NCBI GenBank assembly: GCA_017556585.1
Contig: JAFYMP010000086.1
Coordinates: forward strand, 1-64,000
From: Bacteroidaceae bacterium
Lineage (GTDB): Bacteria > Bacteroidota > Bacteroidia > Bacteroidales > Bacteroidaceae
Direction of reading: 5' to 3'
Length of the DNA: 64,000 nt
Shown: piece after piece, positions 1 through 64,000 of the stretch
How positions within the stretch are numbered: the stretch's first letter is position 1
How the letters are laid out: each line of letters starts with the position of its first letter
Position numbers and translations under genes: made by a program
The notes under the pieces: generated by a model
Databases searched by the model: none
What the model was told of the DNA's origin: nothing
The model's input: only the letters and a program-made list of their open reading frames with translations

Positions 1-550
1 AACTTTCATTATTTCCTGCTGTTTTGAATAGTTCTGCTGCTCTTAAATTAGCATCTATACATTTTTCAAATTCATATAGTTGGTTATATATAGTGCCCTG
101 TGAAACATAAATACGTGCTTTGGTTAGTATATCATTACTCTTTTCCCCCTTTTCCAAAGCATTCAGGTAGTACTCCATAGCCTGAGCTTCGTCCCCACGG
201 TTGTAGTAAATTCTGCCCTGATAGTAGAGTGTTTTAAGTTTATCTGTAGGGGTTCCCTTTTTGCCGTAATATGCTATGGCGGGTTGTATTATTTCTATAT
301 CTGTTGTATCTATATAGTTTTTGTCTAATGCTATAGAGTAGAGCAGTGAATATTTGGCACGCGTTCTTCTACCTGACAGGTTATCTGTATCTATCTGCTG
401 TAGGGTGGTTAACGCCTCTTGCGGGTTCTCTTCTATCTGTGATTCTACTTGTAATAATGTGTTGTAGTAATCTGCGCGTTTGTTGCAAGAGATCAAACAA
501 ACTATAGCGAAACAGTACAGAGCGTATTTTTTTAACGTATTTATTCTCAT
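1..550 (-). CDS. TPR-repeat lipoprotein, 5' part only (gene runs off the window)
   Basis: The minus strand is open from an ATG at 550 to the window edge, about 183 codons. The N-terminus is a lipoprotein signal: MRINTLKK, a hydrophobic stretch, then the lipobox LISC (Cys about residue 23). The mature part is helical with tetratricopeptide-like repeats (for example around EALTTLQQID, LKTLYYQGRIYYNRGDEAQAM and TKARIYVSQGTIYNQLYEF). Bacteroidota encode many such TPR lipoproteins, often with a transmembrane segment and a C-terminal DNA-binding or coiled-coil region, but that end lies outside the window, so no specific role can be given. It is divergent from the radical SAM gene. Confidence 0.8.
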   Translation of the reverse strand, partial: MRINTLKKYALYCFAIVCLISCNKRADYYNTLLQVESQIEENPQEALTTLQQIDTDNLSGRRTRAKYSLLYSIALDKNYIDTTDIEIIQPAIAYYGKKGTPTDKLKTLYYQGRIYYNRGDEAQAMEYYLNALEKGEKSNDILTKARIYVSQGTIYNQLYEFEKCIDANLRAAELFKTAGNNES

Positions 551-624
551 ATTTAAATGTATTATAAATATTATTTGTACAAAAATAGATAAAAGTAGTA
601 AATATATTCAATGCACAGTCTCTA

Positions 625-642
625 TATTTTTGTTAACTTCGC
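625..642 (+). promoter_or_regulatory. Putative Bacteroidota -7 promoter elements for the radical SAM gene
   Basis: Two overlapping candidates fit the TAnnTTTG pattern: TATTTTTG at 625-632 and TAACTTCGC at 634-642, just upstream of the ATG at 650. No clear -33 TTTG is visible. Their position makes the longer reading frame starting at 611 unlikely. Confidence 0.4.
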
Positions 643-649
643 AGATGTT

Positions 650-1426
650 ATGGGAACAGTGTTGTTTGAATCGCCGGTATTTGGACCGGTACAGAGTAGG
701 CGTTTGGGGGTATCGCTTGGCATAAATCTTATGCCTGCCGATGCCAAGATATGTACGTTTGACTGTATTTATTGTGAATGTGGCAGGAATGCGGAGAGAC
801 GTTCGGCGTCTAAAAGACCTACTCGTGCAGACGTGAAGTGCGCATTGGAACTTACTCTCCAAAAGATGCAGGCAGATGGCATGGTTCCAAATGTTATTAC
901 CTTTGCCGGCAACGGTGAACCTACTGCGCATCCGCATTTTGCAGCTATAATTGATGATACCATAGAACTGCGAAACCGCTATTTTCCGGAAGCAAAGATA
1001 TCTGTACTGAGTAACGGAACAAGACTTGACAACCAGGAAGTTTTTAATGCGTTGCTGAAAGTTGACAACAACATACAGAAACTGGATACTGTAAATACAG
1101 ATTACATAAATATGGTTGATGCCCCTGTTGGACGATATAATCTTGAAAAGGTGATAGAGAATTTGATCCGTTTTAAGGGAAAAGTAATTATACAAACCAT
1201 GTTCATGAAGGGAACATATAACGGTATTGATGTGGACAACACTTCTCAGGATTTTGTTGCACCATGGCTGGATGTTATTGAGAAGATAGCTCCGGAAAAG
1301 GTGATGATATACACTATAGACCGCGAAACACCGGTATCCACCCTGGAAAAAGCACCAAAAGAGACTTTAGACAGAATAGTAACGCTTCTTGAAGAGAGAG
1401 GCATAGCCGCATCGGCTTCTTATTGA
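650..1426 (+). CDS. Radical SAM protein (COG0731-type Fe-S oxidoreductase)
   Basis: This 258-residue protein has a radical SAM cluster motif C35-x3-C39-x2-C42 (CTFDCIYC) after the family-typical opening FGPVQSRRLGVSLGINLMP. The GNGEPTAHP segment matches the SAM-binding GGE-like motif. This is a compact radical SAM enzyme of the COG0731 group; its substrate is not known to me. I chose ATG 650 over ATG 611 because homologous sequence begins near FESPVFGPV and promoter-like elements lie between the two. The PBP4 gene begins 12 bp after its stop, so the two are probably co-transcribed. Confidence 0.85.
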   Translation: MGTVLFESPVFGPVQSRRLGVSLGINLMPADAKICTFDCIYCECGRNAERRSASKRPTRADVKCALELTLQKMQADGMVPNVITFAGNGEPTAHPHFAAIIDDTIELRNRYFPEAKISVLSNGTRLDNQEVFNALLKVDNNIQKLDTVNTDYINMVDAPVGRYNLEKVIENLIRFKGKVIIQTMFMKGTYNGIDVDNTSQDFVAPWLDVIEKIAPEKVMIYTIDRETPVSTLEKAPKETLDRIVTLLEERGIAASASY

Positions 1427-1438
1427 TTTAACAACAAA

Positions 1439-2845
1439 ATGAAACTAACCAAACTATTTACTACACTAACTGTTTTGTTCTTTTGCGGTACGGTTTTTGC
1501 TGCAAAAAACAGGGCTATAAGCAACAAAATTGACAGTATTATTATCAATCAGTTACCGGCAGGAACCGATGTTGCTGTAATGGTTTACGATTTAACTAAC
1601 GACACCTGTGTGTATGCCTATAGAGATGGAGTGCTTTCGCGTCCGGCATCTGTAATGAAGCTCATAACATCTACCGCAGCACTCTCCTGTTTGGGGGCAG
1701 ATTATTGTTTTGAAACATCTATAAGAACTACAGGTACAATAAGTGCAGACAGCGTTTTAACGGGCGATGTCTATGTAGTGGGCGATCTGGATCCGCTTTT
1801 TATGGAGCAGGATATGAAACGTATGATAGCCGATATGAAGGCTAAAGGTATAAACAGAATTAACGGAACTGTGTATGCCGATATATCTCTTATGGATTCT
1901 GTCTATTGGGGGTCCGGTTGGAGTTGGGACGATACTCCGTCCAGCTTTCAGCCCTATATCTCACCTTTGATGGTGCATGGTGGGTATGTAGGTGTATCGG
2001 TCAGCCCAACCCGTACAGGTCAGCCGCCAAAGGTTAATATTTATCCGCAGAACAGTTTCGTAAAGATAGAGAATACCGCCATAACAGGCGATAACAGATT
2101 AGGTCCTTTAACTATACGCCGAGACTGGCTTCATAATGACAATACTATAATTGTTTCCGGTAACAGTGTAAAGTCTCAGGCTACCGATTTAAGTATAGTG
2201 GGTTCTGCAGATTTCTTCTTTTCGCTGTTTCAGGAATATCTGGCTGCAGCAGGTATTAGGGCTACAAATTTTGGTTGGGGTGAATGTCCCGGCGGTACTG
2301 ATTTGCTTGCCAAGAAAACTCGTCCGCTAACTGAAGTTCTGACAGAAGCTTTAAAGGAGAGCGACAATCTTTGTGCAGAGGCTATGTTTCTTCATTTAGG
2401 CAAATTAGGGGTGCGTAAGGGGGTTACTTTTAAAGATGCCATTAAATATGAAGAGAACTTTCTGAAACGTTTGTTGGGTGTAAACAAAGTGAATTGTAAT
2501 ATAGCCGATGGTTGCGGACTTTCTATGTATGACTACGTATCTCCATCTATAATAGTAGAGATGCTTTCGCATATCTACAATGATGAAAAACTGTACAATA
2601 TTATGTACAAAGCTCTGCCTATATCCGGAGTAGATGGAACACTCAGGGGTAGAATGGGTAGCAAAAACACCATAAGAAAGATTCACGCAAAGACCGGAAC
2701 CGTAACAGGATCTTGTACGCTGGCAGGTTATGCAAAAGGTGTTGATGGACGTGATTTTGCTTTTTGCATAATGAATGAAGGTGCTATATCAATGTCGCCT
2801 TCCAGAAGGGTGCAGGATGCTATCTGTACTGTTCTATGCGAATAA
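1439..2845 (+). CDS. dacB: D-alanyl-D-alanine carboxypeptidase/endopeptidase, PBP4 type (peptidase S13)
   Basis: A periplasmic penicillin-binding protein of 468 residues that trims or cleaves peptidoglycan cross-links. A signal peptide covers about residues 1-21 (MKLTKLF...VFA). The three active-site motifs are present and correctly ordered: S71-V-M-K74 (nucleophile Ser), S308-D-N310 and K418-T-G420. The length and the large insert between SxxK and SxN fit the S13/PBP4 family. It follows the radical SAM gene by 12 bp. Its stop codon directly abuts the stop of the convergent deacetylase gene (no spacer). Family assignment is firm; the preference for carboxypeptidase or endopeptidase activity cannot be read from sequence. 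Confidence 0.95.
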   Translation: MKLTKLFTTLTVLFFCGTVFAAKNRAISNKIDSIIINQLPAGTDVAVMVYDLTNDTCVYAYRDGVLSRPASVMKLITSTAALSCLGADYCFETSIRTTGTISADSVLTGDVYVVGDLDPLFMEQDMKRMIADMKAKGINRINGTVYADISLMDSVYWGSGWSWDDTPSSFQPYISPLMVHGGYVGVSVSPTRTGQPPKVNIYPQNSFVKIENTAITGDNRLGPLTIRRDWLHNDNTIIVSGNSVKSQATDLSIVGSADFFFSLFQEYLAAAGIRATNFGWGECPGGTDLLAKKTRPLTEVLTEALKESDNLCAEAMFLHLGKLGVRKGVTFKDAIKYEENFLKRLLGVNKVNCNIADGCGLSMYDYVSPSIIVEMLSHIYNDEKLYNIMYKALPISGVDGTLRGRMGSKNTIRKIHAKTGTVTGSCTLAGYAKGVDGRDFAFCIMNEGAISMSPSRRVQDAICTVLCE

Positions 2846-3454
2846 TCAGAGCGTTTTGAATGAATATCCCTGCTCTGTAAGCCACTCTATGGATTTGGGT
2901 AGGGCAAACTTTAGTCTGGTTACACTGCGTAGTGAATCGTGGAACACAATGATGGAACCGTTGCGGGTATATTTTTTTACATTTCTGAATACTCTGTTTC
3001 CATTTAGTTTACTGCTGTAATCTCTGGTTACTACATCGTAAAAGACTATTTCGTATTCAGGTCTCATATTTCTGTAAACCCAACGACGCATTATGCCATG
3101 GGGTGGTCTGAACAGATTTGTAGTAAAATATCTGTCGCATTTTTTTATGTTTTCCACGTAGTCGTGCGGGCGCATCTGTATGCCACGTACGTGGTTGAAG
3201 GTGTGGTTGCCTATTCTGTGCCCGCGTTCAATTATATCTTTTAGCAGGTGCGGATATTTCTTTACATTGTCGCCTACTACAAAGAATGTGGCTTTTATAC
3301 CATATTTATCAAGGGTGTCCAGTACCCAGGGAGTAACTTCCGGTATAGGACCGTCGTCGAAAGTAAGATAAACCGAATGCTCCTCCGGATTTTTCCGGAA
3401 GAGCGCTTTCGGGTATATCTTATCCAAGATAAATGTTGGTTGTTCAATCAGCAT
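2846..3454 (-). CDS. Polysaccharide deacetylase (NodB/CE4 family)
   Basis: A 202-residue, single-domain NodB-fold enzyme. The metal-binding triad is visible as TFDDGP (D33, D34) and H84-x3-H88 (NHTFNH), followed by FRPPHG (R116-G120) and the late catalytic His in FHDS (H172). Family members remove N- or O-acetyl groups from peptidoglycan or other polysaccharides; the substrate here is unknown. There is no signal peptide, so it appears cytoplasmic unless exported another way. The start ATG overlaps the stop of the upstream DUF2723 gene by one base (TAATG), suggesting translational coupling. It is the last gene of the minus-strand operon that begins at 9657. Confidence 0.9.
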   Translation of the reverse strand: MLIEQPTFILDKIYPKALFRKNPEEHSVYLTFDDGPIPEVTPWVLDTLDKYGIKATFFVVGDNVKKYPHLLKDIIERGHRIGNHTFNHVRGIQMRPHDYVENIKKCDRYFTTNLFRPPHGIMRRWVYRNMRPEYEIVFYDVVTRDYSSKLNGNRVFRNVKKYTRNGSIIVFHDSLRSVTRLKFALPKSIEWLTEQGYSFKTL

Positions 3455-6400
3455 TATTTTCTGGGCTTAACTAACTGTTTTACGGTTACATTCAATCTGC
3501 TTTCAAAAGCTTTGACCATGTTTTCATATACTTGTGCAGTAGAAACAAAGGTCTCTTCGTCAAGAGTTCTGGCCAATGTAGGAAGAACGTAGTCTGCTAA
3601 CATTGTTGCCTCTTCTGCAAACAGCATTGCGCACGATGCAAGATCGGTGTTGTTCAAACTGAGGTACCAGTTTAGTCTGGATAGATAGTCTGTAGCTATA
3701 GGAAGCAGAATCTCTGTTGCCTTCTTTTCGTCTTCAAGCATATAGTACATCTTTGCCATTTCTGTAGAATAGCAGATAATGTCATGTGGCAATGTGCTTG
3801 CCGGCATCTCTTTCTCTATCTTGTCTAAAACAACTTTTGCTCTGTTGTAATCGTTTTGCTTGATAAATTCACCTGCCAACTGAACGTATATTCTACGATG
3901 TGAATAACACATTCTGCGTATAGTTTCATCCAGATAGAGGTTGTCTGCATCTAAACCGCCAAAATTGAAGGTCATAAGGTTCTTATACATCTTTTCTGTA
4001 TCTACTACAGTGCCTTCTCCATCTCTTGCGTTATAACCTAACTTCTTGTAGTTGAATGGAGTGATTCTGTATGCAAGTCCTTCCTGTATAAAGTGACCAC
4101 CTAAATTCAGATACATTTCTGATGGAACAGTTACAGACATATACAATGGTCTCTCCCAGTTACAACCTGCTATCAGGCTTAACATCATTATTTCGTTCTT
4201 CATAAGAACGTTCTTATTCGCTAACGAAATATACATTCTGTCAGGCATTAGTGCTTTTGTCTCTTCGTCGGTAGCACCTCTGTATTCATAAGGAATAAAC
4301 ATACCTGAACGCAGAATAGCATCTTTATCCAATTCAAACCAGATAGTGTCTGTAGGAACCATGTGATACTCTTTAATCCAATAGTTCAATACATTGTTAA
4401 GTTCAAATGAATTGATTACACGCTCTCTTTCTGCCTCTGTTTTAGCATTCTTAAGCAATACCTGTTTGTTTTCCGGACGAACATAAACGTAGTCGTTTGT
4501 ACCGGTCTGGTAGTCTTTACGTTCAAACGATATAGGCAGTGCAGGCGATTCGTATGCAGGACGTTTCATCTGGTCTATATACCAATCGGTCTGCAGATAT
4601 GAGAGGTTACATACACGTGTATCGGTACGGAATCCCTCTGTATCTAAGTTGTACCACAATGGGAATGTATCGTTATCACCATGAGTAAAGATAATAGGAT
4701 TACCCTCTTCCGGCAGAGTCTTAAGATAGTTCTGTCCAAAATCACGGCAGGTATAACGTCCGCTGCGATCGTGGTCGTCCCAAGTCTGTCCTACCATCTG
4801 AATAGGAACTAACAGTGTTACTGCAAATGCCAGTATAGGAGCTGCTTTTTCGCCCAAAACCTTGCGTAGCATCTCAGATATAGCTGCTGTACCCATACCT
4901 ATCCATATAGCAAAGGCATAGAATGAACCTGCGTATGCATAGTCACGTTCACGAGGCTGCAAAGGTGTCTGGTTCAGATAAACCACAATAGCCAAACCTG
5001 TCATAAAGAACAACGAGAATACCACCCAGAACTGTTGTGTTCCCTTTTTGCCTTTACCTAACTGCCAGCAAAGTCCTATTATACCTAATATAAGTGGCAA
5101 GCCGTAGAATACGTTTCTGCCCTTTCCTTTATAGGCTTCAGGCAATATACGTTGGTCGCCGCCTACCAGTTTGTTGTCTATGAAATTGATACCGGTTATC
5201 CAGTTACCGTTTTCTATCTCTCCGTGTCCCTGTATGTCGTTCTGACGTCCTACAAAGTTCCACATAAAGTAACGCCAATACATGAATCCTACCTGATATC
5301 TGAAGAAGAACTTCAGATTTTCCAGCTGAGTAGGAACGGTTACTGTTACCATCCGTCCACAGTCGTCGTAAGGAACTTTCTTTCCCTTTATTCCGCCTAC
5401 CCAATGGTTGTATTCGCCTATATGTCTGCTTTCAGAACTATACATTCTGGGGAATACCATATTCTGAGCATAGATGTATGAACGTTTTTCGTCCATTACA
5501 TAGTAGCTGTCTTTTTCGTTTTCGCTGGTCTTCTCTTTACGACCGTAAGATTTACCGGTTACGTCGTACTTAGGATAACAAGCTTCATCTCTAACATCGT
5601 ATGCCACTTTTGATGAATAGGCCTGTCCGTATAACAGTGGTCTGTCTCCATACTGTTCACGTGCCAGATATTCGCCCAGTGAGAAGATGTCTTCCGGAGA
5701 ATCCTGATCCATAGGTGGATTGGCAGTGGAACGGATTACTATTACTGCGTACGATGAATAACCTATAGTGATGGTCATAATGCAGAGCATCAATGTGTTC
5801 ATTAACCATTGTGATGGTTTGAATTTTTCCGGGATAATGTTACTGAACAGATAGAATGCTATTATGCCAAGTAACAGGATACCCATTATAACACCCGATG
5901 CTTTATGTCCTATAAAAGGCATACCTGTTAATGCTATAGTTAGCAGGAACGATGTGTTTATAGCCCATTCGCGTGTGCCTTTTTGTGTTTCATACACGCT
6001 CCATAGCAAAGCAGCAATGAAAAGTATGATATAGACTATAAGTCCGCTGTTGAATGAGAATCCCATTCCGTTTACAAAGAGCAGTTCAAACCATCCGCCT
6101 ACCTTAACAATACCCGGAACAATGCCGTAGAGTATAGCTGCAATAATAAGTGCCGATACACCTACTGCTACCAGACTGCCCCAAACGGTTGGTTTTTCTG
6201 ATGTCTTGAAGTAGTAAACCAATACTATGGCTACTATACAAAGCAGGTTCAACAGGTGAACACCTACTGACACACCAATAAGATATGCTATAAGTACTAA
6301 CCAACGTGTACTATGTGGCTGGTCGTAGTTCTCTTCCCATTTTAATATGAGCCAGAATGTTACTGCAGTACAGAGTGAAGAGTAGGCATAAACTTCGCCC

Positions 6401-6822
6401 TCTACAGCGCTGTACCAGAATGTATCACTCCATGTGTATGCCAATGCTCCCACAATACCGGAACCCAATATAGTTATGGTTTGCCATAGGGTAGGGTCTT
6501 CTTTACCTGCTATCAGCTTTTTGGTAAGATGTGTTATACTCCAGAACAGAAATAGTATGCAGGCTGCACTAAGCAGAGCCGACATAATGTTTACCATCAT
6601 GGCCACTTTTGACGGATCGTCAACAAACTGTGAAAACAGGTTTGCAGTAAGCATAAAGATAGGTGCTCCAGGTGGGTGTCCTACCTCCATCTTATAACCT
6701 GTAGTAATGAATTCCGGGCAGTCCCAGAAGCTTGCGGTTGGCTCTATGGTCAGGCAGTATGTTACTGCTGCCACTACAAAAATCAGCCAACCAAAGATGG
6801 TGTTCAATCTTTTGTAACTCAT
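3454..6822 (-). CDS. DUF2723 (TMEM260-like) multi-pass membrane protein, candidate protein O-mannosyltransferase
   Basis: This large 1122-residue protein has an N-terminal half of many hydrophobic segments and a long soluble C-terminal half that ends in helical, TPR-like sequence. The N-terminus carries the DUF2723 signature: YCLTIEPTASFWDCPEF, then VGHPPGAP, the acidic first-loop arrangement typical of GT-C glycosyltransferases. The eukaryotic relative TMEM260 is reported as a protein O-mannosyltransferase, so a transfer of sugar from a lipid carrier to exported protein or glycan is a reasonable inference, not shown here. It lies 18 bp after purD and overlaps the deacetylase gene by one base. 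Confidence 0.85.
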   Translation of the reverse strand: MSYKRLNTIFGWLIFVVAAVTYCLTIEPTASFWDCPEFITTGYKMEVGHPPGAPIFMLTANLFSQFVDDPSKVAMMVNIMSALLSAACILFLFWSITHLTKKLIAGKEDPTLWQTITILGSGIVGALAYTWSDTFWYSAVEGEVYAYSSLCTAVTFWLILKWEENYDQPHSTRWLVLIAYLIGVSVGVHLLNLLCIVAIVLVYYFKTSEKPTVWGSLVAVGVSALIIAAILYGIVPGIVKVGGWFELLFVNGMGFSFNSGLIVYIILFIAALLWSVYETQKGTREWAINTSFLLTIALTGMPFIGHKASGVIMGILLLGIIAFYLFSNIIPEKFKPSQWLMNTLMLCIMTITIGYSSYAVIVIRSTANPPMDQDSPEDIFSLGEYLAREQYGDRPLLYGQAYSSKVAYDVRDEACYPKYDVTGKSYGRKEKTSENEKDSYYVMDEKRSYIYAQNMVFPRMYSSESRHIGEYNHWVGGIKGKKVPYDDCGRMVTVTVPTQLENLKFFFRYQVGFMYWRYFMWNFVGRQNDIQGHGEIENGNWITGINFIDNKLVGGDQRILPEAYKGKGRNVFYGLPLILGIIGLCWQLGKGKKGTQQFWVVFSLFFMTGLAIVVYLNQTPLQPRERDYAYAGSFYAFAIWIGMGTAAISEMLRKVLGEKAAPILAFAVTLLVPIQMVGQTWDDHDRSGRYTCRDFGQNYLKTLPEEGNPIIFTHGDNDTFPLWYNLDTEGFRTDTRVCNLSYLQTDWYIDQMKRPAYESPALPISFERKDYQTGTNDYVYVRPENKQVLLKNAKTEAERERVINSFELNNVLNYWIKEYHMVPTDTIWFELDKDAILRSGMFIPYEYRGATDEETKALMPDRMYISLANKNVLMKNEIMMLSLIAGCNWERPLYMSVTVPSEMYLNLGGHFIQEGLAYRITPFNYKKLGYNARDGEGTVVDTEKMYKNLMTFNFGGLDADNLYLDETIRRMCYSHRRIYVQLAGEFIKQNDYNRAKVVLDKIEKEMPASTLPHDIICYSTEMAKMYYMLEDEKKATEILLPIATDYLSRLNWYLSLNNTDLASCAMLFAEEATMLADYVLPTLARTLDEETFVSTAQVYENMVKAFESRLNVTVKQLVKPRK

Positions 6823-6840
6823 AGACTGATGTTGTTTCTA

Positions 6841-8112
6841 TTATAAATCTTGTCCTATATCGCTACGGAAATGTTTCTTTTCAAAGTTGATGGTTTCTGC
6901 TCCCTTAAATGATAGAGCCAGAGCCTCTTCTTTGTCTTTACCATACGAACTGATGGCAATTACGCGTCCGCCGGCTGTAACTACATCGCCATTTGCATTG
7001 AATGCTGTTCCTGCGTGGAATACAATGCTCTCTTTGATATCTTCAATACCTGAAATTACAAAGCCTTTGTCGTACTGTTGTGGATAGCCACCCGATACCA
7101 ACATTACACATACAGCAGCACGTTCGTCTATCTCCAAACTCTTTTCGTTCAGATTACCCTCTGCAACACCCTTGAACAATTCAACTATATCGCTCTTTAT
7201 TCTAAGCATAACGCTTTCTGTTTCAGGGTCGCCCATACGTACGTTGTATTCAATAACCTTAGGATTGCCATCTACGTTGATAAGACCAAAGAAGATGAAT
7301 CCTTTGTAATCCAATCCCTCTGCTGCAAGACCTTCTACTGTAGGACGTATAATTCTATCTTCTACCTTCTGCATCCACTCTTTTGTTGCAAATGGAACAG
7401 GCGATACTGAACCCATACCACCGGTATTCAAACCTGTATCGTGTTCGCCTACGCGCTTGTAGTCTTTTGCTTCAGGCAATATCTTATAGTTCTTTCCGTC
7501 TGTGAGCACAAATACAGAACACTCTATACCGCTCATAAACTCTTCTATTACCACTCTTGATGATGCACCGCCAAACATACCGCCAAGCATCTCTTTCAGC
7601 TCTTTGCGGGCCTCTTCTAATGTAGGCAGAATTAGTACACCTTTACCTGCACACAATCCGTCTGCTTTAAGAACATACGGGGCTTGCAGTGTTTCTAAAA
7701 ATGCCAAACCATCTTCTATGGTTTCCGGTGTGAATGTCTTGTAAGCAGCTGTAGGTATGTTGTGTCTCTGCATAAACTGTTTTGCAAAGTCTTTACTTCC
7801 CTCCATCTGAGCTGCATCTTTTGATGGACCTATAACAGGGATACTGCAAATCTCTGAATCGTTTTTGAAATAGTCGTAGATACCCTTTACCAGTGGATCT
7901 TCCGGTCCAACTACAACCATATCGACACCGTTTTCCAGTACGAATTTCTTAATTCCCTCAAAGTCGGTAGCTTTTAGGTCTATGTTTTCGCCTGCATTTA
8001 CTGTTCCTGCATTGCCCGGAGCAATGTACAATTTTGTCAACTGTGGGCTCTGTGCTATTTTCCACGCAAGTGCGTGTTCGCGTCCGCCGCTGCCAAGTAG
8101 TAATATCTTCAT
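6841..8112 (-). CDS. purD: Phosphoribosylamine-glycine ligase (GARS)
   Basis: A cytosolic ATP-grasp enzyme for the second step of de novo purine synthesis, joining phosphoribosylamine and glycine to give GAR. The 423-residue length is normal. Visible family segments are the N-terminal [30 protein letters not shown], the ATP-grasp segment [14 protein letters not shown], and the late metal/ATP region [12 protein letters not shown]. It starts 3 bp after the RNA methyltransferase stop and precedes DUF2723 by 18 bp, so the four genes look like one operon without a shared pathway. Confidence 0.97.
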
Positions 8113-8115
8113 AAT

Positions 8116-9657
8116 TTATCTTCTATTATCTTTGTTTTTGTACTCTTTTTTAAATGGGGCTTTTCCTTTGTTATTTCCGAAAGCGCCTTTTGAACCTCCC
8201 TTTGAGAATGGTTTTCCCTCTTTTTTTGCACCATCTTTCTTAAATGGTCTGGCCGGTTTACCATCTTTGGCTCCCTCTTTTCTGAAAGGTTTTGCAGGTC
8301 TGCTGCCTCTTTCTGTATCTTTTTTGAATGGTCTTGCAGGTCTGCTACCTCTATCTGAATTTCTTTTGAAGGTTCTGGTTGGTTTTGTATCTTCTTGAAC
8401 TGTTTCGTTACCCTCTTGTAGCTGTTTTTTCTCTTCAAGTCTGGCTTTTTGTCTTAAAGTGGAACTTCTACGGGTAGGCAGGTTGCTCTTATCCAGATGT
8501 TCTCCCTCTTGACGGAACTTGTCATATTTACCGGCAAAGATTTCGTATTTGCGAACTTCGCAAGGGAGTGCTCCGTTGAATAGAGGTATTTTTGCAGATG
8601 GTTTTAGGCCTATCTTATCAAAACATTCATATTTGTAGCTTATAATCCAGGCTTCGCCACCCTGTAGAGCGTGTTTCAGTCTTTCGCCTATCATAGAGTA
8701 CAGCTCCAGCAGGTTATCTACGTTCAGACGCTCTCCGTATGGAGGGTTTGTAATTACTACTGTTCTCTCTTGTATAGGTTCAAAATCTTTAAAGTCGCGA
8801 ACGGTAAAATCTATTTCATCGGCCAAACCGGCAGCGCGTGCGTTGCGGCGTGCTACAGCTATGGCTTTTGGATCTTTATCGTATCCCTTTATCTTGAAAT
8901 TGAATGGGCGTTCTGCTGAATCGTCATTGTAAACAGATTCAAACATCTCTTTATCAAAGTCCTTCCACTTTTCAAAAGCATACTGGCTACGGAATAGTCC
9001 CGGCGCCATATTGTGGGCTATAAGTGCTGCTTCTATAGGAATAGTTCCGGAACCGCACATAGGGTCTATAAAATCTGACTGACCGTCCCAACCGGAAAGC
9101 AGAATCATACCTGCGGCAAGGATTTCGTTCAGTGGAGCTTCCATAGCCTCCTGTCTGTAACCACGTTTGTGTAGCGATTCACCCGAACTGTCAAGTGAAA
9201 GTGAACAGTGGTCGTGCGATATGTGTATGTGGAAAGTTAAATCGGGGTTTGCCACGCTTACATTAGGGCGTTTGCCATATTTTTCGCGGAAATAGTCTGC
9301 AATGGCATCTTTTACCCTGTATGCTACGAATTTAGAATGTTTAAAGTCCTCACTATAAACTACTGCATCTACTGCAAAACTGTTTGTAAGTGACATAAAC
9401 TCTTCCCAATTTACCTTTTTGCAGATGTCATAAACTTCGTCGGCCGAATCGGCTTTGAAATGCAAAAACGGTTTAAGAATACGGATTGCTGTCCGTAAAT
9501 GGAAATTGGCCTTGTAAAGCAATAGCTTATCGCCTCTGAATGAGACCATTCTGTTACCTATTGCCACGTCGTTGGCACCTAACTCAATTAGCTCTTTTGC
9601 CAAAATCTCTTCCAACCCTTGAAAGGTTTTGGCTATCATTTCAAATTCTGTCATCAC
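8116..9657 (-). CDS. THUMP-domain class I RNA methyltransferase (RlmL/RlmK N-terminal type) with a basic repeat tail
   Basis: The protein has 513 residues. An N-terminal THUMP RNA-binding region is followed by a Rossmann methyltransferase domain containing FIDPMCGSGTIPIEAAL (SAM site) and ITNPPYGERL (the NPPY catalytic motif for base N-methylation), which together point to 23S rRNA guanine-N2 methylation like RlmL. From about residue 405 it continues into a disordered Arg/Lys-rich tail with repeats of the form RPA[RK]PF[KR]K. It is the first gene of the operon with purD. A possible -7 element (TTCCTTTGC, minus strand 9694-9686) lies about 30 bp upstream. The exact target base is not provable here. 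Confidence 0.88.
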   Translation of the reverse strand: MMTEFEMIAKTFQGLEEILAKELIELGANDVAIGNRMVSFRGDKLLLYKANFHLRTAIRILKPFLHFKADSADEVYDICKKVNWEEFMSLTNSFAVDAVVYSEDFKHSKFVAYRVKDAIADYFREKYGKRPNVSVANPDLTFHIHISHDHCSLSLDSSGESLHKRGYRQEAMEAPLNEILAAGMILLSGWDGQSDFIDPMCGSGTIPIEAALIAHNMAPGLFRSQYAFEKWKDFDKEMFESVYNDDSAERPFNFKIKGYDKDPKAIAVARRNARAAGLADEIDFTVRDFKDFEPIQERTVVITNPPYGERLNVDNLLELYSMIGERLKHALQGGEAWIISYKYECFDKIGLKPSAKIPLFNGALPCEVRKYEIFAGKYDKFRQEGEHLDKSNLPTRRSSTLRQKARLEEKKQLQEGNETVQEDTKPTRTFKRNSDRGSRPARPFKKDTERGSRPAKPFRKEGAKDGKPARPFKKDGAKKEGKPFSKGGSKGAFGNNKGKAPFKKEYKNKDNRR

Positions 9658-9805
9658 GTAAGATGATTTGTAACTGTTTCAAACTGCAAAGGAACAAAAA
9701 AAAGAGGGTTAAACCTCACTATTATTATTAATAATTATAAATAATAGCTCATTTATAATGAATTGGCTCGATTTAATAAAAATAGTGGTATTAAAATAAG
9801 TTTTT

Positions 9806-9838
9806 TTTGCCGTTTATACTAAACTCTTGTATCTTCGC
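9806..9838 (+). promoter_or_regulatory. Bacteroidota promoter for the lytic transglycosylase gene
   Basis: The -33 TTTG is at 9806-9809 and the -7 TATCTTCGC at 9830-9838, with a 20-bp spacer. The longest reading frame starts at 9807 inside this promoter, so translation must begin downstream at 9861. Confidence 0.7.
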
Positions 9839-9860
9839 AGTCCGAAAAAAAATACCAAAT

Positions 9861-10832
9861 ATGAATATGATTAAAAATTTTCACGGAGTCTCGATTTTAT
9901 TGCTACTGACAGTGCTATCTTTTAGTTTGACAGAACATATTTCTGCACAGAATGTAAACAGACATGGTTCTGCTAATACTGCTTACAGTGTACCTCCAAC
10001 AGTACCTGAAATGATTATTTTTGCAGGAGATACTATCCGTTTTGACAGGGCAGATTTGCGTGAACGTATGGATAGGGAGTTGATAGCTTTTTCTTATATG
10101 CATACCAATTCACATCTCATTATTAAAAGGGCTAATCGTCTGTTTCCTGTTATAGAACCTATTTTGAAAGAGAATGGTATTCCTGACGATTTGAAATACC
10201 TGATGGTTATAGAGAGCAATCTGGATCCCAAATCGCTATCATCGGCCGGAGCGGCAGGTTTGTGGCAGTTTATGCAGGCTACCGGACGTTCATACGGGCT
10301 GGAAGTAAATGCTAATATTGACGAACGATATAATATTCGTAAATCTACTGTGGCTGCCTGTAAGTATCTGGCAGAAGCGTACCAAAAATATGGTAATTGG
10401 ATGACTGTTGCTGCAAGTTATAATGGAGGTCAGAATGGCATTAGTCGCCGTTTGGAAGAGCAGCATCAGACCAATGCTCTTGATTTATGGCTGGTTGAAG
10501 AGACCTCTCGCTATATGTTCAGAATTATGGCTGCAAAAATGTATTTTGAAAACCCGCGCAAGTTTGGTTTCTCATTTAAAGCAGAAGATTTATACCCATA
10601 TATTCCACCAAAAAGAGAAGTGGTGATAACTGATCCTGTAGAAGATCTGGTTAAGTTTGCAGAAGAGCAGGGTATAACATACGCAGATTTAAAACGTGCG
10701 AACTTGTGGCTCAGAGAATCAAAGCTGAACAACAGTTCGCACCGTACATATATTATTGAAATACCTGATACCGAAGCCGAATATTACAACCCTTCAAAGA
10801 CCAAAGTTCATAATTCGGCTTGGGTTAGGTAA
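9861..10832 (+). CDS. Lytic murein transglycosylase (MltD-like, SLT domain)
   Basis: A 323-residue exported enzyme that cleaves the MurNAc-GlcNAc bond of peptidoglycan, leaving 1,6-anhydro ends. A signal peptide spans about the first 30 residues (hydrophobic core SILLLLTVLSFSL, ending HISAQ). The SLT catalytic region has MVIESNLDPKSLSSAGAAGL (the Glu of IES is the likely acid/base), WQFMQATGRSYGL and AASYNGGQNG. The C-terminal 60 residues resemble a single LysM-like element (DLVKFAEEQGITYADLKRANLW). ATG 9861 is chosen because the promoter lies upstream at 9806-9838. Its stop codon sits within a hairpin shared with the convergent ligase gene. Confidence 0.9.
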   Translation: MNMIKNFHGVSILLLLTVLSFSLTEHISAQNVNRHGSANTAYSVPPTVPEMIIFAGDTIRFDRADLRERMDRELIAFSYMHTNSHLIIKRANRLFPVIEPILKENGIPDDLKYLMVIESNLDPKSLSSAGAAGLWQFMQATGRSYGLEVNANIDERYNIRKSTVAACKYLAEAYQKYGNWMTVAASYNGGQNGISRRLEEQHQTNALDLWLVEETSRYMFRIMAAKMYFENPRKFGFSFKAEDLYPYIPPKREVVITDPVEDLVKFAEEQGITYADLKRANLWLRESKLNNSSHRTYIIEIPDTEAEYYNPSKTKVHNSAWVR

Positions 10833-10849
10833 TCTCTCTTACAGAGATT
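10831..10849. terminator. Small hairpin shared by two convergent genes
   Basis: AATCTCT (10831-10837) and AGAGATT (10843-10849) form a 7-bp stem with a 5-nt loop. The arms overlap the TAA stop of the transglycosylase gene and the end of the acyl-CoA ligase gene. Neither side has a strong T-run, so it would be a weak bidirectional terminator. Confidence 0.45.
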
Positions 10850-12737
10850 TAAAGTTTTCTTCGTTAAAGATCTTTTTGCCTTCTGCTGTGTACATATAGT
10901 CTATGCGTGCAGCGTATGCTTTTTCTATCTTTCCGCGAACCATCTTCATAGTGCTGTTAATCATCTGGTTCTGTTCTGTGAATGGTTCTTTAAGCACTGC
11001 AAATGTACTTGGCAACCATCTTTCGGGGAACATGGTGCTGTACTGTCCACCTTTCTTGAACTCTGAAATTTCACGTTCTATCTCTTTGAGTGCAGCCTCT
11101 TTGCCTTCTTGTGTGTCTAAGGTAAGACCTATGCTCTTAACAAAGGCATTCATACGCTCTTTGTTTGGAACAATAAGTGCTGTGGTGTATGCACTCTGGT
11201 TGTTGTATAGCATTACCTGGTCTATGCAAGCTGAATAGCCCACCAATGCCTCTTCTATGCCTTCCGGGCTGTATTTTTCGCCGTCGCTGCTTATTAACAG
11301 GCTCTTAAATCGACCTAAAACATACAGTAAGCCGTCTTTACCCATATAGCCTAAATCGCCGGTGTAGAGATAGCCGTTACGAACAGTGTCGGCTGTAGAT
11401 TCCGGATTTTTCCAGTAACCTGCCATTACGTTTTCGCCCTTTACTACTATTTCACCCTGTTCGCCTGCAGGAAGTTCGTTTCCGTCCGGGTCACATATCT
11501 TAAGTTCAATAGGTTTAACCAACTTACCGCTTGAACCCAGTTTGTACAAATCCGGTCCGTTTGAAGATATTACAGGAGTAGCTTCGCTAAGACCATATCC
11601 CTGGAACATAGGCATGCCTATAGCCATATAGAACTGCTGCATCTCTTTATCTAACAGCGCACCACCGCCTATAAAGAATCTTAACTGACCACCAAAATTC
11701 TCTCTTACTTTAGAGAACAGAATCTTGTCGAACAGTGCAACAAGTGGTTTTAGGAATATGCGCATTCCTTTTGATTCGGTGTTGTTGTCACCATAATATT
11801 TTTGTGCAGTTTTAAGCGCAAAATTGAACAGTTTTACTGTCTTTTCACCCTTGGCACGAATGCCCTGTTCTATGTTTTTTCTAAATGTTTTGGCCAGTGA
11901 AGGTACACTTAAAATAAAGTTTGGTTTTACCTCTCTAATGTTCAGTGGAATGTTTTTAAGTGTCTCCATTGGGGTTCTGCCCACCTGAACGGTTGCTGCT
12001 GTAGCACCTTTTGACATCATAATGTAGAAACCTACTACGTGCGCAAAACAGTGGTCTAAAGGCAATATGATAAGTGTACGCCATGTCTGGTCAATATAAA
12101 CCAATGTCGATGCCTGTTCTACGTTGGCAGTATAGTTTCTGTGGGTTAGGATAACGCCTTTTGGATCGGCAGTTGTGCCTGATGTGTAGGTGATGGTTGC
12201 ATAATCGTCGTTCTGAATGGAATTTGCCACAGCAAGAAATTCTTCTAATGTGTGGTCGGCAAGGAACTGTTTGCCGTTTTCCATTACATCGCCTACATAT
12301 ATCTCTTTCTCTTCGTACTGATCTATTTTGTCAAATACAATAATGGTCTTTAAAAGTGGAAGTTGGTCTTTTATGAGTCTAATCTTTTTCAGCTGCTGTT
12401 TAGATACCATTACATACTGAACATCGGCATGTTTCAAACGGAAAAGCAGGTCGTTGCTCTCTTCAAGTTTAATAGATAGCGGTACGTTTATAGCACCTGC
12501 ATAGAACATAGAGAGTTCGCCTATAACCCACATGTTTCTGCCTTCTGAAAGGAGTGCCATGGTTTCTCCTTTCTTTACTCCCAATGCCTGGAGTCCGGCA
12601 CCTAATTGATAGACCTTGTTTTTTACCTCTATATATGTTGTTGGTTCAAATACTTTGTCTGTTTTTTCTAATAAAAAAGTGTTGTTAGGAAACTGTTTTA
12701 CAGACTGTTCGAATAAATCAACAAGCGTCATTTTCAT
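10839..12737 (-). CDS. AMP-dependent acyl-CoA synthetase/ligase (long-chain fatty acid-CoA ligase family)
   Basis: A 632-residue adenylate-forming enzyme predicted to activate a fatty or other acid to acyl-AMP and then acyl-CoA. The P-loop-like motif TITYTSGTTADPKGVILTH is present, as are the core motif around GYGLSEATPVIS and the hinge region YLYTGDLGYMGKDGLLYVLGR. Length and motif order fit the long-chain ligase (FadD-like) family common in Bacteroidota. It appears to be monocistronic, converging on the transglycosylase gene with 6 bp between stops. Substrate chain length cannot be read from the sequence. Confidence 0.88.
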   Translation of the reverse strand: MKMTLVDLFEQSVKQFPNNTFLLEKTDKVFEPTTYIEVKNKVYQLGAGLQALGVKKGETMALLSEGRNMWVIGELSMFYAGAINVPLSIKLEESNDLLFRLKHADVQYVMVSKQQLKKIRLIKDQLPLLKTIIVFDKIDQYEEKEIYVGDVMENGKQFLADHTLEEFLAVANSIQNDDYATITYTSGTTADPKGVILTHRNYTANVEQASTLVYIDQTWRTLIILPLDHCFAHVVGFYIMMSKGATAATVQVGRTPMETLKNIPLNIREVKPNFILSVPSLAKTFRKNIEQGIRAKGEKTVKLFNFALKTAQKYYGDNNTESKGMRIFLKPLVALFDKILFSKVRENFGGQLRFFIGGGALLDKEMQQFYMAIGMPMFQGYGLSEATPVISSNGPDLYKLGSSGKLVKPIELKICDPDGNELPAGEQGEIVVKGENVMAGYWKNPESTADTVRNGYLYTGDLGYMGKDGLLYVLGRFKSLLISSDGEKYSPEGIEEALVGYSACIDQVMLYNNQSAYTTALIVPNKERMNAFVKSIGLTLDTQEGKEAALKEIEREISEFKKGGQYSTMFPERWLPSTFAVLKEPFTEQNQMINSTMKMVRGKIEKAYAARIDYMYTAEGKKIFNEENFKSL

Positions 12738-12833
12738 TGTTTTCTAATTTTTAAAGTTAGTAAATGTTGCATTTTGCAAATATTTGGGTGTAAAAATACA
12801 CATTATTCTCTATTCTCCAAAATAGATAAAGAA

Positions 12834-12861
12834 AAACGGCGGGAATCACTTCCGGCCGTTT
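12834..12861 (-). terminator. Intrinsic terminator after the small exported protein gene
   Basis: On the minus strand AAACGGC (12861-12855) pairs with GCCGTTT (12840-12834) and is followed by TTCTTTAT. It lies about 55 bp downstream of the small gene ending at 12917. Confidence 0.7.
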
Positions 12862-12916
12862 CCAATTCATAGTATCTTCACTAACAATCAACTAACCAAA
12901 TTATATGAGAAAAAAA

Positions 12917-13264
12917 CTATTTCGTTACACGGTTGTTTATGTATTCGAACGGAATTGTGTTAATTGCAACATCGTTCTGTTCGGTCACTAAAACTTCACT
13001 GAATCTTAGTGTATATTTTTCCTTTATGTTTTCAATTTTTTCACTCTTTTTTGCGTCATCCATTTTTTCAGATTTGCTTATGCTTTCAATTTCTGACAGT
13101 AATTTCTGGTACATAGGGATGAATTTAATTGCGTCATCCTGATTCAATTCTGCTACAACGTCCATCACTGTTGCGTTGTTCTGGTTGTTATTTACATTTT
13201 CTGCATTAACACTTGTTGTTACAAACATTGCTGCTGCGGCAGCTGCGATCAAAAACTTTTTCAT
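12917..13264 (-). CDS. Small exported helical protein of unknown function
   Basis: The protein has 115 residues with a clear Sec signal peptide (MKKFLIAAAAAAMFVTTSVNA). The mature part of about 93 residues is polar, Lys/Glu-rich and predicted helical, and includes AIKFIPMYQKLLSEIE and many lysines. The FIPMYQ-type helix recalls short periplasmic Spy/LTXXQ-like stress proteins of Bacteroidota, but the match is too weak to name the family. It stands alone, with a terminator after it and about 270 bp of non-coding sequence before it. Confidence 0.75.
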   Translation of the reverse strand: MKKFLIAAAAAAMFVTTSVNAENVNNNQNNATVMDVVAELNQDDAIKFIPMYQKLLSEIESISKSEKMDDAKKSEKIENIKEKYTLRFSEVLVTEQNDVAINTIPFEYINNRVTK

Positions 13265-13438
13265 TGTTCTATTGTTTTATTCGTTATACATTCTTTTTTG
13301 TTGTGAACCCCGTTTCTTGCGGCGTTCGTAATTAAGAGTGCAGAAATGGCAAAAGGTTAAGTGTGAAAGTGGTGTGTTTATCTTAAATTAACAATTGATT
13401 TAACAAATAAAATGAGTGAAAAAGTGGCTTAATAAAAA

Positions 13439-13475
13439 GAAAATCAAGCAAATAAATGAATTTTGCCTGATTTTC
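13439..13475 (-). terminator. Intrinsic terminator of metK
   Basis: A 14-bp stem with one mismatch (13475-13462 against 13452-13439 on the minus strand) is followed by a T-rich tract (TTTTTATT). It is about 60 bp after the metK stop. A second, AT-rich palindrome (AAGTTG...CAACTT, around 13490-13510) lies between. Confidence 0.75.
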
Positions 13476-13533
13476 TAATTAACAAATTAAGTTGCTAAAT
13501 TATCAACTTAAAATATCTTGCTTATTAAGATTT

Positions 13534-14826
13534 TTACAATCCGAATTCCTCTTTTATAGTCTGAACATAGTCTAATTTTTCCCAAGTGAACAGTTCAACG
13601 TCCATCTCTACAGATGGCTGATACTTGCTTACAAACTTTTTGTGTACTATGCGACAGTTCTGTCCCATGTGTCCGTATGCAGCTGTTTCACTATATATAG
13701 GATTACGTAGTTTAAGACGGTCTTCAATAGCTTTTGGTCTTAAATCGAATAGCTTATCTATCTTTTTGGCTATTTCTCCATCGCTCATATTAACATGTGA
13801 ACGTCCGTAGGTATTTACAAATATGTTGATAGGTTTGGCTACGCCTATGGCGTATGAAATCTGAACCAACATTTCGTCTGCTACACCTGCAGCAACCATG
13901 TTCTTGGCTATATGACGGGCAGCGTATGCTGCGCTTCTATCTACCTTAGATGGGTCTTTACCGCTAAATGCACCACCTCCGTGAGCACCTTTACCACCGT
14001 ATGTATCTACAATAATCTTTCTGCCGGTTAAACCAGTATCGCCGTGTGGGCCGCCTATCACAAATTTACCTGTAGGATTAACGTGGTAGGTAATATCTGC
14101 ATTAAACAGCTTTGCTATCTCTGCATTTCCTATCTCTTCTATAACGCGTGGCATAAGAATCTCTACCACATCTTTACGAATTATGGCAAGCATCTCTTCG
14201 TCTGCTTCAAGTGCAGCCTCTTTGCTGTCGTTGGCCGGCTGTATAAAGTCGTCGTGCTGAGTACTTACTACAATGGTGTCTATTCTTTCAGGTGTGCCGT
14301 TATCGTTATATTCAATAGTTACCTGACTCTTTGAATCGGGACGCAGATAGGTCATATATGTTCCTTCTCGACGTATCTCTGCCAATACTCTTAATATGGT
14401 ATGCGCCAAATGGAGTGGCAGTGGCATATAGTTGTCGGTTTCGTTGGTTGCGTAACCGAACATCATGCCCTGGTCGCCTGCACCCTGATCCATAGCGTTT
14501 TCGCGTTCTACACCGCGGTTAATGTCTGCGCTCTGTTCGTGTATTGCTGATAGCACTCCACATGAATTGCCATCAAACATATATTCGCCTTTGGTATATC
14601 CTATTCGGTTTATAACATTTCTGGCTGTCTCCTGTAGATCTACGTACGCCTTTGATTTTATTTCACCGGCTATTACTACCTGTCCTGTGGTTACCAATGT
14701 TTCACAAGCTACCTTTGAATCTTTATCAAAGGCCAAAATTCTATCAAGTATAGCGTCTGAAATCTGATCCGCTACCTTGTCCGGGTGTCCTTCCGACACC
14801 GATTCTGATGTAAATAGATATGACAT
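13534..14826 (-). CDS. metK: S-adenosylmethionine synthetase
   Basis: The protein has 430 residues and makes SAM from methionine and ATP in the cytosol. Signature segments are visible: [16 protein letters not shown] near the N-terminus, [12 protein letters not shown], and [19 protein letters not shown]. The length is slightly above the 380-400 of many bacterial enzymes, as is usual for Bacteroidota. The ATG at 14826 lies immediately after a terminator hairpin in its leader, and the leader carries a SAM-II-like aptamer, so expression is probably reduced when SAM is plentiful. ahcY, in the same SAM cycle, lies elsewhere in this window at 49008. Confidence 0.98.
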
Positions 14827-14830
14827 ATAT

Positions 14831-14874
14831 TAAAAAATAATAACCTCACTGTTTAATAATTTAAAACAATGAGG
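14831..14874 (-). terminator. Intrinsic terminator in the metK leader (riboswitch expression platform)
   Basis: On the minus strand CCTCATTGTTT (14874-14864) pairs with AAACAGTGAGG (14854-14844), 11 bp with one G-U pair, followed by TTATTATTTTTTA. The hairpin ends 4 bp before the metK ATG. Its upstream arm is also complementary (11 of 12) to the 5' strand of the aptamer at 14981-14970, so the terminator and an antiterminator would be mutually exclusive. Confidence 0.75.
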
Positions 14875-14910
14875 ATTCATTACAACAACTAAAATTAAAA
14901 CAGAAAATTT

Positions 14911-14981
14911 GACTTTTAGCATTTTTTTCTGTGGTTGCAAGCTGTCGGAACCTGAGTTCACAAATCTTTCCACATTGTTTT
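14911..14981 (-). ncRNA. SAM-II-like riboswitch (long-loop variant) upstream of metK
   Basis: In RNA order (minus strand): P1 5' arm TGTGG (14974-14970), GATTTG, an extra small hairpin GAAC-TCAG-GTTC (14959-14948), CTTGCA, P1 3' arm CCACA (14934-14930), an A-rich linker, and TGCTAAAAGTC (14921-14911). P1 with AUUUG and CUUGCA in its loop, followed by GCUAAAA as the pseudoknot strand, is the SAM-II (metA motif) arrangement as I remember it. The inserted hairpin fits the long-loop variant described in Bacteroidota. Position directly upstream of metK supports it. Assignment is by eye, without a covariance search. Confidence 0.75.
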
Positions 14982-14986
14982 GTGCT

Positions 14987-15018
14987 GCGAAGGTACACTC
15001 TTTTCCTGATTTGACAAA
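14987..15018 (-). promoter_or_regulatory. Promoter of the metK leader
   Basis: On the minus strand the -33 TTTG is at 15018-15015 and the -7 TACCTTCGC at 14995-14987, with a 19-bp spacer. Transcription would start a few bases before the aptamer's antiterminator strand (14981). Confidence 0.75.
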
Positions 15019-15034
15019 ATATTGTGTGTACAAG

Positions 15035-16063
15035 CTATATTTCAAATGAACATTTTTCCGGTAAAATGCTCTCCATTGCTCTATTTAATCGGCTCTGTAT
15101 ATGTTTGAATGATGCAAACTGTGTAGAATCATTAAGTATTATCAATCTCTTTTTCTTTTTGGTTATGATATTCTCTATTCTCTCTATATTACTATCGCTT
15201 ATTTCAAAGCTTATACTGTCCTTGTAAACATCGTATGGGGTAAAACAACCCTTTGCAATCTGCCAATCTCTGAACAGCCATTGGTTTATGTTATCAAAAT
15301 TTCTGAACTTTGATGCACTGGTCTGTTCCAATGTATCGCCACATTTGTCCCATACCTCTTGCAGAGTGGATTTTAAGAATGCGTTAGGAAAATGCGGTTC
15401 GCTAAACTTAATAAACTCTTTGTTCGGTAAAGTTTGCAGAGTGTGCAACATACATCTGGGGTGTGTGGCATACCTTATGTTGAACCATTTGTACCAGTTC
15501 CTTCTTATGCTCTCTTTTTTGTTGAAATGGCGGTTTATACAGTTTACGTTGTTTTTAATAACGTGATTGGCCATTTCAAAACCATCGTCTTCAATTATGG
15601 TGCTTCCTGCTCTGTCGCAAGGCAAACCATTCCTGAAAAAGCGTTCCACAGGCAGATTGTTCAGAATAAAGCAGTCATCGTTAAAATAGACAAATTTGTC
15701 TGCCAGATTATCTATTCTGTGCAGGTTTATCTCTATAGGGTGGCTGCTGAATGTGGGCAGGTGTTCTGCCGGCATGTAGTCGGAATGCGAAACCAGATTC
15801 AATTTTGGTGCATTGGGATTCAGCCATTCCGGTTTCTGACCGCAGGTAACAAAGTGTACTCTGTTTACCCATGGCGCAAACTTTTCCACTCCACGAAACC
15901 AATACTTAAGCAAATCCCAATCTCTATATCTTACGGTACTGTTTTCATCAAGTCCATTTTTGCCGGAATATCTGTTATACTCCTTTTGCCATTCAGGGTC
16001 GTTACCATCTACCCATATCATTACAAAATCTATCTTATTCATAATTCCGTTTTTAGCATCCAC
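15035..16063 (-). CDS. Stealth-family capsular polysaccharide hexose-1-phosphate transferase
   Basis: The protein has 342 residues. Conserved Stealth regions are visible in order: CR1 IDFVMIWVDGNDP, CR2 RYRDWDLLKYWFRGVEKFAPWV with VHFVTCGQ, CR3 FVYFNDDCFILN, and CR4-like HPRCMLHTLQ. Stealth proteins transfer sugar-1-phosphate to build phosphodiester-linked capsule or teichoic-acid-like polymers. The start may be ATG 16063, overlapping the previous gene by 11 bp, or ATG 16042 (MNKIDFVM), which leaves a 10-bp gap. It is the last gene of the 14-gene minus-strand run, and no terminator is evident between its stop and the metK promoter. Confidence 0.9.
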   Translation of the reverse strand: MDAKNGIMNKIDFVMIWVDGNDPEWQKEYNRYSGKNGLDENSTVRYRDWDLLKYWFRGVEKFAPWVNRVHFVTCGQKPEWLNPNAPKLNLVSHSDYMPAEHLPTFSSHPIEINLHRIDNLADKFVYFNDDCFILNNLPVERFFRNGLPCDRAGSTIIEDDGFEMANHVIKNNVNCINRHFNKKESIRRNWYKWFNIRYATHPRCMLHTLQTLPNKEFIKFSEPHFPNAFLKSTLQEVWDKCGDTLEQTSASKFRNFDNINQWLFRDWQIAKGCFTPYDVYKDSISFEISDSNIERIENIITKKKKRLIILNDSTQFASFKHIQSRLNRAMESILPEKCSFEI

Positions 16064-17186
16064 ACTCTTTTAAAAACTCTTTTGAAATCTCTCTCTTCCT
16101 GTTCAGAATTTCATCTACCTTATCCCAGCATATCTTCTTGTTCAGAATTTCGCTGTACGATGTCTGTAATACTCTGTTAGAAAGTCCTAATACATCTAAT
16201 AGGGATGTTACTCTGTCGTTTCCTTTTGAAAATGCCGATTTCAACGGTAAATATACAAACTCTTTGTGCAGTATGATAGATAGCATTACACCGTGGAATG
16301 ATGTTGTAACAACCGTTTCTGCACTATTTATTTCTCTTATCCACTCCTCTATGGTGGGGTAGATATATTTAATATCGTTGCCTAAACATTCGCTAAACGG
16401 GAAGTATCCGCTGGAAAGTGTTGCGGTAAGTTGCATACCTTTTGCGCGGGCAATTTGTTTTATTTCATCTATCTTAATTTCGCTACCGTTCTCTATGTTT
16501 ACGGCATATATAAAGATACCTTTTTCTGTTTTTTGTTTATCGCATAGTGAAAGATAATCTTCTTTCTCCAACAGGAAAACAGGGTCTAAAACCCAAGTAG
16601 TTACAATGTTGTTCTTCTCAAAGAGTTGTAGTTTGGAATGCTCTCTAATAGAGATATAGTCTATCTCTTTAGTTAATGTTTTAAGAACATCGGGATGTGT
16701 GTTAAAGAAATCGGAACTGCCTATGCTTGCGGCGTATGCAACACGTTTTACATTTTTGTCTCCAAACTTTAAGAAGTAGGGCTGTTCTTTTGCCATAGTG
16801 GGAATTCTGCCCCAAACCTGATCGCTGCCGGTAATATACATATCTGCCACAGGTGGATTACCCATCAATTCATTGTAGCTGAAATATCGCTGTGAAGAAT
16901 ATTCCATTCTCTGTTTGAATAGATGGAACTGGCGCAGACAGTTTTTTCTGTAGGCATTTCTCTGTTTTTTGTAATCTTTGTTATGCAGAGTCCATTTGAT
17001 TATACGTTTTATAAATGGTTTCAGACCTCTCTCTTGAAAGATAGTAGGATAGGTTTTGCGCTCCTCATATCTTACTATGTATGCGCTGTGTCCTAATTTC
17101 TTCAGATAAGATTGCAGAGCATATCCTTGCAGTATTTGACCGTAATTATCGTTACTATTCCAAAATGTTAGTATAGCTATTTTCAT
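16053..17186 (-). CDS. Polysaccharide pyruvyl transferase family protein
   Basis: A 377-residue protein with the family's N-terminal MKIAILTFWNSNDNYGQILQGYALQSYLKKLG and central TGSDQVW, plus the TTSFHGVMLSI segment. Members add ketal-linked pyruvate from PEP to sugars of surface polysaccharides, or act as related transferases. It follows the F420-hydrogenase-beta-like gene by 1 bp and overlaps the Stealth gene, a combination often seen in Bacteroidota exopolysaccharide loci. The actual modification is inferred from family only. Confidence 0.88.
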   Translation of the reverse strand: MKIAILTFWNSNDNYGQILQGYALQSYLKKLGHSAYIVRYEERKTYPTIFQERGLKPFIKRIIKWTLHNKDYKKQRNAYRKNCLRQFHLFKQRMEYSSQRYFSYNELMGNPPVADMYITGSDQVWGRIPTMAKEQPYFLKFGDKNVKRVAYAASIGSSDFFNTHPDVLKTLTKEIDYISIREHSKLQLFEKNNIVTTWVLDPVFLLEKEDYLSLCDKQKTEKGIFIYAVNIENGSEIKIDEIKQIARAKGMQLTATLSSGYFPFSECLGNDIKYIYPTIEEWIREINSAETVVTTSFHGVMLSIILHKEFVYLPLKSAFSKGNDRVTSLLDVLGLSNRVLQTSYSEILNKKICWDKVDEILNRKREISKEFLKECGC

Positions 17187-17187
17187 A

Positions 17188-18330
17188 TCATCTCTGTTTT
17201 AACCTGTCCAACATCTTGTTGCAAAAACGGCGCAAACTGGGCTTTTTCTTATGCTCAAGGCTTTTGGCAATGGCAGCCACACCTGTTTTCTTATATTGTT
17301 TCCAGAAATATGCGCTGTCTATAGTTCTCCTGGGATGGTTCAATATGCAAGCATTTCTATTGTCTGTAGCCTTTTCTATGCTGCTTTCCTGAATCTGAAT
17401 ATTCAATTCTTCTAACAGTTTCTTGCCCTTTTCGCTGTTGACTATAACCAAACTTACCCCATCTGCATCGGCAAATTCAGGATGCTGCTTTTCTATTCCC
17501 CAATAGTCTCCTAAGGTTATATCGCTATGGTAAAATCCATATCTGGCAGGGCATCTGTAGCAAGAAGGGCGTAAGTAGAGATTATCCATAAATCCTTTGT
17601 AATAGAGATTCTCTCTGAATTTGTCCTTAACAATAGTATTACCCTTATTATCGGTGATTATGAAATCGGCATCTGCCCATCCACGCTCTTTTTTTCTGAA
17701 ATTTATGTACCGTATATCCTGTACATTCTCTTTAACGGAATGAAGATACTCTTTCCATATTTGCGGACTTGGTACGCCGTGACATACAATATCTGTAATA
17801 AACAGATTACTGTACTCTTTCTTTAAATACAGCTTTAATCCTGCAGCCTGGCAAGGTGTTCCTGAAAACAACACAGGAATATTCTGTTCAAGTAGCTGTT
17901 TTATCTCTTTGAAGCAATCTGCAATGTTACTCTGAACATATTTGCTTCCTCTTAAGCTGGATAGGTCCTGAATATTGTTAACCCCTTTGTGAACCACCTC
18001 CCAATTATTATTGAATGTGGCTCCAAACACAGTTCCTCCATCCTCTATAATCTTTTCTGCTATTGCACTGAATAGGCCACCGGATGTGCTATCCTTTCTT
18101 GTCTGGTTATTGGGATTCTTTGCTGCCAGCACCTGTAGAGAGTGGTTCTCTTTCCTGTTTATTATGGGGCAGACCTTTTCACACAGACCACATTCGGTGC
18201 AGATAGAAACATCTGTTACAGGGTACAGAAATCCTTCGCAGTCTGCTTTCATCGTAATGCAACGGTGAGGACAGGCATTGAAACAGGCACTGCATCCGCA
18301 ACAGTTCTCTTTATTTTCTATCTTTATCAT
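17188..18330 (-). CDS. Coenzyme F420 hydrogenase/dehydrogenase beta-subunit-like protein with two 4Fe-4S motifs
   Basis: The protein has 380 residues. The N-terminus carries a ferredoxin-like double cluster: CCGCSACFNACP and CTECGLCEKVCP. The C-terminal region matches the FrhB/FdhB domain (GTPCQAAGLKLYL, DIVCHGVPSPQIWKEYL, TLGDYWG). Despite the name, Bacteroidota homologues sit in polysaccharide gene clusters next to pyruvyl transferases. A redox or sugar-modifying role is likely but unproven, and the organism shows no other sign of F420 use here. Its start overlaps the flippase gene by 20 bp. Confidence 0.88.
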   Translation of the reverse strand: MIKIENKENCCGCSACFNACPHRCITMKADCEGFLYPVTDVSICTECGLCEKVCPIINRKENHSLQVLAAKNPNNQTRKDSTSGGLFSAIAEKIIEDGGTVFGATFNNNWEVVHKGVNNIQDLSSLRGSKYVQSNIADCFKEIKQLLEQNIPVLFSGTPCQAAGLKLYLKKEYSNLFITDIVCHGVPSPQIWKEYLHSVKENVQDIRYINFRKKERGWADADFIITDNKGNTIVKDKFRENLYYKGFMDNLYLRPSCYRCPARYGFYHSDITLGDYWGIEKQHPEFADADGVSLVIVNSEKGKKLLEELNIQIQESSIEKATDNRNACILNHPRRTIDSAYFWKQYKKTGVAAIAKSLEHKKKPSLRRFCNKMLDRLKQR

Positions 18331-19858
18331 TTTTATGTATAAGTCTGTTTATAAGGTTTATGATGCTCTGCCTTTCCGATGTGGTCATTCCTAAACACCA
18401 TACAGAAATGGCAGTAGAAACTACACATACAGTTCCAACAATCAGAAATCTTTGCAATCCCATCTCTATGGAAAATGCCAGATAGGTAGGTACTATTGCC
18501 GCTGCCACAGAGACTCCTACTACAGGCAGTATCACTTTTTTTAAATAAAGTCCGATGGAAAGGCTCAAAATGCTTTTTGCAAAGTATAGTCGTCCTATGT
18601 GGGCAAGTACAGATATGCAGATAGATGCGTAGAAAACATATTCTACCGGCAGTGATGTAAATCTTTTTATGCAGATGGCTGCAGGTACTATAAGCAATAG
18701 TGTACCCCCTACAAAAATCTGATACCATTTAACCTTTCCCGTAGCTTGTACTCCGGTGGAAATAGGGTAGGTGAACAGATCTAATAGTGAATTAATCAAC
18801 ATCAGTCTTGTAAATATCACAGTCTTTTCCGGTAGATTGTCTTTTAGCCAGAACTCTAAAACGTACGGTGTTTCCAACAGTAGTGGCAGGGTAATTAAGA
18901 AAGCCAAATAGAAAGAGAATTTACTGCTTTGATTGATAAGTTTCAGCATCTCCTTATGTTCGCCTCCGGAATAAGATTTAATTATCTGAGGTTTGGTTGC
19001 TGTATAGAAACTATCTATAAGTTGTGTAAGTGCGCTATATACTTTGTAGGCATAAGATCTGGCAGAATTTAACAACACTCCACCCGGGTATCCGTTTATT
19101 ATCATATTCAGACCCTGGCTTCTGCACACACTTGCAAATGAACCAAACATATTCCAACCCGTATATCCCACTATCTCTTTTGCCAGATTTTTATTCCAAT
19201 AAAAACTGTATCGGCACTCATTGTAATGCTTTCTGCAATAGGCATAATATAATAATGTGGTTATTACAGGCGATAAAATCATAAGCCAGGCATAGAATAT
19301 CAATCTATCTGCCGATATGTGTGAAATAGCTATAGCAACCATCAGGTTAAGCATCACCTCTAAAATACTCATATAGGCAAACAGTTTCATATTTTCGTGA
19401 GCAATGGTAACTGCTCTCAAAGGAGTTGCCAAAAGAGTGAATGCAAATGATAATACTGCGCAATGGAAAACCCATTTGGCAGCCTCCATTCTGCCATCCG
19501 GTATATTTGCCACCTTTATTAACCATAGGTAACCGAAGATTTCTATAACCACAACCAGTACCACCACTATAATTATAAATAGGGTGGTAATCAGGCTGTA
19601 GATATTCTTCATTCTTTCTTCGTTTCCGCGTCCCAATTCAAAGGCAAAGTAGCGCTGGCTGGCTCCTGCCATGGAATTACTGAGGAACGAAAACATAGCC
19701 ACTGTACTACCAATAAGCCCATATATGCCAATGTCAGAGTCGCCTAATGCGTCTCTAATGACATTAACAGTATAGAATCCTACCAGCATAACGAGCAACA
19801 TTCGCCCGTAAAGTAGGATGGTGTTTACTGCTATGCGCTTTTGGTTTACTTGTGACAT
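18311..19858 (-). CDS. Wzx-like polysaccharide flippase (MOP superfamily)
   Basis: A 515-residue integral membrane protein with about 12-14 hydrophobic segments, no signal peptide, and the MOP/MATE-like N-terminus (NTILLYGRMLLVMLVGFYTVNVI then ALGDSDIGIYGLI). This class moves undecaprenyl-linked oligosaccharides across the inner membrane. It lies between the DPP III-like peptidase gene (10 bp upstream) and the F420-hydrogenase-like gene (20-bp overlap). Together with uppP earlier in the same run it supports a link to lipid-carrier-dependent glycan export. Confidence 0.88.
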   Translation of the reverse strand: MSQVNQKRIAVNTILLYGRMLLVMLVGFYTVNVIRDALGDSDIGIYGLIGSTVAMFSFLSNSMAGASQRYFAFELGRGNEERMKNIYSLITTLFIIIVVVLVVVIEIFGYLWLIKVANIPDGRMEAAKWVFHCAVLSFAFTLLATPLRAVTIAHENMKLFAYMSILEVMLNLMVAIAISHISADRLIFYAWLMILSPVITTLLYYAYCRKHYNECRYSFYWNKNLAKEIVGYTGWNMFGSFASVCRSQGLNMIINGYPGGVLLNSARSYAYKVYSALTQLIDSFYTATKPQIIKSYSGGEHKEMLKLINQSSKFSFYLAFLITLPLLLETPYVLEFWLKDNLPEKTVIFTRLMLINSLLDLFTYPISTGVQATGKVKWYQIFVGGTLLLIVPAAICIKRFTSLPVEYVFYASICISVLAHIGRLYFAKSILSLSIGLYLKKVILPVVGVSVAAAIVPTYLAFSIEMGLQRFLIVGTVCVVSTAISVWCLGMTTSERQSIINLINRLIHKNDKDRK

Positions 19859-19868
19859 AGATAATTAC

Positions 19869-21863
19869 TTAAAGTGTGCTGTATTTCTTACCGTAGTAAA
19901 GCTGCTGTTTTAGATAATCATCGTTATAAACTACCTGATAATCTACTACTTTACCATCTTCTACAACAGGAACAATATCTGGGTTGATAAAGCCACCGTA
20001 AGGTTTCAAGTTCAAAGCACCGTAGCGTTCCAGAACCTCTTTGTGCAGATCCTGGTCAATATTTACAGCGTATGTTTCTACCAATTTCTTACCTGCTTCG
20101 TAGTCACCTTCTGATTTGATGCGCTGAATCTCTGCAAGCAGTTCTGCAAACAGGGCACGCAGTTTAACGTAGTCATTAATTACAAAATAGGTTTTGCCAT
20201 CGCGTACCTTCTTTTCTATTACGTTATCTTTTTTACCCTTTTCGTAGCACCATTCTGCTATAAGTTTACGGTTCTGCATGTGGGCTTCTGTGTTAGGTTT
20301 ACCCAGTTCTATGCGGTTAAACTGAACCATCAAACCGTTACGAATGTAGCTTGCATATTCTGCTTTATAAGCATCTTTGTCAGGGATAATACCCAGTTCC
20401 TGCATCTTTGGATCAGCGGTATAATATAGACCAAACAGGTCGGCGCGAGCCTCTTCAAGTGTAGATGCATATTCACCCATAGCTGTGGTAGAAACACCCG
20501 GTAGCAACTGTCCTGAACCGTGTCCCAAACATTCGTGTAGGTCTGTGTGAATATCGCTGGTGAATGAACCCCATTTGCGGGCCATCTCTTTTTCTGCTTC
20601 ATCGTATGCAAATTCATCAAGAGTATTCATTGGCGATTCTTCTGCAGCCAGATCGTATGCTTTGGTGATATTTGCAATAGTTACAGATTTACTACCATAC
20701 ATTTTGCGAATCCAGTCTGCATTAGGCAGGTTGATACCGATAGCTGTTGCAGGATATGCGTCGCCTGCCAGACAGACGGCATTAACAACCTTTGCAGATA
20801 CACCTTTACACTCTTTCTTCTTGAAACGTGGATCAACCGGTGAATTATCTTCAAACCACTGTGCGTTTGCACTGAGAACTTCTGTACGAACAGAAGCTGC
20901 ATGGTCTTTAATATGCACATAACCTTCCCATGCACCTTTTCTTCCTAATGGGTCGTTGTAATCTTCTACAAAACCGTTTATGAAATCAACAGTTCCAAGT
21001 GTATCTTTAACCCACTCTACATTGAAATCGTCCCAAAGTTTCAAGTCGCCTGTTTCGTAGTATTTGATAAGCAAACCTAATGCACGTTTCTGAACATCGT
21101 TTTCAGCTACTTTTGCTGCCAAAGCAAGTTCTTCACAAATCTTTTCTATAGCTTTGCCATAAATACCGCCTTTGTACCAAGCCAGCTCTTTTACATTGCC
21201 GTTTTCGTCCTTAACAACCTTTGTGTTCAGACCGTATGATATAGGTGTCTCATTATCTTTATCAAAGATAGAAGCGTAGTATGCTTCAACCTCTTCACGA
21301 TTTACGCCATCGTAGTAGTTTACACTTGATTCTACTACTATATCGCCTGTGGTGGCATTTGCACGTCTCTGCTTATAGCTGTTTTTGTTGTAGATGTAAG
21401 GAATAAGAAGTTCGCACTTATCTGTATCGCCAACAGCCTGCATCAAAGACTTGAAGTACTCTTGTGAACATTCAGGGAAGAACTTGTCTTCTGCATAGTG
21501 GTGATGTATGCCGTTTACAAAGAAGACTCTTTTTGCATAAACCAGAAACTTCTGATAGTCATCGCATGTTTTATCGCCTTCGTAGTTCTCAAGAATATTC
21601 TCTATTGTATGACGCAGTGTAATGTTGTGCTCACTGTTCTGATCCCAGATAATATCGCGTCCCCATTTAGCAGCTTCTGCAAGATGATATGCGTACTCTT
21701 TCTGTTGCAGAGAGAGTTCGTCCCAACCCGGAATCTGGTAACGCATAATCTTTAAATCTGCAAATTCATCAAGCAGATAATTGAATTTCTGCTCTTTCTC
21801 TCCACAGCCGGTCATTACGGCTGCCAATGACATTGTCATCATAACGTAAAATACTTTCTTCAT
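19869..21863 (-). CDS. DPP III-type zinc peptidase, lipoprotein (peptidase family M49)
   Basis: The protein has 664 residues. The N-terminus is a lipoprotein signal (MKKVFYVMMTMSLAAVMTGC, Cys20). The zinc motif H443-E444-C-L-G-H448 is the M49 HExxGH type, followed by the third-ligand region TLEEARADLFGLYY. M49 enzymes release dipeptides from short peptides. Being a lipoprotein it should act in the periplasm or at the outer membrane, unlike cytosolic eukaryotic DPP III. It is embedded in a run of glycan genes (5 bp after the CgeB-like gene, 10 bp before the flippase), with no obvious functional tie. Confidence 0.9.
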   Translation of the reverse strand: MKKVFYVMMTMSLAAVMTGCGEKEQKFNYLLDEFADLKIMRYQIPGWDELSLQQKEYAYHLAEAAKWGRDIIWDQNSEHNITLRHTIENILENYEGDKTCDDYQKFLVYAKRVFFVNGIHHHYAEDKFFPECSQEYFKSLMQAVGDTDKCELLIPYIYNKNSYKQRRANATTGDIVVESSVNYYDGVNREEVEAYYASIFDKDNETPISYGLNTKVVKDENGNVKELAWYKGGIYGKAIEKICEELALAAKVAENDVQKRALGLLIKYYETGDLKLWDDFNVEWVKDTLGTVDFINGFVEDYNDPLGRKGAWEGYVHIKDHAASVRTEVLSANAQWFEDNSPVDPRFKKKECKGVSAKVVNAVCLAGDAYPATAIGINLPNADWIRKMYGSKSVTIANITKAYDLAAEESPMNTLDEFAYDEAEKEMARKWGSFTSDIHTDLHECLGHGSGQLLPGVSTTAMGEYASTLEEARADLFGLYYTADPKMQELGIIPDKDAYKAEYASYIRNGLMVQFNRIELGKPNTEAHMQNRKLIAEWCYEKGKKDNVIEKKVRDGKTYFVINDYVKLRALFAELLAEIQRIKSEGDYEAGKKLVETYAVNIDQDLHKEVLERYGALNLKPYGGFINPDIVPVVEDGKVVDYQVVYNDDYLKQQLYYGKKYSTL

Positions 21864-21868
21864 ATAGT

Positions 21869-22903
21869 TTAACTGTTTTTGTTTTCACTGTAAAGCCACT
21901 CTATAACCTTTTCTATTCGGCGGTCAAACGAGTGGTTTGCAAGTACATACTCTCTTGCTTTGGTTATGGTGTCGCTCTTATTGGTGGTAAGTCCTTTGCG
22001 AATAAGACTAAATAGTTCGTCAAAGTTATGATAAACACCTATTTCACCATCTGTAAATAACTCTTCTATGTATGGATTGGAGTCACAGACCTGATATGCT
22101 CCGCTGCCAATAATTTCAAAAGTTCGTGGGTTTGCACCCTGTTTTTGCGATTCCTGATGTATATTCAGCACCACTTTTGAACTATTATACAGTTCATTTA
22201 CCCTGTCGGCAGAAATCATACAGTTCTTATAGACATCTTTGTGTTTGCGTGTCAGCCATTTCCAGAAACCTTTAAACCAGGGCTGATAGAGTCCATATAC
22301 CACAATCTTACAGTTTGGAAACTCCTCTATCACTGCATTCAGAGTCTCTTTCCTCTTTGGAGAGTAGAAGATATGCCCCACAAAAGATATGTCAATATCC
22401 TTATCTACATTTAGTGGATGATAAGTATCTGTGTCGCAGGCCTGAGGCAGAAAATAGGCAGGTTTACCCTGTTTTGTGTAGTAGCTTACATCTTCTTGTT
22501 CAAAGCAACACATTGCATCTACGTGGTCTATATGGTTTTTTGATCCCGGTAGTTTATCTAAACTGTCGTATAACCAAACAGCTACTTTTGAAATCCTTCT
22601 AAAGTAATCGAGTGTGGATGGCAGTATAATCTCACCATTCATTATGAATACTATCTCAGGCTGAACCTTGTTGAACAGCTCTGTAAGATGGCGATTATAG
22701 TTCTCTATGCTCTGTCTCTGTAGTTTTTCTCTGTTGCAGAACTTATAACGCCACTTCATAATGGTGGTGTATGGATGCACAGGAGTATCGTATGCATCGG
22801 TAACAACAGTGTAACCGCATCGTTCAAATGCCGATGCCGATGCCTTTAGATAGTTGAAATAATTTGGTCCTATTACCAATACTCTGTTATCCATAATCAA
22901 CAT
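21869..22903 (-). CDS. CgeB-like glycosyltransferase (GT-B fold, family 1-like)
   Basis: The protein has 344 residues. The C-terminal half shows the retaining GT-B signature for this group: QKQGANPRTFEIIGSGAYQVCD with a donor-binding Glu. The N-terminal half is a Rossmann-like acceptor domain (NRVLVIGPNYFNYLKASASAFERCGY). It most resembles the spore maturation protein CgeB/DUF3880 type, common in bacterial surface-glycan clusters. ATG 22903 directly follows the stop of the small gene at 22904, and a second ATG at 22894 is possible. Donor and acceptor are unknown. Confidence 0.85.
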   Translation of the reverse strand: MLIMDNRVLVIGPNYFNYLKASASAFERCGYTVVTDAYDTPVHPYTTIMKWRYKFCNREKLQRQSIENYNRHLTELFNKVQPEIVFIMNGEIILPSTLDYFRRISKVAVWLYDSLDKLPGSKNHIDHVDAMCCFEQEDVSYYTKQGKPAYFLPQACDTDTYHPLNVDKDIDISFVGHIFYSPKRKETLNAVIEEFPNCKIVVYGLYQPWFKGFWKWLTRKHKDVYKNCMISADRVNELYNSSKVVLNIHQESQKQGANPRTFEIIGSGAYQVCDSNPYIEELFTDGEIGVYHNFDELFSLIRKGLTTNKSDTITKAREYVLANHSFDRRIEKVIEWLYSENKNS

Positions 22904-23026
22904 TTATTTGGAAAGATTCTTGTCTTTCTTTCCGTTCTTTAATACTCCATACTTTTTACTCTTCTCCCAATCGGCCTTGCGTTTGAGATACTCTTCGTAA
23001 TGGTTCTCTAAATAGTTGTCAGCCAT
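22904..23026 (-). CDS. Conserved small basic protein, 40 residues
   Basis: A short gene of 40 codons read from the sequence. It begins MADNYLENHYEEYLKRKADW, is rich in Lys, and ends NLSK. It starts 3 bp after the folK stop and its TAA abuts the ATG of the glycosyltransferase gene, so it fills the gap exactly, as a real operon member would. Similar tiny MADNYLE-type proteins occur in Bacteroidota and are often unannotated. No function is known; the charge pattern suggests a soluble helical peptide. Confidence 0.7.
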   Translation of the reverse strand: MADNYLENHYEEYLKRKADWEKSKKYGVLKNGKKDKNLSK

Positions 23027-23029
23027 ATT

Positions 23030-23494
23030 TTAATCTGTCTGTTCCAACAGTTCTTTTATAGTCTTTCCACTTACAGGATGTACCGTATGGGCAGCAATTT
23101 CTGCCAATGGTTCCAGTACAAACCTTCTTTTTTGCATCAGCGGATGGGGTATGGTTAGTCTCTCTGTCTGCATACAGATGTCACCATAAAGCAGAATATC
23201 AATGTCTATAACCCTATCGCTATAAACGCCATTACTGCTTTTGGTTGTTCTGCCCATCTCTATCTCAATCTGCTGTGTTAAATCAAGAATATCCACTGCT
23301 TTAAGCGTAGTGTCTATACATAAAACCTGATTCAAAAACAGATTGTTGCTATCAAAACCCCAAGGCTCTGTTTCGTAAACAGCCGATGCCTGAACTATCC
23401 TGCCAATTCGCTCTGAAATATATTTCGCAGCTGTTTCAAGTGCCTTTTTTCGGTCTCCTTGATTGGTACCCAATGACAGGTATAGTGCAGCCAT
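23030..23494 (-). CDS. folK: 6-hydroxymethyl-7,8-dihydropterin pyrophosphokinase (HPPK)
   Basis: A 154-residue cytosolic enzyme that transfers pyrophosphate from ATP to hydroxymethyl-dihydropterin in folate synthesis. Family features are the N-terminal ALYLSLGTNQGDRKKAL, the pterin-binding YETEPWGF, and the metal/ATP segment RVIDIDILLYGD with HPLMQKRRFVLEPLAEIA. It lies 10 bp after queA. No other folate gene is nearby. Confidence 0.96.
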   Translation of the reverse strand: MAALYLSLGTNQGDRKKALETAAKYISERIGRIVQASAVYETEPWGFDSNNLFLNQVLCIDTTLKAVDILDLTQQIEIEMGRTTKSSNGVYSDRVIDIDILLYGDICMQTERLTIPHPLMQKRRFVLEPLAEIAAHTVHPVSGKTIKELLEQTD

Positions 23495-23504
23495 AGCCTG
23501 TTTT

Positions 23505-24557
23505 TTAGTCTATAATAAGCATAGCATCGCCGTAACAACCAAAACGGTAGTCGTTCTTCAATGCCATGTTATAAGCGTCCATAATAAGTTCGTAGCCACC
23601 GTATGCACAGGTCATCATAAGCTGTGTAGATTCAGGTAGCTGGAAGTTGCTTATCATACTGTCTGCAACAGTAAAATTGTATGGAGGGAAGATGAATTTG
23701 TTGGTCCAGCCCTCGAATGGCTTAATAAGACCATCTGTGCCTACAACTGTCTCCAATGCACGCATTGCGGTAGTACCTACTGCACAGATATGTTTCTTCT
23801 CCATCTTTGCCTTGTTTACTATCTCTGTAGTCTCTTCAGATACAGACATCTGTTCAGATTCCATCTTGTGCTTGGTAAGATCTTCCACATCTATTTCGCG
23901 GAAATTACCCAAACCGCAGTGCATAGTGACGTAAGCCGGTTCTATACCTTTAATCTCCATTCTCTTCAGCAATTCGCGGCTAAAGTGCAAACCTGCTGTT
24001 GGTGCTGTTACTGCACCTTCGTTCTTAGCGAACAGGGTCTGGAAACGGGCTTCGTCGTTTTCGTCAACCTTTCTGTTCAGGTAGTTTGGAATAGGAGCTT
24101 CGCCCAGTGCATAAAGTGCGCGTTTGAATTCATCGTGAGGACCATCATAAAGGAAACGCAATACTCTACCGCGGGAAGTGGTATTGTCTATAACTTCTGC
24201 AACCATTGAATTGTCTTCGCCAAAATAGAGTTTGTTGCCTATACGGATTTTACGTGCAGGATCTACCTGAACATCCCACAACAGATTCTCTTCTCTCAAT
24301 TCTCTTAATAGGAAAACTTCAATGCAAGCTCCGGTTTTCTCCTTGTTACCATACATTCTGGCAGGGAATACCTTTGTGTCGTTAAATACAAATACATCGT
24401 TTTCATCGAAATATTTCAGGATATCCTTAAACAGTATGTGCTCTATTTCACCACTCTGTTTATGAACAACCATCAGTTTTGATTCGTCACGATTTTCTGT
24501 AGGAAACTTTGCAATCTTTTCCTCAGTAAGCTTGAATTTGAATTGTGATAATTTCAT
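23505..24557 (-). CDS. queA: S-adenosylmethionine:tRNA ribosyltransferase-isomerase
   Basis: A 350-residue cytosolic enzyme that moves the ribosyl part of SAM onto preQ1 in tRNA to give epoxyqueuosine. Family segments include [35 protein letters not shown], and the C-terminal [25 protein letters not shown] block. It lies 18 bp after truB and 10 bp before folK, inside the long minus-strand run. Two of the run's genes (truB, queA) are thus tRNA modification genes. Confidence 0.97.
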
Positions 24558-24575
24558 TTCGTCTTATTTTGTTTA

Positions 24576-25280
24576 TTACTCTTTTTCTGTTTCTATCTCC
24601 TGTTTTGACAGCCATTCTTCAAAATCCTCTACCTGCATTGCATTCTCTACTTTAAAGTCGCCAACGTATGTGCGTCTTAAGGCTGTCAGGTGGGCTCCGC
24701 TTTCAAGTGCTATGCCAATGTCGCGTGCCAATGCGCGTATGTATGTACCCTTACTGCACACTACACGGACAGTAATTTGTGGCAGATTGCACTCCAACAG
24801 TTCTATTTCGTCTATGACCAAAGTTTTTGGTTTTAACTCCACGTCTTTACCTGCGCGGGCTATTTCGTATGCTCTTTTGCCATCTATTTTACAGGCAGAA
24901 AACTGTGGTGGAATCTGTTCTATAGTCCCAATGAACTGTTTTAGAACATCTTCTACCAGTTCTTTGGTGATATGTTCTGTAGGATAGGTGGCATCTATGG
25001 GCTTTTCCAGATCGAACGACGGGGTGGTAGCTCCCAACTGAATGGTTGCTACATACTCTTTTGTGTTGTACTGAAACTCCTCTATTCGTTTTGTGGCTTT
25101 ACCTGTACATATTACCAATACACCTGTAGCTAAAGGGTCTAAAGTACCGGCATGCCCCACCTTCAGTTTCTTTACACCTAACCTTTTACACAGATGATAA
25201 CGCACTTTGTTTACCACTGCAAACGAACTCCAACCGTATGGTTTGTCAAAACTGAGTATCTCTCCTTGCTGAAAATTCAT
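24576..25280 (-). CDS. truB: tRNA pseudouridine-55 synthase
   Basis: A 234-residue enzyme that makes pseudouridine at position 55 in the T-loop of tRNA. The catalytic motif VGHAGTLDPLATGVLVI contains the nucleophile D48. Other family segments are DKPYGWSSFAVVNKVR, the PPQFSACKIDGKRAYE block and SKGTYIRALARDIG. The length is somewhat short because the C-terminal PUA extension seen in some bacteria is absent, which is normal in Bacteroidota. It lies 10 bp after uppP. Confidence 0.97.
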   Translation of the reverse strand: MNFQQGEILSFDKPYGWSSFAVVNKVRYHLCKRLGVKKLKVGHAGTLDPLATGVLVICTGKATKRIEEFQYNTKEYVATIQLGATTPSFDLEKPIDATYPTEHITKELVEDVLKQFIGTIEQIPPQFSACKIDGKRAYEIARAGKDVELKPKTLVIDEIELLECNLPQITVRVVCSKGTYIRALARDIGIALESGAHLTALRRTYVGDFKVENAMQVEDFEEWLSKQEIETEKE

Positions 25281-25290
25281 TTTGTTCCAA

Positions 25291-26115
25291 TTATAGGAAA
25301 ATCAATGTAAGAATACCTGCCAATGCGCAGTATATTCCAAAATACACAAGTTTGCCTTTACGAACTATAGATATCATCCACTTACAAGCTGCACAACCGG
25401 AAAGGAATGCTGCCATAAATCCTATAAGCAGTACCCATACAGATGTAGCCTGACCTGTAGCACCACTTGTTGTGGCAGACTCTATAACATCTTTTACATC
25501 GAGCAGGGCTTCACCCAAAATAGGAGGGATAACCATCAGGAACGAAAACTGTGCCAAATTCTCTTTCTTGTTACCCAGCAGGATACCTGTAGCAATGGTA
25601 CTGCCTGAACGAGATAATCCGGGTAGCACTGCCAGTGCCTGAGCCAGACCTATTACAAAAGCATGTCCTATGGATATAGTATCCTTTTGTCTTGGTTTTG
25701 CGTAGTAAGAGAAGATAAGCAACATAGATGTTACCAACAGCATTATTCCCACTACGGTTGTTCCTGCGCCAAATATAGCCTCTATATCTTCTTTAAAGAA
25801 TACACCAACTATGCCGATAGGTATCATTGATGCAACTATGTTTATAGCGTATTTTGTGCCGTAATTAAGATTGCTGTAGCTATTCCACTGCTGTTTAGCA
25901 AACAGGTCCTTAAATATCCAGACAATCTCTTTCCATAGAATAACCAGTGTACTCAATACGGTAGCAACGTGTACCAGAATGGTGAATGCCAGATTCTGTT
26001 CTCCCTCTATGCCAAACAGAGAAGATGCAATGGTTAGATGTCCGCTACTGCTTATAGGCAGGTACTCTGTGAGTCCCTGCAATAGTCCTAAAATAAGTGA
26101 TTCAAACCAATTCAT
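25291..26115 (-). CDS. uppP: Undecaprenyl-diphosphate phosphatase (BacA family)
   Basis: A 274-residue integral inner-membrane enzyme that recycles undecaprenyl pyrophosphate to the phosphate carrier used for peptidoglycan and surface glycans. The two BacA signatures are clear: [19 protein letters not shown] near the N-terminus and [15 protein letters not shown] in the middle. About 7-8 hydrophobic segments are visible. It follows the DUF3098 gene by 6 bp. The genes of the same run that use this lipid carrier (flippase, glycosyltransferase, phosphotransferase) lie further downstream. Confidence 0.97.
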
Positions 26116-26121
26116 AACAGA

Positions 26122-26355
26122 TTACTCTTTCTTTTCTTTCGGTTTGTAAACTATTGCGGCAATGATAGATACAAAACCCAATAGAGTAACTACCGGTGCT
26201 ACTTTTATTCTTCTTACACTGAATATGTCGGGTTCGAATGCTTCTGTTGTACTGCTCGGACCGGTCATAAGAATCAACCCTAAAATAATGATAGCCACTC
26301 CAATTGCCATCAAAATAAAATTCATCTTGCTGAACGCAAGTTTTTCTTTGTTCAT
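26122..26355 (-). CDS. DUF3098 small membrane protein
   Basis: The protein has 77 residues and two transmembrane helices (about residues 11-33 and 51-70) joined by a polar loop containing FEPDIFSVRRIKVAPV, a typical DUF3098 pattern. The C-terminus is charged (KPKEKKE). In Bacteroidota this family usually sits between ftsX and uppP, as here, so a role linked to division or the cell envelope is suspected but undefined. Confidence 0.88.
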   Translation of the reverse strand: MNKEKLAFSKMNFILMAIGVAIIILGLILMTGPSSTTEAFEPDIFSVRRIKVAPVVTLLGFVSIIAAIVYKPKEKKE

Positions 26356-26385
26356 AATTCGGTATATGTTTTAAAAGTTCATAAT

Positions 26386-27264
26386 TCAAATGTAGTGCAG
26401 TTCGCCCGATTTCATTCTCAGGAATCGGTTAACCGATCTTAAAGCACATAGTGTGGTGAGCAAAATTCCCATCAGAGTAATAACAGCAAACACTATGGTC
26501 AGAATATCCGTTTTCAGCATTACAGCCAATCCCGGCTCATATTTAACTGCAAATTTCAATCCTCCGTAGATGGCACCGGAAGCAATGATTGCCGATGTCA
26601 GACCTATAAGCAGATTATGCCTGATAAACGGTCTGCGTATAAATGACCATTTTGCACCTACCAACTTCATTGAATAGAGCAAGAAACGCTGTGAATAGAT
26701 GGTAAGTTTTATGGTGTTGTTTATCAGTGTGAACGATATAAGCGATAGGATTGCTGCCAATGCCAAAAGCACTATGGTAACCTTCCGGATGTTGTCATTC
26801 ACTATGTCTAAAATCTCTCTCTGGTAATTAACTTCTGTAACTCCGCTTTTTGATAACAGAGCTTTTTCTATCCATTGCAGACTGTCGGTTGCTGCATAAT
26901 CGGCATTCAAAGTGATGTTGTATGATGCATAGAACGGATTATACTCCAAAAATTCCGATGGATCTACCCCCATTGCAGCAGTCATCTCCACTAAAGCATC
27001 GTCTTTCGATATAAAATGATGCTCTTTGCAGTATGGCGCTATGGTAAGAGAACGTTCCAGAGCCGTTTTTTCCTGATCTGTTATATTGTCTTTGAGCACA
27101 ATCTCCACATTCATCTCTTCTTTCAACTGTGTGGAAAGATCGTTTGCGGTAAGCAGCAGAAATGTTATAATACCAATAAGCAACAGTACTAACGATGTGC
27201 TGATGCAAGCCGTTATAAACAACAGATCTATCTTCCTCTTTTTCTTCTTTTTCTCTTTTGCCAT
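26386..27264 (-). CDS. ftsX: Cell-division ABC-type permease FtsX
   Basis: The protein has 292 residues. After a very basic cytoplasmic N-terminus (MAKEKKKKKRK) there is TM1 (about 19-37), a periplasmic domain of roughly 120 residues (including TDQEKTALERSL and CKEHHFISKDDAL), then three TMs in the C-terminal half, matching FtsX topology. With FtsE it transmits ATP-driven signals to periplasmic amidases during septation. ftsE is not adjacent, as is common in this phylum. It lies 3 bp after the methyltransferase gene and 30 bp before DUF3098. Confidence 0.92.
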   Translation of the reverse strand: MAKEKKKKKRKIDLLFITACISTSLVLLLIGIITFLLLTANDLSTQLKEEMNVEIVLKDNITDQEKTALERSLTIAPYCKEHHFISKDDALVEMTAAMGVDPSEFLEYNPFYASYNITLNADYAATDSLQWIEKALLSKSGVTEVNYQREILDIVNDNIRKVTIVLLALAAILSLISFTLINNTIKLTIYSQRFLLYSMKLVGAKWSFIRRPFIRHNLLIGLTSAIIASGAIYGGLKFAVKYEPGLAVMLKTDILTIVFAVITLMGILLTTLCALRSVNRFLRMKSGELHYI

Positions 27265-27267
27265 ATA

Positions 27268-28170
27268 TCAAAAAGTCTGTTTTCTAAATGCATAAATAAG
27301 TGAACTGCACTTGTCTTTGTTTGAAAGCGATACCCACCATGAGCGCAGTCCCACAAAAAAGCCTCGTATAAATGCAAAACTGTGCCCCATCTCTTTTTCC
27401 GATAGAATGGAAATGTAGAAAGAATCAAAAAACATTCTTTCTCTGTGCATCATTATAAACCCGTTCTCTTTTGCAACCCTTGCTATTACAGAGGGTTTGA
27501 AATGCCAGAGGTGTCTTGGTACGTTATAACCTGCCCAATTGGATTTATAATGTTTTGCATCGGTGGAATTGATGTTTGGAAGTGCCATTACCACAATCCC
27601 ATCGGGCTTAAGAATCTCATGAAATCTCTTTAGCAAAGCATCCGGGTTGTTGTTGTGTTCCAGAACGTGCCACATTGTAACTACATCAAAAGAATTCTCT
27701 TTCAGGTACTCCATCTCTGTTACGTCTATCATTCTGTGGTGGAACAGTTCCAGCGCAAACTGACGTTCCTGATGAAATTTCTCTACCGACGTCACTGACC
27801 AGTTTTTACGAATCATATAGTCTGAAAAGAAGCCTGTTTTTGCACCGTAGTTAAGCAAAGTTCCTCTTTTTCTGTACGATAAGCGTTTTATAAGCCTGTA
27901 CTTACGCCTTAGCATAATCTCTCTTGCAGCATAGTAGAGCAGATTTGTAACTCCTTTTGGCGATTCTCCAAGTTGCAGTTTTTGTTGCAGTCTCTCGTAG
28001 CCGGCTGCCGCTTTATCGGATGGGGCATTGGCAGTATAAACCAAACCACATTCCTTACATTCCAGCAAAGAATAAGATTCACCACTTATCACATTATCAG
28101 TGCAATAAGCGTACTCGCTTTGATGTCTTCCTCCACAAAGAGGACAACTGCCATTAGTATGGATTTCCAT
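27268..28170 (-). CDS. Class I SAM-dependent methyltransferase with an N-terminal zinc-ribbon-like motif
   Basis: The protein has 300 residues. The N-terminus carries two CxxC pairs (CPLCGG and CKECGL) like the zinc-binding start of sugar or quinone methyltransferases. The methyltransferase core has the motif-I region TLLNYGAKTGFFSDYM, the post-I acidic residue (VTSVEKF), and FDVVTMWHVLEHNNNPD. This Methyltransf_23 type is frequent in glycan and natural-product loci, but the substrate is unknown. It is the first gene of the 14-gene minus-strand run, with a good promoter just upstream. Confidence 0.85.
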   Translation of the reverse strand: MEIHTNGSCPLCGGRHQSEYAYCTDNVISGESYSLLECKECGLVYTANAPSDKAAAGYERLQQKLQLGESPKGVTNLLYYAAREIMLRRKYRLIKRLSYRKRGTLLNYGAKTGFFSDYMIRKNWSVTSVEKFHQERQFALELFHHRMIDVTEMEYLKENSFDVVTMWHVLEHNNNPDALLKRFHEILKPDGIVVMALPNINSTDAKHYKSNWAGYNVPRHLWHFKPSVIARVAKENGFIMMHRERMFFDSFYISILSEKEMGHSFAFIRGFFVGLRSWWVSLSNKDKCSSLIYAFRKQTF

Positions 28171-28177
28171 TCTGAAT

Positions 28178-28210
28178 GCAAATATAACACGCGCGACCCC
28201 CCTTTGTCAA
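28178..28210 (-). promoter_or_regulatory. Promoter of the 14-gene minus-strand run
   Basis: On the minus strand the -33 TTG is at 28210-28208 and the -7 TATATTTGC at 28186-28178, with a 21-bp spacer; the -7 ends 7 bp before the start codon at 28170. The spacer contains a G-run and alternating CG (GGGGGGTCGCGCG). Confidence 0.7.
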
Positions 28211-28264
28211 GTTTTTAACAAAAAAAAGCATTACACTACGTGTAAATAGTTTAAATATCGCTAA

Positions 28265-28297
28265 TTGGAATAATTCAACAGAAAAGAGTAACTTTGC
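28265..28297 (+). promoter_or_regulatory. Promoter of miaB
   Basis: The -33 TTG is at 28265-28267 and the -7 TAACTTTGC at 28289-28297 with a 21-bp spacer, a full match to the Bacteroidota consensus. The miaB ATG is at 28328. Confidence 0.8.
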
Positions 28298-28327
28298 AAC
28301 TCCAAACAGATAAAAACGAATTAAGTT

Positions 28328-29671
28328 ATGCAAAATAGCGCGGACACTCCTAACAAGAGACTGTTTATTGAAACTTACGGTTGCCAGATGAATGTAGCCG
28401 ATTCAGAAGTTATTGCCTCCATCATGAAAATGGCGGGATACGATACTGTAGGCGAAATAGAAGATGCCGATGCAGTATTCCTGAACACTTGTTCCATAAG
28501 AGACAATGCCGAACAAAAAATCTGGCACAGGCTTGAAGCGCTTAATGCCATGCGTAAAAAACGCGGTGGCAAACTGATAATTGGCGTTATGGGCTGTATG
28601 GCTGAACGCGTAAAACAGGATCTGATAGAAAATCATCATACCGATGTAGTGGCAGGTCCCGATGCCTATCTCTCACTGCCGGAACTGATAGCTCAGGCAG
28701 AGCTTGGTCATAAGGCCATGAATGTAGAACTATCCACTACAGAAACATACAGGGAAATAATTCCTGAAAGAATTTGTGGTAACGGTATTTCCGGCTTTGT
28801 TTCTATAATGCGTGGATGTAATAATTTTTGTCATTATTGCATAGTTCCATATACTCGCGGAAGGGAACGTAGCAGAGATGTCTCCAGCATACTTGCCGAG
28901 GTTGCAGATTTGCGTGACAGGGGCTTCAAAGAGGTTACCCTGTTAGGTCAGAATGTCAATTCATATAGCTTTAATAATGGCGATGAAATGGTAGATTTTC
29001 CTACTCTGTTGCGCATGGTAGCGCGTTCTGTTCCACAGATGAGAGTACGCTTTACTACTTCTCATCCAAAAGATATGAGCGATGAAACACTGCACGTTAT
29101 TGCAGAGGAACCAAATGTATGTAAACACATTCATCTTCCGGTACAGAGTGGTAGTAATAGAATTTTACAATTGATGAACCGTAAATATACTCGTGAATGG
29201 TATTTGGAAAGAGTAGAAGCCATAAAGAGAATCATACCAGATTGCGGCCTTACTACTGATATGTTTACCGGCTTTTCATCGGAAACAGAAGAGGATCATC
29301 AGCAGACATTAGACCTGATGCGTATCTGTCGTTACGATTCATCGTTTGACTTTAAGTATTCAGAACGTCCGGGAACTTTTGCCAGCCGTCATCTTCCGGA
29401 TGATATATCGGAAGAGGTTAAGATACGCAGATTGAATGAAATGATTGCTCTGCAAAATACATTATCTTTAGAAAATAACAGAGCCTGCATAGGAAAAACT
29501 TATCAGGTTCTTGCAGAGGGATATTCAAAACGTTCCAGAGAGCAGTTGTACGGACGTACCACACAGAACAGAACAGTGGTGTTCGATAAGCAAAATTATC
29601 GTCCGGGTCAATTCTTGGAGGTTACCATAACCGATGCTACTTCTGCAACACTCTTTGGTACACCCGTTTAA
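28328..29671 (+). CDS. miaB: tRNA-2-methylthio-N6-dimethylallyladenosine synthase
   Basis: A 447-residue radical SAM methylthiotransferase that converts i6A37 of tRNA to ms2i6A37. The N-terminal domain holds the auxiliary-cluster cysteines C19, C55 and C90 (TYGCQMN, LNTCSIR, VMGCMAE). The radical SAM motif is C164-x3-C168-x2-C171 (RGCNNFCHYC). A C-terminal TRAM domain follows (about 385-447). The length is standard. It has its own promoter and is divergent from the methyltransferase gene. Confidence 0.97.
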   Translation: MQNSADTPNKRLFIETYGCQMNVADSEVIASIMKMAGYDTVGEIEDADAVFLNTCSIRDNAEQKIWHRLEALNAMRKKRGGKLIIGVMGCMAERVKQDLIENHHTDVVAGPDAYLSLPELIAQAELGHKAMNVELSTTETYREIIPERICGNGISGFVSIMRGCNNFCHYCIVPYTRGRERSRDVSSILAEVADLRDRGFKEVTLLGQNVNSYSFNNGDEMVDFPTLLRMVARSVPQMRVRFTTSHPKDMSDETLHVIAEEPNVCKHIHLPVQSGSNRILQLMNRKYTREWYLERVEAIKRIIPDCGLTTDMFTGFSSETEEDHQQTLDLMRICRYDSSFDFKYSERPGTFASRHLPDDISEEVKIRRLNEMIALQNTLSLENNRACIGKTYQVLAEGYSKRSREQLYGRTTQNRTVVFDKQNYRPGQFLEVTITDATSATLFGTPV

Positions 29672-29721
29672 TTCTTTTTAAAAAAGGTGGTTAATAAGTA
29701 ATAACTGAACGGAATAAAGTT

Positions 29722-29730
29722 TAATTTTGC
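29722..29730 (+). promoter_or_regulatory. -7 element for the CoA-transferase gene
   Basis: TAATTTTGC matches TAnnTTTGC. No clear TTTG is seen 19-22 bp upstream. The ATG is at 29771, giving a leader of about 35 bases. Confidence 0.55.
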
Positions 29731-29770
29731 AACCAATTTGGTAATAGACATAGAATTTAATTAACATAAA

Positions 29771-31252
29771 ATGGGACTTAGAAGGATTTCAGCTGCCGAA
29801 GCAGCATCTTACGTTAAGAACGGTTACAATGTAGGTCTGGGTGGATTTACTCCTGCCGGCACACCTAAAGCCGTTACTGCAGAGATAGGTAAAATGGCTC
29901 ACGAACTTCACGAAAAGGGTGAACCATTCCAGATTAGTGTATTCACAGGTGCATCTACAGGCGATAGCTGCGATGGTATTCTTACCAGAGAAAACGCTAT
30001 CCGTTACCGTGCTCCATACACCACTAACGGTGATTTCCGCAAGGCTGTCAATAGTGGCCTAATTGCATATAATGACATCCACCTGAGCCAGATGGCACAG
30101 GAGTTGCGTTATGGCTTCTTTGGTAAACTGGATATCTGTATTCTGGAAGCATCAGATGTTACAGACGATGGTAAGGTTTGGATTACTGCAGGTGTTGGTA
30201 TTGCTCCTACAGTAGCACGTATGGCCGATAAGGTTATTATTGAACTTAATGCAGCCCACGCTCGTTGCGCAAAAGGTTTGCACGATATCTTTGAATTGCA
30301 AGATCCTCCATACCGCAGAGAGATTCCTGTTTACAAACCAAGTGACAGAATTGGTACAGACTACATACAGTTGGATCCTGCAAAGATTATCGGTGTAGTA
30401 GAGGTTGATATTCCTGATGAATCACGTGGCTTTACCGATCCGGACGATGTAACAATGCAGATTGGTCACAATGTTGCTCAGTTCCTTATCAGCGACATGA
30501 AGCGTGGCATTATCCCATCAACATTCCTGCCATTGCAGAGTGGTGTAGGTAACGTAGCAAATGCTGTTCTTGGTGCTCTGGGTGCAGATCCATCAGTTCC
30601 ATCATTCGAAATGTACACAGAAGTTATTCAGGATTCTGTTATCGATTTGATGCGCGAAGGTCACTGTAAGTTCGGTTCAAGTTCATCACTCAGCGTAAGT
30701 AATGAAACACTGCAGGGTATCTATGACGATATGGACTTCTTCAAAGATAAGTTAGTGCTTCGTCCTACAGAGGTTTCAAACAGCCCTGAAGTAGCTCGTC
30801 GTTTAGGTTTGATAGCAATGAACACAGCTCTCGAAGCTGATATTTACGGTAATGTTAACTCAACTCACGTTTGCGGTACCAAGATGATGAACGGTATTGG
30901 TGGTTCAGGTGACTTTACCCGTAATGCCTTTATATCTATCTTCAGCTGCCCATCAGTAGCTAAGGGTGGAAAGATTAGCGCTATTGTTCCTATGTGTTCA
31001 CACGTTGACCACAACGAACACAGTGTTAAGGTGCTTATTACAGAACAGGGTATTGCTGATTTGCGCGGAAAATCTCCTGAACAGCGTGCAAAGTGCATTA
31101 TTGAAAACTGCGTTCATCCAGACTACAAACAGCTTATGTGGGATTACCTTAAGATCTCACAGAAAGGTCAGACATCACACGCACTTTCTAAGGCATTTGC
31201 TCTGCATCAGGCACTTGCAGAAAAGGGCGATATGCATTTGGCAGAATTCTAA
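29771..31252 (+). CDS. Succinyl-CoA:acetate CoA-transferase (acetyl-CoA hydrolase/transferase family)
   Basis: A 493-residue cytosolic enzyme that transfers CoA between succinyl-CoA (or propionyl-CoA) and acetate, used in succinate/propionate fermentation and acetate metabolism in Bacteroidales. N-terminal ISAAEAASYVKNGYNVGLGGFTPAGTPKAV and the mid-region PLQSGVGNVANAVLGALG are typical of the Cat1/Ach1 group. The catalytic Glu probably lies in FEMYTEVIQDSVIDL. Codon use looks like that of a highly expressed gene. A strong terminator follows at 31276. Confidence 0.9.
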   Translation: MGLRRISAAEAASYVKNGYNVGLGGFTPAGTPKAVTAEIGKMAHELHEKGEPFQISVFTGASTGDSCDGILTRENAIRYRAPYTTNGDFRKAVNSGLIAYNDIHLSQMAQELRYGFFGKLDICILEASDVTDDGKVWITAGVGIAPTVARMADKVIIELNAAHARCAKGLHDIFELQDPPYRREIPVYKPSDRIGTDYIQLDPAKIIGVVEVDIPDESRGFTDPDDVTMQIGHNVAQFLISDMKRGIIPSTFLPLQSGVGNVANAVLGALGADPSVPSFEMYTEVIQDSVIDLMREGHCKFGSSSSLSVSNETLQGIYDDMDFFKDKLVLRPTEVSNSPEVARRLGLIAMNTALEADIYGNVNSTHVCGTKMMNGIGGSGDFTRNAFISIFSCPSVAKGGKISAIVPMCSHVDHNEHSVKVLITEQGIADLRGKSPEQRAKCIIENCVHPDYKQLMWDYLKISQKGQTSHALSKAFALHQALAEKGDMHLAEF

Positions 31253-31275
31253 AATACAGAATATCATAAACAGAA

Positions 31276-31308
31276 CTTCCCGAAGGTTTTCTCCTCCGGG
31301 AAGTTTTT
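31276..31308 (+). terminator. Intrinsic terminator after the CoA-transferase gene
   Basis: CTTCCCGAAGG (31276-31286) pairs with CCTCCGGGAAG (31293-31303), 11 bp with one mismatch and a 6-nt loop, followed by TTTTT. Confidence 0.85.
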
Positions 31309-31316
31309 ATTTCAGT

Positions 31317-31658
31317 TTACTTTGTCAATAGCTGTGATAAATCTATTTCAAGCATTTTTGCTCTTTTAATAAACTGCGGTACCTCCTTACTAAGAAACTC
31401 TTCACGCATCTTCTGTAATACTATCTCTTTGGCATCTGCAGATACATAGTAACCTATGCCACGCTTGTTGTAGATTATACCATCTGTGGTAAGCTTTTCG
31501 TAACTGCGCATAACCGTATTTGGATTCACACCCAAATCGCTTCCCAAATCCCTGACAGACTGAATGCGGTCTTCAGGCAGTAATTCTCCTGCAAGTATTC
31601 GTTCAGATATGTTATCCACAATCTGAAGATATATTGGTTTGTTTTGATTAAAATCCAT
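31317..31658 (-). CDS. GntR-family transcriptional regulator, YtrA type
   Basis: The protein has 113 residues. The N-terminal winged helix-turn-helix is clear: PIYLQIVDNISERILAGELLPEDRI, SVRDLGSDLGVNPNTVMRSYEKL, and GIIYNKRGIGYYVSADA. Only a short C-terminal helix follows, without a large ligand domain, which defines the YtrA subfamily that usually controls adjacent ABC transporter genes. Here the permease and ATPase genes lie just upstream in the same orientation, so it probably autoregulates the operon through the inverted repeat at 33447-33468. Its inducer is unknown. Confidence 0.93.
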   Translation of the reverse strand: MDFNQNKPIYLQIVDNISERILAGELLPEDRIQSVRDLGSDLGVNPNTVMRSYEKLTTDGIIYNKRGIGYYVSADAKEIVLQKMREEFLSKEVPQFIKRAKMLEIDLSQLLTK

Positions 31659-31710
31659 AATTACAATACTGATTCAGTTTATCCAATTTATAATAAAGGT
31701 GCTTTTGGGA

Positions 31711-32586
31711 CTAATGCTTTAAAGTTTTCAGTTTAAACCAAATACCTGTTAGCAACAGAGCATTTATTGTTATATCGAAGATGGTATCGAAAAGCATCAT
31801 TTTATTAAACCAACCAAGTAATAATGCTTTTATTTCTGCTCTACTCATCCCTGCTGTATAAGAGTAGAATAATGAATCTATTTCTTTTATTGTTGGTGCT
31901 AGCAATATAGTTAAGAGAAAGCTGATAACTGTTATAATTGCAACACCACCTAAGAAGGTTTTGATTGCTTTTGATTTTTTAAACACCAATGCACCCAATA
32001 AGAAGAATAGGAATATCATCCAAGTATCATCAATTGCAGATGTCCAATTTATTCTATCAATAATTTCTATAGGTACATCTGCTCCTTCAAATATTAATTC
32101 TGCTTTAGATGATATTTCTGTAATAATACAGTTACCTGTTTCAGGACAAACTAAGCAGATTAAATAATCTACCATTAAATGTCCGGCTATAAATACAATA
32201 GGTATTACAATGCAGCATATCAGAATCATAGAGATAAACTTCTCTAATCTTGATGCGGGCAGCAAAATAAAATCGCTACCTGTATTTTTATCGGTCAATC
32301 CACCATAACATTTGGCCGGTGCGGTAAAAATTATAATAGTAAATGCCGTCACCATCATAGAAACTCTACTTCCTGCATTAGCGTGAACCCATTCAATATC
32401 TACCCCATTTAACATGTCTTGCCAACTATAATTATATATTGTATTTACAAGTCCTACTACAATATATGAAATCAGACCGCCCAAGATTAGAATAATCATA
32501 GACCATCTGTAGTTTGCTATAGCGTTCTTAATGTCTGTAACAAAATAGTTACCGAATCTTTTAAAATCAAATATGTCGTTATTCAT
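31711..32586 (-). CDS. ABC transporter membrane protein (permease)
   Basis: The protein has 291 residues and about six hydrophobic segments (for example around 31-52, 88-106, 130-152, 196-212, 216-238 and 270-287). No family motif beyond an ABC-2-like layout is recognised. It sits between the ABC ATPase (10 bp upstream) and the YtrA-type regulator (52 bp downstream), so it is presumably the membrane half of the same transporter. The substrate could be a peptide, drug or lipid; nothing in the sequence decides this. Confidence 0.75.
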   Translation of the reverse strand: MNNDIFDFKRFGNYFVTDIKNAIANYRWSMIILILGGLISYIVVGLVNTIYNYSWQDMLNGVDIEWVHANAGSRVSMMVTAFTIIIFTAPAKCYGGLTDKNTGSDFILLPASRLEKFISMILICCIVIPIVFIAGHLMVDYLICLVCPETGNCIITEISSKAELIFEGADVPIEIIDRINWTSAIDDTWMIFLFFLLGALVFKKSKAIKTFLGGVAIITVISFLLTILLAPTIKEIDSLFYSYTAGMSRAEIKALLLGWFNKMMLFDTIFDITINALLLTGIWFKLKTLKH

Positions 32587-32596
32587 AGTTGCTATA

Positions 32597-33427
32597 TTAT
32601 TTCTTGTTAAACATATTCTTAACTACATCTTTATGCAAATGTACAGCATTGAAAAGTGCCTCAATATTTACTTTACTTTCCAAACCCTCTTCATTCACTC
32701 TTACCTGAATAGCCCCGCCCGGAATCATCTCTGCATAGAGAGCATCCGGAACTACTTCTGTTGAATAGTCAAAATAGAGTTTTTCAGTAATTTCCTGAAT
32801 AGAGGCATTCAAAAGCACATCTTGTTTATCTAATATGATAATAGGATCTATAATGTTTTCTAAATCTCTAACCTGGTGAGTAGATATAAGAATGGTGCTA
32901 TCTTCTGATGTAAATTTGGTCAGTGCCTTTCTGAACTGAGCCTTGGAAGGGATATCAAGTCCGTTAGTTGGTTCATCCATAATCAGATATTTACAGTTGC
33001 AGGCAAGCGCAAAACTGATATAGGTCTTTTTAAGTTGTCCCAATGACATTTTATCCATACGGCGCTGCGGATCGTTTTCAAGCAGCTGCATAATCTGATT
33101 AAAATGGTCCAGACTAAACTTACTCCAGAACTTGCCACGATCTTTTGCAAAATCTATAGCTTTGTAGCGCACGGGTGCAACCACATCGGGCAGATAGAAA
33201 ATGTTTTCAAGAAATGAGGGTTGTCTGTCATACGGTTTTTTGCCGTCAACTAAAATAGAACCGATTTGTGGTGCTTTTAAACCTGCAATCAAAGTAAGGA
33301 GTGTGGTTTTTCCCACTCCGTTTTCTCCTAAAAGGCCATAAATTTTGCCCTCTTCCATTTTGAAAGATATGCCTTTCAAAACATCATAGTTTCCATAACT
33401 GAAACTTAAATCTTCAATTTTTATCAT
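32597..33427 (-). CDS. ABC transporter ATP-binding protein
   Basis: The protein has 276 residues. Walker A is GENGVGKT (34-41), Walker B is YLIMDEP (146-152), and the switch His lies in ISTHQVRD. The signature loop reads MSLGQLKK (126-133) rather than LSGGQ, a variation known in exporters paired with YtrA-type regulators. The C-terminal 50 residues are an accessory extension. It is the first gene of the operon, directly behind a promoter with an inverted-repeat operator. Confidence 0.92.
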   Translation of the reverse strand: MIKIEDLSFSYGNYDVLKGISFKMEEGKIYGLLGENGVGKTTLLTLIAGLKAPQIGSILVDGKKPYDRQPSFLENIFYLPDVVAPVRYKAIDFAKDRGKFWSKFSLDHFNQIMQLLENDPQRRMDKMSLGQLKKTYISFALACNCKYLIMDEPTNGLDIPSKAQFRKALTKFTSEDSTILISTHQVRDLENIIDPIIILDKQDVLLNASIQEITEKLYFDYSTEVVPDALYAEMIPGGAIQVRVNEEGLESKVNIEALFNAVHLHKDVVKNMFNKK

Positions 33428-33446
33428 TGTTATTTTTACTTTTTGA

Positions 33447-33468
33447 GTGTACTACATCACTAATACAC
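33447..33468 (-). promoter_or_regulatory. Inverted-repeat operator, likely for the YtrA-type GntR regulator
   Basis: GTGTACTA-CATCAC-TAATACAC (plus-strand reading) has 8-bp arms with one mismatch and a 6-bp spacer. With the flanking A and T it extends to 24 bp. It lies directly downstream of the -7 element of the ABC-GntR operon, around the start of transcription, where a bound repressor would block it. Confidence 0.6.
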
Positions 33469-33469
33469 T

Positions 33470-33502
33470 GCAAAGGTGAAACAATATTTTCATTCCACCA
33501 AA
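33470..33502 (-). promoter_or_regulatory. Promoter of the ABC-GntR operon
   Basis: On the minus strand the -33 TTTG is at 33502-33499 and the -7 CACCTTTGC (one mismatch to TAnnTTTGC) at 33478-33470, with a 20-bp spacer. Confidence 0.6.
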
Positions 33503-33583
33503 TTTTTTTCAAAGTTTTTATATTCAGCAGATTTTGAAATCCGAATAAAAAATACTTTTTTTGCAATAAAATTAGTATTAGCT

Positions 33584-33997
33584 ATGAAATCCACAGATAT
33601 ACCAAAGGGAAATACTCGTGAAGATATAGAGATTAGAAGAAATATTATCTCAAGATTCTATCATGAATGGAAAGTTCAGAATCCAACTCAAAGACGATTC
33701 AATTTATCTTTAAAAGAATATATTAATATTCGTTTTGTTTCTATTACAGAAACTTGTACTCATGCATCAAGATCATATTATTCAACATTAGCAGTTCTTC
33801 AATTAGATGCTATATTAACCAACGCTAAAAGAGTCTCAACTGTAAGAACCAAAAAAAACAATAATCAAAAACTCTTTGAAAAGATTATAGTAATGCAATA
33901 CGATTGTGTTGGGATTGGTATTGTAAAGATGACAGTTGGAGTTCGTAGAAGAAATCACGAAAAAGTTCAGTATTGTATTACTGCGATGAAAATATAG
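33584..33997 (+). CDS. Conserved Bacteroidota protein of unknown function
   Basis: The protein has 137 residues from ATG 33584 (MKSTDIPKGNTREDIEIRR); the reading frame is open further upstream, but that part overlaps the AT-rich promoter region. It is basic, without signal peptide or TM helices, and includes KEYINIRFVSITETCTHAS and a C-terminal MTVGVRRRNHEKVQYCITAM. I recall similar small basic proteins in Bacteroides genomes, without known function. It is AT-rich compared with its neighbours and stands alone between the ABC operon and the 6S-like RNA, converging on the latter. Confidence 0.7.
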   Translation: MKSTDIPKGNTREDIEIRRNIISRFYHEWKVQNPTQRRFNLSLKEYINIRFVSITETCTHASRSYYSTLAVLQLDAILTNAKRVSTVRTKKNNNQKLFEKIIVMQYDCVGIGIVKMTVGVRRRNHEKVQYCITAMKI

Positions 33998-34007
33998 TGA
34001 GATACAT

Positions 34008-34035
34008 AAAAAAGGAGGTCTTTGAAAAACCTCCT
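34008..34035 (-). terminator. Intrinsic terminator of the 6S-like RNA
   Basis: On the minus strand AGGAGGT (34035-34029) pairs with ACCTCCT (34019-34013), followed by TTTTT. It could also help end the convergent gene at 33997. Confidence 0.85.
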
Positions 34036-34148
34036 CTTATATCTTGCCCCAAGATAACGCAATCGATGTTTACCTAATATGGTGAGGCTCGAGGCGGGGA
34101 CTTTGCACTTAGCGAAATACCTCATCAGCATTGCGGTTTATATCTTGC
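34008..34148 (-). ncRNA. 6S-like small RNA (possible Bacteroidales-1/6S homologue)
   Basis: A transcript of about 140 nt is bounded by a -7 element (TACCTTTG, 34158-34151) and a strong terminator. The ends pair as a long interrupted rod: 34147-34141 with 34056-34050 (7 bp), 34135-34130 with 34063-34058 (6 bp), then an asymmetric internal bubble, then 34124-34120 with 34087-34083 (5 bp) closing a 32-nt apical region. A closing stem, central bubble and apical hairpin is the 6S RNA layout. There is no useful coding potential. The 6S identity is inferred from architecture; RNase P RNA, tmRNA and SRP RNA signatures are absent. Confidence 0.6.
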
Positions 34149-34150
34149 GA

Positions 34151-34158
34151 CAAAGGTA
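34151..34158 (-). promoter_or_regulatory. -7 element of the 6S-like RNA
   Basis: On the minus strand TACCTTTG matches TAnnTTTG exactly. No TTTG is present at the usual -33 distance. Confidence 0.6.
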
Positions 34159-34220
34159 GCAAAAAAATATTACAAACATATTTTATTTACACCGAAATTG
34201 AAATCTGAATGTGCATAGTT

Positions 34221-35216
34221 CTAAAGCCAGCCGTTGGATTTGTACCATTCTACGGTCTCTTTTACGCCACGCTGTAACGGGTAGTCGGGGGTAAAATCCA
34301 GCTCCTGCTGCAGCGCTGTTATATCGCACAGCCAGTTTCTCTGTGCCACTATATGGTATTTGTCCCTGTTCAGCGTAAAAGTTTTGCCAAACAGTGCAGC
34401 TACTCCACCCAATGTGTGGCATATTATCCATACCAATGGTAGTGGGCACTTTAGGTTAATTATCCATTTGTAACCAAATTCAGCAGCTATAAGATTACCA
34501 AACTCTGTACTGCTATATTGGTTTCCGTCGCTTACAAAATAGCAACGCTTTTGCACCTCTTTATCTATGGCGGAATAGATGGCTTTTACCAAATCCTTTA
34601 CATATATAAAGGTGATAGATTGTCTTTTTATGCCGGAAATAAAGTTGAAACGGTATTTTATGCTCTTAGCCATCAGATAGTAATCTTTATCGCGTGGGCC
34701 ATAAACACCTGTAGGACGGAATATTACATAATTCAGCCCGGGAATGCTCTTTAGATATATCTCAGTTTTAAGTTTACTCTTTCCGTAGTTGGTCTCTGGA
34801 CTCTGGATGTCGTTCTCTTTTATGGTTTCAAAAGGCTCTTTTTCGTGAACCGCTCCGTATGTTCCCAATGTACTCATATAGATGAATTGTTCAGGAAGCA
34901 TTCCGGCATTGCTCAATGCATTGATCAGTAGTTTGGTAACGGCATAATTCCCCTCTTCAAACCCCTTTTTGTTGTGGCTTTTGGTTACTCCTGCTGTGTG
35001 TATAATAACATCGAAAGCGCCTATTTCCGATAGAGTGTTGATGATACTCTTTTCCGATGAATAATCTATTTGCAGAAGATGCACCTTTTTTTCATCAATA
35101 TAGCTGCAATTGCTGCCACGCCTTACAGCAGCCCACATATCGTATCCTCTGCGTAGCCCCTCTTCTATAACGAAACTGCCTATAAATCCGTTTGCACCTG
35201 TAACCAATATCTTCAT
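34221..35216 (-). CDS. NAD-dependent epimerase/dehydratase (extended SDR)
   Basis: The protein has 331 residues. The N-terminal nucleotide-binding motif is TGANGFIG (TGxxGxxG), and the active-site YxxxK is in TNYGKSKLK, with the preceding STLGTYGAV Ser/Thr block. This fold acts on nucleotide sugars or similar substrates (epimerisation, dehydration, reduction). The C-terminal part contains a long hydrophobic stretch (CPLPLVWIICHTLGGVAALF), typical of Bacteroidota members of the group. No sugar-nucleotide gene is directly adjacent, so the substrate is open. Confidence 0.9.
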   Translation of the reverse strand: MKILVTGANGFIGSFVIEEGLRRGYDMWAAVRRGSNCSYIDEKKVHLLQIDYSSEKSIINTLSEIGAFDVIIHTAGVTKSHNKKGFEEGNYAVTKLLINALSNAGMLPEQFIYMSTLGTYGAVHEKEPFETIKENDIQSPETNYGKSKLKTEIYLKSIPGLNYVIFRPTGVYGPRDKDYYLMAKSIKYRFNFISGIKRQSITFIYVKDLVKAIYSAIDKEVQKRCYFVSDGNQYSSTEFGNLIAAEFGYKWIINLKCPLPLVWIICHTLGGVAALFGKTFTLNRDKYHIVAQRNWLCDITALQQELDFTPDYPLQRGVKETVEWYKSNGWL

Positions 35217-35257
35217 AGCGAAAGCGAATTTACTCTGTTTTTATAATTTATGATTCG

Positions 35258-35292
35258 TTTTGCATCATTTATTTTGTTTTTATATATCTTCG
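35258..35292 (+). promoter_or_regulatory. Promoter of the RNase R gene
   Basis: The -33 TTTTG is at 35258-35262 and the -7 TATCTTCG at 35285-35292, with a 22-bp spacer. It lies inside the longest open frame (from 35250), so translation should begin at 35325 or 35355. Confidence 0.6.
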
Positions 35293-35324
35293 TAGTGATT
35301 TTAAACATTAAAAACAGAAATACT

Positions 35325-37484
35325 ATGGGCAGATCTTACAAAGGCGGTGTAAAGATGAACCGCAAATATATGATGGAACAGTTGATGGACTATTTTAGAA
35401 ACAATCAGGATAGTTTGTTAAGTGTAAAGAATCTGTATGAAGAACTGCGTCTTAAAACGCACCCAATGAGAAACATTTGTCTTGAATTGGTACTGGATTT
35501 AGTAGATGTAGGTTTTCTTAAAGAGGTTAACGGACGTTTTCAGTTGGCTCAAAAAGATAAATTTATGGAGGGTGTCCTTCAGCGCAGAGTAGGGGGAAAG
35601 AACTACTTTATTCCCGACGATGGCAGTTGCAATGTCTTTATAGCAGAGCGTAACGCCATGGGTGCTACCAACGGTGACAGAGTTAAGATAGTGCAGTATG
35701 CAAAAGCGCCGCTTTCGGGTCCGGAAGGCGAAGTGATAGAGATACTGAAACGTGCAAAAGAGACCTTTGTGGGCACTCTTCAAAAGAACAACGATTGTGC
35801 TTTTGTGGTTACTCCCGACCGTTCCGATAAGGATATATTAGTGCCTTATAGTGCTGTTAAAAAACTGCACAACGGCGATAAAGTTATAGTTAAGGTGGTA
35901 GAATGGCCTACCGAAACAGACCGCAGCCCTATAGGTAAAATAGTTGATGTACTTGGTGCTTCCGGTGAAAACGAAGCGGAAATGCACGCTATACTTGCAG
36001 AATATGGTCTTCCATACAGCTATCCCGAACAGTTGGAACAGGCTGCAAATGCTATTCCTGCAGAGATTCCTGAATATGCTCTTCTTGAAAGAGAAGATTT
36101 CCGCGATGTGGTAACATTCACCATAGATCCACGCGATGCAAAGGACTTTGACGATGCCCTTTCCATTCGCGAAATAGGAAAAGGTCTTTGGGAAGTTGGT
36201 GTCCATATAGCCGATGTAAGCCATTATGTAGAAGAGGGCACAGCCATAGATAAAGAGGCGTTCAAACGTGCTACATCAATCTATCTGGTTGACAGAACCA
36301 TACCTATGTTGCCTGAAAATCTCTGCAACAATCTCTGTTCACTGCGTCCTGATGAAGATAAACTGGCATATTCCGTAATCTTTGAAATGACCGATGCAGC
36401 TGTAGTGAAGAAGTACAGAATAGCACGCACAGTAATTCGCAGTAATCGTCGTTATACATACGAAGAGGCACAGGCCATAATAGAACGTTTCCAACAGGGC
36501 GGTAACGAACCGCTTCCAGGCGATGAATATACTTCTCAGATTTTAGAGTTGGACCGTCTGGCAAAAATCCTGCGCGAGAAACGTTTTGTAGATGGCGCTC
36601 TGGGCTTTGACAGGGTAGAGGTTCGTTTCGATATAGATGAAAAGGGACATCCTATGAGTGTCTATTTCAAAGAATCAAAGGATGCCAATCAGCTGATAGA
36701 AGAGTTTATGCTGCTGGCAAACCGCAGTGTAGCAGAATATATTGGTAAAAAGCAGGATAGAAATCCAAAGACCTTTGTGTATCGTGTTCACGATGTGCCC
36801 GATCCTGACAAATTATCAAACTTGCAACAGTTCATTTCAAAGTTTGGTTACAAAATCAAGGTAACAGGAACAAATGTGGATGTAGCAAAATCCATGAATA
36901 AACTTTTGGCCGATGTTAAGGGCAAAAAAGAGCAGAATCTGGTGGAGATAGTATCCATACGTTCTATGCAGAAGGCTATTTACACTACCGATAACATAGG
37001 TCACTATGGTCTGGCATTCGATTACTACACACATTTTACATCGCCTATACGTCGTTATCCGGATCTGATGGTGCATCGTCTGCTTACCCGTTATCTTTCT
37101 GGTGGTAGAAGCGTGATGAAGGCCAAATGTGAAGAGAACTGCGAACACTGTTCACACATGGAGCAGCTGGCAGAACAGGCAGAACGCGCCAGCATCAAAT
37201 ACAAGCAGGTGGAATATATGGCAGACCGTATGGGACAGGTCTATGATGCTGTTATAAGCGGAGTAACCGAATGGGGTATCTATGCAGAAATAGTAGAAAA
37301 CAAGTGTGAAGGTATGATACCTATCCGTACACTGGCAGGCGATTATTTTGAATTCGATGAAAAGAACTATCGAATAGTCGGCAGAAAGACCAAGCGAACC
37401 TACCGATTGGGCGATCCTGTGCGTGTTCAGGTTGCTAAATGTAATCTGGAACGTAAGCAGATGGATTACGAACTGGTAGAATAG
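35325..37484 (+). CDS. rnr: Ribonuclease R
   Basis: The protein has 719 residues from ATG 35325 (MGRSYKGGVKMNRKYMM). Domain order: N-terminal helix-turn-helix (about 15-75), cold-shock OB folds (about 75-215), RNB catalytic domain with TIDPRDAKDFDDALSI (metal-binding Asp residues) and HFTSPIRRYPDLMVHRLL, and C-terminal S1 domain (about 635-715). It degrades structured RNA 3' to 5'. The promoter at 35258-35292 excludes the upstream start. A bidirectional terminator follows 12 bp after the stop. Confidence 0.96.
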   Translation: MGRSYKGGVKMNRKYMMEQLMDYFRNNQDSLLSVKNLYEELRLKTHPMRNICLELVLDLVDVGFLKEVNGRFQLAQKDKFMEGVLQRRVGGKNYFIPDDGSCNVFIAERNAMGATNGDRVKIVQYAKAPLSGPEGEVIEILKRAKETFVGTLQKNNDCAFVVTPDRSDKDILVPYSAVKKLHNGDKVIVKVVEWPTETDRSPIGKIVDVLGASGENEAEMHAILAEYGLPYSYPEQLEQAANAIPAEIPEYALLEREDFRDVVTFTIDPRDAKDFDDALSIREIGKGLWEVGVHIADVSHYVEEGTAIDKEAFKRATSIYLVDRTIPMLPENLCNNLCSLRPDEDKLAYSVIFEMTDAAVVKKYRIARTVIRSNRRYTYEEAQAIIERFQQGGNEPLPGDEYTSQILELDRLAKILREKRFVDGALGFDRVEVRFDIDEKGHPMSVYFKESKDANQLIEEFMLLANRSVAEYIGKKQDRNPKTFVYRVHDVPDPDKLSNLQQFISKFGYKIKVTGTNVDVAKSMNKLLADVKGKKEQNLVEIVSIRSMQKAIYTTDNIGHYGLAFDYYTHFTSPIRRYPDLMVHRLLTRYLSGGRSVMKAKCEENCEHCSHMEQLAEQAERASIKYKQVEYMADRMGQVYDAVISGVTEWGIYAEIVENKCEGMIPIRTLAGDYFEFDEKNYRIVGRKTKRTYRLGDPVRVQVAKCNLERKQMDYELVE

Positions 37485-37496
37485 TTCACTACAGGC

Positions 37497-37540
37497 AAAA
37501 TAAACTCCAAAAGTGAGAAAAAACTTTTGGGGTTTATTTT
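37497..37540. terminator. Bidirectional intrinsic terminator between convergent genes
   Basis: A 17-bp stem (37497-37513 with 37524-37540, one G-T wobble) has a 10-nt loop. The stem ends are A-rich and T-rich, so it gives a T-run on both strands. It serves rnr (plus) and the glycosyltransferase gene (minus). Confidence 0.9.
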
Positions 37541-37546
37541 GTTTAT

Positions 37547-38674
37547 TTACTCCTCTCCGGCTTTCCTGACAGATTTGGTCATATTGGACCATGCATATTT
37601 TTTCTTCTCAAATAGAAGTCCCTCTCTGAACTCCTCCTGTCTGTTGTTGCCAAAGAAATCCACAATGGCATCTGCTATCTCCCCTTCATCGGGTTCAACC
37701 ACATAACCGGCTTTGCCATTTGGAACAATCTCTGCCAAACCGCCTACGTTGGTAACAATCATCGGCTTTTCAAAATGGTATGCAATCTGTGTTACACCAC
37801 TCTGGGTGGCCGATTTATATGGTTGTACTATTATGTCGGCAGCACCAAAATAGTAGCGTACCTTACTATCGGGTACAAACTCTCTGTGCCATATAACTTC
37901 GCCCTCCAAACCCAACTCTTTTTCTAATTCAAAGTACTTTTCGGCATTGTTATAAAATTCACCTGCCACAATCAGTTTTACACCCATCTGGCGCAGACGG
38001 CTGTCAGCGTATGCTTTCAACATTATATCCAGCCCTTTGTAGTCTCTTATCAAACCAAAGAAGAGCATATATCTGTTGTTGCTGTCCAATCCTAATTCTG
38101 CCAAAGCGTTGCTACGCTCCACATGCTGACCAAAATTGTCATACAGTGGATGACGGCAGAATACGCGTGGCTTAACATTGTCAAACCGGGTAAGGTCATT
38201 CAGTACGGAATCTGACATGGCAACGAAACCATCCACAGATTTACAGAAATAGGATGCAAACATCTTATCACCTATACGGTGTTCGTGCGGAATGATATTG
38301 TGTACTACTGATACCACTCTTGTTTTGCCATTCTTTCCTGCAATGCGTGCAATAGTGCCCAGACATGGGGCCATGAACGGTAGCCAGAAACCTATCACAA
38401 TAAGGTCCGGAGCCAGCTTTTTAAGTTCGCGTCCCACCTTAATCCAGTTGAACGGATTTACAGAATTAACCTTTCTCACAATATTCATACCCTGCGGTGC
38501 AGGCTCTTCTGAATACTGAGTCTTTCCCGGAAACAGGAAAGATGGATACTGCAATGTAAAGGTGTATGTTATCACCTCGTCGTTCTCTTTCTGGAATTCT
38601 CTGGCCAGTCTTTCGTTGAAAAGGGCTATTCCGCCTCTATATGGCCATGCTGTACCTAAAACTACTATTTTCAT
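37547..38674 (-). CDS. Glycosyltransferase family 4-type protein
   Basis: The protein has 375 residues. N-terminal KIVVLGTAWPYRGGIALFNERLAREF is the GT4 acceptor-domain start. The donor domain contains LFFGLIRDYKGLDIMLKAY, FGAADIIVQPYKSATQSGVTQIA and the C-terminal EKPMIVTNVGGLAEIVPNGKAGYVVEPDE, with the EX7E-like region partly changed (QPYKSATQSG). It is a retaining GT-B enzyme for lipid- or protein-linked glycan assembly; donor and acceptor are unknown. It converges on rnr across a shared terminator and is divergent from the YfhO gene. Confidence 0.9.
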   Translation of the reverse strand: MKIVVLGTAWPYRGGIALFNERLAREFQKENDEVITYTFTLQYPSFLFPGKTQYSEEPAPQGMNIVRKVNSVNPFNWIKVGRELKKLAPDLIVIGFWLPFMAPCLGTIARIAGKNGKTRVVSVVHNIIPHEHRIGDKMFASYFCKSVDGFVAMSDSVLNDLTRFDNVKPRVFCRHPLYDNFGQHVERSNALAELGLDSNNRYMLFFGLIRDYKGLDIMLKAYADSRLRQMGVKLIVAGEFYNNAEKYFELEKELGLEGEVIWHREFVPDSKVRYYFGAADIIVQPYKSATQSGVTQIAYHFEKPMIVTNVGGLAEIVPNGKAGYVVEPDEGEIADAIVDFFGNNRQEEFREGLLFEKKKYAWSNMTKSVRKAGEE

Positions 38675-38746
38675 ACTTTTGTAATAAGTTTCATAGCAAA
38701 AGTAACAAATAGAGCTCCTTATAACAAAAGTTTGCGTTAAAAAATG

Positions 38747-38755
38747 TACTTTCGC
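38747..38755 (+). promoter_or_regulatory. -7 element of the YfhO gene
   Basis: TACTTTCGC fits the TAnnTTTGC pattern with one TTCG variant. It overlaps the first ATG of the open frame (38744), so the start is taken at 38783. Confidence 0.5.
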
Positions 38756-38782
38756 ACATTAAAACAGTTTTTAAGTGTGAAT

Positions 38783-41239
38783 ATGGATAAAAAGAAGATA
38801 TTTTCAAAGTATTTGCCATACTTGGTGGCTTTAGTTCTTTTTGCAGTTATTGCGTGTGTATATTGTGCTCCGGAATTTGAAGGAAAGGTAGTTTATGCAG
38901 GCGATACAGTCAATGCAAATTCTGCAGTGCGCGAAAGTGTGCAGTATCGTAAAGATACCGGTAACAACACTTGGTGGACCGGTGCAATGTTCAGCGGAAT
39001 GCCTAACTATCAGATAGGTGGCGGTAGATATGCTTCTGCAGCACTGATGAAACCGTTGAATAAACTGTTCCATCCATCGGCAACACATCTGCATTTGGTA
39101 TTCCTTATGTATTTCTGCTGTTTCTTTGCACTGTTGCGTTCATTCAAAGTAGATAAGTGGCTTAGCATAGTGGGTGCATTAGCTATAGGCTTTTCATCAT
39201 ATTTCTTCATAATAGAGGCAGCAGGACACGCTACAAAGGCATGGAGTATTCCACTTATGTCAGTGGTAGTAGGCGGATTCTTCTTAATATTCAAAAAACA
39301 GTATGCTCTTGGTGCTGCGCTTACCATGATATTTGTATCGGTGGGCTTTTCTCCGCACCCGCAGATGGCATACTACATCTTTATGCTTATAGGAGTGCTG
39401 TTCTGTGCAGAACTCTATATCCATATTAAAGAAAAGCGCTATAAAGACCTGCTTATCTCCACACTGCTTTTTGCAGGATCTGTTGTGGTTGGTATGGGTA
39501 CAGGTATGGCCAATATCTTTGCCAACAGCGAATATATGACAGAGACCATGCGTGGCGGACATTCAGATTTGGTTCAGGTGGCAGAGGGTGAAAAAAAGAG
39601 CGATGGATTGGACATAAAATATGCTACAGACTGGAGCTACGGTATAGATGAATCGCTTACCTTTATGATTCCGGGATTTATGGGAACAGCCTCAGGTTAC
39701 GATGTAGGTACAGATTCTCATCTATACGAAACTCTTGTTAAAAACGGAGTCTCCAAAGCCGATGCAAAGTCGTTCTGTCAGTCTGCTCCTACCTATTGGG
39801 GTGAACAGCCGTTTACCGTAGGTTCAGTATATGCCGGTGCAATAGTATGTTTCCTCTTTGTGCTTGGTCTGCTTATAGTGAAAGGACCATACAAGTGGGC
39901 TCTGCTGGTTGCAACCTTCTTCTCGTTTGCACTTGCATGGGGAAAAAACTGGATGTGGCTTACCGAACTATTCTTTGAATACTTCCCGTTATACAGCAAA
40001 TTCCGTTCTGTTTCATCTATATTGATAGTTGCGGAAGTTACTGTACCACTGTTAGGATTCCTTGCGCTCAAACAGATAATGGATGGCACAATAGACAAGA
40101 AGATTATAAACAAGAACCTCTATATATCGGCAGGTATAACAGGCGGACTCTGCCTGATATTTGCTCTGTTTGGCGGTTCTCTGTTTACATTTACATCTTC
40201 AAACGATGCAAGCATTGCTTCACAACTGCCGGGTTGGGCCTTTTCTGCAATAATAGAAGAACGTTCCATAATGTTCCGTACAGATTCATTCCGTTCGTTC
40301 CTCTTTATTCTGCTTTCTGCTGCCACTGTTTGGCTCTTTACCAACAACCTTATTAAAAAGAGCTGGATGATAGCGGTTCTGGGCATTCTTGTAGTAGCCG
40401 ATATGTGGCCTGTAAACAAACGTTTCCTGAATGATAGCAACTTTGTTACAGCAAAACAGAATCAGAGTGCCTTTGCAATGAAACCATACGAACAGGCTAT
40501 TCTTACCGATAAAGATCCCCATTTCAGAGTGCTGAATCTTACCACAAGCACATTTAACGATGCCCGTACATCATACTATCTGAAATCGATAGGCGGATAC
40601 AGCGCTGCAAAACTGCGTCGTTATCAGGATATTATAGACCAATATCTCTCAAAGATGGATATGGATGTTATTAGTATGCTGAATGCCAAATACTTTATAG
40701 TGACCGATGACGAAGGTAAGGCAGTACCTCAGCGCAATCCATACGCAATGGGTAATGCCTGGTTTGTAGATACTCTGCTGGTTGCCGAAAATGCCAATCA
40801 GGAGTGTGCAGCACTTGGTTCTATCAACCTAAAGACCACTGCGGTACTGGATAAGGAATTTGCAGGTTATGTACAGAACTTTACCCCTGTTCAGGGCAAT
40901 GAAGCACAGATAGCTCTTACATCGTATGCTCCCGATGTACTTACCTACAAATCGGCTTCAACCAAAGCAGGAACAGCAGTATTCTCAGAAATCTACTATC
41001 CGTATGGCTGGAAGGCATATATAGATAACGAACCGGTTGATATTTTCCGTGTGAACTATCTGCTGCGTGCTATCAACATTCCTGCCGGAAATCACGATAT
41101 ACGTTTTGAATTCCGTCCTGACAGTGTACGTAAAGGCGATACCTTGTCACTGATATTTGTGGGAATAATGTATGCGTCAATACTTGCCATGATTGTAGTG
41201 GCAGTAATAAGATGCAGAAAGAATTGTGTAAAAGGGTAG
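38783..41239 (+). CDS. YfhO-family multi-pass membrane protein
   Basis: The protein has 818 residues from ATG 38783 (MDKKKIFSKYLPYLVALVLF). About 12 hydrophobic segments lie in the first 550 residues, followed by an extracytoplasmic domain of about 200 residues and a last TM near the C-terminus. The first periplasmic loop carries YAGDTVNANSAVRESVQYRK and WWTGAMFSGMPNY, the pattern of the YfhO/GT-C-like group. Gram-positive YfhO helps glycosylate lipoteichoic acid; the Bacteroidota version is uncharacterised. Its stop is 2 bp from the convergent ispD stop. Confidence 0.88.
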   Translation: MDKKKIFSKYLPYLVALVLFAVIACVYCAPEFEGKVVYAGDTVNANSAVRESVQYRKDTGNNTWWTGAMFSGMPNYQIGGGRYASAALMKPLNKLFHPSATHLHLVFLMYFCCFFALLRSFKVDKWLSIVGALAIGFSSYFFIIEAAGHATKAWSIPLMSVVVGGFFLIFKKQYALGAALTMIFVSVGFSPHPQMAYYIFMLIGVLFCAELYIHIKEKRYKDLLISTLLFAGSVVVGMGTGMANIFANSEYMTETMRGGHSDLVQVAEGEKKSDGLDIKYATDWSYGIDESLTFMIPGFMGTASGYDVGTDSHLYETLVKNGVSKADAKSFCQSAPTYWGEQPFTVGSVYAGAIVCFLFVLGLLIVKGPYKWALLVATFFSFALAWGKNWMWLTELFFEYFPLYSKFRSVSSILIVAEVTVPLLGFLALKQIMDGTIDKKIINKNLYISAGITGGLCLIFALFGGSLFTFTSSNDASIASQLPGWAFSAIIEERSIMFRTDSFRSFLFILLSAATVWLFTNNLIKKSWMIAVLGILVVADMWPVNKRFLNDSNFVTAKQNQSAFAMKPYEQAILTDKDPHFRVLNLTTSTFNDARTSYYLKSIGGYSAAKLRRYQDIIDQYLSKMDMDVISMLNAKYFIVTDDEGKAVPQRNPYAMGNAWFVDTLLVAENANQECAALGSINLKTTAVLDKEFAGYVQNFTPVQGNEAQIALTSYAPDVLTYKSASTKAGTAVFSEIYYPYGWKAYIDNEPVDIFRVNYLLRAINIPAGNHDIRFEFRPDSVRKGDTLSLIFVGIMYASILAMIVVAVIRCRKNCVKG

Positions 41240-41241
41240 TG

Positions 41242-41946
41242 TTATCTCTTTCTGTTAGAGAGTAACCACTCTATCATAGGAATATCACTTGCAAAAGTGA
41301 GTTTGATGTTTGATGTGTCTCCGGGTACTATACCAACAGGTACCTGGGGCATATATTTTATAACGGTACCGCAATCGTCTGTAGATTTAAAATTGGGATC
41401 CTGCAGGGCTATCTTGTAAGCCTCTTCCAGTACAGAACGTCTGAATGCCTGTGGTGTCTGTTCGCTATATAGAATATCTCTGTTCAGTACGGTATCCATT
41501 GTTTTGCCACTATCGTGCGTCTCCACAATAGTATCGGCAACAGGGATAGCCACATCGGCTGCGGTGTAGCTATCCATTGCCTCTATAGTTCTATCAATAA
41601 TCTCTGTTGTTACCAAAGGACGTGCAGCATCGTGTATAAGCATATTGCAGTCCGGCATATTGCGGTAGATATCTACTGCCGCCAATGTGGAGTGGTAACG
41701 CTCTTTGCCTCCTTGCACTATATGTTTAACCTTTTGCCAGCCTCGCTCTTTGGCTAATGCCTGTACCTTATCTATATATTCTGATGCAACCACTATGGTT
41801 ACCTCTTCTATCTTAGGATGGGCACAGAATGTATCTACAGAATGTTCCAGCACATATTTGCCCGCAAGCATAAGAAACTGCTTGGGAATATCCAGTCCTG
41901 TTCTTGAACCTGAACCGGCTGCCAGTATTACTGCAACATTCTTCAT
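41242..41946 (-). CDS. ispD: 2-C-methyl-D-erythritol 4-phosphate cytidylyltransferase
   Basis: A 234-residue enzyme of the MEP isoprenoid pathway that joins CTP and MEP to give CDP-ME. The nucleotidyltransferase start VILAAGSGSRTGLDIPKQFLMLAGKYVLEHSV and the LIHDAARPLVT block are diagnostic. Later TPQAFRRSVLEEAY and the TDDCGTVI segment fit. It lies 10 bp after metG and converges on the YfhO gene. Confidence 0.95.
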   Translation of the reverse strand: MKNVAVILAAGSGSRTGLDIPKQFLMLAGKYVLEHSVDTFCAHPKIEEVTIVVASEYIDKVQALAKERGWQKVKHIVQGGKERYHSTLAAVDIYRNMPDCNMLIHDAARPLVTTEIIDRTIEAMDSYTAADVAIPVADTIVETHDSGKTMDTVLNRDILYSEQTPQAFRRSVLEEAYKIALQDPNFKSTDDCGTVIKYMPQVPVGIVPGDTSNIKLTFASDIPMIEWLLSNRKR

Positions 41947-41956
41947 AAACAGATTG

Positions 41957-44017
41957 TTAACGTACTTCGCTACCCGGATTAACAGGTTTCTCTACTGTGG
42001 TAACAGCAAGTGTTCCGTCTGCATTCAGTGCACTCAGAATCATTCCCTGGCTCTCTATGCCACGAATTTTTCTTGGTGCCAGATTAGCAATGAAACATAC
42101 CTGCTTACCTACTAAATCCTCCGGATTGTAGTACTGTGCTATACCTGAAAGGATAGTGCGACCACCTAAACCATCGTTTATTTTGAACTGCAAAAGTTTG
42201 TCGGCTTTTGGCACTTTCTGGCACTCTAATACTGTACCAACTCTAATGTCTAACTTCTCAAAATCGGGGAATTCAATGTTTGGAAGTATAGGTGTGGCAG
42301 GCTGGGCTTTTGCCTCTGCCTCTTCGTTTGCCTTTTTAGTAGCAAGCAGTTTATTAACCTGTGCCTCAATAGCTTCGTCTTCAATCTTTTCAAACAGAAG
42401 TTCTGCTTTACCCAATTTATGACCTGCTTTCAACAGTTCTATGCTGCCTAACTGGTTCCAGTCACAACCCTCCATACCAATCATATTACGCAGTTTCTCG
42501 CTGCTGAAAGGCAAGAATGGTTCAAATGCTATAGAGAGGTTGGCAACCAACTGTAGAGCAATATTCAGAATAGTCTCTACGCGGGCCATATCGGTCTTTG
42601 CAAGTTTCCAAGGTTCTGTATCAGCAAGATATTTGTTACCAATGCGAGCCAGATTCATAGCCTCTTTCTGTGCATCGCGGAACTTAAAGTTCTCTAATAG
42701 TGATTCCAACTGCTGTTGAACACCTGCAAACTCTTTAAGTGTCTCTTTATCATACTCTGTCAGTTCACCTGCTGCAGGAACTACGCTGTCAAAATACTTC
42801 TGTGTAAGAACAAGTGCACGGTTTACAAAGTTTCCATAAACAGCCACAAGTTCGTTGTTGTTACGTGCCTGGAAATCTTTCCATGTAAAGTTGTTATCCT
42901 TTGTTTCAGGAGCATTTGCTGTAAGCACATAACGCAGTACATCTGCTTTGCCCGGGAAATCTTCCAGATATTCGTGTACCCAAACAGCCCAGTTTCTGGA
43001 TGTAGAAATCTTATCGTCTTCCAAATTCAGGAATTCGTTGCTTGGAACATTATCAGGAAGAATATAGCTACCATCTGCTTTTAGCATAGATGGGAATACA
43101 ATGCAGTGGAATACTATGTTATCTTTACCTATAAAGTGAACCAGACGTGTATCTTCATCTTTCCACCACTGTTCCCATGTGCCACGTTTAGGATGAGCAT
43201 CGCAGAACTCTTTGGTGTTGCTTATATAGCCTATAGGAGCATCGAACCATACGTAAAGCACTTTGCCCTCTGCACCCTCTACAGGAACAGGAATACCCCA
43301 ATCCAAATCGCGGCTTACGGCACGTGGCTGAAGTCCCATATCAAGCCAGCTCTTGCACTGACCATATACGTTTGGACGCCACTCCTTGTGTCCTTCAAGA
43401 ATCCACTCCTGTAACCACTCCTGATACTGTTCCAGTGGCAGATACCAGTGTGTGGTCTCCTTCATTACAGGCTTGCTTCCGCTTACAGTACTTGTAGGGT
43501 TAATAAGCTCTGTTGGTGAAAGGGCTGTACCGCACTTTTCGCATTGGTCGCCGTATGCCTTATCGTGGTGACAATGAGGACATTCACCGGTTATATATCT
43601 GTCGGCAAGGAACATCTTTGCCTCTTCGTCGTAGTACTGTTCGCTGCTCTTCTGAATAAATTTGCCTGTGTCATACAACTTGCGGAAGAAATCGGCAGCA
43701 AACTGATGATGTATATCGGAACTGGTGCGTCCGTAAATATCGTAAGAAACACCCATCTTCTGGAATGTCTCTTTTATCTGATAGTGATATCTGTCAATAA
43801 CATCCTTCGGTGTAATACCCTCCTTCTTTGCTCTGATGGTAATAGGCACACCATGTTCATCGGAACCGCCAATGAACATTACAGGAATAGATTTCAGACG
43901 TTGATAACGGACATAAATGTCGGCAGGAATATATGCACCTGCCAAATGACCTATGTGCAACGGACCATTTGCGTATGGCAATGCCGATGTAACCAGAATC
44001 CTTTTGTACTCTTTCAT
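41957..44017 (-). CDS. metG: Methionyl-tRNA synthetase
   Basis: The protein has 686 residues from ATG 44017 ([25 protein letters not shown]). The HIGH motif is PLHIGHL, the KMSKS equivalent is KISTSRN, and a zinc-binding knuckle [18 protein letters not shown] lies in the CP insertion. The C-terminal about 110 residues are the Trbp111-like tRNA-binding domain ([24 protein letters not shown]), usual for MetG1. A longer frame begins with a TTG at 44056 that lies inside the -7 element, so it is rejected. Confidence 0.97.
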
Positions 44018-44052
44018 ATCTTCAGTTTGTATATTTATATCTGTTTTAGATT

Positions 44053-44061
44053 GCAAAGTTA
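44053..44061 (-). promoter_or_regulatory. -7 element of metG
   Basis: On the minus strand TAACTTTGC (44061-44053) is a full match to TAnnTTTGC. The metG ATG at 44017 is about 36 bp downstream. Confidence 0.65.
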
Positions 44062-44086
44062 CATCTTTATATTCAGAGAATTACTT

Positions 44087-45625
44087 TTATGAGCCCCAAT
44101 TTTCTCTATCAAGGCTACGATAACTTATAGCTTCTGCTATATGTTGCGGTTTTATGCTCTCCGAATTATCCATGTCGGCAATAGTTCTTGATACTTTCAA
44201 TATTCTGTCGTATGCTCTGGCAGAGAGGTTCAGTCGCTTCATAGCCTGCCCTAAGATATTTATACTTGCAGGTTCTGCCTTGGCATATAAGTTCAGTAGT
44301 TTTGAATCCATCTGAGCATTGCAATAAATCCCCTTTTCATCGGCAAATCTCCGGCTTTGTATCTCTCTGGTGCGTATCACTCTTGCCCTTATTTTTTCAC
44401 TTGGTTCGCCTTTGTTTTTGGAACTCATATCTTCAAAACTGACAGGCTGAATTTCACAATGCAGATCGAATCTGTCCATAAGAGGTCCGCTTATTTTGTT
44501 CAGATATCTTTCTATGCCGGTCGGGCTGCACTGGCACGCCTTTGTGGGATGGTTGTAGTATCCGCAAGGGCAGGGGTTCATAGATGCCACAAGCATAAAA
44601 GATGCAGGGTATTCCACAGTGTATTTAGCTCTTGAAATAACTATGCTTCTATCTTCTAATGGCTGTCTAAGCACCTCTAATGATGTTTTTGAAAAGTGTG
44701 GCAGTTCATCTAAAAAGAGTATTCCGTTATGAGCTAACGATATTTCACCGGGTTGAGCATTTATGCCACCGCCGGTTAACGCTATACTTGATATGGTATG
44801 ATGCGGATGTCTGAACGGTCTGTTTTTTACCAGCGATACTCCTTGTCCTGTGTATCCTGCAACAGAATGTATTCTTGTGGTTTCCAAACTTTCTGAAAGT
44901 GTAAGTGGAGGCAGAATAGTAGGCAGTGTACGTGCCATCATAGATTTACCACTTCCCGGCGGACCTATCATTATAATGTTATGACCACCTGCCGCAGCTA
45001 CCTCTAATGCTCTTTTTACCGCTTCCTGGCCTTTAATGTCGGAAAAGTCACACCCCATAAACCCGGTGTAATCTTCTTCTTTCTCTAAATAGTGTGGCAT
45101 AGGTGCTATAGCGTCCGGCATATCGTTAAGCAGTGAAACCACCTGGCGCAGATTCTTTACTCCATAAACCTCTATGCCATCTACCACAGCAGCTTCCGCT
45201 GCATTCTGATAGGGTAGAATTACCCCCTTAAAACCGGCCTCTTTGGCTTTAATAGCCATAGAAAGTGCACCTTTTATGGGTTGTAACCCACCATCTAAAC
45301 TCAGTTCTCCCATAATGATATATTCTGTCAGGTGGTTGGGCTTGATAATCTCTGCACCTGTCATAATTCCTACAGCCAAAGGCAAATCGTAGGCAGCACC
45401 CTCCTTGCGTATGTCGGCAGGTGCCATATTTACAATAATCTGGCTTGTGGGGAACTTGTATCCGTTTACTTGTAGGGCTGATACTATACGTTCGTGGCTC
45501 TCCCTGACAGCAACGTCAGGCAGACCTACCAAAAAAAACTTGATACCTCTTGATGTACTAACTTCAATGGTGATAACAAAAGCATCTATTCCTTGAACAG
45601 CTGCTCCAAAAACTTTTATTAACAT
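44087..45625 (-). CDS. YifB/ComM-family AAA+ ATPase (Mg-chelatase-like)
   Basis: The protein has 512 residues. The N-terminal S5/DUF3107-like segment is MLIKVFGAAVQGIDAFVITIEVSTSRGIKFFLVGLPDVAVRES, and the AAA+ core has Walker A IIMIGPPGSGKSMMARTLPTILPPL, Walker B GILFLDELPHF and the zinc-binding ASMNPCPCGYYNHPTKACQC. In naturally competent bacteria ComM promotes branch migration during transformation; elsewhere the role is unclear. It stands upstream of metG in the same direction, with metG having its own promoter. Confidence 0.92.
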   Translation of the reverse strand: MLIKVFGAAVQGIDAFVITIEVSTSRGIKFFLVGLPDVAVRESHERIVSALQVNGYKFPTSQIIVNMAPADIRKEGAAYDLPLAVGIMTGAEIIKPNHLTEYIIMGELSLDGGLQPIKGALSMAIKAKEAGFKGVILPYQNAAEAAVVDGIEVYGVKNLRQVVSLLNDMPDAIAPMPHYLEKEEDYTGFMGCDFSDIKGQEAVKRALEVAAAGGHNIIMIGPPGSGKSMMARTLPTILPPLTLSESLETTRIHSVAGYTGQGVSLVKNRPFRHPHHTISSIALTGGGINAQPGEISLAHNGILFLDELPHFSKTSLEVLRQPLEDRSIVISRAKYTVEYPASFMLVASMNPCPCGYYNHPTKACQCSPTGIERYLNKISGPLMDRFDLHCEIQPVSFEDMSSKNKGEPSEKIRARVIRTREIQSRRFADEKGIYCNAQMDSKLLNLYAKAEPASINILGQAMKRLNLSARAYDRILKVSRTIADMDNSESIKPQHIAEAISYRSLDRENWGS

Positions 45626-45668
45626 GGCTTATGGTATTATTGGTTGTGTTGTTCATATTTGAAAAATA

Positions 45669-46694
45669 TTAATCGTCGTCCCTGTTTGGTACTCTATCTT
45701 TAATGGTGTATTTTAAATCATCAATAGAATAGCATACTGCCGTGATATGTTCCTGGCCTGTAAGTAACAGATAAGCAGGTAATTTGTTTATTCCGGGTGT
45801 GGTAACTATTTTACTGTTCCATCCGGTTTGGTCACAATATTCTATTAGGTTAAGACTATCCTTATCAACTGTATTTTTCCATCTGTCAAAATTTGTATCT
45901 ATGGACAAAGTGGTGAATATAAGCGCTTTATCGGGGAAACTGTCTCTTAGGGCGTAGAACTGCTTTCTTGCGTTGTCACTCTGTTCGTGCCACGATGCCC
46001 ATACGCACACAGCCTGATATCCGTGGTCGCTTATCTGGTTGAATTGTGTCTTAATGTTTGCAGTATCTGTAACAGTGACTCTCGATATAAAACTCGCACT
46101 GCCGCCTACTGCCTTTTTATTTGTATTCAGGTCTAAAATAAACTGATGATCCTGTAACAGACCGCTCATTTTATTCATTACCGAATTCAGTTGTGCCACG
46201 CTGGCTTTGTTTTGGCGTACCATATATTCATAAATCAGATATGGTATAGCTTCAGAAAATGGATTATGGGTAATGAATGTATCTATTCTTGCAATAATCT
46301 GTTCAAATGTGGTATCACTTTCTACTTCATTACGGAAAGTTGTAAGTTCATTGTTTGTTTTACCACCATTGATAATAGAAAACTTGGTGCTATCTGTTTT
46401 ATGAAGAGTAGAGGTAATATCTTTCTCTGCAAAAACTATGTCCTGTGAACCATCTGTGTAGAATAGGAACAGTGGGGTAATAGTATCAACCTGTACGGTA
46501 TATACAAACTTACCATCAACAGGACGTATAGTATCGGTACGTTCAAAACGGTAGTCAAATCCGGCTACTATTATTGAATCGTTACTGCCACTATCTATTG
46601 TACCCTCCAAAGTATATATGTTGTGCTGTCTGTTGCACGAAACAACAAACAGACACAAAACAATAATACCTGTTATGGAGCGTAATCTTGTCAT
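45669..46694 (-). CDS. Lipoprotein with DUF4369-like and thioredoxin-fold domains lacking the CXXC cysteines
   Basis: The protein has 341 residues. Lipobox at FVVSC (Cys20). The N-terminal beta-rich region (about 25-110) resembles DUF4369, and the C-terminal part is a TlpA/AhpC-like thioredoxin fold, as in many Bacteroidota lipoproteins. Where active members have WCxxC this one reads W235-H-E-Q-S239, so both redox cysteines are lost. It is probably a structural or binding protein rather than an oxidoreductase. It lies 11 bp after typA and may be co-transcribed with it. Confidence 0.85.
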   Translation of the reverse strand: MTRLRSITGIIVLCLFVVSCNRQHNIYTLEGTIDSGSNDSIIVAGFDYRFERTDTIRPVDGKFVYTVQVDTITPLFLFYTDGSQDIVFAEKDITSTLHKTDSTKFSIINGGKTNNELTTFRNEVESDTTFEQIIARIDTFITHNPFSEAIPYLIYEYMVRQNKASVAQLNSVMNKMSGLLQDHQFILDLNTNKKAVGGSASFISRVTVTDTANIKTQFNQISDHGYQAVCVWASWHEQSDNARKQFYALRDSFPDKALIFTTLSIDTNFDRWKNTVDKDSLNLIEYCDQTGWNSKIVTTPGINKLPAYLLLTGQEHITAVCYSIDDLKYTIKDRVPNRDDD

Positions 46695-46705
46695 ATATAC
46701 TAATG

Positions 46706-48499
46706 TTACTTAGCAGCCTTCTTTCTATCGTTTTCGTTAAGAATAATCTTACGCAGACGCATGCTCTTTGGAGTAACTTCCACGTATTCATCGGTCTTGA
46801 TATATTCCAATGCCTCTTCTAATGAGAAGATAACCGGTGGAGCTATATGAGCCTTGTCATCAGAACCACTTGCACGCATATTGGTAAGCTGTTTGCTCTT
46901 GGTAACATTGATTACCAAATCTCTTTCGTGAACATGTTCACCCACCACCTGACCGGCATAAACCTGATCCTGCGGATTTATAAAGAACTTACCTCTGTCC
47001 TGCAGTTTGTCTATAGCGTATGCAAAAGCAGTACCTGTCTCCATAGCAACCATAGAACCGTTTGTGCGGCGTTCAATATCACCCTTGTATGGCTGATACT
47101 CCTTAAAACGATGTGCCATAATTGCTTCACCCTGAGATGCAGTCAGAATATTTGTTCTTAAACCAATGATACCTCTTGATGGAATATCGAATACAATGAT
47201 AACTCTGTCGCCCTGAGTCTCCATAGATGTCATTTCGCCCTTACGTTTGGTGGCCAAATCAATCATCTTACTGCTGAACTCTTCCGGTACGCTGATAGTC
47301 AGCTCCTCTATAGGTTCACAGGTTACGCCGTTAATCTCTTTCATAATAACCTGAGGCTGACCTACCTGAAGTTCATAGCCTTCGCGACGCATAGTCTCAA
47401 TCAAGATAGAAAGATGTAATACACCACGTCCCGAAACAACCCATTTACCATCTTCTTCTGTCCTGCGAACGCGCAAAGCCAGATTCTTATCAAGCTCTAA
47501 ATCAAGACGTTCCTGAATGTGTCTTGATGTCACAAATTTACCCTCTTTTCCAAAGAATGGAGAATCGTTGATGGTAAACATCATGCTCATGGTAGGTTCG
47601 TCTATAGCAATAGGTGGCAGTGGATCCGGGTGCTCCAAATCGCAGATGGTATCTCCAATCTCAAATTTCTCCAATCCTACAATAGCGCATAAATCGCCTG
47701 CTACAACCTTCTCCACCTTTTTCTGTCCCATGCCTTCAAAGACGTGGAGCTCTTTAATTTTTACCTTAACCATAGAACCATCTCTATGTGCAAGAGTACA
47801 CATCATTCCTTCGGTCAGTTCTCCGCGATTTATACGGCCTACCGCAATTCTTCCGGTGTAGGAAGAGTAATCCAATGATGTAATGAGCATCTGTAGTGAA
47901 CCCTCCTCCTTCTTTGGTTCCGGAATGTATTTTACTATTGCATCCAGCAAAGGCAATATATTATTTGTGGGCTTTTTCCAATCTTCGCTCATCCACGCCT
48001 GTTTGGCAGAACCATACAGAACAGGGAAATCAAGTTGGTCTTCTGTTGCTTCCAGCGCAAACATCAGGTCGAATACCATTTCGTACACCTCTTCCGGACG
48101 GCAATTGGGTTTATCCACCTTATTTACTACAACAATAGGTTTCAATCCTATCTGCAACGCCTTTTGCAGTACAAAACGGGTTTGTGGCATAGGACCTTCG
48201 AATGCATCTACCAGCAGAATACATCCATCGGCCATATTAAGCACGCGTTCTACTTCACCGCCAAAGTCGGAGTGTCCCGGAGTGTCAATAATGTTAATCT
48301 TTGTATCTTTATAGGTGATAGAAACGTTCTTGGAAAGAATGGTTATACCGCGCTCTCTTTCAAGATCGTTGTTATCAAGCATCAATTCACCCTTTGACTG
48401 GTTATCTCTAAACAGATTACCTGCCATCAACATTTTGTCCACCAAGGTAGTCTTTCCGTGGTCAACGTGTGCAATAATTGCAATGTTTCTTATATTCAT
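46706..48499 (-). CDS. typA: Ribosome-associated GTPase TypA/BipA
   Basis: The protein has 597 residues from ATG 48499 (MNIRNIAIIAHVDHGKTTLVDKML). G1 is AHVDHGKT, G3 DTPGHSD, G4 NKVDKP. The elongation-factor-like domains II-III and C-terminal region follow (for example SRGIIGLRTNILTASQGEAIM). It binds the ribosome and helps 50S assembly and cold or stress adaptation. The frame can be read from a TTG at 48529, but that lies in the -7 element (48534-48526), so the ATG is preferred. It is divergent from rpsO. Confidence 0.96.
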   Translation of the reverse strand: MNIRNIAIIAHVDHGKTTLVDKMLMAGNLFRDNQSKGELMLDNNDLERERGITILSKNVSITYKDTKINIIDTPGHSDFGGEVERVLNMADGCILLVDAFEGPMPQTRFVLQKALQIGLKPIVVVNKVDKPNCRPEEVYEMVFDLMFALEATEDQLDFPVLYGSAKQAWMSEDWKKPTNNILPLLDAIVKYIPEPKKEEGSLQMLITSLDYSSYTGRIAVGRINRGELTEGMMCTLAHRDGSMVKVKIKELHVFEGMGQKKVEKVVAGDLCAIVGLEKFEIGDTICDLEHPDPLPPIAIDEPTMSMMFTINDSPFFGKEGKFVTSRHIQERLDLELDKNLALRVRRTEEDGKWVVSGRGVLHLSILIETMRREGYELQVGQPQVIMKEINGVTCEPIEELTISVPEEFSSKMIDLATKRKGEMTSMETQGDRVIIVFDIPSRGIIGLRTNILTASQGEAIMAHRFKEYQPYKGDIERRTNGSMVAMETGTAFAYAIDKLQDRGKFFINPQDQVYAGQVVGEHVHERDLVINVTKSKQLTNMRASGSDDKAHIAPPVIFSLEEALEYIKTDEYVEVTPKSMRLRKIILNENDRKKAAK

Positions 48500-48525
48500 C
48501 TTATACTTATTTCCAACTTCGGGGT

Positions 48526-48534
48526 GCAAAGTTA
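48526..48534 (-). promoter_or_regulatory. -7 element of typA
   Basis: On the minus strand TAACTTTGC at 48534-48526 is a full consensus match. About 45 bp separates it from the rpsO -7 element on the other strand. Confidence 0.65.
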
Positions 48535-48556
48535 CACGAAAAATTCAAGAAATTCA

Positions 48557-48587
48557 TTGCATATTCAAAAAGAAGAGATAACTTTGC
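48557..48587 (+). promoter_or_regulatory. Promoter of rpsO
   Basis: The -33 TTG is at 48557-48559 and the -7 TAACTTTGC at 48579-48587, with a 19-bp spacer. Confidence 0.8.
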
Positions 48588-48625
48588 GCCCGCTAAACGA
48601 AATTTTCATTAAAAAACTGTAGAAA

Positions 48626-48895
48626 ATGTATTTAGACAAAGAGAAAAAACAAGAAATCTTTGGACAATACGGAAAGTCTAACACGGATACCGGCTCACCA
48701 GAAGCTCAGATAGCCCTGTTCTCATACCGTATTTCCCATTTGACGGAGCATCTTAAACAGCACCGTAAGGATTATAGCACAGAGAAAGCACTTACACAGC
48801 TTGTTGGTAAGCGTCGCGCACTCCTTAACTATCTTAAGGATCGTGATATCGAACGTTACCGCGCTATCATTAAGGCTTTAGGTCTTCGTAAGTAA
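48626..48895 (+). CDS. rpsO: Small ribosomal subunit protein uS15
   Basis: The protein has 89 residues, the standard length. It binds the 16S rRNA central domain early in 30S assembly. The core GSPEAQIALFSYRISHLTEHLK, then HRKDYSTEKALTQLVGKRRALLNYLK and a C-terminal helix DIERYRAIIKALGLRK, are family-typical. It is transcribed alone: own promoter and a strong terminator 23 bp after the stop. Confidence 0.98.
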   Translation: MYLDKEKKQEIFGQYGKSNTDTGSPEAQIALFSYRISHLTEHLKQHRKDYSTEKALTQLVGKRRALLNYLKDRDIERYRAIIKALGLRK

Positions 48896-48917
48896 GACTC
48901 TCTTGAGGAAAAAGTGT

Positions 48918-48951
48918 GGAGCCAACCAAAGTGGATTGGCTCCATTTTTTT
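48918..48951 (+). terminator. Intrinsic terminator of rpsO
   Basis: GGAGCCAA (48918-48925) pairs with TTGGCTCC (48936-48943), followed by ATTTTTTT. The T-run overlaps the -33 element of ahcY. Confidence 0.9.
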
Positions 48952-48980
48952 GATATTCCGTCAGTTTACACTAAATTCGC
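48949..48980 (+). promoter_or_regulatory. Promoter of ahcY
   Basis: The -33 TTTG is at 48949-48952 and the -7 TAAATTCGC at 48972-48980, with a 19-bp spacer. The ATG is at 49008. Confidence 0.7.
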
Positions 48981-49007
48981 AACATACATAAATAATATAT
49001 ATAAGGA

Positions 49008-50423
49008 ATGGAAAGCTTGTATTCAACATTACCATATAAAGTAGCCGATATTTCATTGGCCGATTTTGGTAGAAAAGAGATTGAGATTGCAGAGAAAGAG
49101 ATGCCGGGTTTGATGGCTTTGCGTGAGAAATATGCAGAAAGCAAACCTTTGCGCGGTGCCAGAATTATGGGCTCGTTACACATGACCATTCAAACAGCAG
49201 TTCTCATAGAGACACTTCACGCTCTGGGTGCAGAGGTTCGCTGGTGTTCGTGCAATATCTATTCTACACAAGATCATGCAGCAGCAGCTATTGCAGCAGC
49301 AGGTACAGCAGCCGTTTTTGCCTGGAAGGGTGAAACTCTGGCAGACTATTGGTGGTGTACATTGCAGGCACTCAATTTCCCGGAAGGTCCAAATATGATA
49401 GTAGATGATGGTGGCGATGCTACTTTGATGATACATCTGGGTGTAAAAGGAGAAAAAGATGCTTCTGCTATTGAATACAACGCAACATCGGCCGATGAAC
49501 AGGAACTGCTCTCTATTCTTAAAAAGGTAGCAGTAGAGAAAGGAAACGGCTACTGGAACGGTATGGCATCGCAAATAAAAGGTGTCAGCGAAGAGACCAC
49601 AACCGGAGTACATCGTCTCTATCAGATGCAGCAGCGCGGCGAACTGCTCTTCCCTGCATTCAACGTAAACGATTCTGTAACAAAGAGTAAGTTCGATAAT
49701 CTGTATGGTTGTCGTGAATCGTTGGTAGATGGTATTAAACGTGCTACCGATGTAATGGTGGCAGGAAAAGTGGCAGTTGTTTGTGGCTACGGCGATGTAG
49801 GTAAGGGTTGCGCACAGAGTTTGCGATCATACGGAGCAAGAGTCCTGATTACAGAAATAGATCCTATCTGTGCTTTACAGGCAGCTATGGAGGGTTATCA
49901 GGTGGTAACAATGGAAGAGGCTGCTCCTATGGGTAACATATTTGTAACCACTACAGGTAACATAGATGTTATAACAGTAGAACACCTGAAACAGATGCCA
50001 GACCAGGCAATAGTATGTAATATAGGACATTTTGATAGCGAAATACAGGTAGAGGGACTAAAGAAGATAGACGGAATAAAAGTTCAGAACATAAAGCCAC
50101 AGGTAGATAGCTATATCTTCCCCGATGGTCACAGAATAATTCTTCTTGCCGATGGCCGTTTGGTGAATTTAGGTTGTGCCACAGGTCATCCAAGTTTTGT
50201 AATGAGCAACAGCTTTACCAACCAGACATTGGCGCAAATAGAACTCTTTAACAAAAAGTATGCAACAGGTGTATATTGTTTGCCAAAACATCTGGACGAA
50301 GAGGTGGCTCGTCTGCATCTGGAAAAGATAGGCGTACATCTAACCCGTCTTACTCAGGCTCAGGCCGATTACATAGGCGTTTCGGTTGATGGACCATACA
50401 AATCGGAAAACTACAGATATTGA
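49008..50423 (+). CDS. ahcY: Adenosylhomocysteinase
   Basis: A 471-residue cytosolic NAD-dependent enzyme that splits S-adenosylhomocysteine to adenosine and homocysteine, completing the methylation cycle that metK starts. Diagnostic segments: [29 protein letters not shown], the NAD-binding [18 protein letters not shown] and the C-terminal [15 protein letters not shown] with [18 protein letters not shown]. Its own promoter lies within the end of the rpsO terminator. The LOG-family gene starts directly after its stop. Confidence 0.98.
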
Positions 50424-50424
50424 T

Positions 50425-51021
50425 ATGTCCGTAAAGGGTATAAATACAGTTACAGTATATGGTGCTTCCAGCCCTAACATCGATATAACCTATATTGATG
50501 CTGCAAAACGATTGGGAACTATTTTTGCTCAATCGGGGATAAGTGTAGTGACAGGAGCAGGAAGTACCGGACTGATGGCTGCCATAGAAGACGGTGTACT
50601 TGAATCGGGAGGTACAGCCATTGGTATAATTCCCGAATTTATGGTACGCGAAGGGTGGATGCATAAATCGCTCACAAAGGTTATCGAAACAGAAGATATG
50701 CACAAACGCAAAGAGCTTATGGCGCAGATGGCCGATGCCGTGGTTGCACTGCCCGGCGGACCCGGAACATTCGAAGAACTTATGGAGATAGTAACCTGGA
50801 AAATGTTGAATCTGTTTACAAAACCTATAGTAATACTTAACACCAACGGTTACTACAACCCTTTAATAAAGATGCTTCAGACATCGGCAGACAGCGGATT
50901 TATGCGGAAAGAGTTTCTTACTGCCTGGGTTGTTGTGGAAACTCCGGAAGATGTTTTGCCTGCTATTGTGTCAAATATAGATTGGAAACCTGGCGTAGAT
51001 AAATATCAGAAGACTGAATGA
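50425..51021 (+). CDS. LOG-family (TIGR00730) Rossmann protein, putative cytokinin riboside 5'-monophosphate phosphoribohydrolase
   Basis: The protein has 198 residues. The LOG motif VALPGGPGTFEEL (PGGxGTxxE) and the N-terminal TVYGASSPNI fold start are present, with GTGLMA-like TGAGSTGLMAAIED. These proteins hydrolyse nucleoside 5'-monophosphates to base and ribose 5-phosphate; the bacterial role is usually unknown. ATG 50425 begins one base after the ahcY stop. An ATG at 50386 would overlap ahcY by 38 bp and is less likely. It overlaps DUF4271 by 4 bp (ATGA). Confidence 0.9.
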   Translation: MSVKGINTVTVYGASSPNIDITYIDAAKRLGTIFAQSGISVVTGAGSTGLMAAIEDGVLESGGTAIGIIPEFMVREGWMHKSLTKVIETEDMHKRKELMAQMADAVVALPGGPGTFEELMEIVTWKMLNLFTKPIVILNTNGYYNPLIKMLQTSADSGFMRKEFLTAWVVVETPEDVLPAIVSNIDWKPGVDKYQKTE

Positions 51022-51683
51022 AAACTATAGTACCTGTAGAACAGTTGTGTGATGATTGGGTAGTTTTGCTCCTGATTCTATCTTTTGTACTTGTATCTGT
51101 TACAATAGGTTCCGATATGCCACAGGTGCTTAAATCGTTGCGCTCAATGTTTAACTTCAGGAAGTCCGATGGTCAATTGGTCTATGCTCCACTATCACTG
51201 TTCGGACTCATCCTGGCTACCATGCATATAGCAATATCGGTAGGAACGCTTGTTTATCTTTTTACCGGCAGCGGCTTATTGACATATACAGAAACTCCGT
51301 TGCAATCGGTACTTTCTCAATCTGTACTGGTGCTTCTTTTTATAGTACTAAAGATAATTCTCTATATATTGGTAAATGGCATAATATGCAGCAAGCATTA
51401 TATCCCATCTCAGCACTTTAGGTGGATTAGTTTTTATGTAATGGTACAAGCCTTAAATGGGGCGATGGCCTTGGTTTTATCTTTGCTGATAATATACATC
51501 AATATACCTGTACAAGTTGCAGTAATAGTTTATTTATTACTTGCTATTTTATTGGAAATAGGGATATTATTTAAGCTTTTTTCTGCCTTCTTCAAAAAAA
51601 AGTGCTCTGTTTTGGTTTTTTTTATCTACCTTTGTGCCCTCGAAATCGCGCCATGCTTTTTGGCGTGGTTTTTAGTGAAGTAA
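51018..51683 (+). CDS. DUF4271 integral membrane protein
   Basis: The protein has 221 residues and about five to six TM helices (for example residues 15-33, 57-79, 94-117, 139-160 and 165-185). It starts in the ATGA overlap with the LOG gene. In Bacteroidota this family is regularly found just before hemD, as here. Its function is unknown; the link may be to heme synthesis or simply gene order. Confidence 0.85.
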   Translation: MKTIVPVEQLCDDWVVLLLILSFVLVSVTIGSDMPQVLKSLRSMFNFRKSDGQLVYAPLSLFGLILATMHIAISVGTLVYLFTGSGLLTYTETPLQSVLSQSVLVLLFIVLKIILYILVNGIICSKHYIPSQHFRWISFYVMVQALNGAMALVLSLLIIYINIPVQVAVIVYLLLAILLEIGILFKLFSAFFKKKCSVLVFFIYLCALEIAPCFLAWFLVK

Positions 51684-51713
51684 AAAGTAGATAATTTTTA
51701 TTTTTTTCGAGCT

Positions 51714-52460
51714 TTGAAAGTACAAAAAATTCTTATTTCGCAGCCTCAGCCTGCAACCAGTAAATCTCCTTACTTTGATTTGGTTGAGAAGTATGGAGTT
51801 GAGTTAGACTTCAAACCATTTATCCGCGTTGAAAGTCTTACAGCCAAGGAATTCAGACAACAGAAAGTCTCAATCCTTGACCATACAGCTATAGTATTTA
51901 CTTCTCGTCATGCTGTGGATCACTTCTTTAATCTTTGTAAAGAACTGCGTGTTGCTATCCCAGATGATATGAAGTATTTCTGTATCACCGAGACAGTTGC
52001 ATTGTATATTCAGAAGTACGTACAATATAGAAAAAGAAAGGTGTTCTTTGGAACAACAGGTAAGGTAGAAGGTCTTATGACTCCTATATTGAAACATAAG
52101 AACGAAACATACTTTATACCGGTTTCAAATGTTCATACAGGCGATTTAACAACTTTGCTTGATGCAGCTAAGATTAAACATTCAGAAGCTGTAATGTATC
52201 GCACCGTAAGCAACGAAATCACTCCTGAAGAGTTGAAGTCATACGATATGATGGTATTTTTCAGCCCTGCGGGAATAGAATCATTAAAAGCTAACGATCC
52301 AAATTTTGAGCAAGGTGATATAGTATTTGGCTGTTTTGGCGCACCTACAGTAAAGGCCATTCGCGATGCAGGCTTTAGATTGGATATTGAAGCACCTGTA
52401 GAGGGTGTAACTTCTATGCCGGCAGCTATCAGTCTTTATTTGTCAAAGAATAACGATTAA
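51714..52460 (+). CDS. hemD: Uroporphyrinogen-III synthase-like protein, TTG start
   Basis: The protein has 248 residues. HemD cyclises hydroxymethylbilane to uroporphyrinogen III. The N-terminal KVQKILISQPQPATSKSPYFDLVEKYG and the middle/C-terminal two-lobe pattern (AIVFTSRHAVDHFF, MMVFFSPAGIESL, VFGCFGAPTVKAIRDAG) match the Bacteroidota HemD group. The frame begins with TTG at 51714, and the next upstream in-frame codons reach a stop (TAA at 51681) with no ATG, so the start is non-ATG. It lies 30 bp after DUF4271. Confidence 0.88.
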   Translation: MKVQKILISQPQPATSKSPYFDLVEKYGVELDFKPFIRVESLTAKEFRQQKVSILDHTAIVFTSRHAVDHFFNLCKELRVAIPDDMKYFCITETVALYIQKYVQYRKRKVFFGTTGKVEGLMTPILKHKNETYFIPVSNVHTGDLTTLLDAAKIKHSEAVMYRTVSNEITPEELKSYDMMVFFSPAGIESLKANDPNFEQGDIVFGCFGAPTVKAIRDAGFRLDIEAPVEGVTSMPAAISLYLSKNND

Positions 52461-52507
52461 ACAAAAAAGCGTATATTTGAGCCTTAGAAAACATAGCTGT
52501 TAAATGC

Positions 52508-52533
52508 AGCCTGTTTTTTAAGGCTTGTTTTTT
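52508..52533 (+). terminator. Weak terminator-like hairpin between hemD and rnpA
   Basis: AGCCT (52508-52512) pairs with AGGCT (52521-52525), followed by TGTTTTTT. Only 5 bp, so it may attenuate rather than end transcription. The rnpA ATG is at 52541. Confidence 0.4.
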
Positions 52534-52540
52534 ATATAAA

Positions 52541-52942
52541 ATGTCAGAAAATTTCTTCTTTCCAAAAACAGAAAAACTCTGTAGTGACAAGCTTATAGAC
52601 AGACTCTTTACAGAGGGCAACAGAGAGATAGGTTCTTTCCCTGTTCGTTTGGTGTATCTACAGGTTCCGCCAGAAGAAATTTCAGGTATAAATCTTTTGG
52701 TATCTGTTTCCAAACGACATTTCAAGAGGGCTGTCAAAAGAAATAGAGTAAAACGTCAATTGCGTGAATATTATAGACTTAATAATCAAAAACTAAAGAG
52801 TATTTTGGCTGCTGATAACCAGGGTTTGTTGTTGGCGTTAATATACACTGACGGTAAATTGTGGTCAACAGAAAAACTTAACAAACGTCTTGATTCGGCG
52901 TTTGAAAAATTGCTTTCTGCTATAGGCGGTAAATCTGAATAG
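52541..52942 (+). CDS. rnpA: Ribonuclease P protein component
   Basis: A 133-residue basic protein that assists RNase P RNA in maturing tRNA 5' ends. The RNR box is visible in VSVSKRHFKRAVKRNRVKRQLREYYR. The length is typical. It is followed by yidD, the usual partner in most bacteria, at 44 bp. Note that rpmH is not adjacent, as is normal in Bacteroidota. Confidence 0.96.
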   Translation: MSENFFFPKTEKLCSDKLIDRLFTEGNREIGSFPVRLVYLQVPPEEISGINLLVSVSKRHFKRAVKRNRVKRQLREYYRLNNQKLKSILAADNQGLLLALIYTDGKLWSTEKLNKRLDSAFEKLLSAIGGKSE

Positions 52943-52985
52943 TGAAAATTCTCTTTCGTTGAATCTGTAAATAAAAATTATCTAT

Positions 52986-53219
52986 ATGTTTAAGGCAATT
53001 ATGCGTTTCATTTCATATCTGCTCATACTGCCTATAAAGTTTTATAGGCTCTGCATATCGCCATTGTTGCCACCATCTTGTAGATTTACCCCCACTTGTT
53101 CACAATATGCTATAGAAGCAATATCAAAATATGGCCCTTTTAAGGGTATGTTTCTTGCAGTAAAAAGATTGTTAAGGTGCCGTCCGGGTGGAGGTTCCGG
53201 ATATGATCCCGTTCCATGA
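52986..53219 (+). CDS. yidD: YidD membrane protein insertion efficiency factor
   Basis: The protein has 77 residues. The YidD core [27 protein letters not shown] with its conserved Cys pair and the [17 protein letters not shown] end are diagnostic. It is a small peripheral inner-membrane protein that supports YidC-dependent insertion. Its stop overlaps the next start (ATGA at 53216-53219). Confidence 0.96.
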
Positions 53220-53851
53220 AAATATGTAAAATGAGAATAGTCGATATACATACTCATAATTCCAATGCTGATAACGCTTTGATCTCTGTTGCTCCACAAA
53301 AGCTTCCTTTGCATTCATTAAACAGCTATTCTGTGGGATTGCATCCGTGGGATACAACTTCTGTAACAGATTCAGATTTAGAGGCATTGAAAACTGCTGC
53401 TTTGCAAAACAATGTTTATGCTATTGGTGAATGTGGAATAGATAAATTGCGTGGTGCATCTTTAGAAATTCAAAAGAAGATTTTTGAGTATCACATTCAG
53501 TTAAGTGAAGATTTATGCAAACCTCTAATCATTCATCAGGTAAAATCTTTGGATGAAATATTTTTTTATAGAAAGAAATATTCACCATCGCAAAGATGGC
53601 TTATTCATGGTTTCAGAGGGAATCTTCTAACAGCCAAACAGCTTTTAAATTCAGGAATTGAGTTCTCTTTAGGAAGTAATTTTGTGCCGGAAATATTGCA
53701 AATAATGCCGATGAAATCGCTGTTTTTGGAATCGGACGATTCTTCATGTTTCTCCGCTTTGCTTTGTAAAGTAGCAAAAATATTGAACAAATCGGAACAA
53801 GAACTTGAACAGCTTTTGGTTGAAAATAATCACTCTTTTTTGAATGTATAA
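53216..53851 (+). CDS. TatD-like metal-dependent hydrolase
   Basis: The protein has 211 residues, or 206 from the second ATG at 53231 ([10 protein letters not shown]), which places the metal-binding DIHTH at the usual N-terminal position. Later GECGID (metal Glu), IIHQVKS (His), LIHGFRG and FLESDDS give the remaining ligands, so the active site looks complete. It is shorter than typical TatD (about 260), as is common in Bacteroidota. A DNase or D-aminoacyl-tRNA-type hydrolase role is possible. Confidence 0.88.
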
Positions 53852-53955
53852 GTGGTTGCAATACACAAATTTGATGCTGCCCGATTTGCACTTAACCGTT
53901 TTGATTTGTACTTTTGCTGCCCATTATTATGAATAATAACCAAAAATAGTAATAT

Positions 53956-55251
53956 ATGACAAATTTTGTAGAAGAACTCCAGTGGCGTGGTATGATACAC
54001 CAGATGATGCCCGGAACAGATGAACTCCTATCAAAAGAGCAGGTAACAGCATACGTAGGTTTCGATCCTACAGCAGATTCTCTGCATATTGGTCACTTGT
54101 GCAGTATTATGATTTTGCGTCATTTCCAGAGATGCGGTCACAAACCGCTTGCATTGGTTGGCGGTGCAACAGGTATGATAGGCGATCCAAGTGGAAAATC
54201 TCAGGAACGCAATCTCTTGAATGAACAGACACTAAAGCACAATGTAGATTGTATTAGAAAACAGTTGTCAAAGTTCCTTGATTTTGACAGTGATGCTCCA
54301 AATAAAGCAGAGTTGGTAAACAACTACGATTGGATGAAAGATATAACATTCCTTGATTTCTCTCGTGATATTGGTAAGCACATTACTGTTAACTATATGA
54401 TGGCAAAAGAGTCTGTAAAAAAACGTCTTAATGGCGAAGCTCGTGATGGACTTTCATTTACAGAGTTTACTTATCAGCTGCTTCAAGGTTATGATTTCTT
54501 GTATCTGAATAAGAACAAAAATTGTAAACTACAGATGGGTGGCGCAGATCAGTGGGGAAATATCACAACCGGTTCAGAACTTATTCGCAGAATTACCGGT
54601 GCAGAATGTTTTGCATTGACCTGTCCGCTAATCACAAAATCTGACGGAACCAAATTTGGTAAGACAGAAGGCGGAAATATATGGCTGAATCCGGAATATA
54701 CATCGCCATATAAGTTCTATCAATTCTGGCTGAACGTAAGCGACGATGATGCTAAGAGATATATAAAAATATTTACAAATATAGAACGAGAAGAGTGCGA
54801 AGCTCTTATTGCGGAACACGATGCAGCTCCTCATTTGAGACTCTTGCAGAAACGTCTTGCAAAAGATGTAACCTGTATGGTACATAGCGAAGAAGATTAT
54901 AAAGCTTCTGCTGAGGCCTCCAGTATATTGTTTGGCGGCGGTTCGTCAGATGAACTCAAACAGATAAATGAAGATATGCTTCTGTCTGTTTTTGAAGGTG
55001 TGCCTCAGTTTAGATTTAAAAGAGAACTTCTTTCTCAGAACATTAAGGCTTCCGATTTCTTGACAGATAATTGTCCTGTCTTCTTCTCAAAGAGCGAAGC
55101 AAGAAAGATGATGCAGGGTGGTGGTGTTTCCATAAACAAAGAGAAAACATACGACCATTCTCGTCCATTTACCGAAGCAGATTTGGTTGATGACAGATAT
55201 ATAGTATTGCAAAGAGGAAAAAAGAACTACTATTTGCTTGTAGCTGAATAA
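53956..55251 (+). CDS. tyrS: Tyrosyl-tRNA synthetase
   Basis: A 431-residue class I synthetase. The HIGH motif is DSLHIGHL, the KMSKS equivalent is KFGKTEGG, the tyrosine-binding region is [11 protein letters not shown] and [11 protein letters not shown], and a C-terminal S4-like domain (about 365-430) carries [20 protein letters not shown]. It lies 104 bp after the TatD-like gene and is followed by tRNA-Gln with its own promoter. Confidence 0.98.
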
Positions 55252-55269
55252 AAATATTCCTACCTTTGC
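55238..55269 (+). promoter_or_regulatory. Promoter of tRNA-Gln
   Basis: The -33 TTG is at 55238-55240 and the -7 TACCTTTGC at 55261-55269, with a 20-bp spacer. The -33 lies within the end of tyrS. Confidence 0.8.
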
Positions 55270-55296
55270 AGTCGAATCCCGAAAGGGATGAATGAT

Positions 55297-55367
55297 TGTC
55301 GTATGGTGTAATGGTAGCACAACAGGTTTTGGTTCTGTTTGTCGAGGTTCGAATCCTCGTACGACAA
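55297..55367 (+). tRNA. tRNA-Gln (anticodon TTG)
   Basis: A 71-nt cloverleaf. Acceptor arms TGTCGTA (55297-55303) and TACGACA (55360-55366) form 7 bp, with discriminator A. Anticodon stem ACAGG/TCTGT encloses the loop TTTTGGT, giving anticodon TTG (reads CAA). T-arm CGAGG-TTCGAAT-CCTCG is standard. The 3' CCA is not encoded. Confidence 0.97.
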
Positions 55368-55370
55368 CGT

Positions 55371-55408
55371 AGAAGAGTTCAATAAAAAGTTGAACTCTTC
55401 TTCTTTTT
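55371..55408 (+). terminator. Intrinsic terminator of tRNA-Gln
   Basis: A 12-bp stem AGAAGAGTTCAA/TTGAACTCTTCT with a 7-nt loop is followed by TCTTTTT. Confidence 0.9.
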
Positions 55409-55462
55409 CTAGCAAAAATCCGAATTTTTATAAAATGCCGTTCTAATACCTTCTGGGGTCTT

Positions 55463-55567
55463 TCTGGGAACCAAATCTTAATCTTTTTGAACCAAATCTT
55501 AATTGTTTAAAAATGTTAAAATCATTTTGGGAACCAAATCTTAATCACTATGAAACTTTTCTTAATC
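55463..55567. repeat. Five tandem units of a 21-bp repeat
   Basis: The core AACCAAATCTTAAT occurs exactly at 55469, 55490 and 55532; a degenerate copy (AAACTTTTCTTAATC, 11 of 15) is at 55553, and a poor one fills 55505-55525. Spacings are 21 and 42 bp, so the units are strictly phased. Read in one frame (55447 to the TAA at 55585-55587) the repeat encodes W/F-E-P-N-L-N blocks with no ATG before the repeat, so it may be a remnant of a repeat protein or a DNA-level element. Confidence 0.7.
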
Positions 55568-55587
55568 CCTATTTCGCCAATGACGAA

Positions 55588-55596
55588 TAACTTTGC
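55588..55596 (+). promoter_or_regulatory. -7 element of a candidate small RNA
   Basis: TAACTTTGC, a full match to TAnnTTTGC, with no gene start nearby downstream. No good -33 element is seen. Confidence 0.5.
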
Positions 55597-55602
55597 GCTG
55601 TA

Positions 55603-55722
55603 AGTTTTCATGCATATACATATTTGGTTAGTAATTGACTTTCGTGAAGTGCTTAGCCATGTCTGTGAATAGATCCGGTTAGAAGTGCGAAAAAAGGAGT
55701 GCAAGAGGCACTCTTTTTTTTT
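55603..55722 (+). ncRNA. Candidate intergenic small RNA, about 120 nt, unknown family
   Basis: It lies between a consensus -7 element (55588-55596) and a strong terminator (55697-55722) and has no plausible coding frame. Visible structure: a short hairpin ACTT-TCGTG-AAGT (55638-55650), a stem TTAGCC (55653-55658) with GGTTAG (55677-55682), and the terminator. GAAGTGC occurs at 55646 and 55682, near-copies of the terminator arm GAGTGC at 55697, so alternative pairing with GCACTC is possible. I do not recognise the family. Confidence 0.5.
55697..55722 (+). terminator. Intrinsic terminator of the candidate small RNA
   Basis: GAGTGC (55697-55702) pairs with GCACTC (55708-55713), 5-nt loop, followed by nine T's. 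Confidence 0.8.
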
Positions 55723-55846
55723 ATATGCTATTGAAATTCCCTAATGGCAGGTCGTAAAGTGTTAAAAATCACCCGTAAAAGCAATAAAACACCTCTTTTT
55801 ATTAAAAAAAAACAATGAATTCTCTGTATTAAATGAAAAAAATCGT

Positions 55847-55854
55847 TAACTTTG
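55847..55854 (+). promoter_or_regulatory. -7 element of the GH43 gene
   Basis: TAACTTTG matches the consensus. The ATG is at 55898, giving a leader of about 35 bases. Between the small RNA terminator and this element the DNA is AT-rich and shows nothing else. Confidence 0.55.
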
Positions 55855-55897
55855 ACCACTTTCATATAATAGTAATAACAACAAAAAAAGATATAGT

Positions 55898-56890
55898 ATG
55901 AAGAAACGTTATCTATTCCCCGCAGATTACATGGCAGATCCATCTGTTCATGTGTATAATGACAGAGTGTATATTTATCCATCACATGATTGGGAATGTA
56001 ACAATGTCAACAACGATAGTGGCGATGAGTACATCATGAAAGATTATCATGTGCTATCTACCGATGACCCTATGAATGGCGAGGTTATCGACCACGGAAA
56101 GGTTCTTGATTTGGAAGATATAGCATGGCATGGTCGTCAGCTTTGGGATTGTGACGTTGCAGAAAAAGATGGTAAATATTACATGTACTTCCCTATGAAG
56201 GATTGTAATGAAGTATTCCATCACGGAGTTGCTATTGCTGATAATCCAGCGGGTCCATTTATTCCGCAGCCGGAGCCAATTCCAGGTAGTTACAGTATAG
56301 ATAACTGCGTTTTCAAAGACGAAGATGGTAATTACTACATGTACTTTGGCGGTCTTTGGGGTGGTCAATTACAATCATATCGCGATAACAAACCTGTAGA
56401 AGATCCTGCAGTAAATAATACTCCGGACAGCCCAAATCTTCCACACGGAAGCGAACCATCACTGCCAAGCCGCATGGTAAGAATGAGCGACGATATGCTT
56501 ACATTTGCAGAAGAACCAAAACCAATCTACGTGGTTGACGAAAACGGCAATCCATTGGCAGCAGACGATCCACATCGTTTCTTCGAGGCAAGCTGGATGC
56601 ATAAATACAACGGCAAATACTATTTCTCATATTCTACAGGTGATTCTCACCTTTTGTGCTATGCAACAGGCGATAACCCATACGGTCCATTCACTTATCA
56701 GGGTGTTATTATGACTCCTGTAGTAGGTTGGACTACCCACCATTCAATAGTAGAATACAAAGGAAAATGGTATCTTTTCCATCATGACAGTGTGCCTTCA
56801 GGTGGTAAGAATCACTTGCGCAGCTTAAAGGTTTGCGAACTTGAATACGATGCTGAAGGACGTATCAAAACTATTGAAGGAATGGATTAA
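55898..56890 (+). CDS. Glycoside hydrolase family 43-like protein, no signal peptide
   Basis: The protein has 330 residues with a five-bladed beta-propeller-type pattern. The three acidic residues expected for GH43 are visible: D14 (ADPSVHVYNDRVYIYPSHD), D135 (SIDNCVFKDEDGNYYMYFGG) and E230 (FFEASWMHKYNGKYYFSYS). GH43 enzymes include beta-xylosidases and alpha-L-arabinofuranosidases acting on plant glycans. There is no signal peptide, so it should act in the cytoplasm on imported oligosaccharides. It has its own -7 element and lies 255 bp before the fasciclin-SusC-SusD genes. Confidence 0.85.
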   Translation: MKKRYLFPADYMADPSVHVYNDRVYIYPSHDWECNNVNNDSGDEYIMKDYHVLSTDDPMNGEVIDHGKVLDLEDIAWHGRQLWDCDVAEKDGKYYMYFPMKDCNEVFHHGVAIADNPAGPFIPQPEPIPGSYSIDNCVFKDEDGNYYMYFGGLWGGQLQSYRDNKPVEDPAVNNTPDSPNLPHGSEPSLPSRMVRMSDDMLTFAEEPKPIYVVDENGNPLAADDPHRFFEASWMHKYNGKYYFSYSTGDSHLLCYATGDNPYGPFTYQGVIMTPVVGWTTHHSIVEYKGKWYLFHHDSVPSGGKNHLRSLKVCELEYDAEGRIKTIEGMD

Positions 56891-57063
56891 TTTAGATAAT
56901 TGCAAACAGATTATTAACCAAATTGTATAAAGATTAACCTATAGAACATCGCAAAAATGTTGTCTTAGATGCCGGTTGGCTTTGCTGACAAGTTCACGAT
57001 AGGATAATAAGAAACCTATATTACAAAAGATGTTTAAAGAAGCTAAATAACGAGAGTATCAGT

Positions 57064-57102
57064 CCGGGACTACCTTATAATATATATATAAGGTGGTTTC
57101 GG
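57064..57102 (+). promoter_or_regulatory. Stable hairpin in the leader of the fasciclin-SusC-SusD genes
   Basis: CCGGGACTACCTTATA (57064-57079) pairs with TATAAGGTGGTTTCGG (57087-57102): 16 bp including three G-T pairs, 7-nt AT loop. No T-run follows, so it is not an intrinsic terminator. It lies 43 bp before the ATG at 57146 and may stabilise the mRNA or be a regulatory target. The rest of 56891-57145 shows no clear promoter; a TGGCTTTGC near 56980 has one mismatch. Confidence 0.5.
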
Positions 57103-57145
57103 ATGACTAATTGCATATAATAACAACAAATAATTAACTAACTAA

Positions 57146-60082
57146 ATGAAACAAAAAAGTTCTAAAGCGAACCGTTCGCGTTTTTTGGGAATTGTTTGTA
57201 TGACAGCAGTTGTAGTCTTTGGACTATCTTCATGTCGTCCGGATTATGATCTGGATACAACAATGCCTGCGAACTTGGGTTCCAGCATTTACGAATTCCT
57301 TCAGGATGAAGGATACGACACTTATGTCAGGTTGATTGAAGACCTGAATTACAAGGATGTCTTGGCAAAGACAGGTAGTAAGACTTTGTTCGTAGCTGAT
57401 GAAGAGGCTGTACAGCGTTTTTATCAGTCAGGTACATTTAAGAAAGCAGATGGAACTCCGGTTTCTTGCTATGAGGATTTAAGCATTGCACAGAAGAAGA
57501 TGATTCTCTTCGGTTCAATGTTAAACAACGTTTATCAGGTAGCTATGCTATCAAGTAGTGAAGGTCCTACACTTGGTGACTGTATGAGAAGAGTTGCTTC
57601 AAACTCAGTGTATGACTCTGTTCCAATTATCACTCCTGATCAGATGCCTACTACAAAACATTGGCAGTACTACAAGAATAACCCTAATGGTATAGTTGCT
57701 TTGCGCGACTTGACAATCAGACCAATTGTATTCTTTGTAAACAAGTTCCTGACAATGAAGAAAATTACAGACGATGACTATGATTTCCTCTTCAATCAGG
57801 GTGTTTATTCAAGAAACGGTAACAATAAACCTGGTCGTCAGCCTGGTGATGCTACAGTAAACGGTGTAAGAATCAAGACTCAGAATTTGAGATGTTTCAA
57901 CGGTTTCGTTCATGAAATGGAAGAGGTAATTTATTCACTTCCAAACATGGCTGAATACCTTACACTTGCTCATGATTCTAAGATTTACAGTGCTTTGGTA
58001 GAACGTTTCTCTGCTCCATATTATAGTGAAGAAGCTACTATGAGAGTAAACGACCTCTTCCCAGAATTGGGTACTATTGACTCTGTATTCCAGAAGCGTT
58101 ATTTCTCACAGCGCAGCCAGAACAACCAGCCATTGAGAAGAACTCCTAATGGTGCAAACATTGGTACAGGTGAAATCTTAAAGTTCGATCCGGGATGGAA
58201 TGGTTACTATTCAGCTACATCTTCAACCACATCTGCAGCTGTAGCTCTTCAGCAGAACATGGCAGTTATGCTTGTTCCAAGTGATGATGCTATGAAGGTA
58301 TGGTGGAACGAAGGTGGTGGTAAACCTCTGAAAGACCGTTACGGTGCTCCTGAATTTGCCGGTATGATTCTTGACAATGTAGAAGATATCATTAAGGATA
58401 TGGCAGGTGTTCCTGATAACGTAATTGTTAAACTGTTGAACAACAACCAGCTTAACTCATTCGTAGGTTCAGTTCCAAGTAAGTTTGCAAACGTACTTGA
58501 CGATGCTAACGATCCAATGGGTCTTACAACAGCTCATGTTGATAGCGTAGCTATGTGTTGTAACGGTGCTGTTTACTTTACAAACAAGGTATTCAGTCCT
58601 ACAGCATATCGTTCAGTATCATTCCCTGCTCTTGTAACAGAAGCATTGCAGATTATCAACGAAGCTATTGAACTTTATGAATTCGATGCTTATTTGAATT
58701 CAATGGTTGCTACTTATAGCTTCTTTATTCCTACTGTATCAGCATCAGACAACCCAGATTTGAATGGTCGTCTTATTTATGTTGACCCTGTTTCATTTGG
58801 TAGTATCACAAAGGATGCAGTAACAGGCAACGAAATAGGTAAGGCAATGGTATTCTTCTACAACAATACCACAAAGGCTATTGAAGCAAAGCAGTATAAC
58901 TATGATATGCAGCTTGACTCTGTATTTGGTACAGGTGCTACAATAACCGATGCAGCAATAATTGAAGACCGTCTTTCAGATCTTCTCGATTATCACATCA
59001 TTATTGGTGACGTAGAAGATTCAAGAAACTTTGAATATTTCCAGACCAAAGGTCGTGGTACTATAAAGATAGGTCGTGATGTTCAAGATAGCGTACGTTA
59101 TGTATATGGTGGTTATCAGATTGAAACTGACAAACCTAGTAAGATCCTTACTCGTTACGATATGACTACAGCAAATGGTAACGGTAAAACTTACATCATT
59201 GACAAACCTCTTCAGACTTCAAGAAAGAGTGTTTATGATATTCTTTCAGATAGCGTAAACTATCCTGAATTTGAAGAATTCCATAAATTGTTGCAGGCTG
59301 CTAACTTGTATGCTGCAAATATGAATGAGCATGCAATTGGTAGTATCCGTAACATCAATACATTCAATACATATCACTACACAGTATATGTACCAACTAA
59401 CGATGCTATTAAGAAACTGATAGCAGAAAATAAGATCTGGACAGAAGACAGAATTCAGGCAGAACAGGATAGACTTGAAGCATTAGAAGATGCAATGTTA
59501 GATTCAGAAGCTGCTCGTGATAATTCAGCAGCTGCAGAAGCTAAGTATCAGGCTGACTCTACTAAATACTATCAGGAACTTATAAATCTGGCAAGAGAAG
59601 AGCGTGGTGCTACTGCAGAAGATCCGGGTGTTGCTTCAGACTCTATCTACACCATTGCAGCACGTGTTGCATTCCTGGGTGAACAGATAGAGGCATTTGT
59701 TAAGTATCACATTCAGGATAACTCTGTTTATTATGGTGCTGAATTCAAAATTGATACAGTTCACGTTGGTTTCGAAGCTAGTTACGAAACTGCTTATATG
59801 AACAAGAAGAACCAGTTTGAGAAACTTAAGGTTAGATCAAACAGCAATGGTATATTTGTAGGTGATACTCAGGTAACTTCAACTAATGATTATCAAAACA
59901 AATATAATAAGGTATATATTAACCAGTATAGTGCAACAGGTGCTCCTTTGTTCAACATTATGTGTCGTGAATACGAATATAATGCACTTGACTTGAGTAG
60001 TGCTAACCAGTTAGAGACATCTTCGTTTGTTGTAATACATCAAATAGATGATGCGCTTTGCAATGGAGTAATCAAGTTTTAA
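57146..60082 (+). CDS. Fasciclin (FAS1) repeat lipoprotein
   Basis: The protein has 978 residues. Lipoprotein signal with Cys30 in FGLSSC. Several FAS1-like units follow (about 40-265, 270-480, 490-690, 690-975), each starting with a helix like SSIYEFLQDEGYDTYVRLIEDL or KSVYDILSDSVNYPEFEEFHKLL and containing a TLFVADEEAV or TVYVPTNDAI strand. The last unit carries a charged coiled-coil insert (about 770-830). FAS1 proteins mediate adhesion or binding; here it sits directly before susC, so a surface glycan- or protein-binding role in the uptake complex is inferred. Confidence 0.85.
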   Translation: MKQKSSKANRSRFLGIVCMTAVVVFGLSSCRPDYDLDTTMPANLGSSIYEFLQDEGYDTYVRLIEDLNYKDVLAKTGSKTLFVADEEAVQRFYQSGTFKKADGTPVSCYEDLSIAQKKMILFGSMLNNVYQVAMLSSSEGPTLGDCMRRVASNSVYDSVPIITPDQMPTTKHWQYYKNNPNGIVALRDLTIRPIVFFVNKFLTMKKITDDDYDFLFNQGVYSRNGNNKPGRQPGDATVNGVRIKTQNLRCFNGFVHEMEEVIYSLPNMAEYLTLAHDSKIYSALVERFSAPYYSEEATMRVNDLFPELGTIDSVFQKRYFSQRSQNNQPLRRTPNGANIGTGEILKFDPGWNGYYSATSSTTSAAVALQQNMAVMLVPSDDAMKVWWNEGGGKPLKDRYGAPEFAGMILDNVEDIIKDMAGVPDNVIVKLLNNNQLNSFVGSVPSKFANVLDDANDPMGLTTAHVDSVAMCCNGAVYFTNKVFSPTAYRSVSFPALVTEALQIINEAIELYEFDAYLNSMVATYSFFIPTVSASDNPDLNGRLIYVDPVSFGSITKDAVTGNEIGKAMVFFYNNTTKAIEAKQYNYDMQLDSVFGTGATITDAAIIEDRLSDLLDYHIIIGDVEDSRNFEYFQTKGRGTIKIGRDVQDSVRYVYGGYQIETDKPSKILTRYDMTTANGNGKTYIIDKPLQTSRKSVYDILSDSVNYPEFEEFHKLLQAANLYAANMNEHAIGSIRNINTFNTYHYTVYVPTNDAIKKLIAENKIWTEDRIQAEQDRLEALEDAMLDSEAARDNSAAAEAKYQADSTKYYQELINLAREERGATAEDPGVASDSIYTIAARVAFLGEQIEAFVKYHIQDNSVYYGAEFKIDTVHVGFEASYETAYMNKKNQFEKLKVRSNSNGIFVGDTQVTSTNDYQNKYNKVYINQYSATGAPLFNIMCREYEYNALDLSSANQLETSSFVVIHQIDDALCNGVIKF

Positions 60083-60099
60083 TAAGCAACCGAAAGACA

Positions 60100-63000
60100 A
60101 TGAAAAAGATATTAAATAAAATACTTAGAGGAGCTTCGGTTTTAGCTCTGGCTTCTCTGCCAACTTTGGTCTTTGCACAGAAAGCCGGCGATGTCATCAG
60201 TGGTATCGTTGAGGATAGCGAAGGTCCTGTAATGATGGCGAACGTAGTTGAAATGGATGAGACCGGTCGTATTGTGGCTCACGCTGTAACCGATATTAAC
60301 GGTGAATTCTCATTCCGTCTTCAGAATCCAAAGAACAAACTTACTATTACATACGTAGGTTACGAAACAGTTGAACTTCCATTCAACAAGACTTATTTTG
60401 AGATCAAAATGAGTGATATAACTGAAATTCAGGAAGTTGTGATTAAGGCAGAGCGTGTAGCCGGTGGTTCCGGTCTGGCTATTCCAGAACGTGAAATTTC
60501 AGGTGCTCAGCAGACTATCGATATGGAAGAATTCGAAGGTATGGGTATTACCTCTATTGACGAAGCTCTTCAGGGTCGTATCACAGGTATGGATATTGTG
60601 TTTAACTCTGGTGACCTTGGTGCACGTTCAACCATGCACTTGCGTGGTGTTGCAACAATGACCGGTGACGCTAACCCACTTATCGTTGTTGATGGTAACA
60701 TTTGGCAGATTGATGCTAACAAGGTTAATAACTTTGACTTTACCAACAATACCAACGATATGGATAAGATGTCAGAGCTTTTGAATGTTAACCCGGAAGA
60801 TATTGCCAGCATTACAGTATTGAAGGATGCTGCTGCAACAGCTATTTGGGGTATGCAGGGTACCAATGGTGTACTTGAAATCAAGACAAAGCGTGGTAGC
60901 CGTGGTAAGACTCGTTTGTCATATTCATATCGTATGAATGCTACATGGCAGCCTAACGGTTATCGTCTTATGACCGGTGACGAATACACCATGTTCTTGA
61001 AAGAGGCATTCTTTAACCCACAGTTGAGTGACGAAGCTTCAGATATTATAGAATTGAATTACGACCCATCATTCTCTGAATACGAAATGTATAACAACAA
61101 TACCGATTGGGTATCTGCAGTTAAACAGATAGGTATTCAGCAGGCTCATTCTGTAGCAGTATCAGGTGGTGGTGAAAAGGCAAACTTCCGTATATCTGCA
61201 GGTTATGACACTCAGGAAGGTTCTATCATAGGTCAGCACTTAGATCGTTTGACAACACGTGTAAACTTTGACTACTTTATTTCAGATCGTATCAAGGTTT
61301 CTACAAACTATGCTATGACCTATTCAAAGAATAAGACTAACAGAACTGCTTTAAGTCAGGCTATGGAGATGTTGCCAAACCAATCTATCTACTATCAGGA
61401 TAGAAACGGCAAAGATCTGGATATGTACTATTCAATGTTATCATCAGCCAGTCAGGAATTGCAATATGATAATAAGAGTAATCAACCATATCCTCCAAAG
61501 AACCCTGTTGCTGTAGCTGAATATCAGAAGAGTTATAATACATCTTTGAGTGTACAGCCTGAATTCGTAATGACTTATAACATTATGGGTTTGGAAGAAG
61601 GTCAGCACAGATTGACATACGATGGTCGCGTTACCTTCCAGGTTCAGAACTCAAATAATGAAGATTATATGCCGGCTTCTCTTGTACCGGGTGGTTGGGA
61701 TGATAATGATGCAAACAGTATCTCAACAAGTTCAAACAAGAGTTCAAATGTAACAACCACTCATACATTGACATTTGTTCCTGCTCTTGAAAATCGTAAC
61801 CACTCAGTAATGGCTATGATTAGAGGACAGGTAGGTTCAAACAATAGTAAAGGTCAGAACCAGGCTATCTATGGTGTTCCTTCAGGTTCATTCCAGTCAA
61901 CAGCATTGGATGGTATTATTACCGGTTTTGGAACCAGCGCAGGTCGTGGTAGAAGTGCCAATGCTACTTTCTCTGCTCACTATGCTTTCAAGGGAAAGTA
62001 TATTATGGACTTGACAGTTCGTGCCGATGGTACTACATCTTTGGGTGATAAACGTCGTTGGGGTGTCTTCCCGGCATTGTCAATGCGTTGGAACATTATT
62101 GACGAAGAGTTCATGAGAGCACTACCATGGGTATCTATGTTGTCAATTCGTCCATCATGGGGTATAACAGGTAACCCTCCGGGCGGTTCAGACCTCTATT
62201 TCTCAAAGTATGGCGGAGCTGGTTCATATCTTGGTACATCTGCAATGAAACCTAATAACATTCGTTTGAGTAAACTTCAGTGGGAAGAGACACAGTCTTG
62301 GAACTTAGGTTTCGATATAGGTATTATGGCCGATAAATTGACTGCAAACATCGATTTGTATTCTCGTACATCAACTAAGATGTTGCAGGGTTCATATAGA
62401 ATTCCTTCATCATCAGGTTTCGGAAACTTGTCATACGTCAATGACGGTTCTATGAAAAACCAGGGTTGGGAGTTGACATTGAACACAAACCGTCTTATTC
62501 AGATAGGCGATTTGAACGTAAGAACAAACCTTTCATTTGCTGATAACTCTAACCAGCTTCTGTCATTGAATTCAACAATTTTGGATCTTAGAAATCCTGA
62601 ATTCGATTATAAGAATGGTAACTATATGACATATATTCAGTTGAAGAACGCATTCGGTTCTATCTATGGATTTAAATTTAAGGGTGTTTATCAGTATTCA
62701 GACTATTCAGAAGTGGAAGTTCCGGGCGTAAGCGGTCCTGATGCTCCTGTAGTTAAAGATGCTAACGGTGATGTTATTCTTAACCAGAAGGGCAAAACTA
62801 AACCAATGATGTTTGCATACGGTGAAACCGCTGAATATGAATTTGTAGGTGGTGATACCAAGTATGAAGATATCAACTATGACGGTAATATTAATGAATT
62901 GGATATTGTTTACTTAGGTAGTTCACTTCCTAAGATGAATGGTGGTTTTGGTATCAATATCAGTTACAAGAGATTCTCATGGAACAACCAGTTCAGTTTC

Positions 63001-63417
63001 CGTTGGGGTAACAAGATTGTTAACAAGTCACGTATGAATGCAGAAAGCATGTATGGTGTTAAAAACTCATCAGCAGCTGTAAACTGGAGATGGCGTGTAG
63101 AAGGTGACAAGACTGAAATGCCTCGTGCTTTGTACAACTACGGTTACAACTTCTTGGCAAGCGATAAATATGTAGAAAATGGTTCATTCCTACGTTGGGG
63201 TCACTCAACATTCACATATAGCCTTGACCAGAAAGTTGTTAAGCAGATTGGTTTATCAAGTGTAAGTTTCAACCTTAACTTGAATAACATTTTAGTATTT
63301 ACAAAATATTCAGGTATGGACCCTGAAATTGGTACAGGTGGTATGGGTATAGCTACTGACGGCGCTCAGACTCCAAGATCAAGACAGGTAACAGCCAGTG
63401 TTAACGTAGCATTCTAA
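60100..63417 (+). CDS. SusC/RagA-family TonB-dependent outer-membrane transporter
   Basis: The protein has 1105 residues from ATG 60100 (MKKILNKILRGASVLALAS), with a signal peptide ending near FAQ. Domain order: carboxypeptidase D regulatory-like domain (about 30-110, GIVEDSEGPVMMANV), plug with the SusC signature ASITVLKDAAATAIWGMQGT, and a 22-strand barrel ending in an aromatic residue (SVNVAF). It imports bound oligosaccharides or peptides with SusD. The longer frame from 60058 would overlap the fasciclin gene and lacks a signal at its start. Confidence 0.95.
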   Translation: MKKILNKILRGASVLALASLPTLVFAQKAGDVISGIVEDSEGPVMMANVVEMDETGRIVAHAVTDINGEFSFRLQNPKNKLTITYVGYETVELPFNKTYFEIKMSDITEIQEVVIKAERVAGGSGLAIPEREISGAQQTIDMEEFEGMGITSIDEALQGRITGMDIVFNSGDLGARSTMHLRGVATMTGDANPLIVVDGNIWQIDANKVNNFDFTNNTNDMDKMSELLNVNPEDIASITVLKDAAATAIWGMQGTNGVLEIKTKRGSRGKTRLSYSYRMNATWQPNGYRLMTGDEYTMFLKEAFFNPQLSDEASDIIELNYDPSFSEYEMYNNNTDWVSAVKQIGIQQAHSVAVSGGGEKANFRISAGYDTQEGSIIGQHLDRLTTRVNFDYFISDRIKVSTNYAMTYSKNKTNRTALSQAMEMLPNQSIYYQDRNGKDLDMYYSMLSSASQELQYDNKSNQPYPPKNPVAVAEYQKSYNTSLSVQPEFVMTYNIMGLEEGQHRLTYDGRVTFQVQNSNNEDYMPASLVPGGWDDNDANSISTSSNKSSNVTTTHTLTFVPALENRNHSVMAMIRGQVGSNNSKGQNQAIYGVPSGSFQSTALDGIITGFGTSAGRGRSANATFSAHYAFKGKYIMDLTVRADGTTSLGDKRRWGVFPALSMRWNIIDEEFMRALPWVSMLSIRPSWGITGNPPGGSDLYFSKYGGAGSYLGTSAMKPNNIRLSKLQWEETQSWNLGFDIGIMADKLTANIDLYSRTSTKMLQGSYRIPSSSGFGNLSYVNDGSMKNQGWELTLNTNRLIQIGDLNVRTNLSFADNSNQLLSLNSTILDLRNPEFDYKNGNYMTYIQLKNAFGSIYGFKFKGVYQYSDYSEVEVPGVSGPDAPVVKDANGDVILNQKGKTKPMMFAYGETAEYEFVGGDTKYEDINYDGNINELDIVYLGSSLPKMNGGFGINISYKRFSWNNQFSFRWGNKIVNKSRMNAESMYGVKNSSAAVNWRWRVEGDKTEMPRALYNYGYNFLASDKYVENGSFLRWGHSTFTYSLDQKVVKQIGLSSVSFNLNLNNILVFTKYSGMDPEIGTGGMGIATDGAQTPRSRQVTASVNVAF

Positions 63418-63436
63418 CCGCTAAACGAGAATTAGT

Positions 63437-64000
63437 ATGAAAAAGATTAAATCATTATTATATATAGCCTTGACAGGTTTGGTAATGACATTTACCTCTT
63501 GTAAGGACTGGTTGACCCTGATGCCTCTTAACGAAGTGGTATTGGAAAACTTCTGGACAGAAAAGGCCGACGTAGAGAGTGTATTGTTGGGAGCGTATGC
63601 AGCCTTAGATCAGAATGCTGTCCAAAAGATGTTGATGTTTGGTGAAATGCGTTCAGATAATATTGTTGCCAATACAACAGCCAATAACGATATTATACAG
63701 ATTACTAAAGACAACATTCTGGAGACAAACTCAAATGTAAACTGGAGCGTATTCTATAGTTGTATCAATATAGCAAATAACGTAATGCATTTTGCACCTC
63801 AGGTAGCTGAAAAAGACCCTAACTACACAGATGCAGAATTAAAATCTCATATTGCAGAAGCAACTGCTATACGTGCACTCTGTTATTGGTATCTGATTCG
63901 TGCGTACAAAGATGTACCTTACGTAACCAGACCATCTATTGATGATACAGAAGAATTTTTTGTTCCTGCTGAAAAATTTGAGGTAATACTTGAAAGCCTT
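63437..64000 (+). CDS. SusD/RagB-family lipoprotein, 5' part only
   Basis: 188 codons before the window ends. Lipoprotein signal MKKIKSLLYIALTGLVMTFTSC (Cys22). The mature start KDWLTLMPLNEVVLENFWTEKADVESVLLGAYAALDQ and the helical AEATAIRALCYWYLIRAYKDVPYVT (TPR-like) are typical of SusD. It caps the SusC barrel at the cell surface and binds substrate. It starts 19 bp after the susC stop. Confidence 0.95.
   Translation, partial: MKKIKSLLYIALTGLVMTFTSCKDWLTLMPLNEVVLENFWTEKADVESVLLGAYAALDQNAVQKMLMFGEMRSDNIVANTTANNDIIQITKDNILETNSNVNWSVFYSCINIANNVMHFAPQVAEKDPNYTDAELKSHIAEATAIRALCYWYLIRAYKDVPYVTRPSIDDTEEFFVPAEKFEVILESL

Follow-up and report, generated by a model that had tools for sequence, protein, structure and literature searches.

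A metK leader with a SAM-II long-loop aptamer, a terminator-like hairpin and a predicted antiterminator strand at the RNA 5' end in a Bacteroidaceae genus

The window analyzed here is a stretch of 64,000 nucleotides from a Bacteroidaceae bacterium that carries metK, the gene for S-adenosylmethionine (SAM) synthetase (430 aa; 13534..14826, minus strand; start ATG at 14826-14824). The leader of this gene contains an RNA of the SAM-II long-loop family (RF01726) and, in our judgment, this RNA probably turns transcription OFF at high SAM by means of a predicted terminator located before the ATG. We propose that transcription starts at or beside a segment termed A (AAAACAATGTGG; 14970..14981, minus strand), which comprises the 5' tail of the RNA plus the 5' strand of aptamer helix P1 and is the predicted antiterminator strand. 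Without SAM, A would pair with segment B (CCTCATTGTTTT; 14863..14874, minus strand), the 5' arm of the terminator, once B emerges; this pairing would consume the P1 5' strand and, with the antiterminator formed, the polymerase would continue into metK. With SAM, the bound ligand would lock the pseudoknot and P1 while B is still to be transcribed; A being occupied, B would pair with the terminator 3' arm (segment C; 14844..14854, minus strand), so that transcription would end in the T tract.

Parts of the metK leader

Upstream of segment A, the minus strand shows a -7-like promoter box TACCTTCG (14988..14995), which agrees with TAnnTTTG except for one mismatch, and, by reading, a possible -33 element TTTTG (15015..15019) that stands 19 bases further 5'. 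TAnnTTTG at -7 and TTTG at about -33 constitute a published promoter consensus (PMC7366714). A TAnnTT[TC]G box is found 10-14 bases 5' of P1 in 29/29 same-genus leaders, a position from which the transcription start is predicted at or beside A. Searches for sigma-70 promoters gave matches at chance level. Beyond the promoter, positions 15035-19858 of the minus strand hold a run of genes resembling surface-polysaccharide genes; this run includes a Stealth-family protein (PF11380) and, by reading, ORFs resembling a polysaccharide pyruvyl transferase, an Fe-S protein and a flippase.

The aptamer (14906..14979, minus strand) stands in the leader of a SAM-synthesis gene and matches RF01726 over the full length of the model (1-60 of 60), with 53.1 bits compared to a gathering score of 44. 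It is one of two Rfam matches that cmscan returned for the window at curated thresholds, the other being a tRNA. The earlier note on this DNA, made from the sequence alone, had suggested a search with the models of both SAM-II long loops and SAM_alpha (RF00521); the former was recovered and the latter was not. RF00521 gave 7 matches up to E 10 in the whole genome, none of them listed at the metK leader, and the best reached 14.8 bits with a cut-off of 36; with no match over the cut-off in the genome, RF00521 is unsupported as the family of the metK aptamer.

On the minus strand, P1 is made of TGTGG (14970..14974) and CCACA (14930..14934), and the aptamer elements GATTTG (14966-14961), TTGCA and GCTAAAA are all present, together with an extra hairpin GAAC/GTTC (14948..14959) in the aptamer loop. 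The outer pairing of the pseudoknot (P2) is predicted, by reading, between GAC (14944..14946) and GTC (14911..14913), both on the minus strand. GAC/GTC and GCA/TGC, which by reading are able to pair, are invariant in the genus (28 rows) and lie outside the folding model, and other Bacteroidota carry CTG/CAG at a like place of the outer pseudoknot (e.g. L012). The extra hairpin follows the genus, the loop length being 20-35 in 29/29 same-genus leaders. It is 5-6 in 89/89 leaders from other genera of the family and in 90/90 from other families of the order, and 5-7 in 47 of 50 named Bacteroidota loci, the long loops of L055, L061 and L081 making up the remainder.

Segments B and C form the predicted terminator hairpin (14874-14844, minus strand), which ends 17 bases before the ATG and is followed by the T-rich tract of a predicted intrinsic terminator (14831..14843, minus strand), ending 4 bases before the ATG. 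A simple terminator scan listed no terminator, probably because the scan allows loops of 3-8 and the folded loop is 9. The promoter, the aptamer elements, the loop hairpin, the terminator and its distance from the ATG were thus all found on the minus strand where the earlier note had placed them, and so was the complementarity that it had described between 14981-14970 and 14874-14863 (A and B), at 11 of 12 positions.

Terminator and antiterminator strands among relatives

RF01726 scored over its cut-off in 29 of 37 same-genus genomes, the window's genome being counted, and among the 8 others, 6 have a metK that lacks an upstream aptamer motif and 2 yielded no metK. The metK genes without aptamer (L200-L205, from genomes G030, G016, G015, G010, G021 and G023) provide a natural riboswitch-less comparison, and in L200 a -7-like box stands almost directly 5' of the metK ATG. 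At E <= 0.001, RF01726 was found in 246/301 genomes of the family, 197/295 of the order and 28/198 of the class. The same-genus set consists of 28 of 29 leaders; L098, dropped because it has no start, keeps the aptamer followed by metK coding sequence without a start, reflecting a deletion or an assembly error. The family set (L110-L199) comprises 90 leaders, of which 89 were parsed (not L146) and 87 have a start (not L141 and L180), and the order set (L207-L296) comprises 90 parsed leaders, 84 with a start (not L233, L239, L241, L279, L285 and L286). Sampling was non-random in both sets: L110-L139 and L207-L236 are the matches with the highest scores, and L140-L199 and L237-L296 were picked among the matches listed, spread over genera or families. 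Of the 80 loci in the named set, the 50 that have a start and an aptamer that could be parsed were used, and L298-L322 stand outside all counts.

A terminator was scored where a T-rich tract follows a hairpin that has 6 pairs or more and an energy no weaker than -6 kcal/mol. Such a hairpin ends no more than 30 nt upstream of the ATG in 28/28 usable same-genus leaders, in 0/87 leaders from other genera of the family, in 3/84 from other families of the order (a convincing case in L290, weak ones in L242 and L254) and in 1/50 named Bacteroidota (L034). Terminator-like hairpins occur farther upstream of the ATG in 12/87, 2/84 and 5/50 leaders of the family, order and named sets, respectively. Six leaders of another lineage (L134, L173, L174, L177, L178 and L029) possess strong hairpins with a U tract at 34-85 nt from the start of metK, and the duplexes of their 5' segments with the leader are reached by 7 to 152 of 200 shuffles; in L266, where the hairpin is 69 nt from the ATG, the corresponding duplex is reached by 89/200 shuffles. 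In the 28 same-genus leaders, the B:C helix is 86.9% paired and three of its pairs are changed on both sides; slid registers give at most two such pairs, and 11/500 shuffles are as high.

The complementarity of A and B is likewise retained, with 85.1% of cells paired (11 pairs, alignment of 28 leaders), compared to 33.8-50.6% when the strands are slid by 1-3, and 0/500 shuffles reach this value. Both strands of A:B have a second possible partner, as GTGG is also part of P1 and B is also part of the terminator. P1 itself is 98.6% paired across the 28 leaders and nearly invariant, hence uninformative for covariation. Covariation in A:B is thin, amounting to two pairs in one clade: pairs 6-148 and 7-147 change from G-C to A-U on both sides only in the window (L001) and in L082, whose leaders are 93% identical to each other and 69% identical on average to the rest, and which form a clade marked by the AAAACAATG tail. 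Registers +1 and +2 give the same count of two, 10/500 shuffles reach it, and the further pair types are not raised (493/500 shuffles as high). In column 147 of B, 26 rows have C and carry G at the partner positions in A and in C, whereas the 2 rows with T carry A at these two positions, so that the three strands changed together; when A of the window's clade is combined with the B of other leaders, the duplex has -5.7 kcal/mol, compared to -9.9 kcal/mol for the cognate strands. The earlier note had proposed looking for covariation in this pairing among relatives, and some was seen both there and in the terminator; lack of a model match and lack of covariation were the sequence-based findings it had named as speaking against its reading, and neither was obtained.

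The terminator arm is the best ungapped downstream partner of A in 25/28 leaders, and in the other three (L083, L096 and L109) another site scores equally well or better. The 8 bases 5' of P1 are conserved in the genus and unconserved in 89 leaders of other genera. In all 28 leaders, the U of GUGG, which is needed by P1, faces C or U in B, and L034 has a similar U-C mismatch; such a mismatch may limit the strength of the antiterminator so that SAM-bound P1 can still outcompete it. Folds also show an inner antiterminator helix, in which TTGCAAC of the aptamer pairs with GTTGCA immediately 5' of B, but it was rejected since in most of the 28 leaders base shuffles were often equally good (1 to 173 of 200).

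For the window, the duplex of A with the leader has an energy of -10.7 kcal/mol, reached by 1/500 dinucleotide shuffles. Across the 28 leaders, this duplex is reached by at most 25/500 shuffles in 21, the weakest case being L104 (68/500); as same-genus leaders are related, these figures are not independent tests. The pair count of the window is matched by 5.6% of permuted tails and by 10/89 real tails of other genera, and this window-only test is indecisive because the tail is A-rich and the terminator arm T-rich. The case therefore rests on the genus relatives, among which 12 of 28 leaders are matched by 0/89 foreign tails and the others by up to 39 (L106). The tail duplex has a mean z of -2.55 over the 28 leaders of the genus, compared to -0.54 (85), -0.09 (29) and -0.1 (50) elsewhere, in a parse with L034 and L005 mis-registered.

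Folding computations, in a model that omits SAM and the pseudoknot, predict that A pairs with B in the nascent RNA and that B:C wins later in most leaders. For an RNA ending just past B, the pairing of four A-tail positions with B averages 0.99-1.0 in 16 leaders and 0.66-0.71 in 11 leaders, for which the ceiling is 0.75 since one of the four is a mismatch, and L090 gives only 0.34 for A:B. P1 in this nascent RNA does not exceed 0.13 in 27/28 leaders, and in L084 it reaches 0.62 alongside the tail pairing. In the full-length RNA, A:B is at most 0.13 in 27/28 leaders and 1.0 in L099. When either state was forced on the transcript up to the ATG without ligand, the terminator state was lower in 26/28 leaders, and the antiterminator state was lower in the window (by 1.4 kcal/mol) and in L099 (by 1.2 kcal/mol). 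Read-through would thus need kinetic control in these 26 leaders. Along direct paths, the change from the antiterminator to the terminator state has to cross 6.3-15.5 kcal/mol, barrier values that are upper bounds by method, and the modelled energies fit such kinetic control.

Downstream elements in sister lineages

Outside the genus, the aptamer is accompanied by other downstream elements. GAGTAG in the aptamer loop is associated with CTACTC downstream in 28/34 leaders (1.26 expected from base shuffles), and CTACTC occurs in 4/187 leaders outside the genus that lack GAGTAG. Similarly, aptamers with GATTGA, from other families, are associated with TCAATC in 13/30 cases (1.62 expected). No exact complement was found for loops with GGCTGC, GGGCTG, GACTGC or GGGCAG in 63 leaders taken together. 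The family set contains 27 CTACTC leaders, all within L110-L145, and a terminator upstream of the ATG was scored in none of them. These counts suggest that some lineages oppose the same position of the aptamer with a complementary element further downstream, and GAGTAG/CTACTC resembles an anti-aptamer pairing that is specific to its lineage and comes without a terminator. In L024, L044, L066 and L076 (named, Flavobacteriia-type), a segment like CGTCAAATCTTC just 5' of metK is complementary to the aptamer's AAGATTTGAC and is possibly another anti-aptamer strand.

Two lineages show the layout of the window with other sequences. In L034 and L290, a different 5' tail together with the P1 strand pairs with a stretch overlapping the 5' arm of their own terminator, at levels reached by 1/200 and 4/200 shuffles, respectively, figures that are uncorrected for the choice of these loci as having a terminator near the ATG. 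The lineages of L034 and L290 may therefore have arrived independently at the terminator layout of the window. More broadly, 18/164 leaders outside the genus have a 5'-segment duplex reached by at most 2/100 shuffles, in the parse with L034 and L005 mis-registered, and only some of these resemble strand competition.

Sequestration of the start codon as a general platform of the sister genera was suggestive at best and is not claimed here: an exact complement of the first six coding bases stands upstream in 6/87 leaders (4.1 expected; same parse with L034 and L005 mis-registered), and CCCAT is found 5' of ATGGG starts in 21/72 (11.3 expected).

Taken from the comparison of these leaders, a scenario to which we give somewhat less than even credence is that one SAM-II aptamer swapped its output device within Bacteroidales. 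The window's genus and at least two further lineages (those of L034 and L290) would have independently built an antiterminator from the 5' end and P1 to serve a new terminator at the start codon, and many others would pair the loop and a pseudoknot strand with a downstream complement (GAGTAG/CTACTC or GATTGA/TCAATC, depending on the lineage), with no terminator near the start. The level of control would thereby have been exchanged under an unchanged sensor.

Alternative readings, known systems and significance

The aptamer could act mainly on translation, its SAM-bound fold or the hairpin hindering ribosome loading, with termination as a minor event or a second layer. The metX type of SAM-II is described as occluding the ribosome site directly (PMC10907184), translation control is the commonest predicted mechanism outside Firmicutes (Barrick and Breaker 2007, PMC2258182), most leaders from other genera of Bacteroidales have no terminator close to the ATG, and the hairpin of the window ends 17 bases from its start codon. 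This distance exceeds, however, the 10 nt limit given for dual control in PMC2258182, and a purely translational switch would not need the hairpin and T-rich tract that every usable same-genus leader has close to its ATG, which makes a mainly translational action unlikely. We consider it less probable still that aptamer and terminator are both real but uncoupled, the terminator being constitutive or otherwise relieved and the complementarity of A and B a by-product of composition. The A-rich A and T-rich B of the window, the foreign tails that pair equally well with it (10/89), and covariation confined to a single clade, with a count of two pairs that is not clearly higher than in slid registers, would agree with a by-product; such pairing is not expected of a constitutive terminator, however, and the 12 leaders matched by no foreign tail, the 85.1% of paired cells compared to 34-51% in slid registers, and a tail conserved in this genus only argue for coupling. 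That the main product is a short RNA released by termination and acting elsewhere seems hardly credible: Sinorhizobium SAM-II leaders do give small RNAs, raised and stabilized at high SAM (PMC9373788), but in the 28 leaders, apart from the aptamer, the start and segments A, B and C, nothing stands out as strongly conserved. Termination governed by competition for the P1 strand is the reading we prefer, and the wiring of P1 strand and terminator put forward in the earlier note is supported at the level of sequence comparison.

Control of transcription by SAM-II as such is not new, and the premise of the earlier note that SAM-II is usually translational proved one-sided, as putative terminators have been reported for this class (PMC1273637, PMC5756330) and the translational picture belongs to the metX type (PMC10907184). 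Corbino 2005 noted putative terminators in many SAM-II representatives and suggested an OFF switch (PMC1273637). In Gluconobacter, RNA-seq coverage of a leader was 20-fold over that of the gene, a terminator and an antiterminator were predicted and termination was suggested (PMC5756330), and the metZ SAM-II of S. meliloti is predicted to terminate (Scheuer 2022, PMC9373788). These RF00521 terminator leaders (PMC1273637, PMC2258182, PMC9373788, PMC5756330) share with the window the H-type pseudoknot, the terminator before the gene, the predicted OFF logic and a start site near P1; they differ in the genes and phyla concerned and in the family model that the window matches. The metX SAM-II of the crystal structure belongs to the same SAM-II class and, unlike the window, is described without a terminator in the available text of the review PMC10907184.

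Weinberg 2010 listed SAM-II long loops from Bacteroidetes and marine samples and predicted them to be a cis-regulatory switch (PMC2864571). The aptamer of the window belongs to this family, as its score above the curated cut-off indicates; the available text of that paper describes neither a terminator nor an antiterminator, and the extra hairpin in the first loop belongs to the window's genus. As predicted here, P1, antiterminator and terminator of purine riboswitches compete for shared strands (PMC3723493), but aptamer and ligand are others, and in the metK leader it is the very 5' end of the transcript that is the predicted antiterminator strand. A literature search covering part of the openly available papers found no description of a P1-strand antiterminator for SAM-II of Bacteroidota, which does not prove its absence. 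What appears new from these alignments is a Bacteroides-like, genus-wide version in which the RNA 5' end is the predicted antiterminator strand, with RF00521 terminator leaders compared by description only, and the apparent difference in platform between sister lineages.

Taken alone, the window holds a well-supported yet fairly ordinary attenuator. To our knowledge, few riboswitch outputs have been worked out in the phylum Bacteroidota. RF01726 stands before metK in many genomes of one order, and the wiring downstream of it visibly differs in sister groups. The same sensor with differing wiring would thus permit a direct test of how riboswitch output changes in evolution, for which A:B, B:C and GAGTAG/CTACTC are concrete pairings to mutate.
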